A stretch of 64,000 nt of DNA from Xestospongia bergquistia (lineage: Eukaryota > Porifera > Demospongiae > Haplosclerida > Petrosiidae), in the NCBI GenBank assembly GCA_963965975.1, contig OZ014419.1, positions 1,302,001 through 1,366,000 of the forward strand. Reading direction: 5' to 3'. Numbering within the stretch: position 1 is the first letter of the stretch; each line of letters opens with the position of its first letter. Made by a program: the position numbers and the translations under genes. The notes below the pieces were generated by a model. The model saw nothing but the letters and a program-made list of their open reading frames with translations, did no database searches and was not told the DNA's origin. Shown in pieces: positions 1 to 64,000 of the stretch.

Positions 1-10994
<10,994 letters not shown>

Positions 10995-11154
10995 AATGGA
11001 TCAATGATAGAAGCGTTTTAGAGAAAAAAAACAACAGGCGATTGTTCACTCGAACCTTCTTCCTTTACACATTGGCGGGAAGTTGCCGCCAAAAAGCACA
11101 ACCCCCTTGATTAAAAAAATTGCCAGCCCCGCCTAAAAAAGTGCTCTACTTCAA
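10995..11154. promoter_or_regulatory. Divergent promoter between RIF1 and GSS with E2F-like palindrome
   Basis: Only 160 bp separate the two divergent start codons. At 11072-11081 lies TTGGCGGGAA and at 11083-11092 TTGCCGCCAA, together an inverted pair resembling E2F/DP sites (TTSSCGSS). A GC-box-like CCCCGCC lies at 11127-11134. No TATA box is seen. E2F control would suit an S-phase gene such as RIF1; this is inference. Confidence 0.5.
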
Positions 11155-13829
11155 ATGCAAGAAACTACTTTACTGCCTCCCACAAAACCGTGGTGGAAAA
11201 TCCAGCCCAATGTTGCTGCAGCAAGAGACTATGCTTACACAGCAGGACTTCTCCAATGGAACAAGGATCATTGTGGCAATATGCCAGTAACAGTGAAACC
11301 ATCTTTATATCCTAGAGATTTATTTGAACTAATTTCTACTGCACAGACTGGTTTCAATTCTGTTCTGGATGCTCTCTGTCAAGACTATGATCTTGTGTAT
11401 CAGTCATTAGAAAGGTAACTCAGTTAGCAGCTAACTGAAAGTCAAGCAACAGTTACTACCTACATTAATTGTATAGAATATACATATACTAACTTATATA
11501 TATATATATATTATACGTACTCTAAGATGCCATCATGTACTGTAAAGATACCTTCATGCTTTGCCATATGTATGTATATATATATAGGATCATGAAGACA
11601 GATTCATTTGTTAAAAGTCTTTTTGATATTTACTCTGAAGTCAAAGAGCTAGGCAATGTGCAGGTTAGTTTGTGAAATGACATGTATTCTTAACGAAAAG
11701 TTCAATTGATGACATTATCACACAGACAACAGCATTAGGTATACATCGTGCAGATTATTTACTAGATGTCTCTAGCTCTAACAAATTGAGTGTTAAACAA
11801 GTTGAAATCAACACTATATCGGGTGGCTCTCCAGGAATAGCTAGCAAAATGAATAACTTTCATGAGTAAGGACATGATATTATAATCCTTCTAGCTATTA
11901 TGTGTATTAATAATTTGTTACAATGCTTTTGTTTTCATACAGATATATACAGTCAAGATTTTTGGCAAGTGGACAACCTAAGGTGACTTAGTTGGTTTCA
12001 TGTATTATAACATATTGCACTGTTTCATATATTCAGCTTATTCCACATGATAATCCTGCACTTATATGTGTCAATGATGGATTAGCAAGAGCTTGGAGGG
12101 AATACGGTAATCCTAGGTGAGTGACTGTACTCTTGTTATCATCCACATATTGAGTTAACCTTGATCATGAACTCAAAGATTAAATCTCTTACATGTTAAG
12201 CCTACACTTTAGAGTTTAAAGTTAGGGTTTAGGAAGTTTTTTAAATGTTTCAGTATGTTATATATCAGTAGATTAAGAGTTTGAAGTATTGCTTTAGTTC
12301 AGTTTAATCCAGTCTAATAATTGTACTAACCTCAATGATTGTCATATAGTGTCAAAAAAGAGAGTGAATGGATATATTATAAACTATAAACTATACTATA
12401 TACATCCTGGTAGTTCAGTATTAAAATCTGAGTGACATATTTGAGAAGGCTCCATTATTTTATAATTTGAAGACATAGGCTACAGCTGCTTAATTAGAAC
12501 ACTAATTACTTTGCCATTGAAAAATTTTATAAATTTGCAGAAGGAAATCATTTAGTGTGCATGCTTGTTTGTCCCATTTAGTGCTCACATTCTATTTGTT
12601 GTTCAAAAAAATGAAGGAAACATCTATGATCATCGTTTAATGGAACAAGATCTCTTTAACAGGTTAGGTTTAATTGATTCACTATTGGTTTAAGCAATCA
12701 TACAATGATTTTTCAGACATAGGATCATGGTGATAAGGAAAACACTCTCTCAGATAGAAGAAGAAGGCAGACTAAGACAAGACAGAAGTTTAATAATGTC
12801 AGTCATTGATTTTAAACAAGCTATGTATCTGTTTCAATAATAGAGGTAGCATTGAAGTGGCTGTGATCTATTTTAGAGCAGGATACACACCCAATGACTA
12901 CCCAACTGATAAAGTATGTACCTTCAATGGTCATATGTCACTGTATTAAGATTTATTTTGCTAAAGGAGTGGGCTGCCAGAAGAATGATGGATCTTTCAC
13001 GAGCATCTAATTGTCCATCAGTAGCTTATCAGCTGGTAGGTTTTAAGAAATTTCAGCAAATTCTTGCATCTCCTGGCATTTTGGAAAAGTACATACCAAT
13101 AGATCAAGCAAATAAATTTAGATAACATATTTATTCAGATTCTGCAATGATCCTGATATGCTAAAGGTAATGAGGTCAACCTTTACAGGACACTACACAC
13201 TTGATCAGGTTAATGAATTATATAACTTCATTCTCTACTTTTAATGTCCTGTTTTACAGACTCCAGAAGGAGATGCAGCCATGAAACTTGCATTAGGTAA
13301 CCCTCATGGATATGTTATGAAGCCACAACGAGAAGCTGGAGGTAAAAGCATTTTTTAAAAACAATCTGTAGCACAGACACAAATAATTGTTGTCCTTTTT
13401 GTTTTTTAGGTAATAATTTGTATGATGATCAATTATACAGTACTTTAATGGAGTTAGCATCATCTCCTAAAAGAGAAGCATTTGTTTTGATGGAACGGAT
13501 ACAGGCGCCTGCCATTGCTAGTGCTGTAATCAAAACTGAAGCTACTGACGCTATTGAATACAATTTGATTCCTGAGGTTGGTACCTTTGGTATCTATATA
13601 AGGTACGTATAATAATAATTGTACATGCTTATGTGGTAAAATTTGGTTTGTATTGTTAAGGAAGCAAGATGAGGTTCTACTCAACATATATGGTGGCTAC
13701 AATGTCAGAACTAAACCTATGGGCTTTAATGAAGGAGGCGTTGGGGTCGGTATTGGTTCACATGATACAATCTGCTTGGTGTCTGAAGAGGAGTATCTCC
13801 AATCCGCCGTCTTACCTAAATTAACATAG
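11155..13829 (+). CDS. GSS: Glutathione synthetase
   Basis: An ATP-grasp enzyme joining gamma-glutamylcysteine and glycine to make glutathione in the cytosol. Thirteen exons: 11155-11414, 11588-11663, 11726-11865, 11943-11982, 12037-12116, 12582-12662, 12717-12797, 12844-12913, 12967-13088, 13139-13208, 13260-13341, 13410-13602, 13661-13829. The total is 1464 nt, 487 residues (human 474), all phases agree. Recognised eukaryotic GSS motifs in order: QVEINTISGG (substrate binding), YFRAGYTPNDYP, the glycine-rich ATP loop KPQREAGGNNLY, ERI, and the C-terminal GGYNVRTK ... GVGVGIGS. All expected catalytic motifs are present, so it should be active. It is divergent from RIF1 and shares its promoter. 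Confidence 0.96.
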
Positions 13830-14152
13830 CCTAATCTGACCAGCTGTATTTTTAGATTATCACTTAATTGTTAATCCCTGGTTTCCCATGCACTTACGTT
13901 ATAGTCTATTTATTAGTGAGATTCTAAAATACAACATAATTCATGTTTTTGTAGTATCTATGCCTTTGCTAGATATATTTACATGAATTAGCTGACACTG
14001 CAGTCATTTTAAATGTAAGGAAATAATTATGAAATACCTTTTGTTAAAGAATACAAATATGTATAAAAAAAGTCATTTGACTTAATGATAATCTTACAAA
14101 AGTCTACATTCTACTCAAACACATATACATATACTTTATATAGTTTTACTTG
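13830..14152. other. Convergent intergenic stretch, no gene seen
   Basis: This 320 bp lies between the stop of GSS and the stop of the first CUB-like gene. It is AT-rich and probably contains both 3' UTRs; no distinct element was recognised. Confidence 0.6.
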
Positions 14153-16312
14153 TTAAACACAATTGTTTTCCTGTATGAAAAGATTTGCATTAAATCTTGT
14201 CACAGCATTGCATGAATTAGCTGCAATTATGTCTTCTTTACACACTAAAAAAAATAAAATGCAGTGAGAGACAAAGATACAAAGACTTATTACATAACTT
14301 ACTAATATAGTCAAGATTGGAAAGTAGTTGTAACTACTACCTACTTATTATAGACTTAGCTTTAAGTAAATGTAGCTATGCTAATTGCCTAATTTTTTAA
14401 ATCTATTAATGCTAAGAGTAATTTTTTGTACAAACATGTCAGGCTCATATTGATTGTGTTGTTTAATCATTCTTCCTGCATATATATATAGTTTGCTTCC
14501 TATAAGATGATCTTACTTTCTTCTAATGAGCTTCCTTCTTGAAGCCCTGCTTGTTCATTGGAAGGAAGAGCCCTTGCTTGTTCATTGAATGGACTGGTCT
14601 CTGATTGCTCACCAGAAAAAAGAGAACCACTACTTTGAAAGTCTAAATACAAAAACAAAAGATTTTACTTTAGGAATCAGTCAGTCCATACTATACCTCT
14701 GTCAGAGATTTGTATTCAGTTTCACGAAATGCTTTTGTCATTAATTGTGTTAGGAAGTGACCAATTAATTCATGCTGATGGTGTGATGGACGATACTATA
14801 ATATTTTATTAATAATTTTGGTCTCTGTAGTTTCTTACTATGTGTCATACCTGAGGCTCAATTCCTCCATCATCAATATAAACTGCCAAACCATTTCTAA
14901 CCTTTAGCCGTCCTGAATTTGAGGTAATATAAACAATAAAATTATATTTTTAAAAATTATCCTAAGATTGTTTGATGATGTTAAGAAGTTACTACAAGAT
15001 ACCATATTATTTCCCCAATTGTATAATTATTTAGAAATAAGTATACAGTTTATAAAGCATGTCAATATAGTCAATCATGTGATGCTGTACAATTTAGAGC
15101 TTGTTTGTATACGTACATGATGTCATATATACAAACAAGCTCTGAATTGTATGAAGAGATTCAATCTAAATCTTTTCATACACAAAAACAAGTGTTTACC
15201 AAGCAAACAATAATTGTACTAATATAAAAACAGTTCTAACTGCACAGTAAACAACTGTGATATATACTACAGTAGGATACTATATTATGAATTGAACAAT
15301 GTTTATAGCATGAATAGTTTTTATAACAATTAGAAAGACATTGATTAACTTACCTAGTCCATAAAATGTGCGTTGACTATTACCACAATAGTAATATAGT
15401 CCATCTTCAAAGTGAAACACCACTAGAACATAAACTTTGTCAAAAAAGAAACTGGAACCAGAAAATTCAAGTCTTTTGTTCTTGTACGTGAAAGATGCAG
15501 AACGGGGGATATTATAAATTCGTATTGTTCCAAAAAGGTCAAAATCACGAAAATTATTAGTCTAAAATGAATGAATCCATGTGTGGTATAATTAAGATGC
15601 CTAAATTGTTAGCTTGCAAAATAATTACTGGTTTCTCTCTCTTTTCTTAAACTTGATGGAGGGTCAAAACATCCAATGGCATTTTGAATATCAGACTTAA
15701 TGCATTCAACCCAAAGATAAAAGCCACTGCTTTCACACTGTCTTCCTGAAAAAAAGGTGGCTAAGAAAGGGATACTTGAACCCCCTGGCCGAAGTCCAGA
15801 ATTTGTTGACAAATCTGCAAAGTTAACAGATCCAAAGTCAACTTGACCACAAGAAGTCAGAAAAAGATTTGATGATTGTTTCTGGATTCCCAGTTGGTCC
15901 AGACAAGCACTGGCTATGAAATGAAGTAAGTAAAACATTACTGCCCATCTGCATGGTATATAACTATCACTTACAGTTACCAACAGGATCCTCGATGTTG
16001 TGACTTGTTAATTTGTAATAAATGAAGTATCCATCTTCAGGACACTGTACATGATAGGCACAATACAGTCTTCCATCGTAACAACTAAATGGTTGATCTG
16101 AGTATACATATCTTGTACACTAGAACTACTTACTTTGATGAGTAAAAGGAAGGGGTTGCAAGTCTAAAAGCTATTCCATCTTTATTTGCCGTTGAATGAA
16201 TTGTTTCGTCAACTAGTGGTTGTCCCTTTTTGGCTGAGCATTTCCTAGGAATCTTTGTCCTCTTATTGATAGCTAATTTCTTGCATTGTACCATACTATA
16301 AAATAACTTAGG

Positions 16313-16348
<36 letters not shown>

Positions 16349-16609
16349 TAGTACACACACGAATACAGACTATATAGCTATAGTCTTACTTTGGTACTTG
16401 CAAGACAGCATTGTTGATAGAATCCATTGCTGAGGTACACGGTAAATCATACACTGATAACTCAAGTTCATCTTGACTGCCACACCCTGGCTTACAGGCA
16501 CCCCAACAAGAGATTACGAGACAAAATAAGAACAATCCTATGGAAACATTCCTGTCTTTAGCCGCTTCTCATTGTTCTCTTAAAGAGACCGCAGCGCATT
16601 TGCGAGCCT
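14153..16609 (-). CDS. Secreted CUB-like protein with polybasic cleavage site, copy A
   Basis: The first of two tandem paralogues. The predicted order is: signal peptide and Cys-rich N-terminus (GACKPGCG), a CUB-like domain (Cys, FCAYxVQCP, CLDQLGI, F.SGRQCESSGFYLWV), a polybasic RKER site at 15647-15636 just after the domain, then a second module ending in AANSCNAV and a C-terminal Cys (stop at 14155-14153). It matches copy B exon by exon. The start is uncertain: the signal-peptide frame lacks an in-frame ATG in its own exon (16537 downwards), and ATG at 16609 joined by a roughly 60 bp intron with a weak donor restores it. Function unknown; an extracellular or innate-type role is only a guess. 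Confidence 0.75.
15089..15150. repeat. Hairpin with 23-nt arms in an intron of CUB-like copy A
   Basis: Arms 15089-15111 and 15128-15150 pair at 22 of 23 positions around a 16-nt loop. It resembles a small precursor hairpin or a palindromic transposon relic. It lies between the exons of copy A near 14.9 and 15.4 kb. Confidence 0.75.
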
Positions 16610-16669
16610 TTATGCATGACAATTTTTACTAGATTACCTTAACTAAAATTTATAAATTATGTATTATAA

Positions 16670-18416
16670 TTAACAATTGTTTTCCCTTATGAAAAGCCTT
16701 GCAGTGAACTTTGTCACAGCATTACAGGAATTAGCTGCAATTATTGCTTGATGACACACTGAAAATATATAGAAAGTTCAAGCTGTGTCAAATAATTATT
16801 ATGATGTACTTACATTCTTGTAATGAACTTTGTTGACCTATTACTTGCTCTTGAAATCTAGAGGGATGAAATTGTGTTCCTAATAAATTTACAAAAGCAC
16901 TAGTAATTATTCAGTAGTAAAACAATTCATTATACCATTAGCTCTGTCAGAAATAGAATATTCAGTTCCATTGTATTTATAAATCATTAAGTGTGTTAGA
17001 AGTTCGCCAATGAGACGATCTTGATCACGTGTTGGTCGAAACTGTATACAAAGTATAGATTCCTATCTAAACTATAGACATAGTTGATATATACCTGAGG
17101 TTCAATGCCTCCATCATCAATATAAAGGGCTAACCCATTTCTAACTCTCATCCTTCCTGAATATTTACATGAGATGATGAACAGTTGCAAAAATACATTT
17201 TCAATGACTTACCTAGTCCAGTAAATGTACGTTGACTATTACCACAATAAGAAAAGAGCCCCTCTTCAAAGTGGAATACAATTAGAATGAAAACCTTGTC
17301 AAAAAAGAAATTTGCACCAGAAAATTTAATCCTATTGTTATTGTATATAAAAGACATAGAACGAGCAATGTTGTAAATTCGTGACATCCTGGAGTGATCT
17401 AACATTGGAAAGTTGTCACTCTATAATAATTAAAACAAACAATCAGATTATTATAATTAAAACAAACAATAAGGTTATTGTTATTGAATTAATTAACATA
17501 CAAAGTGATCATTGATTTCTCTTCTTCTTCTATCCTCAGATGAGTCTAAACATCCAGAAATATTTTGAATGTTAGATTTAATACAGTTGACCCAAAGATA
17601 GAAACCATCACTCTCACATCGTCTTCCTGAAAAAAAGGTGGTCAAGAAACGGATACTAGGATCTCCAGGTCGAAGTCCAGAATTTGTTGATAAATCCTCA
17701 AAGTTAAGAGATACAGAATTAACTTGACCACAAGAAGTAAGAAAATCATTAGATGATTGCTTTTGGATTCCCAATTGATCCAGACAACCTCTAACTATAG
17801 TGTAATACATCTACAACACATTACAATGTGATTTATCACATACCAGTGCGATCCTCAATATTATGACTTGTTAATCTGTAGTAAATGAAGTGACCTGCTT
17901 CAGGACACTGTACATTATAAGCACAGAACAATCTTCCATCATAACAACTAAAGATATTATAAATAGTATGATCAACACGTTATGTTACTTACTTATCTGA
18001 ATAGAACAAAGGACTTGCCAATCTGAAAGCTGTTCCTTCAGCAATTGTAGTTGACAGAATTAATTGGTTATCTGAAGTAATTGGCTTCCTAGCAGAACAT
18101 CTCCTGGGTATATTTTTTTTTTTATTAATGGCTAGTTTCTTGCATTGTGTAATGCTAGAACAGATTAAAATATAGATTAAGTAATATGTGTGTGTGTAAG
18201 AGTGTGTGTATATGAATTAATCATTTAAATATTACTAAACATAGCTACTCACTTTGGTTTTTGCAATACAAAATTGCTAATTGACTCCATTGCTTCAAGA
18301 CATGGTAAGTCATCCACTGGTGTTTCTCCAACATCTTGAGTACCACATCCAGGCTTACAGGCACTCCAACAAGATGGGATTACAAGACCAAACAAAAACA
18401 AAATCAAAACACTCAT
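16670..18416 (-). CDS. Secreted CUB-like protein with polybasic cleavage site, copy B
   Basis: Starts at ATG 18416 with a clear signal peptide (MSVLILFLFGLVIPSCWS) and ACKPGCG. It then has QCKKLAI and RRCSARK, a CUB-like domain (FCAYNVQCPEAGHFIYY, CLDQLGIQ, LTTFFSGRRCESDGFYLWV), an RRRRE polybasic site near 17532-17521, a beta-rich second module (VFILIVFHFEEGLFSYC; ALYIDDGGIEPQ) and the C-terminal NSCNAVTKF ... NNC before stop 16672-16670. The ORF's earlier Met at 18488 gives no better signal peptide. About nine short exons are evident. It is very close to copy A in tandem, so a recent local duplication is likely. Confidence 0.82.
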
Positions 18417-18488
18417 GTTGAGTATTATGTTACAATGTGTATGTAACACTGTAATTACAAATGTGTGTAGAGCCTCCTTGATGAACAA

Positions 18489-18659
18489 TAACCATTGTCC
18501 TTACATATTTTGCATATTCATAATGATGATATATATTGTTAGGTGGAGTTGGTTAGTAGTATGTAGCTTTATAATTGATACTCATATAGCATGTGTGACA
18601 ATATAAATAATCATTAAACTAATAATACTTTTTACAAATTATAAAAGCTGACGAAGAGT

Positions 18660-18707
<48 letters not shown>

Positions 18708-19036
18708 ATTTATTTCTTGAATAGAAATTTTAAATGTTGTCATAGCATTATACAAATTAAGAACTAGATATCCCTTTCATGAACACTAAGGAAAAATACA
18801 AAACATCTTTGTTAATTATTATTACTAGAATCTTGTCAGTTTACTGTTGCTTGCTTGTAGAGAGGAACATAAACTCTTTCAAAACAGTTAATCATCTTAT
18901 TTATCTAGATTAATAAATTAATTGAGGAGTGTGTTATAAATAAAATATGCAGACATACAGTAATCTACTGAATTATAACAATTACCTGATTATAAATTTA
19001 TGAATATTCATAACTATGTATAGGTGGAGCTGGTAA
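18489..19036. other. Divergent intergenic region with (TA)n tract
   Basis: This 550 bp lies between two divergently transcribed secreted-protein genes. It contains a TA repeat at about 18662-18704. Both flanks carry a similar AGGTGGAG(C/T)TGGT word (18541 and 19022), the second ending at the start codon of the next gene. No ORF is supported. Confidence 0.6.
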
Positions 19037-20535
19037 ATGGCTAACTTCTTACTCCTCATACATTTTGTATTGATAGCTTGCATCCATGGCACAAGCAGCT
19101 GTGGTAGTAAGTCCAGTGGTCCATTGGACAATCCTGTTGCCAGGATGTATGGCAACAGTACTTATCCTTGGGCAGATCAAATGGTTAATTGGAGCTGTGT
19201 TTATAATGTCAAAGATTATGGAGGTTCCTTTGAAGCTGCTCAAAAAGCTGTCATGAGGAACAAAGGAGGTGGTGTGGTGTTTTTTCCTGCAGGAACTTAC
19301 AAATTTACTAGTAACATTAATATCGAGAGCAATGTAGTTATCAGAGGTGAACCTTCCGATGGTAGGGCAAAAAAGGGAACCAATCCAGGCTCGCTGTCAC
19401 TTAAAACCATATTCCAATGCACATTTGGAGAGCATCTTGGTATATTTAATAATGATCCTAAGGCAATGAACATAGGAATTGTCAATGTAGAGTTGAATGG
19501 ATGTGCAGTTATGTTTTGGCCAGGTTTGAAGACAGTAAGCCATTATAACATGAAGTCATACTGGTTTGAAGCCACTGATATAATTGGTATGGGTTGGAAT
19601 AAACTAGTTCTTAGTAACGAAATCCATGATGTAACATTTCAACATCCAGATCCTGATTCCAAAAGTGGCAATATATGGCCATGGGCATTTAGTACTGCGA
19701 TAGCTTCTTACAGTGATAACAATACACTAGTTGCCAATAATCTCATTTCAAAATCCACTACATCAAAGCAAGTGGACATTGAATTAGATGGAAGTAAACT
19801 CTCCGTTCAATACCCAGTTGATAATCGTTATGGAATCGATGTTAATCAAATACTATTAGGTGGGGTTATTGGAAAATACAGTGGAAATCAATGTCCTTCA
19901 GGACCTGGTAAGCTCGTGCCATCTTGTGCACCATGGTACTTTAGACATAGGTTGGTAATTCGTGATAATTATGTCTATATGAATGGTCGTGTTGGTATAA
20001 GTTGGAGTGGTGGTGGAGATGGAAAAACAGTTGGTTCTGGCACTCTTCTGTACAACAATCATGTAGAAGTAGCATCTGGGACCACTTGTTGGTCGGTGGA
20101 TGGTACCCATAAAACAAAAGGGTCTTCAACAAATGAGAACCGCGGTTATAATCAACAGGGATACTCTAGCAATTTGACTATGAATACAGGTCACATATAC
20201 AGACAAAAGGCTTCAGATTCCGGTTACTTGACAGTTGATGGTGAAGGCATACTTCATCAAGCATCGAATGGAAATGATGGTTTCAGAAATCTCTGGTACA
20301 AGAATGATCTTTCTGGGGGTAGTTCAGGCTACATTGCATACTATAACCTGTTCAATGTGGAATATAATCAACTAATAGTGAGTACACTGTTCTGTTTGAA
20401 ATTTATCTTTGTTGCCATTTCTAGGAAAACACTGCTGCTAAAGGAGAATTTATTGGTGCTGTTACAGATGCTGAACATCACAATGTCAAGAATAATATGT
20501 GTCATGATAACCATCCAAAGTGTACAGGAATGTAA
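19037..20535 (+). CDS. Secreted right-handed beta-helix protein (pectate-lyase-3-like)
   Basis: Two exons, 19037-20377 and 20425-20535, give 483 residues ending in CHDNHPKCTGM. Reading through the intron instead gives a false C-terminus. A signal peptide (MANFLLLIHFVLIACIHG) is followed by the typical opening of the pectate_lyase_3 family: VKDYGG-SFEAAQKAV, GGGVVFFPAGTYKFTSNI, VIRGE. Repeating strands and Asn turns follow (LVIRDNYVYMNGRVGISW, LLYNNHVEV). Such enzymes cleave or bind acidic polysaccharides; the substrate here is unknown and no catalytic residues could be assigned. A bacterial origin is possible, but the gene has a eukaryotic intron and host-like composition. Confidence 0.8.
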
Positions 20536-20800
20536 TTAATCAGCAAATTTATATATGCTGTTGTATTATAACTCCACTTGCTACAACTAGTGTCAATTAT
20601 ATGAAGTGTTTTGTTATGCTGTTTCCAAGCAACAAATAATATTCATGAATGCTGGACATTTATTATTTGCAATTATAACAATAAATAATGCTTCAAGTGA
20701 AATACTTTGGAGTGCAGTAAATAATATTATATTGTGGACAAAAATTCATGTTTGTAGAAGTGGATGGAAAAATGTATAATACTATAATACTAGAAAACCA

Positions 20801-22518
20801 TCACTCAGTCTCTGTCTTAGACTCTGTAATTTCAGGGGTAAGTTCTTTAATTTCTTTTTCAATTTCAGTTTCCTTAGGTTCTTTTTCTTCCATATCTTCT
20901 TCTTTTTTACTCATCTCTTTATCACTCTTAGTACTATTGCTATCACTGGAAGCACTACTCTCAGCAGACAAGGGGCGATCTTTTTTATCGGTAAGAGAGG
21001 GTACTCCACCAGTGTTTTCCGTGATAGGGGATAAATTTGGACGTACACTTGAGCCAATCTGATGGACAAGCAATAGATGAATTACATATTGATTATTCTA
21101 CATACTGGTGCTTTAAGTGGGAGTGATCCTGCTGCACTAGTTATGTTGTATGGCCGTCCCGGAAAGACAGGTTGTCCTCCAAAAAATTGTAACGATGACA
21201 TACTTGGTTGAGGTGTCCTATGAGAGCAAATGTTAAGTGACTATAATTTTGTTGCATATGGCTATACCTTATAGGTGCCACTTGGTTGGAAACTAATGAC
21301 AGTGACCGACCAGGCACTTTTGCTCCCACGAATGATGACTCAGGAATAGGACCAAGAGGTGGATTCATTCTCGTAGGACTAACAGCTGCAGTGGACTGTT
21401 GACGAGCTATTAAAGACAAAGTATTGATGTGAGACTTTCAAGATTTTATTATTTTATGTCTTACACATTTGTCCTTGTGAAAATCGACCACTTGAATTAA
21501 GGTTAAGTTTTTGTTGTGATATTTCATTTCTAAGACGAATGTTCTCTTGCTTTAAATTGTTGATCTGAGATTTGGATCCACCATAGACACAACATAAAAT
21601 ATACCGATAGAAGGCATCATTTCGATATTTCCACATCCATATGAGCAGAATGGTAATTACAATAATGACAATGACAAGTATGGGTATGATCACTATTACA
21701 GCAATGATTGCTGGAGAAAGCCCTTTGTTTGGAGTTGGTAGAGGTGTAACACATGTTAAGCCATCAGTACTGTTACAAACTATTTGGAAAGACTCTTTGA
21801 ATGGACACACTCTGTATATGATTGACCTACCTCTCTGTCGACAGAGAAAAGGTAGTTTACTTGAGTCACAGTAGCCATCATGTACTCTCCAGCCATTACC
21901 AGTGAATTTAACACAATCATAAGAGCCTTGATTAGTAACTGTTGCACTGCCTCCATCCCAATTAGTGTACAAGCTACTGCTTAATAATGTATTACCATCT
22001 ATCCATCTGTATGGAAAAGTAACAGCAAAAATAAAAAGATTGGAAAGTGTATTCAGCACCTGAACGCTCCTTCATCAAGTTGATCAGTTAATCCAATCCA
22101 AAAATCCTGTTGGCCTAAATTTGTATAATATGTCCCATTGATGAAGTCATTCTCTTCTTGGGAGTCTATTCTCACAAGAAATGCATTCTCTCTAACACAT
22201 GTTCTGTTTGCAGTTGAGAAATCTGAGTATGTTTGCACCATCCGATAACAATAATTACTCTCTCCCCACCGTAGATAGAGATTGTTTGTAATACCAGTAT
22301 TATTACATATTAAATCTAAAATAAACAGCAAAATTACAACATCAACAAATTAGTATTGTCCTATAATATTGAAGTAATACATTTTGAATATAATATTTAA
22401 AATAAAAATTTTTAGACAATTTTTGCTTCTTCAAATTTTGAGATGACTTACGGATTTGAGTCCAGACTGGAGCAAACAGGCTGGAGAGAGACAGGAGCAA
22501 CACAATGCCTGCAGCCAT
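20801..22518 (-). CDS. Type I membrane C-type lectin with long acidic cytoplasmic tail
   Basis: Exons 22518-22452, 22315-22059, 22006-21475, 21406-21268, 21217-21106, 21058-20801; 454 residues. The signal peptide (MAAGIVLLLSLSSLFAPVWT) leads into one C-type lectin domain: WGESNYCYRM, FWIGLTDQLDEGAFRW, YTNWDGG, YDCVKF, LPFLCRQ. No EPN or QPD motif is visible, so classical mannose or galactose specificity cannot be claimed. A second Cys pair (VCPFKESFQIVC) follows, then a strong Ile/Val transmembrane helix, a juxtamembrane basic WMWKYRND and a short coiled coil (INNLKQENIRLRNEI). The tail is Ser/Pro-rich and ends in a Lys/Glu-rich segment. It is probably a cell-surface receptor. Confidence 0.9.
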
Positions 22519-22649
22519 AATGGGCGTAGCTCGCTAGCTATAATGCATGTTATTTTGTTTCGAGTTACTTGGCAACAGAAGTAGATTTTAATAATAATAA
22601 TATTCATTATTACTAATTAATTATTCATTGGAGTAGAGTAATAGTAGCT

Positions 22650-23810
22650 ATGACTTTGCTTCATAAGCCTACAGTTGTAACATTACTGATCTTATTACTA
22701 TCATATGACATCAGCTTGGTCAGCAAGCTCTATTCTTTTGCATTGACAATATTATCATATTACTGACTTATATAGGTCAAGGCCAATGGTGGAGAACATT
22801 GCCAAGGCTCAAATGGAGAATATTATTTGTAAGTTGAATTAAGTAGCATTATTTGCCTCAGATATAATTTAGTCATATTATAAAATGTCAATAATGTTAT
22901 ATTTCCTAGTTGTGATGGATTTTGTTGCCCTGGTTTGGGTTGTTGTTCCTACTCAAGTCTTTGGTATGCATGGTAAGGACCACAGTAGTCTTGTTATAGT
23001 TTATCATAGGTGTAGGAACAATTTTGTCATTGGGGGGGCACATATGTAACATTTTAACATTGTTTAGTTTAACAGTGAAGTATTTCAATAACAACCAAAA
23101 TAAACCTTCTGTCGTTTACACTGACAAAAATTTTAAAGATGTTTTTACATAAAATGTGTATCTACAGCTGTAAATTGTATTATGAGGATAGGGATTGAAA
23201 AGTGGCTAATCTAAATCAGTTGATTGTGAGACCATCTCACAATATACCAAAAATATTGGGGGGGGGGGGGCACGTGCCCCCTGTGCCCCCCCTGTTCCTA
23301 CACCTATGTTTATTTCATTTACGCAATATATATATAATTATATATATATATATATAGGGTCTTATTGGCATTGATAATACTTATGTGCATCTGTGGCTTT
23401 GCTGGTTGCGGTGCTCGAAGGTATTATGCCGTGCGTAGAGGAAGTAACTATCGCCACATGGTTTCATATGATTCATATAGCAATGAAAGTAATTTATTTG
23501 TGGTTTTGTTTATGTTGTTTATTACTAAATATGTCAACACAAACTAACAAACTAATGACATGTGTGTGATATTATAATTAATGAGCCATCATGTAATCCA
23601 TATGCAATACAATTCAGTCATGCATTCATTTCTTGACTAGTATCTACAATACCCATTACAAGAGCTCGTAACAAACACACTACCAGACGACCAAGACAAT
23701 ATGAAGCCACTAACAAGACATCATCCACAGCAGCTCCAAATAGTAGTGAACCACGGCCTCCAGCCTATACAGTAGTACCATCTGCTCCTCCTCCTTATTC
23801 ATATTACTGA
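22650..23810 (+). CDS. WBP1/VOPP1-like single-pass protein with PPxY motifs
   Basis: Five exons (22650-22718, 22776-22828, 22910-22972, 23358-23488, 23641-23810) encode 161 residues. After a signal peptide comes a short Cys-rich ectodomain (CDGFCCPGLGCCSYSSLWYAW), one transmembrane helix (LLALIILMCICGFAGCG), a basic stop-transfer segment and a cytoplasmic tail with two PPxY motifs (RPPAY, PPPYS). The layout and the C-CC-CC-SS-LWYxW signature match the WBP1/WBP1L/VOPP1 group, whose PPxY motifs bind WW domains such as NEDD4 ligases. Exact orthology is not resolved. Its third intron contains a MITE-like element. Confidence 0.78.
23005..23308. mobile_element. MITE-like element, copy 1 (304 bp)
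   Basis: Flanked by 16-bp terminal inverted repeats CATAGGTGTAGGAACA / TGTTCCTACACCTATG. A 5-bp direct repeat TTTAT borders both ends (23000-23004 and 23309-23313), as expected for a target-site duplication. Near the right end are a 12-G run and CACGTGCCCC. The copy at 58509-58801 is nearly identical. It has no coding capacity, so it is a non-autonomous element. Confidence 0.85.
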
Positions 23811-24283
23811 TGGACAACTGTATGTATGCTATGATGTGGATAAATACAATCATTGATATCTAATTCAATACATTGTGTGTGTAGAATGTGTCATTTTCCT
23901 GAATTATTATTATAAAAAGATGTTAGCAGAGTATGCATTCATTTGATATAAATATGAACTGAAAAAATCTATTATTATCATCTCAATACATCTGCTGAAT
24001 ATAGCAGTACATTTTAGATAAATAAAACAATTGTCACTGCAGAGTAGAGAAACATGCTGTGAACACTGTCCTGGAGACACTCCTATGTGTAACTCAGAGC
24101 TCAGCTGGCTTAGTGCGGCGACTCCGGCGAGAATCGGTAGCGAGCCCTCCCCTTGCGGAAAAGGGAGTGGCTACCTGTCTTATTCCTTATTCGCCACGTG
24201 ATATTTTACTCGCACTCACATTGGGGCGTTCAGTTGGCATTTATCGTATTGAGGTCTACCGTTACTTACTATTTCTTTAAAAA
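23811..24283. other. Intergenic, with a GC-rich patch upstream of FEM1-like gene 1
   Basis: About 470 bp. The stretch 24095-24180 is markedly GC-richer than its surroundings and probably belongs to the promoter or 5' UTR of the next gene. No RNA gene could be supported. Confidence 0.5.
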
Positions 24284-26362
24284 ATGGATGGGTTTATGAG
24301 AGGTTTTAGAAGTCATGGCGCTCTGAGGACACCATCAAAAAAGAAGCTAACTCAACGCCAACTGGAAGATCTTGTCAGCAGGACCGTGGAATTCCCTTTT
24401 TCTATACTTGTGGCAGAGAAAGGAGGAAAATGGAATAGGTTTGTAGAACAAGGTTTTGATACGGTTATGTTGGAAGTTTTCAAGAGGGGATTAATGGACA
24501 TTTTGAAATATATTTGTGAAAAGCTTCCTACACATGTTGAAGTGAATAAAACATATCATTACTGTCTCAAAGACGAACCCTTTGACCCCATGATGATAAG
24601 CCTCATCCGATATTTAGGTGCTGATGATTCCAGTAGTATGCCCAATGAATTTGTATACTGCATGACAACTGGAACTGGTGTTCAGGTTTATGGTGACAAT
24701 CCATTGCATATCGCTGCCAGATGTGAGCAACTTGAACTCATTGAGTTTCTTACCAAGCGCAATGCTGATATTCACAGTCTCAATTGCTGTGGTCGAACGC
24801 CACTGTTGGCAGGTGTCTTACACAAATCTGTAATTGAGTTTTTTGTTAAAGCAGGTGCTAATATTAATATCCAAGACAACCGAGGTTTTACTGCTCTCAT
24901 GTTGGCTGTTATAGAGAAGAACGTAGACAACGTGAAAGCCTTGATGGACTTTGGAGCAGACCCTACCCTCGCTGACAGACATGGATATACTGCTCTGCAT
25001 CATGCCTTGAATAAAGATTCAAAGGAGTGCTTTGAAACACTCCTTAGTTATAGCAATGTCTCTCTTACTTGTAATTCCTTTGGTCAGGTTTTATATGCTG
25101 ATAAGCACCTTTTTGCAGCTTTGCCGCCTGAAAAGACCAGTGATATCCTTTTATTTCTAGCTAATTCTTTGAGCCTTCCCTCTAATATTGTCCTTTCAGC
25201 TACAGCTTTAATGGAAGTTAAAGACATTGTTAAAAAAACTAGAGATCCTGTAAATGTGCACGATATAGAATTCTTGGTTCAACTACGAGAAGACTTTAAA
25301 GCCCAACATGATGTGCTTCCATCTGTGAGTTGCTATGGAAATCGTAGAGAAGTGAACAGCAAAGAAGAATTAGACACTCTTTTAGCATCATTGACGCCTG
25401 ACAAAAGGGAAAAGGAGTTAAAGTATCAAGTACTACTTATGGCAGAGAGGCTTGGAGGACAGGGAAGTTATTGGGTATGTAGAAAGATTATTTTAACGGC
25501 TGAGCATTTCATGAGGGACGAAGGATACATTGATGAATGTTTTAAACTTTTGCTGCGAGTTTCTGAAATGCTTTTAAATAGAGCAAAAGCTGGCATTTTG
25601 TTTACTTACGAAATTGGAAGTTGTTTTGAGAGTATTAGTAGCAATGTGATGAACTTGGATCCTGTGAACTCAATTCCTGTTGAATTACTTTACTCTGTGA
25701 TGTCCACAACTGTAGAGGCCGTCATACTTCAGCTAAATTGCATTCAAAGTTGTCATGGACATTCTGAAGAAGACAACAAAAGTTTGGCGATCTCTCCAAT
25801 CATGAATGTAGTCACACCTGCCATGGCCCTCCTAACACGCTTTCTTCACATGTGTACAACTTTGTCTCATAAACCAGAGTATGCCCGTTTTGAAGAAATA
25901 GCTCAGACCATTTGCCAACGTTGTCCATTACTCAATTTTTCAACTTATACTCCGCCCACTCTTCTTCATAATTCCTTGTTTAATTATGGTTCAGAAGAAG
26001 ATTACATCAGAACCATATTAAAATGGGGTATCCGTCGATTTGTCAACGTACGAAGTCTAATGGGTAATACCCCACTTCATGTGGCAGTTATTCAGAAGGA
26101 GACAACTGCTGAGACTATCAACAGTCTTTTGAATCATGGAGCACACATTGATATCTCTAACTGTGATAAGATGTCACCACTTGAGCTGTCTTATGATGAG
26201 ACACAGACAAAAGCTCTTAAAAAATGGTACCCCCTGCGTCTTTCCTGTCTAGCTGCTAGCACAATTGTTAGACGCAGAGTTCAGTATTTGTCACTACCAC
26301 TTCATATGCAGGAGTTTATCAAATTGCATGTGGCTCCTAAACATTCTATTTCTGTATTGTAA
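24284..26362 (+). CDS. FEM1-like ankyrin protein 1 (CUL2 substrate receptor family), intronless
   Basis: A single exon encodes 692 residues. Ankyrin repeats are clear at about residues 145-270 (NPLHIAARCEQLELIEFL, GRTPLLAGV, GFTALMLAVIEKN, ADPTLADRHGYTALHHAL). A FEM1-specific middle follows (LPSVSCYGNRREV, LLMAERLGGQGSYW, aligned with FEM1 LPPIHAYGNR ... ERILG), then a further ankyrin pair (GNTPLHVAVIQKE) and the C-terminal cullin-box-like tail (LRLSCLAASTIVRRR ... LHMQEFIKLH, compare FEM1 LKCLAARA ... LEEFVGFH). FEM1 proteins present C-terminal degrons to CUL2 ligases. The N-terminal 140 residues are lineage-specific. It converges on FEM1-like gene 2. Confidence 0.88.
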   Translation: MDGFMRGFRSHGALRTPSKKKLTQRQLEDLVSRTVEFPFSILVAEKGGKWNRFVEQGFDTVMLEVFKRGLMDILKYICEKLPTHVEVNKTYHYCLKDEPFDPMMISLIRYLGADDSSSMPNEFVYCMTTGTGVQVYGDNPLHIAARCEQLELIEFLTKRNADIHSLNCCGRTPLLAGVLHKSVIEFFVKAGANINIQDNRGFTALMLAVIEKNVDNVKALMDFGADPTLADRHGYTALHHALNKDSKECFETLLSYSNVSLTCNSFGQVLYADKHLFAALPPEKTSDILLFLANSLSLPSNIVLSATALMEVKDIVKKTRDPVNVHDIEFLVQLREDFKAQHDVLPSVSCYGNRREVNSKEELDTLLASLTPDKREKELKYQVLLMAERLGGQGSYWVCRKIILTAEHFMRDEGYIDECFKLLLRVSEMLLNRAKAGILFTYEIGSCFESISSNVMNLDPVNSIPVELLYSVMSTTVEAVILQLNCIQSCHGHSEEDNKSLAISPIMNVVTPAMALLTRFLHMCTTLSHKPEYARFEEIAQTICQRCPLLNFSTYTPPTLLHNSLFNYGSEEDYIRTILKWGIRRFVNVRSLMGNTPLHVAVIQKETTAETINSLLNHGAHIDISNCDKMSPLELSYDETQTKALKKWYPLRLSCLAASTIVRRRVQYLSLPLHMQEFIKLHVAPKHSISVL

Positions 26363-26541
26363 TTAAAGGAAAAAAACAATCTTTTCATTATTTTACACAT
26401 ACACACTCTAAATATGCATAATTAAAATTTTTTGGTCAAGCACTATTATACTGCAATGTTTAAAATGTTAATTGGTATTTCATTTACACCAATAAAATTT
26501 TGATTGAATTAATTTGCAAATTATATATTATGTAAATACAA
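26363..26541. terminator. Convergent 3' region of two FEM1-like genes
   Basis: This 179 bp lies between two stop codons. An AATAAA signal on the plus strand at about 26493 and A/T-rich sequence on both strands suit overlapping polyadenylation zones. Confidence 0.5.
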
Positions 26542-29475
26542 TCATCTACTTTTTATAATACCTAAATGTTTACAATATTGTGTGACATGGACCTTTGGAT
26601 CATGAAGACCAATGAAATGTTTGACATGACTAGGAAGATCTAATATTTCATAACAGAGATGATATTGCACAATACTAGTGGCACATCGACAATACAAGGA
26701 CAAAGGATTCCGATAATCGTTGCATATATTTTGACAAGGTTTCTGTCCTTTATGATCAACAACATCGGGATGTGGTCCTAACAGTATCAACGCTGGTAAC
26801 AGATGTGAAGGAACAGAATGTATTGGATATCGTCCCATAGAAGGTACATTTAAAATGTGATCACCACATACATTAACGCAATCTTGCAAATGTTCAGGTT
26901 TACAATCTGGAAGAGAGTAGACCATCTCATAAAACAATGTTGTAGGCATGCCTTTGGAAAGATAAACAAAGTCTAACTCTTTGTATAATAGTTTAAAAAT
27001 TGGGAAGATCCATTCATAATGTCCTTTAGATGATATACCTAGCAAGTACTCCATCCAAATTTTGGCAATACTATCCTCATTAGGACAATATGTAGGATGA
27101 TGAATATGAGAATAACTGGTGTTTTTACAGTAGACTACAACAGCATAGGTGAGCTCACTGTGAATGTCAAGCCAATCTTGGTTTAATTCAAATTTAAATA
27201 CTGAGTATAAAGATATTGCTTTCTTTATAGCATCCACAATCAATGTTTTGATTTCGAGAAAAGGGCCACAGATCTCTGCAAAGCGATGAAGAAGCTCTAC
27301 ATGGAGTTTGTATAATTTGAGACAATTCTCCTTGCTTTCTGGCGACTCCAAAGAAAAAGTTGTTGTTGAATAATGGCTTGCTGCCATTATGTCTAAAATA
27401 TCAGACTGTATATATAATGATTTGTAGCTACCATAACCACAAAGTCGGTCACTTATCAAAAGACACTGAAAATTTATTTCAATTGTAAACTTAGATTCAA
27501 TTTCAATATCTGACAGGCGAATTAATTTATCAATGTCATTGGCAGTTTGAACTTCATGACGGTTGCCATATGCTTCTAACAGAAGAGGATATTCAAATTT
27601 CACTTGGTTCTCTTCTTTGTACTGGATAGCTTTCTGTAATAGTTCTACAAGGGAACCATGATAACTTTTCATCTTAGCCACTACATACAAGAACTTGATG
27701 GATGCTTTCTGTACCAGTGATAAGTGAGGATTATGAAAAAGAAGATTGAAATCTTCATTTTTAAAATCATAAAAAAACAATGGTCGTCCAGCACACGACA
27801 AAGTTCCCATACGACTATCAGGCAAGGGAGTATTAGCAAGTAGTAAATCCATTTCTTGTTTTCGATATGTTGGCAGCAAGTAATGGATGCATGTACGACC
27901 ACATTTATCCATAACAGTAGGATCAGCACCAGCTTTAAGTAGACATTCAACAATCCCTTTAGCACGAGGCTCTTTGACTGAAATAATGAGGGGTGTCATG
28001 CCATATTGTGTTTGATGATTGACATTAGATCTAGCTGCTATTAAATACTCAACAATAGGGAGATTTACAATGCCACGCATGAGAGCTGTACGACCACAAC
28101 AATCGACCACATCAACTTTTGCTCCAAGTTCAACTATATACTTTACTATCTCCAGATGATGATGTGCTGCAGCTAAATGAAGGATGGTATTGCCAAATGG
28201 TTTTGTATGAGCATTTGAGATGATCCACTCTGTGTCTGGTTTGCAATGAACAGGAACAATATACTCATACGTGTAGACAAATACTTTGTTTATGTCAAAA
28301 AATTGAGATAATCTTGTTGTAAAGTATTTCACCACATCAAGTGATCCTCTTTTGCAGGCTTCAATTAGAATTAAGTATAGATTTGAGTCAAAAAGGTCTT
28401 GAGTTAAATAGTTGTATTGATGCTCTAACTTGGCAATTATTTCTTTAGCATATACACCAACATGGAGTATATCATTGTTGTTAAACTCTGTGGGATGGAT
28501 TCGAGTTTTAGTTGTCTTTTTAATCTGACTCAATGTTCTTCCTGAAATATCGACGGGAACCTTTTTTTCCTTCTTGTCAGCATCCTTCAAGAGAGTGTGA
28601 CCTTTCAAAGATTCCTGATTACTCTTCACACCACCATCATACAGATCATCACTAAGATCTTTATCATCCTCATGTATTGGATCTTCAACTTTCATACTGT
28701 GGAAATTTTTTTTCCCTCTCTTTGAATGACTCTGTTTGATCCGATCTCTAAAAAATTGATGCTGAGACACAGGGGAAACAATATCTGGGTCATCTAATTC
28801 CACTGGTTTTTTCTCACGACTGTACATGTTATCATTTTCAATTTCAATATTACAAACTTTGGCAGACGATGACTCTTCATCTCTAGCTTTTCTCATTCGT
28901 GCCTTACACTCAATACGATCAGACTCAGTTACTAGTTCCGTAACATGTGAGACATTTAGAGGAAATGGTACTCTTGTTAATTTCATTCCTGTTGTGTGTG
29001 GAAACAAATTTCTTTTGTGACGATTCTCCTTGTTAAAAAGACAAGCAGATCTATGTTTCCTAGGTTGTTCATTACTGCTCCCAAGGTTAAAGCCACGCCC
29101 ATCTAGGCAAAATAAGGTATCATTGTCTTCCACTTGTATCAGAAGCTTGTCCACGTGACCCTGAGTGGTTTCATCTTTGGAGGATGGAGTGTCTTCTAAA
29201 GACAATGATCCCAGTTCAGGCAAAATTCCTTGTGAAGATTTCAATTTTTGTCTCTTGAAAGAAGTTTTCTTTGGTTTGTCTTTACTGGCTCCAAGACTGA
29301 AGCCCCGCCCATCTAGCTGAAAGGAGCCATGATCTTGTACATGTAATAAAGACTCATCAATTTGCACTGTCAATTCTTGGTGAGGTGTGTCTTTTAAAGA
29401 CAGGCTTTCCAGGTCAGGCAAGGACGTCGTGGCGGAGTATGGGTCACTAGAAAATTCCTCTTTCTTACTGGCCAT
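26542..29475 (-). CDS. FEM1-like ankyrin protein 2 with long N-terminal extension, intronless
   Basis: ATG at 29475 (an upstream TTG-led reading is not a start) gives 977 residues in one exon. Residues about 1-360 are disordered and contain a duplicated block (about 19-70 and 85-141): LESLSLKDTP / LGSLSLEDTP ... LDGRGFSLGAS / LDGRGFNLGSS. Ankyrin repeats follow (NTILHLAAAHHHLEIVKYI, GRTALMRGI, GMTPLIISVKEP, ADPTVMDKCGRTCIHYLL), then the FEM1 middle (LLLEAYGNRHEV, LLISDRLCGYGSYK) and the tail (YCRCATSIVQYH ... LPSHVKHFIGLH). It shares its C-terminal architecture with gene 1. The absence of introns in both copies suggests a retroposed founder or intron loss. Confidence 0.87.
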   Translation of the reverse strand: MASKKEEFSSDPYSATTSLPDLESLSLKDTPHQELTVQIDESLLHVQDHGSFQLDGRGFSLGASKDKPKKTSFKRQKLKSSQGILPELGSLSLEDTPSSKDETTQGHVDKLLIQVEDNDTLFCLDGRGFNLGSSNEQPRKHRSACLFNKENRHKRNLFPHTTGMKLTRVPFPLNVSHVTELVTESDRIECKARMRKARDEESSSAKVCNIEIENDNMYSREKKPVELDDPDIVSPVSQHQFFRDRIKQSHSKRGKKNFHSMKVEDPIHEDDKDLSDDLYDGGVKSNQESLKGHTLLKDADKKEKKVPVDISGRTLSQIKKTTKTRIHPTEFNNNDILHVGVYAKEIIAKLEHQYNYLTQDLFDSNLYLILIEACKRGSLDVVKYFTTRLSQFFDINKVFVYTYEYIVPVHCKPDTEWIISNAHTKPFGNTILHLAAAHHHLEIVKYIVELGAKVDVVDCCGRTALMRGIVNLPIVEYLIAARSNVNHQTQYGMTPLIISVKEPRAKGIVECLLKAGADPTVMDKCGRTCIHYLLPTYRKQEMDLLLANTPLPDSRMGTLSCAGRPLFFYDFKNEDFNLLFHNPHLSLVQKASIKFLYVVAKMKSYHGSLVELLQKAIQYKEENQVKFEYPLLLEAYGNRHEVQTANDIDKLIRLSDIEIESKFTIEINFQCLLISDRLCGYGSYKSLYIQSDILDIMAASHYSTTTFSLESPESKENCLKLYKLHVELLHRFAEICGPFLEIKTLIVDAIKKAISLYSVFKFELNQDWLDIHSELTYAVVVYCKNTSYSHIHHPTYCPNEDSIAKIWMEYLLGISSKGHYEWIFPIFKLLYKELDFVYLSKGMPTTLFYEMVYSLPDCKPEHLQDCVNVCGDHILNVPSMGRYPIHSVPSHLLPALILLGPHPDVVDHKGQKPCQNICNDYRNPLSLYCRCATSIVQYHLCYEILDLPSHVKHFIGLHDPKVHVTQYCKHLGIIKSR

Positions 29476-29670
29476 GATTGGAAGAGGCAAAATTTAACCC
29501 ACAACACACATCCACGATAACAAGATTCATAGTTTGCTAATTTATTCTGAGAGACAAAATGCATTCATTTTAACTGAACCTGAAATTCTTATAAATGAAC
29601 GAAAAGTGTATTAAAAATATAACATTATAACAAGATTGATTTTTGATAAAAATGATTCACATATCATTTG

Positions 29671-30624
29671 TTACAAGACTCTACGTGCATTAGCAGCTGC
29701 TTGTCTTGCTTTCTGGACAGCTGTTGTTGCTGAGCAACGCTCAATTAATTCTAAGCCTTCAAATTTTCCTTCATTCTTTGGTAGTCCATGAGTCCCATCA
29801 GCAAACGTCACAAGTCCTAATCCCTTGACAGCACCTTGATAGAACTGACCCTTTAGAACAGGTAGACAATACTATAAGTAATGTTTGATTTGTAAATATC
29901 CTTCATAATTGGCAGTTCCTATAGGTCTGACAGGAAGTACATACTTTGCTGTGTAAAGTTGGGGTTTAGGGAATGGAGATCAATTCAATGCATAACCAAG
30001 TATGAACTTAGTGCCAGACCTATAGGTAGTATTAGGTACTGTCTCAAGAATAGACATGACTCTGTAATAATAATAATTGAATAACTATTTCATCATGCCC
30101 TTTTTAATATTAATCTTTGTGGTGGGTCTCAGGTAAACACACTATGCATTTATTGAGGTCAGGTTATAAGTAGTTGAATTGTTTCATCAGAACAATATCT
30201 CCAGGAGCTTATAAGTAAAAGCTTGAAAATGTTCCTATATTTCTAATCTCTACAAGAACGTGCGCCTATAACTCATTTGTCATAATATTGGAATGGGTAC
30301 GATAACAACTACGGGAGAAATAGCAAAATCGTGAAGCCGGGGATCATTATGTGCATCAAGTACCTCGTATTTTGTTTTGTCTTGAGCTGTATATACACCA
30401 TAACCATGGTAACGTCCCAACTCAAAGTTCCCTTCATACTTGCCACCATCACTGATGACTAGTACTCCAAGTCCGTGGAAGAACCCGTTCTTGAACTCAC
30501 CATAATACTCATCTCCATTGACTGTTTTTAGTCTTCCTTTTCCTTGACGTTTTCCATCACTGCTCCACTCTCCTTCGTACGAGTCACCACTACTGTATTC
30601 TATGCATTTTTGAATGACAGCCAT
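29671..30624 (-). CDS. MORN4: MORN repeat-containing protein 4
   Basis: Exons 30624-30364 and 29850-29671 encode 146 residues, exactly the length of human MORN4. MORN repeats are visible: YSSGDSYEGEW, GDEYYGEFKNGFFHGLG, GGKYEGNFELGRYHGYG, GQFYQGAVKGLG. The family tail follows (FADGTHGLPKNEGKFEG, CSATTAVQKARQAAANAR). MORN4 (retinophilin) binds class III myosins in actin protrusions; here that role is inferred. The ATG at 30624 is chosen over the in-frame upstream codon at 30648 because it gives the family N-terminus just before YSSG. Confidence 0.94.
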
Positions 30625-30704
30625 CTCACTTAAATTAGCTCCACCCACTGGAACTCACGTGGAATTTCCAGGTCTGCATTGTCGGCATCAAGTGCAAGAA
30701 AAAC

Positions 30705-31929
30705 ATGAAAGACGTGGTAGTCTATGTTCTCTTGATAACTGCAATCCAGATAGCACCGCTGACACCTCGTAAGTTCCTTCCTGTTGTTTGCATACGTGCG
30801 AGTAGCAACTTCAAACTTGATTGATGGTACTAGCAGAGCAATAGATAGCTACGCGTGATGCATGTAATTATTAAAGTGATGATACAAATGTGATACTAGT
30901 TCTGATAGCACTGGTTAACTGATGATCTTGTTAATACAACTTTGTTCATTATTAGTATTATAAATCTAACTCGATGATGTTGCTATAATCAAATTTCTAT
31001 ACAATTGTACAAGAGAAATGAACCTGTTATATTGAGACTCTTCAGTGCACCTCCCTCTGGTGGATCATTGACTCCATAATGTTTCATTAATGGTACCTTT
31101 ATGATAACTATTAAAAATTCTCTCATTGTATAGAAACAATGATAAGATGCAGAAACTATCGTTATGGTGCTCAAGTAGTTAACTATGTATCTTGTAATGG
31201 TGAATGTGCTGTTACGATATTTAAAAGAGATGATGACAAATATTGGTTTTATCATACTCTGGGATGTGAGCAAAATTGCTTTCCAACGAATGATAGCTTT
31301 TTGGAAGTGATGTACATCAAAACTTGCTGTTTCAATGATCTTTGTTCTTTAAACATTTTGCACGCACTACATCCAACATTTCCAAATGATGTCATATTAA
31401 AACGCATTAATAATGATGATGCTTATAATGAAACTTCCACAATAACCTCCACAACTATGTATACTGTTGCCACTATCAGTACTGTTATAGCTACTTCTCC
31501 AGTAGAAACTGCTGTGATGCTACCATCTTCACCTGATAAAAACAGTATGACCTAATGACTTATTAATTGTAGCCTTAATTAATGTATTTTTCTCTCAATA
31601 TAGATCAACCTCCCATTTTGAAATTTAGTGCTATATTAGTAGCTCAATTAATTCTCCTAGGATTTATTTGGATAATTAACATTACTGTATTATGTTTTGT
31701 AAGAAAAAGGAAAAGACAAGCAAAGATCATTGAAGATCAAGAAAACCAAACCATTTCTCAACAATATAATTCCAAGCTACATACTTCGAAAGCTAAAGAT
31801 TTACACAATTTGTTTTGGAGTGTAGAGTTACCACCTAACAACGTCAGAACAACTAATATGGATACATTTGGAATAGAAGAGACTGAAAATAGTGTCACTA
31901 CCAGTCTGAGACATTTTCTGTTAACATAA
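30705..31929 (+). CDS. Type I membrane protein with Ly6/uPAR-like domain
   Basis: Exons 30705-30768, 31134-31544, 31604-31929; 266 residues. A signal peptide (MKDVVVYVLLITAIQIAPL) leads to a Cys-rich domain starting IRCRNYRYG, with SCNGECAV, GCEQNCFPTND and closing in CCFNDLCS. The CC-x(2)-DLC ending is typical of three-finger Ly6/uPAR and TGF-beta-receptor ectodomains. A Ser/Thr-rich stalk, one transmembrane helix, basic RKRKRQ and an unrecognised 80-residue cytoplasmic tail follow. No kinase is present. It is probably a surface receptor or decoy; ligand unknown. Confidence 0.78.
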
Positions 31930-32049
31930 TAATTACGTTTCATACACGCACCAATTATAAGCAATAAAAATTAGTTTTATTGTAATCATCATGACTTCGT
32001 GTTTCGTTGTTGTAATGTGCAAGTTTATTTCTGAATTGTTGTAAATTTT

Positions 32050-32700
32050 GTACTATTGTATGTTGGCGGCTCTAGTAGTCGTGCAGAATATATGCTCTGT
32101 GTGATACAGAAATTGATTTTACCTCTTGTACTGTGCTGTTACAATACATTCAATGGGGTCTAGTTGGTGATATTACAGACTGAATTGTGAACAAATTTGC
32201 TATCCAAGAAACGAAAGTCTATTTGAACTGGCGGACATCACAACTTGCTGTTCATACTCCTTACGCGTATTACAAACGTTAGAACCAAGTTTCCCAGATG
32301 ATGTCAAAGTAAAGCGTATTGATCTAAATTATGAAAGTTCTTTCTCTGCTACAAGTACTGTTTTTATTACTAGTAATACTAGTAATACTAGTTTTACATT
32401 TAGCAGCATTACCAGAACACCAGCGGAACCAATGCATCTTCACCATTACCACCACCACCATCTAATATTAATAGTAAGTTTCACAACAATTATTATAATG
32501 TTCTTATTAACTTTTTGTAGTGGATTTCTGGATTTTAGTATCTGGCTATGTAGTTATTGCTATTGTAAATACACGTATAGTGCTCGTGAGTATTAATATA
32601 TTTGTAATTGCGTGTAGAGCAAAAATGAAAAGCGGCAAGAACGAACTACACCTCCTCAACTGAAGTCTAATATAGTTACACACAAAGTTTAATTAATACT
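32050..32700 (+). pseudogene. Decayed tandem copy of the Ly6-like receptor
   Basis: Reading from about 32195, NCEQICYPRNESLFEL, DITTCC and EPSFPDDVKVKRID match the receptor just upstream (GCEQNCFPTNDSFLEV, IKTCC, HPTFPNDVILKRIN). Upstream of this, CAVTI is followed by an in-frame TGA, and a deletion breaks the first Cys region. A Ser/Thr stalk and a possible membrane segment persist near 32350-32590. An acceptor at about 32190 could rescue a short product, so it is a probable rather than certain pseudogene. Confidence 0.6.
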
Positions 32701-32772
32701 TAATATAACAATTGTTAAGTTTATTGCTGCATTTATTAATATTTAATAAAATTGCTAATATGTACATTAATT

Positions 32773-35700
32773 TTATGTCTGAGGATTTCCTTGAGTCTTG
32801 CTAATGTACTCCTGGTATTTCTTTTCTTGGGCCTGCCATAGCTTGCGTAATTTCTTCACTTGCTTTTCACTGAGCAGTTCACCAGATGCATCATGAGTAG
32901 GTATACCAGATTCATCAAACTGACTATATTTGTCACTTTGATCTCTAAACATGTCCTTTGGATTTACACGCGCTTGAGCATCACGTTGACGCTATATGAG
33001 ATAGCAATGCAGTAAAAAAAATCAACAATGCTGTTTCGTTACTTGTAATTCTTCCATTTTTCTTTTCTGTTCTTCTTTAGCTCTTAATTTTTCTTTCATT
33101 AACTAGACCAAATGAAATACTGACTTTATATAACAATCTTCATCACACATACTCCTCTTTCTGCTTCTCTTTCTTTCAAGAGAGTTTCTTTCCCAACTAG
33201 TTTAACCACTGTCCTACCTAAGTATACAATAAATAAACTGAGCAATGTGTTAAAATATGATGGCCAACCTTTTTTGTCTTCAAGTCGAACACCCAGTTCA
33301 ACTAATACTTCATCTCTTAGCTGGTCACAAAGTTGTAAGATGGGAGTAACTGCAAGTTAAAAATTAAAGTGTCACTTAGTATGTATAGCAAACCTTTCTC
33401 TTGAAGGGCAACATCCCTCACTTGTTCTCTGAAATCAGCAAGAGCACTAACATAAGGTGTCACTAACTGTTCCTAAACAAATCAAAAATGATCTAGTAAT
33501 AATTAGTCTGTATAATAGATCTGTCTAAAATATCCAGACTATATCTAGACTGTGTGTTGTCATTCTTACTACATCGCCGTGTTGTCCATCGTCTGTGGGA
33601 AATCCTATAGCTATCTCGTGGGGAATAACTCCAAACACCCTTAATAAATAAGAAAGATATTGAGCTATATTAGCTAACAGATGAAAGTTAGGCATATCTC
33701 CTTCTTCATCTATATAAGAATTAGAGAGAGATACAAGTTCTCTCATGTGTCGTAATACAGTGGGTGTGTCTAATGAGTCACAGAGAGCTGAATGAATAAG
33801 AGAACGTTTCTCGTAGAACCTGACAAAGGGGTATGACATTTTGTTACTCTTATATACCCTATTTTACTTGCTGTTCAAAAGGTTCTCTTTTTTGTTCCAT
33901 TTTGAGAAACCTTTAGCTCCTTCAGGACAACGTCTCACAAGGTCTTTAACAGCTAGGAAGAACTCCTGGAATATAACTTAGTATTAATATTGGAAAACAA
34001 GAATCCTAACGTTTAGTGTCTTTTCAAACTGAACTGCTTCAAGCATTGTGTTCTCAGAATAATCCAAAGTAGCATTCCACTGATGAAGTAGAAAGGCTAG
34101 TCTCAACTGAGAAGCACTGTGACGTTTTAAAGCTTCTTTGATTGTAATAAAATTCTTCAGGGACTTTGACATTTTGCAACCCTCGATGGTCAAATGACCA
34201 GCGTGTAAAAAGTAACCAATCCATTTATCAGATTCATAATGAGCCTTAGAGAAAAATTATAGTTTGAGTATATAGGAAGACTAGACTATAGACTTTACTT
34301 CTACTTGAGCAATTTCATTATCATGATGAGGAAATTTAAGGTCTACACCTCCAGTATGGATATCAGCAACAGAGCCAAGTATCTCACTATAAATTAAGAC
34401 TTAAGTAATGTCACATTAAATTTTTATCAGGTACTTCAGTATCAAAAGAAAAGGCTAGGTGACAAATATGAAAAGGACCACAAAAACACCTTAATTGTAT
34501 GATGGCCTGCCTCTCTCTTTCAAGCTCCACTCTCTCATGTCTACTTACCAAGCCATAACTGAACACTCTATATGCCATCCTGGTCTACCTTGACCCCATG
34601 GACTGGGCCAAGCTGGTTCTCCAGGCTTGCTTGCTTTCCACAAAGCAAAATCATTATGATGTCTCTTGTCTTGGAGACGATCAGCTGAAACGCTCAACTC
34701 ACCTGACAAAGAGAAGAGTACATTATTATTACATTTGACATAATACCTTCTCCTTCAGCCAATGCCTTGAGATCTCCAACAGCTTCTGGTACTAATTTGG
34801 CATAATGGTGATTAGGAGAAGTTGAAAATTTAAGAGTATCAAAGTACACTGAACCATTTGATTCATATCTATTCGAAAAATATTGTCTAGTGGGTCACTA
34901 AAGAGAAAATACTTACCCATAACCATTTTTGATTATTTTCTCAACAAATTGTATAATTTCAGGGACATACTCAGTGACCCGAGTTAAAACATGAGGAGGT
35001 AGTACCTAATGAGAGACAAGACTAAAAATTATGAAAGCTACTTGACTCACATTAAGTGCTTTCATATCATTGTGATAATCTTCCTCCCAGTAATGTGTTA
35101 AAGCTGTGAATATCCCATGATCAGTAACACCAGCTCCATACTTTAAGACAAACTATATCATAACACACAAAACAAGATAATACCTTTCGATCCAACCACT
35201 TTGCTAAAGGATCACGAACTGCCTCAATAAGATCCGACTGTTAGGAAAAAAAGTAAATACTAGGCCCTTCCTCCATTTTAATAGGAGGGGTCGACATTAC
35301 AAGGTCAGTGTTACTACTTACTACTGGTGTTTCAAGGCCATTGGAAGCAGCTTGAATGGCGGTCTTAGCCGTAGTCTGTAAGAGAAGCAAGTATAGAAGT
35401 GTTACTCTGTGCTACTTACCACAGTAGCAGTTAACATGGCCAATTTATCTTTGTCTGTCTCATGAGATAATTTCTCTTCATAAAACTGATGGGTATATTC
35501 CATTAATAACTTGAATTAATAACTAGTACAACAATAACCTTCAGCGCTTCCTGTGCATTAACCTTCACTTCCTCTAGAGGTCTATTGCGAGCCTTGTACT
35601 CTGTTAGCAGATGATTTTGTCTAGCCCTATTGATGATCTAGTAAGAGAATAATAAAATGAACTCTGACTTCCTCTGTTGCTTATTCAAAATAAAACAAAG

Positions 35701-36259
35701 TGCAAAGTAAACAAGCTTTAACCAAGTCTTTAAGATTTTAGAAATACCATTGTTTTCATATCGACATATGTACTTTCTATTAAATCATTTTATTTACTTT
35801 ATCATCAATATCAGTGATATTCATGACAAAGAGAATATCGTAACCGAAATAGTCAGACAGAACTCGACGAATTATATCAAATGTAATGTAGGACCTAGAG
35901 CATATGAAAGAAAGAAATGGTAAGAGAAAAATGAAGGCAGACAGACAAAGAGGGAGAGTTTACCTAGCATGTCCCATGTGTGAAGCATCATAAACAGTTG
36001 GACCACAACTATACCAAGTAATCTGTTTACTGTTTAAAGGTACGAAAACTTCCTAAATTAATCAACATAATAATTACACATGCTAGATTTTTTATTACTA
36101 CATGACTCCTACCTTCTTTCGTGTTAAACTATTGTATAACTTTAAACAGTTCAAAGATTCATCAGTTTGTGGAGGAACCCCTGTAACTAAGAGACAAATT
36201 AATCATTGTAACCACATATAACATATACACTACTAACCTGTAATGTCAGAAGAGGCCAT
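32773..36259 (-). CDS. CARS1: Cysteinyl-tRNA synthetase, cytosolic
   Basis: A class I aminoacyl-tRNA synthetase charging tRNA-Cys. It is encoded by many small exons; the first are 36259-36238, 36180-36113 and 36052-35964. The HIGH-type signature is HMGH (35980-35969) in [16 protein letters not shown]. Zinc/active-site GRPGWHIEC lies near 34.55 kb and KMSKS at 34175-34161, in [18 protein letters not shown]. Anticodon-binding helices follow, then the metazoan C-terminal extension ([14 protein letters not shown] ... [18 protein letters not shown]). Both catalytic signatures are intact. It ends at 32773 and diverges from OGG1 on the other side. Confidence 0.95.
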
Positions 36260-37398
36260 TTTTATCCACCACAATTTTTGACTGACTAAAAATCTACAAA
36301 AATGAACAGATCTATAAATATTGTTGAAGAGAGAGGTCATAGGATAATAAGCAATAAAAACCGAAGTATGTGTCAACAAGTTTTCATCATCAAGATTGCA
36401 ACAACGAGGAACAGTATTGCCGCAAAGAGTATGATCCAGATGATCAGTTAATAATTAAAATGGGTGTGGTCATAATTAATATTAATTTTTGTTAAAATGC
36501 ACAATGAAAATTATGTGTAAAAATTAAATGTAGACTTTCTTTTTTTATTTCAACAGATACTACTGTTATATATTTTACTGTAAGCTTCAACATAATATGA
36601 TTTATTTGAACTTCCTACAAGTAGTCAACTTTTAAGCATTCTCTTTTTGTTCTTGGTATCAGAGGAGTCAGTCTTGTTAGTTAATGAAGTAAGTCAATTT
36701 CCTACAGTGTCAGGAATAACTCCATTGACTATCAAGGAACTCTTGGCAAGGTCTTTGTAATATTTCCTACGATGTCACATTGGATCAAGAATTCCATCGA
36801 CCATGAAAGAACTCTTAGTAATTAATTACCTCATACATGGTCAATGGAGTTCTTTAAAGAACTCCATTTCTAAAGTTTTACATGAAAATTTGCATGTAAA
36901 ACTTTAAAAAACAGTCTAAAGAACTTGAAAAGAAATTGTAAGTTTTTTACACTGTCCTCTCAAGAATATTGAGGATTGAGTAACATTTTGTTACAATTTC
37001 TTATGCAGTGCAAGGATTTTCACTTGTTAACTCTTACCTTGGTCTTTATTGTTTTCTCTCACACACTAAAAGATCAAGTCAAAGATATTGAAGATTCTAA
37101 AGTGTGTTCTCTTTATTAATATATATCTTTCCTTTCCCAATAGTGTGATCAACAATGCAGTACTATTTCTACATAGTGATGTCATGGATTCTCACATGTT
37201 AGAGATGCTAGAATGTACATCAAATATACAAAGAATCTTGAATAAAACTTGCTCTATTTTGGTTTGTAATATTGTGTATTTGATATGATAAATAGTGCAT
37301 GAATGTCAAGATATCTTCTTGTGTTACTAGAAGTCTCATATTATTTGCATACTTTTTTCTTTAAAAGCGAGATATGGAGTGGGCGTGGCTACAGTGAA
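36260..37398. other. Intergenic region between CARS1 and OGG1 with palindromes
   Basis: About 1.1 kb without a supported gene. It contains two related segments in direct orientation (36717-36750 and 36793-36822, sharing CCAT.GAC.AT.A..GAACTCTT), an inverted relative (36836-36868) holding a perfect 22-bp palindrome (36845-36866), and a hairpin with 14-bp arms (36871-36884 / 36893-36906). These look like the core of a small snap-back element. GGGCGTGG lies at 37381-37388 just before the OGG1 start. Confidence 0.65.
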
Positions 37399-39072
37399 AT
37401 GACAGACATTATTTGGAGAGAAATATCTGTTTCACCTGAAGAACTCTCTCTTGCAAGTATTTTACCTACAGGACAAGCTTTTCGGTGGCATAAAACTGGA
37501 TCTGATCCTGAAGAATGGTCAGGAACAATATCAAGAAGGTAGGTAACCTTGTATATATTTATTGGGAATATTTATCAGCTAAAGTCTATTGTTTTCAGAC
37601 TATAATATATTTTGAATGCAAGTTGTTTATCCATACTACACATGTGTGTCCATCTGTATCCATTCTGTATTCATTCACATGATATCATGCGTCCATTCAT
37701 GCATCCTGTTATCCATACCAAATATCATAATGTCTGCCTGTTTTTCCTGTACACTGTATATTTAGTAGTGACATACCACTCATTTCTTTTATGTCTCTCT
37801 TTACTCCAGAGTGTATTCATTACGACAAACAAATAATGCACTACTTTTCCATGTTCATAACCAAACAGTTGCCAAAGATGGTCATGAATATGATGATGTT
37901 ACAATTCTAAAAAACTATTTTCAATTGGACGTATCTTGTACTGAATTATTCACAGAGTGGTCAAAAAATGACAAAATATTTAAAGAGTCATGTCATCATT
38001 GTCAAGGCATTCGGATCTTGAGTCAAGATCCCATCGAAACAATGTATGCTTTTATATGTTCTTCTAATAACAACATTCCTCGAATATCACTCATGATGAA
38101 TAGATTATGTCGACATTTTGGAACACTACTTGGTTTTTATAGAGACAGAGAATTCTATGATATTCCCACTTTTGAATCACTTACCGTTACTGGAGCCGAG
38201 GAAACATTGAGAGAACTTGGTTTTGGTTATAGAGCAAAATACATCACAAATGCAGCAAAATACATATTAGAACATCACACTAAAGAATGGTTGTATTCCT
38301 TGTGTCAGGTGGACTATGAAGAGGCATGGCAGCTGTTACAAACTGTTCCCGGCGTGGGACCTAAAGTCGCTGATTGTATTTGTTTAATGGGTTTAGGGAA
38401 ATCTCAGGCAGTGCCTGTTGATACACATATTTGGCGAGTGGCTATGAAACAATATGGATTTAAAGTTGCTGCTAGCAAGACTTTGACATTAACTGTCTAT
38501 AAACAGATAGGTAAGGGAACCTGCTCAAAGAGAACAGTGTTATCGTTGAGAGGTTAGGGGCTGTAGATGGGTTATGTCCCTAAGTGATTATTAATTTCGT
38601 GTTTACATTAACAAGCATGTTATCCATATCAATTTGTTAATCGTTTCATTTGTTTGTTTTTTTCATTTTCTAAATTGAAAATGAAACTGAGAAGAATGTT
38701 ACAGTTTTTAAAATACTTGAGATAATATTGTATGAATCTAATAAATAAAATTCTCAGTCTCAGAATACAAGTACCTTATTTCCTTTATAGGAGATATGTT
38801 TAGAAGCAGACATGGAGTATATGCAGGATGGGCTCAAGCTGTAAGTCATGTTAACACTTAGCTGTAATATCCTTAGAGAAAACTTGTAAATACCCTATGT
38901 TAGGAAGCAATATGGTTGAATAGTGTTAGTAGTAATCAAAGTGAGGTCATTTTGAACTTAGAAGCTAATAGTTCTAATCATTCAATGAGGAAGTCAATTC
39001 TTATCATGTTCTTTTTCTTTGTAGATTCTGTTTAGAAGGGAACTCTTAAGAGATAAGGAAAAGAAGAATTAA
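37399..39072 (+). CDS. OGG1: 8-oxoguanine DNA glycosylase/lyase
   Basis: Excises 8-oxoguanine paired with C in base-excision repair. Exons 37399-37538, 37810-38510, 38791-38840, 39025-39072; 312 residues (human alpha form 345). The N-terminal OGG domain shows LPTGQAFRWH; the helical domain shows QDPIE, FICSSNNNI and LGFGYRAKYI. The helix-hairpin-helix PGVGPKVADCICLMGLG carries the catalytic Lys. The following AVPVDTHIW holds the conserved Asp, and the C-terminus ends in YAGWAQAILF. The ATG at 37399 is preferred to one at 37303 because the protein then begins as in the family and the GGGCGTGG box lies directly upstream. Confidence 0.95.
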
Positions 39073-39322
39073 CACATTATTGATTTAATAAAGAATTATG
39101 GGTCCTGATTGTTATTAAAATTTACAGGCTGGTTCCTGTGCATAGTTTCAAAGCGTTTATACTAAAGAATGTAATAAATAAGAAAATTCATTATGACACA
39201 TTCTCTGTGGGAGTGTTCCTAAGTAAAAAGTCCAATTCTTTGAGTTTTATGAACAAGTGCATGGGGTATAGTTGCAGTTACTATAATTCTAGCGAGTTGA
39301 TCTAGTGTGACAGCCATTCTGG

Positions 39323-50102
<10,780 letters not shown>

Positions 50103-50354
50103 TTCATGTTTTATTTTTATTAGTTATCTTTATATAATAATTATATTAATTACTTTTGTATTCATTGCCACTGTGATTATGTTACCATGGCAACATGCAA
50201 ATCACCCAACTACAAACACTTACTAAAAAATCACTCAAAACTTAATTGTGTGTAAAATCAATTATTACAATTATTAATTCAGCAATATAAAAAAAAACTG
50301 GTTTTGTTTACATGTTTATAACTAATATTTATTGTCTTTTAAATCCACCAAAAT

Positions 50355-52045
50355 TTAACACTCTTGATGACGATAATATGCATTTTGGAAGAACTCACCC
50401 ACAGATTTTACAATGGCATTGCAAGACTGAGCACTCTTGTCAGCTAACTGAAGCACTAGAAACAATACAATCAAATTATTGCAGACTTTGAAGACAAAAT
50501 ACATTCACAATGAAGATATATTCTTAATAATACATACATTGTTCCTTTGCACAACGTTTTGCTGATCTACTATGTTTTTCGCTTCTTTGAAACGTTGGTA
50601 AAGCTGATATTGAGTTAGTTCTTGATCCTGTAGTTACATCATTATGATGTAATGTACTATGACATATGATGAGTTATCACTTACTGTCATCTGAAATATA
50701 ATATTGATTTCCTTTAGAAAAGAAACTCACAGAGGCTGACAAAAGCCTATCAACAACTTCAGTTTCAGTTTCTGTCAATCGATACTACATTTCCAATTGA
50801 AAATGATATGTAATTATATTCAAAGAACTGACTTCATGTGGAACTCCAAAAACGTAGTAAAAAGCAGACAGGCCATAAATTTGTAATTTACCTACAATCA
50901 ACTAATACTGTCACTGCATTTGTATGGGATCAACTCACCTGTTCCATAAAATGGTTGATCAGCAGTGCTCTTGTAGGTCTTTGAAAAATCCCCAGATACC
51001 ACTGTAAGCGATGTAGCTGAGTATTTCTCGTATCCAACTTCATTTCTTTTAATAAACAGTGTATTTTCTCTATAAACAAACGAAGTGCCGAATGGGACTT
51101 TAATTTCATTGAGATATTCTGCTGTCATCTGGAACAAAAATCATTTAATATACATTTCTCATGATAAACTGACTATTGGACTGCCAATTGTAGGACTAAC
51201 ATGGACTTCTCTTCTTTTCCTACTTGAAAGGCAACCAGGACTGAACTGTTTGGATATATCAATGCAAAAAGCCCACAAAAAATATCCGCCAGCACGGCAT
51301 TTCTTGTTGGATCGAAAGTGAACTTGCAATTTTTGTGGTTCATAACCTTGTTTAGTAATGTTAAAGTCAGAATAGGTATTATTCTTAACACCAACACATC
51401 CACATGTTGGAACATCTTGGCCACCCAACGAGTCTCGAGTAAGTGTAAGAAAATCAAGACACTGACCTAATTGATAATATTTGCTAGTGGAGATATATAT
51501 GCAGTATCACTTACCTGAGTCAGTGGGATTGTCAATTTTATGTGTAGAAAATTGGTAAAACAAGAATTGATTTTTTTCACATTGTATGTCATAAGCACAA
51601 AACAACTTGTCATCATAACAGCTAAAACGCATAGCGACAATCATTCGATAATAATATTATCATATACAACTTACTGTTGGTTGTAATATCCTGGGTGAAA
51701 TATTCTGTAAGCTACATATCCATTACCTTGAGTGTGCAATAAAGGTTGATCATCAGCAGGATTGTATGCCTTTTTAAGTCTGCATGTAATAGGAAACTTG
51801 TTTCTAACTTTAATTCGTTGACAGTGACAGACACTACATATGAGGAGCTAAAATAACAGAAAATAATACATTCGTTTTTTTTACTTTTTTCCTCTTATTC
51901 CATTGATAACACCATTTGTTCTATCACAAATGAGTTGAGGTGGAATATCATTCAAAGGTGGAGGTCCACTACAAGGACACTGACTTGAATTCACAACCAC
52001 ATCAATGGTTGAAAAGAGCAAGAATAACAAGATGAATCTCATCAT
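50355..52045 (-). CDS. Secreted CUB-like protein with polybasic cleavage site, copy C
   Basis: Exons 52045-51885, 51833-51675, 51621-51515, 51466-51174, 51128-50939, 50891-50833, 50784-50685, 50627-50538, 50455-50355; 419 residues, in phase. A distant paralogue of the two tandem genes at 14-18 kb, with the same order: signal peptide (MMRFILLFLLFSTIDVVV), Cys-rich start (CPCSGPPP), CHCQRIKVRNK, CUB-like domain (LFCAYDIQCEKNQFLFYQF, CLDFLTLTRD, FRSNKKCRAGGYFLWAFCI), polybasic RKRR at 51221-51210, second module (FGTSFVYRENTLFIKR, LQIYGLSAFYYVFG) and a C-terminal SCNAIV ... Cys-stop. The ATG pair at 52045/52042 is the start. The cleavage site and exon phases are conserved despite low identity. 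Confidence 0.85.
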
Positions 52046-52768
52046 GATGTTTGCTGCACAGAGCAGAGAGACTAACAAGAGCATTTAAATAGGCAAAACT
52101 AGAGTAGGCAAGCCCGGATGACACTAGATTATTTTACTCATCAGCTAGGAATGTTTTGACTAGGATTATTTCAGGTCAGCCCACAAAATCCTCTTGAAAG
52201 AACCCATTTTGCTACCTCAATTGTATAATTATACTGGTGAAACTCTACATGATGTGATTAGTTGTGAGTAAGGAGTAGGTAGTTGTATCCTGGCTCTGTA
52301 TCGATATCAAAGTGTGAAATTGTCACTTAGTCAGGTCACTCACTCTAACTGCACATGTGGTTTCCTGTGCAGTTGGCTCACTCACTAAGGTCACTCACTC
52401 TAGCTGTTCCTGTGCAGTTGGGTCACTCACTCTAGCTGCACATGTGATTTCCTGTGTAGTTGGGTCACTCACTAAGGTCACTCACTCTAGCTGTTCCTGT
52501 GTAGTTGGGTCACTCACTAAGGTCACTTACTCTAGTTGTGCATGTGGTTTATTTTGCAATTGGGTCATCTTCAAATTTGTTTTAAAATTTATTCTTTTTG
52601 CCAAAAGAGGAAATTTACAAAATATCATTAAAGTTGGAGCACCAGGTGAAAACAAAAACTGAATTTAACCAAAAGACAACAAAGTATCATTAGAAAAGTA
52701 ACAAAGATGGTATCCAACATGAGCATGGATCTATAAATACAGTGACTGTCATGACATAACAGTTACTA
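52046..52768. other. Intergenic with a GGTCACTCACT minisatellite
   Basis: From about 52330 to 52560 a composite tandem array repeats GGTCACTCACTCTAGCTG plus either CACATGTGGTTTCCTGTG or TTCCTGTG, then CAGTTGGGTCACTCACTAA. Roughly four higher-order units alternate. A 101-residue open frame through it (52357-52662) is a repeat artefact. No gene is seen. Confidence 0.8.
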
Positions 52769-54057
52769 CTAAGAGTCAAAGTGTTTATGTACAATTCCCA
52801 TTAATCTCATATCTTTCAGAGCTTGTCGTAAAGCTCGCACAGTTGCTTTCTCTCCCTGCAGATCTCTCCATCTACAATATAATAAAGCAGTTTATCTTAA
52901 CAGTGACAAAAGCACAATTTTTACCTTAGCAGTGCTTGTAAAGATGCCTCGTGTAAATCCATTATATTGGCTGCTTGAATCTGTTGAATTTCAGACTCTG
53001 GTAGATTTAAATGACGAGCTAGCATCTTCCAATCTTTTCCAACTTCTTTTCCAATCTCCATTAGATTTACATGACTTAGATCATTCTCAGAGAGTATCTT
53101 GGACTGTGGGGTTACTATAGAACCTGTAATAGGGAGACAAATCTGTTCATTGAGAGATACAGTGACAACTATAAAACATACCTTTTTCTTCATAGAGGCC
53201 AACAAGTTCACACAAGTCATTTCTATCAATGGCACTCAAAATCCCCTTCAAGTAACCAAGATTATCAGAACTGATGAGATCTAAAAATATTTATAATGCT
53301 CACTTTTCCAACCATCAACTATTGTCTAAAGTCTAGAAGTGACCCTAGGCTGTTATACAATTGAATGAACACTGACTTTTTGTAACTATGACTTGGATTG
53401 TAAACAGTATATGAAAAGGTCAGGGACTCCAGACATTATAAAAGGGTGTGTCTAAAGTCTCAAGAATGAATGTTGTACTTCAATAATAAAATTAATAATG
53501 TATTTTATTTGTCTATAAAAATTTAGATTGGTCTCAGGAACCAGTTCCTTAGCTTGGAGGAGAAAGGTCTGGTACACTACCTAACAAGTGTTTTTCTTAA
53601 TAGAGAAAAGAAGGGTAAGACACTCGCTTTTGGACACAGACCTTCATAGTCTTTTCCACTCCCTTTTTAAATTAAGCATTACTTACTATTGGGTATTGTT
53701 AGAGTTTTTACATCAACATTTTAAGTTTCAAACCTACACCTATTTCAGTTCATGTAAGTTAATACCAAGCAGTGTCACAGACCTTCCCTCCTCCCAGTGA
53801 AATGGCTAACTTATGAGACTAGTAGATAAGGTGCTATATATTAACGACTAATAGTGGCATTCTTAGGCCTCACTTTTCTCTTCCAAAGCCTCAAAAAGAG
53901 ATGTACCCTGATGTACACTTTCTAACTTTACTTTGGAGATTTCATCGGTAAGCAAGTGTTTCAAATCTTTCAGATTGTCTGTCGATAGTCTATCTGAAAG
54001 TTTTAATAACATTCTACGGAATTCTAGTCGCTTCACTCTGTACTCATCTTCTGCCAT
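52769..54057 (-). CDS. FADD-like adaptor: death effector domain plus death domain
   Basis: Exons 54057-53874, 53280-53182, 53123-52925, 52871-52769; 194 residues (human FADD 208). The N-terminal DED (residues about 5-95) has EFRRMLLKLSDRLSTDNLKDLKHLL, SLFEALEEKNLISSDNLGYLKGIL and the RxDL motif in DRNDLCELVGLYEE. The C-terminal death domain has NLMEIGKEVGKDWKMLARHLNL, EIQQIQ, LHEASLQALLRWRD and ATVRALRQALKDMRL. DED followed by DD is the architecture of FADD, which links death receptors to initiator caspases. Orthology to FADD rather than another DED-DD protein is inferred. The start is 73 bp from the divergent glycosyltransferase. Confidence 0.88.
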
Positions 54058-54130
54058 GTTTAATTTGTTAAAATTACTTTTCTTAGTTTTCTAATTATAC
54101 GTAGACCACGCCCCCAAACAAACTCCAAGA
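54058..54130. promoter_or_regulatory. Head-to-head promoter, FADD-like / B3GALT6-like
   Basis: Only 73 bp separate the two start codons. The one GC-rich word is CCACGCCCCC at 54106-54115 (reverse GGGGGCGTGG), a KLF/Sp-type box inside otherwise A/T-rich DNA. Both 5' UTRs must be very short or overlap. Confidence 0.6.
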
Positions 54131-55210
54131 ATGTCAACTCCAAGCTCACTCAGAACAGTATGGTTCTTCATGTTGTTTCCTTTATTATTGGAAACATCAG
54201 ATATAACAAATATCGACTTCACATTGACACCAGAACAACAGAAGATGATCCGAATGCAGAGACCACACCCAAGTCCACGTCAGTACAGCAGTATACGTCA
54301 ACAAGACACTATTCCTTCTTGTATCACTACATTAACACAAGCTACTGATAATAACCACAATCTCTATATTTCTCATCATCTAGTAACACCTAACCATCCC
54401 AAAGAATACACTTTACTTGTTTTAATTGAGTCATTCCAGAAGCGTACCTTGTGGAGAACTGCAATCAGACAAACTTGGAAACGTACTTTACCCAAAAACA
54501 TTGTTTTCTTATTTGTAATACCAGGAGCTAGCAACGACTCCACTCAACTGGTACTAGAAAGCAAAATGAATGAAGATATGATCTTTTTTCATAAAGTACA
54601 TCCTAAATCACCTTCCAGTGCTAGGCTAATACATTATCTTTATTGGTTAAATAAATTGTACAACTTCACTTACTTACTACGTACTTACGATAACTACTAC
54701 ATCAAAGTCAAAGATCTAATGGAAATTTTATCATCATTTAAATCCACTAAACATCTTTACATGGGTTATTTCCGAGGGAATACAACAGTAACCACAACTA
54801 CTGATGTCACTTGGTTCCTCTGTCCTTCGTACACACCTCATGCAGAAAGTGGAGCATATGTTCTTTCATATAGTTTAATCCACCGCTTTCTCAAACATAT
54901 TCAGTTTTTGAACTACTACAACAATGAAGGAGGTAGCATTGGTCTGTGGTTAAGTCCGTTTAAAGACGTCACTTTCCAACATGACTTTAACTTTAATTCA
55001 GGATTACAAGGTCACACCCGTGGATGTCGGAACACATACATTACAAGTCCCATGGAGAGTGAGCAAGAGATCAGAGATCGACATCTTATCTTAACATCAA
55101 GTAATGGGCATCTATTTTGTCTGACTGAATATGAGACAGAACAGAGTTATCTCTATGATTGGTCACAACTACCCAGTCAATGTTGTCAACAGCTTGTTCC
55201 CATTACTTGA
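54131..55210 (+). CDS. B3GALT6-like GT31 galactosyltransferase lacking the DxD motif, intronless
   Basis: Type II Golgi protein, 359 residues, with an N-terminal membrane anchor (about 8-20). GT31 blocks: LVLIESFQKRTLWRTAIRQTW, YLYWLNKLYNFTYLLR, MGYFRG, AESGAYVLSYSLIHRFL, GLWLSPFKDV. The C-terminus matches B3GALT6 closely (RGCRNTYIT ... YLYDWSQLPSQCC against YVYDWSAPPSQCC). B3GALT6 adds the second galactose of the glycosaminoglycan linker. The metal-binding site, ADDD in that enzyme, here reads TYDN (54683-54694), and the acidic SEDV block reads NNEGGS. Activity is therefore doubtful; it may be a pseudoenzyme, or a true orthologue may lie elsewhere. Confidence 0.85.
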   Translation: MSTPSSLRTVWFFMLFPLLLETSDITNIDFTLTPEQQKMIRMQRPHPSPRQYSSIRQQDTIPSCITTLTQATDNNHNLYISHHLVTPNHPKEYTLLVLIESFQKRTLWRTAIRQTWKRTLPKNIVFLFVIPGASNDSTQLVLESKMNEDMIFFHKVHPKSPSSARLIHYLYWLNKLYNFTYLLRTYDNYYIKVKDLMEILSSFKSTKHLYMGYFRGNTTVTTTTDVTWFLCPSYTPHAESGAYVLSYSLIHRFLKHIQFLNYYNNEGGSIGLWLSPFKDVTFQHDFNFNSGLQGHTRGCRNTYITSPMESEQEIRDRHLILTSSNGHLFCLTEYETEQSYLYDWSQLPSQCCQQLVPIT

Positions 55211-55464
55211 ACAGACATAAATTATAATATTTATACATTTTTTAGAAATTTATTGTTTTATAAGAATCATTTTTATTAACTAATTACTTAAATTGTTTGA
55301 TTAAATTGATGTTATTGCAATATGGAGTATGGAACCAGTAGAAGATACAAAACGACAACTTTTACAATACACAAAAATAGTAAGTGATTATTATAATGTA
55401 GCACAAATGGAGTGTTGTTGATATTATAGTACATAGAAAACACAAAATAAAGAACAGTAATCTT
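55211..55464. other. Convergent intergenic, nothing recognised
   Basis: About 250 bp of A/T-rich DNA between two stop codons, with AATAAA-like signals for both strands. No feature beyond probable 3' UTRs. Confidence 0.5.
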
Positions 55465-57977
55465 TCAAAATGTTCTTAATTTCTGATGTAATTTTCTTTT
55501 AGCCAGCTGACGTTTCCTCTTGATGTCCTCTTGACTACAAGCTAGACCAAAATTATTATAGATTAAAAATAAACTGAAAATAGAAAAACCTACCTCTCTT
55601 GGGAGAAGAAATCATGTTTTTACTTCCAATATTAGTAATGTCATTATCATCATCATCAAACTGAAATATTTGATCAATGCTTGTGTGGTCTAGACTAGTC
55701 AAAAATGGGTCAGTCTCTAAAGCAGTAGATTCATCCATAAAATTTGCTACTTGAGTCCAAAACATGGTGTCTCCTTCGTCATCTTCATCATTCTCCTCCC
55801 AAGATACACTGGTTGTTGTATGCTTCGTGAGCTCCTTTTGGTCACATGGTTTGAGTATGTCGGTAAAAGGATTAGTACGAGGACTAGAATGGGTGGTTGG
55901 ACATGATACTGTTGACGAGGAATATGTACAAGATGAAATTGAAGTTCTTTGAGTAGGAGACCGAGTTGTTGTAGATCTGGATGTTTGATGCGACAAGGAT
56001 TTGATATTAATACAGGAAGAAGTCTGCAATTCACAAGATAACTTCTGATGTGATAGCTTGTTAAAATTTGCTGGGTCTTTTGTCGGTGACACACAGCTGC
56101 TTGCTGACAGAAGGTTTTCATCAAAAGAGTCTGCAAATAACTGATCTAGAAGGTTCTCTCGTTCAAAAAAACTGTCATTCAATATACTAGAGTTTGTACT
56201 TGTTTCCATACTAAAAGGACTTTGAAAATTATGAACTAAATTTTCTTTGTTCTCTTGAATTCCATTAGGAGATGCTCCAATTGGTGAAGACAGACAAGTT
56301 ACAAGTCTCTCAGAAGGATTTTCCAACTGGACTTGAGAGGTAGATGTTTTACGTATTCGTTGTAACATAGTGGTCATGTAGGTGCTCAAAGTATTGTCAT
56401 CAATCTGTTGTCTTTTTCTACAGAAGAAAAATGTCTACATTATGAAGTACATGTACATAGTGACTATGGTCTACCACAACTTACTTAGAATGTGATTTTT
56501 TTTGCTGGTCACTATTTGTGGTGACCTTGTCCATGCTACCAAGGGACATGATTTGTCGTTTTACAGCTGGACTGTCCTAGCATTGAGAAAACACACACAC
56601 ACACATCACTTGAGTAAGTTGAATGAGGGTGGGCTACAAGCCACATAAATTACACATACAACCATTCATATTAACATAGCAGTCATTGCTAGTGATGTAG
56701 AGTGAGGTAGAGAGGGGAGGAAAAGGTAAAAAAGGACTAGATATACGGAGAGAGAACAAACCAAAAGGGAAACCTAAGGTGAGAACAGTTCTTGTTCGTT
56801 TTGGCGGAAGAAAAGATCAGTCTGTATCATCAGAACAAAGTCATGTCTATTAGGACATATTTAGAAAGTTATCACCAAAAGTTAATACTTGCGTGATGTC
56901 ACTACTGTCATTGTTATCTTGTTGTATTGATAAATCTGATGTACTGGATACACTGTGAACATCACTCATGTTAGCAGATTCTGTGAACATGGAAAAGGAT
57001 TTTCTATTTTGTCTTCGTTTCTTATCCTTTTCGAGTCGTTGCCGATGTTGTTCCTCAGTCTCCAAAGCCAGACGTCTCCGTCTACGATCTCTATCTCGTT
57101 GTAATCGAATATCCCTCTGTTCTTTAGTCTCCATTGCAAGTCTTTCTCTACGATGGGACCTTTGACAAGCTAACCTCAATTCTTTCTCTTCATGGGACTC
57201 TGTCTGTAACCTGTTTCTGCGACGAATTCTATCATCATTGAGTCGTTTCTCTTTCTTCTCGAATGATTCATTCGCCAATCTCTTTTGACGACGTTCCCTA
57301 TCACGTTGGAGACGAGACTGCTTTTGCTCTGGCGTTTCTAAAGACAGTCTTATACGACGACGGTCTCTGTCTCGTTTTAATCTCTCAGATCTTTCCTCGG
57401 GACTTTCTGTACTATGTCTTCCCTGACGTTCACCTGACAAAAAGTTGGTGATACCACTATAAAGCACCTCTTCCTCCATCGTGGTTGTTTTGCGAATAGT
57501 TTTATGGGCGTGGCGCAATTATTATTATAATTATAATTATTATTATTGTCATTATTTATTTTTATTATTACTAACCACTTTAGGCAAGATTTGTAGTATA
57601 TCTTCAATTTGAACGGTTGGACAATCTAGAAGTTAAATATAACTCAACACAACTGGATCAGATAAAAATGTTATGACATTACCAGACAATAATTCAGAAC
57701 AGTCATCCCAGACAACATCTTGACTTGATTCATCATAAAAAGGTGATAACAGTGATGACATACAAGATAATCCTTTACTAGACACATCACTAATACAAGT
57801 AGGGGAAACTGGTTTTCCTGTTATTACAGAAACTATTAGATGACCCTAACACTATGAATACCAATACTCACCTTTAGAAGTATCAAGATCTTCATAGACA
57901 GTGTTTTTGTGTCTCTTGTTCTTCAAAACACATTTATTTCTTTGTCTGCAGGGTGTTGTACCAGGTCCACGTTTCAT
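55465..57977 (-). CDS. ETAA1-like RPA-binding protein (candidate ATR activator)
   Basis: Exons 57977-57872, 57817-57683, 57625-57576, 56576-56485, 56417-55594, 55541-55465; 427 residues, in phase. The strongest clue is the C-terminus, CSQEDIKRKRQLAKRKL, matching the RPA32-binding helix of ETAA1 (CSxEEIxRKRQxAL), also found in related forms in TIPIN, XPA and SMARCAL1. The N-terminal part has KRGPGTTPCRQR, SQDVVWDDCSE, IEDILQILPK and DSPAVKRQ, resembling the ETAA1 region around its ATR-activating segment. An acidic/aromatic block (SWEENDEDDEGDTMFWTQV) and a long Ser/Thr-rich linker follow. Family identity is a proposal; the gene model is firmer. An independent gene lies within its third intron. 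Confidence 0.6.
56850..57479 (-). CDS. STPR-domain protein (tandem 23-residue repeats), single exon nested in an intron
   Basis: 209 residues from ATG 57479. Residues about 25-165 are six tandem repeats of 23-24 residues: ETPEQKQSRLQRDRERRQKRLAN-like units, each with Arg-rich centre RDRxRRxxRL and an E(T/S)xEx(K/R) junction. This is the STPR (score and three amino acid peptide repeat) DNA-binding domain first described in silkworm FMBP-1, where four repeats occur. The C-terminus is Ser/Asp-rich. It is probably a nuclear DNA-binding protein. It sits wholly between the exons 57576 and 56576 of the ETAA1-like gene, on the same strand, with GGGCGTGGC 26 bp upstream of the start. Confidence 0.85.
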   Translation of the reverse strand: MEEEVLYSGITNFLSGERQGRHSTESPEERSERLKRDRDRRRIRLSLETPEQKQSRLQRDRERRQKRLANESFEKKEKRLNDDRIRRRNRLQTESHEEKELRLACQRSHRRERLAMETKEQRDIRLQRDRDRRRRRLALETEEQHRQRLEKDKKRRQNRKSFSMFTESANMSDVHSVSSTSDLSIQQDNNDSSDITQVLTFGDNFLNMS

Positions 57978-58085
57978 AATGAGAGAGTAGGACTTTCCTG
58001 CCAAAAATTTAAATTATAATCGTGGGTGAGGCACGACTAAAATGGACACACCTACAATAATAATAATTAGGGTCCTATCACATCA

Positions 58086-60901
<2,816 letters not shown>

Positions 60902-61478
60902 ATTTTCTGGTTTATGCCGTTAATATTTCTTTAATGGTGTTAATTTAGAATGAATGAAATCAATAATAATTTTAAACAAGTAACTGTATGTTCATAATAT
61001 TAGTGATTCAGTTTTAAAAGTAATTATTAAATTGATTCTTAAAACAATCAATCAATTTGAGATATTGGTAGCTAATAAGTGTTTGCAAGAAATTGAGTCA
61101 TAAGTGGGAGTTTTACTTACCTGTTCTCATAAAGCCTCCAAAATTAATTGTAGTATAATCAATTAAACTGATAATAGTTATCGTATGATAATGATTGATG
61201 TTTCATTTAATATGTACCTCAACAGAGAAGATGCTATTAAAACAGTTTTAAATAAATAAATTCTCAGTTACATGTTCATACCATCTACTTATAAGGGAAA
61301 TAAGATGTATTCCTAAGAATGTCTTGACTGATCTAGGGAATTAACTCTTATACCATTTCTTACACAGACTTGATTGCACATCTTTGTATGATGTCTTAAT
61401 TCAAATTAATTAATGGGAATTATTACACAATTCCACTTGTAGAATATATCTGACAACAGTACAACTTGAAAAGTACTT

Positions 61479-61549
61479 ATCGCGTCTCGTCGTTGGATAT
61501 CACGTCTCATCGTTGGATCATCACGTCTCGTCGTTGGATCATCACGTCG
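61479..61549. repeat. 21-bp tandem repeat
   Basis: Four copies of ATCACGTCTCGTCGTTGGATC with start points 20, 21 and 21 bp apart; the last copy is truncated. Confidence 0.9.
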
Positions 61550-61663
61550 TTTTTCAGTTTTGTCATTTTTACTTTTTCATTTTTGTTAATTTTTTATTAT
61601 TTTTGTAATCACCGCCCTTTTTTAAATCTCATCTCTTCTTTTTCCCTACAGAACTTTGCTTTC

Positions 61664-61880
61664 TACTTGGACTGATCTTTCAGTGATGTTCTGAATTGAT
61701 ATTTTTGATGGATCTCTTGGAAACTCTCACTTGGACTGATGTTTTTTGATGGATCTCCTGGAAGCTTTCACTTGGACTGATGTTTTTTGATGGATCTCCT
61801 GGAAGCTCTTACTTGGACTGATGTTTTTTGATGGATCTCCTGGAAGCTCTTACTGGGACTGATGTTTTGGAATGATGATC
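61664..61880. repeat. 41-bp tandem repeat
   Basis: Units beginning ACTTGGACTGATG recur at 61729, 61770, 61811 and 61852, exactly 41 bp apart, with a diverged partial copy upstream. Each contains GATGGATCTCCTGGAAGCT. Related words (TTTCTGGACTGGATGGACT) recur at 62358-62455. Confidence 0.9.
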
Positions 61881-62025
61881 TCTATGGATGTAAAAGATGA
61901 GTCGCTCTCCATCTTGGATGGACTCTCTCCTGTCTTCCTTCAAGCCTTCTTTCCTTCTCTTTTATTTTATTTTTTTTTTATTTGGGGCTTCTAGCCTATA
62001 TACACCACACATACACACACATAAA

Positions 62026-62077
62026 ACCCTACAAATCCCTCTCCCCCCCGGTGGCGGGGGAGAGGGTATGTAGGGTG
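62026..62077. repeat. GC-rich hairpin
   Basis: CCCTCTCCCCC pairs with GGGGGAGAGGG around a short loop, and outer CCCTACA pairs with TGTAGGG. It is very stable compared with the A/T-rich surroundings and also carries a G-run able to form other structures. Confidence 0.75.
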
Positions 62078-62978
62078 TGCGTGTGTGTGTGTGCTGCGTG
62101 TGTGTAGGTTGATGTCCTTTTTCACTTCCTCTTTCCTCCATCCATCCATCCATTACATTTTCATAACCAGTTCAGTTATAACTACCTTTTCTTTCTTTCC
62201 CTGCAGGACCATCCCTGTTGAAAAAGATGAGCTGTCTCTCCATTCTACATCTATTCATTCATCATCATCTCTTCAGCAATGCAGTTCATTGACTTCTCTC
62301 TCTTTTTCTTTCTCTATGTTCTCAAATTGTGGACTTGGTTGGTTGCTGGATTCTCTCTTTCTGGACTGGATGGACTATTGGGGAACTTTCTCTGGTTCTT
62401 TCTGGACTGGATGGACTCTTCGGAACTTTCTCTGGCTCTTTCTGGACTGGATGTCTTTGTAATTTTTTTCTTTATAGTTTCTTAATATTTTTTCTGTTTT
62501 TTTTGTAATTTTTGTAAAACATTTTTTTGTCAATTATATCTTTTTAAAAATTAAATTTCTTTATTTTGCTACTTAATCTTTTATTGTTGAATTGTTTAAA
62601 CATAATTTTATAATAATAATAATAATAATAATATAATTATAATTTTATAATTGAATTCTTTATACTTAATTTTCAAATTACTTAAAATTTAAGTTATATC
62701 TTTAACTTAGTTCTTTCTTAATTGATTCTTTAATTAATTTGTCAATCAATTGTACTTTTTTAAATATAAGAAATTCAAAATTTAATTGAATTAAAAAGAA
62801 ATTCTTTTTGACTAATTTTTAGTTTTTATATTTAGTTTAAACGTTCTAAATTTCTTAGATTTACTTTTAGTTTAATAACTAATTGTTTTAATAATTGATC
62901 ATACATAAAAATTTCTCTAGTTAATTAAACTTCTATAATATTATTTGTTTAAAAGGGCGTGGCACTGTTTATGCTCAA

Positions 62979-64000
62979 ATGGCTGAAGACAAGTTAGTTG
63001 AGAAGTTAACAGACATTTTTTTCTTTTTTACACATATTATGATCTCTGTAGTGTGTCACTGATAACAGAGGAGACCACTCAGTCAGTGAGTGTTGAAAGA
63101 GAAACCGTGTTTTGTTCCAGTGTTCACACCCAAAGTTATAAGTTCTCTGTCAAACATCAGTGTCTTTCTGGACCACCCCCAGCAGTAGGAAGATGGTCGT
63201 TTCTTGGATATGTAGCACAGAAGGTAAAGAACATTTTTGATGTATATTTTACATAGATTAGAAAAATAAATTCACCTATTTATTGAGTCATAACGTTGTG
63301 GGAATATTCCAGAATGTCTAATCCCAAAATATGTAATACGTAATAGCCAATATGTCTAAAAAATATTAGTGAAAGTGATAAGGATAAATGTGATTGTTTG
63401 TTTACTGGATTACTTACTACATCACCTTCATTATAATAACTCTTATAGGACAAAATCTTTTCTCGTATCTCCAGTACTTCTTTGCCAATATTCACAACTC
63501 TGTTTAGAGTGAGGTTTACTCATAGCCAGATAAATGTTTCTTCATCTTTTTGTGTTTAGATAGTCTCCATTCTCTGTTCTTTAAATTATGGTCCTAATCT
63601 CAGTAAACTTATTTTCATAGTAGCAGCATTATCAGTACAAACATTCCCTGTCATATGTTAAATTAACACTGACTGTGATATTTAAAATTTCCAATACTAA
63701 GCTACCCTTTCAATGAACACTTTACATTAGACAATTAGGGATTAGATGAGTCATTTTGGGATTATACATTCTGGGATGTATTCCATACTAATTCCTATAT
63801 TACTGGATATACATTCTCCATGATTTACCTTGTTTAGTTAGGAGGTAATTTTTGCTATGAGCCTGAAGATCTGTTGGATTCACAAGGGGTATGTTCTCTC
63901 TCTGAAACTACCCAAGAAATTCTTCGTCATAGAGTTTTTCATGATTTAGTGAGTTGATTTAGTAATTTATTTTGACAAACTCTTTTGTCTCAGAATCCAC
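62979..64000 (+). CDS. Unrecognised gene, 5' part; continues beyond the window
   Basis: Exons proposed: 62979-62992, 63053-63223, 63838-63888, then onward. The start is MAEDNVSLITEETTQSVSVE, and conserved-looking text follows (SYKFSVKHQCLSGPPPAVG, RWSFLGYVAQK, LGGNFCYEPEDLLD). Splice phases agree and a GGGCGTGGC box lies at 62955-62963, 16 bp upstream of the ATG. There is no signal peptide or membrane segment in the visible part. I do not recognise the family. Confidence 0.55.

Follow-up and report, generated by a model that had tools for sequence, protein, structure and literature searches.

In vertebrates, CUB domains attached to cut linkers control growth factors. Secreted two-chain proteins processed by convertases include complement C3 and the insulin receptor ectodomain, and ADGRG6 is a CUB protein with a furin site. 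A comparable case is that of PDGF-C and PDGF-D, which are described in PMC3339540 as remaining latent until the CUB domain is cleaved off. The proteins analyzed here, from the sponge Xestospongia bergquistia, combine a CUB domain, a basic linker and a second module.

Two intact genes of this kind, both on the minus strand, lie in the window, i.e. the whole stretch of 64,000 nucleotides that was analyzed. Gene B (16670..18416) consists of 9 exons, coding for 417 aa in a single open frame to the stop: exons 1-5 at 18416-18253, 18154-17993, 17947-17844, 17794-17502 and 17420-17213, and exons 6-9 at 17156-17095, 17041-16936, 16879-16814 and 16758-16670. As modelled, all 8 introns are of the GT-AG type, with phases 2,2,1,0,1,0,1,1. 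Gene C (50355..52045) has 9 exons and 410 aa, its exon 4 donor being placed to within a few codons; exons 1-5 are located at 52045-51885, 51833-51675, 51621-51515, 51466-51201 and 51128-50939, exons 6-9 at 50891-50833, 50784-50685, 50627-50538 and 50455-50355, and the introns are again GT-AG as modelled. The two proteins are merely 27-29% identical, and intron phases coincide at all 8 shared introns. An earlier reading of this DNA from its letters alone (the sequence-only reading) had proposed both spliced structures, the low identity and the kept phases, all of which were confirmed.

Both proteins show the same succession of parts: a signal peptide (by eye), a Cys-rich start, a CUB domain, a basic linker, a second beta-rich module, a helix and a C-terminal Cys. 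In gene B, the CUB region (residues 73-214), supported by a CxDxL...CG pair and by the paralogue profile, spans 17583..18102, introns included; an RRRR followed by E, a candidate convertase site by its sequence motif, is found at 17520..17531; the second module, beta-rich and conserved among paralogues, is encoded by exons 5-7 (16936..17420); the last exon (16670..16758) carries the SCNA stretch, with Cys400, and the final Cys. The corresponding candidate site in gene C is an RKRR, also followed by E, at 51210..51221. The signal-like start, the Cys-rich start, the CUB domain (by profiles), the second module and the SCNA(V/I) stretch, as listed in the sequence-only reading, are thus all present in B and C.

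Copy A (14153..16556, minus strand) is an apparently disrupted relative of B, adjoining it. Its exons 1-4 are located at 16556-16390, 16295-16134, 16084-15981 and 15913-15618 (the last one was modelled one codon shorter, ending at 15621), and exons 5-7 at 15561-15354, 14912-14851 and 14795-14697, followed by pieces down to 14153. An RKER motif, with E next, is found at 15636..15647, and identity to B is 65%, with a dN/dS of 0.26 over 357 codons. An in-frame ATG is absent from exon 1, exon 4 would require a GC donor, and the copy departs from the reading frame of B within exon 7; on these three counts A looks disrupted, being either a decaying copy or the product of local assembly errors. Its SCNA stretch was found only in a separate ORF. 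The earlier listing of A alongside B holds for the RKER site and for the resemblance, and looks doubtful for the integrity of the gene.

Other open frames were observed in the window. A frame of 500 aa adjoining B (19037-20539, plus strand) begins in a signal-like way and matches a pectate-lyase-like domain (PF12708 at an E of 5.3e-7); it is possibly of bacterial origin. A long open frame with ankyrin repeats at 24281-26362 (plus strand) faces a second one at 26542-29493 (minus strand), whose layout is similar by eye.

The whole genome (146,460,797 bases in 21 contigs) was searched by using B, C, E, F, G and N as queries, all partial except E, and at least 14 loci, named A to N, were identified. 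Locus D, on contig C11, is 80% identical to C. The gene downstream of C (window 49425-50102, plus strand) is also duplicated beside D (L019 5210-6043, minus strand), in the same convergent arrangement, which makes D part of a larger duplicate comprising the two genes. Locus E, on contig C9 at 3.01 Mb, codes for 423 residues; it lacks one shared intron, keeps the remaining 7 phases and has an additional small exon in its tail. In E, KKR and GKR flank a tiny exon before the C-terminal helix (L020 3595-3882, minus strand), an arrangement resembling a peptide-hormone precursor and not seen in the models of the other copies. Contig C9 also contains, at 1.503-1.523 Mb, a tandem array of cathepsin-L-like exons, with the active-site Cys kept where read (L072).

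Loci F, G, H, I, J, K, L, M and N form a tandem cluster on contig C2, between 10.880 and 10.913 Mb. The family had been described as a tandem one, which is correct for A and B, and the larger tandem is found on this other contig. In cluster members I, J, K and N an extra exon with cysteines precedes the last one (in I: L056 7972-8285, minus strand); in I and N part of it is collagen-like, with short Gly-X-Y runs such as the GLPGKPGPG of I, and the C-termini of I, K and N read TG(I/T)PG(I/M)KG. Twelve of the 14 loci were modelled and aligned: H and M, being incomplete, were omitted, while F and G were aligned without their first exon(s). In the resulting tree, A-E are split from the rest by one branch with a support of 100/100, to be read with a long-branch warning.

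On profile and motif evidence, the first half of these proteins is a CUB domain. When a profile of eight paralogues was compared with all PDB sequences, the 11 matches obtained up to an E of 10 were all CUB proteins, as judged by protein names and general knowledge; cubilin was the best one (4.3e-7), and TSG-6 (0.0074), ADGRG6 (0.054), C1s, PCPE-1 and enteropeptidase were also among them. The Pfam CUB family (PF00431) was listed for 3 of the 8 members tested, with a best E of 9.2e-6. When the profile was aligned by hhalign with that of six CUB domains found elsewhere in this genome, 89 columns were in register at an E of 6.6e-4, the probability being only 27%. The Cys pair of the C..DxL...CG motif (alignment columns 184 and 203) is present in all 12 members, in canonical order in B, and a GF or GY is found near the end of the domain in aligned members; the classical C-x-W start is retained only by E. 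An Asp follows two residues past the Cys in 12 of 12 members, and three residues past it in TSG-6. The SD position, a calcium position in TSG-6, reads SN, SG or SS in all 12, its Asp being replaced by N, G or S. In the AlphaFold model, obtained from a query containing introns and nine alignment rows, pLDDT in the CUB part is mostly below 50, so that the fold is not confirmed by it. Profile, Cys pair and GF/GY end are shared with known CUB domains such as those of cubilin, TSG-6, C1s and PCPE-1, whereas, relative to the classical four-Cys CUB, extra Cys columns are found here, 148 and 256 in 12 of 12 members and 135 and 245 in 11 of 12.

No relative of the second module was found in the profile and Pfam comparisons that were run, though it is conserved among paralogues. 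AF2 models of exon 5 from C and from F show beta strands in series. Comparison of this module with the CUB profile aligned only 16 columns at an E of 0.22 and gave no sign of a second CUB domain, the alignments being small, and a Pfam match to the PDGF/VEGF cystine-knot domain was absent in the 8 members searched. After the linker, the models contain between 0 and 4 Cys (one in E, none in G). The last exon, with Cys400, appears helical by eye, and the proteins finish in a short tail, where no membrane span was seen.

The linker, from the last CUB Cys to the second module, is 32 to 64 residues long. A motif picked after viewing the copies, [KR]R[DE], so that counts and shuffle statistics flatter it, occurs 10 times within 540 linker residues, against none in the remaining 4,072 residues modelled for the 12 members. 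It is present in 9 of 12 linkers, A having KER followed by E instead; in shuffled linkers, an average of 1.09 members carried it, and 9 were attained in none of 10,000 shuffles. Since tandem copies are not independent, a second test took a single representative of each clade (B, C, E, F, G and N): 4 of the 6 carry the motif, a figure equalled by 3 of 10,000 shuffles. The extra exon of J, excluded from its model, contains one KRE, which places the motif outside the linker as well. In 10 of 12 members the site is located 15-22 residues beyond the last CUB Cys, and no basic site was found in the linkers of F and G, out of the 12 scanned. The more demanding R-X-[KR]-R was found in 6 of 12 linkers and nowhere outside them; at the shared place it occurs in B, C and D only, in E, I and N it is located elsewhere within the linker, and at the shared place A has only R-X-X-R, while J, K and L have only the dibasic TKR or KKR.

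As far as sequence can tell, the basic motif is placed, not universal. The sequence-only reading had claimed a conserved polybasic site and a furin-type cut, and had named homologues without a basic site as evidence against its interpretation. The site does exceed shuffled expectation and the anatomy fits a cut proprotein, but F and G are such homologues, and most sites are dibasic rather than of the full furin type.

When A is compared with B, and C with D, the linker has diverged faster than both modules, and so have the tail and the N-terminal part. The non-synonymous to synonymous ratios of A/B are 0.24 for the CUB domain, 0.27 for the second module, 0.49 for the linker, 0.42 for the N-terminal part and 0.70 for the tail; those of C/D, calculated on few substitutions, are 0.41, 0.41, 1.21, 1.22 and 0.81, respectively. 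These regional ratios point to two modules under constraint, with a freer linker between them that retains the motif. Within the C2 cluster (CUB 0.58, second module 0.86, linker 0.83) the contrast between linker and second module is missing.

Candidates for such an enzyme are encoded in this genome, where 22 P-domain matches (convertase type) were found. In another demosponge, Amphimedon, furin, PC7 and four further convertases are described in PMC6850559. On contig C10, between 5.17 and 5.31 Mb, 16 of the 22 P-domain (PF01483) matches form a tandem array, an unusual crowding.

In thirteen alignment columns, three or more of A-E have Cys, and seven of these columns are Cys in all 12 members; cysteines that the cluster has of its own, without a counterpart in A-E, are not listed in this count. 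Only two of the 13 columns separate the two branches: 272 and 531, corresponding to Cys225 and Cys400 of B. Column 272 is Cys in 5 of 5 A-E members and in none of the seven cluster members (F, G, I, J, K, L and N), which have G or D there; column 531 is Cys in the 4 of A-E having a letter (B, C, D and E) and in none of the same seven, which have K or N, with the proviso that in F an NFCN is alignable with NSCN in place of TSKN, and that the last exon of G was joined without a checked splice. Cys225 lies 7 residues upstream of the basic site of B, so that the two cysteines are found on opposite sides of it. As A-E and the cluster are separated by a single branch with 100/100 support, the pattern counts as one paired change and not as several. 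A paired loss is visible elsewhere in the family: every member but E has Cys at columns 135 and 245, and E has lost both, a likely pair. After the signal peptide (placed by eye), E has 9 Cys in its N-half and 1 in its C-half, which makes it the cleanest case; B, with 17, an odd number, is not clean. The Cys225/Cys400 pattern suggests, for A-E, a disulfide that would bridge the cut. Judged by Cys225 and Cys400, such a tether cannot be general in the family; the earlier proposal of disulfide-linked halves gains support for one branch, where the two columns change together, and not for the seven cluster members, where both cysteines are missing as aligned, and of which I, J, K and N have other cysteines in the extra exon.

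The reading that we prefer, at slightly less than even confidence, is that these are secreted two-module proproteins with a convertase-cut linker, the halves being disulfide-tied in A-E and untied in the C2 branch. Behind the signal peptide and a Cys-rich leader, the precursor would carry the CUB domain, the linker with its basic site and the second beta module, and would finish with a helix and a tail. Cutting would most likely be done by a convertase of the furin or PC7 type, between [KR]R and the following E or D, in the secretory pathway. In the A-E branch, Cys225 would pair with Cys400, resulting in a mature, disulfide-tied two-chain molecule; in the C2 branch, lacking both cysteines, the halves would not be tied by them. 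The CUB half may represent the binding part, and the second module would be presented, or set free where the halves are untied.

The basic stretch could also be a charged linker that is never cut, within a single-chain CUB protein of adhesion or matrix. Basic linkers are frequent between extracellular domains; F and G manage without a basic site, the shared place is only TKR or KKR in J, K and L, and the looser R-X-X-R is barely commoner inside linkers (8) than outside (7). We regard this explanation as possible but somewhat doubtful, given that the site stands at the same place in 10 of 12 members and that, among modelled residues, the motif is restricted to linkers while the remaining linker drifts. 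If cutting does occur, the CUB half might keep the protein latent or bind it to the matrix, and its removal would liberate the C-terminal module as a ligand, by analogy with PDGF-C and PDGF-D: the order of the parts is identical (CUB domain, a linker that is protease-sensitive in PDGF-C and -D, C-terminal module), and the untied C2 branch would permit release. This is unlikely for the family at hand, whose C-terminal half has no cystine knot, has one Cys in E and none in the G model, and in A-E appears tied to the first half.

The matched cysteines could, on the other hand, each bond with its twin in a second molecule. Nothing observed conflicts with such a homodimer, and single extra cysteines of extracellular proteins often form one; two separate positions changing jointly are more simply explained by an internal pair, and we hold the homodimer to be very improbable. 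Within the preferred reading of cut proproteins, a more ambitious version, itself tentative and rather unlikely as a whole, describes a two-chain family with an unclassified beta module, in which one branch has the tether and makes a tied protein, while its sister branch, without it, makes a factor that can be released.

A named family with the whole layout was not found in Pfam, searched with the whole protein, or in the literature searched; the copies described here are those of this genome. The sequence-only reading had likewise known of no such family; this stands for the whole protein, its CUB half being a member of a domain family already described. The CUB domain and the processing logic are known, and their combination with the second module and with the tether pattern did not turn up in Pfam or in the papers searched. 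A multi-copy CUB family with a candidate cut linker, an unplaced second module and a tether naturally present or absent would be a simple system for asking what joining the halves does, and could bear on whether CUB latency predates the PDGF case.

As in complement C3 and the insulin receptor, a basic site is located between modules here, with cysteines on both sides that could keep the chains together, the domains being unrelated. ADGRG6 has both a CUB domain and a basic site, as found here, but is a membrane receptor with other domains. PDGF-C and PDGF-D, as described in PMC3339540, share with this family an N-terminal CUB domain, a linker and a C-terminal module, the candidate cutting here being read from sequence. 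Unlike PDGF-C and PDGF-D, these sponge proteins have no PDGF/VEGF cystine knot and carry instead a different beta module, an added C-terminal helix and a possible tether between the two halves.
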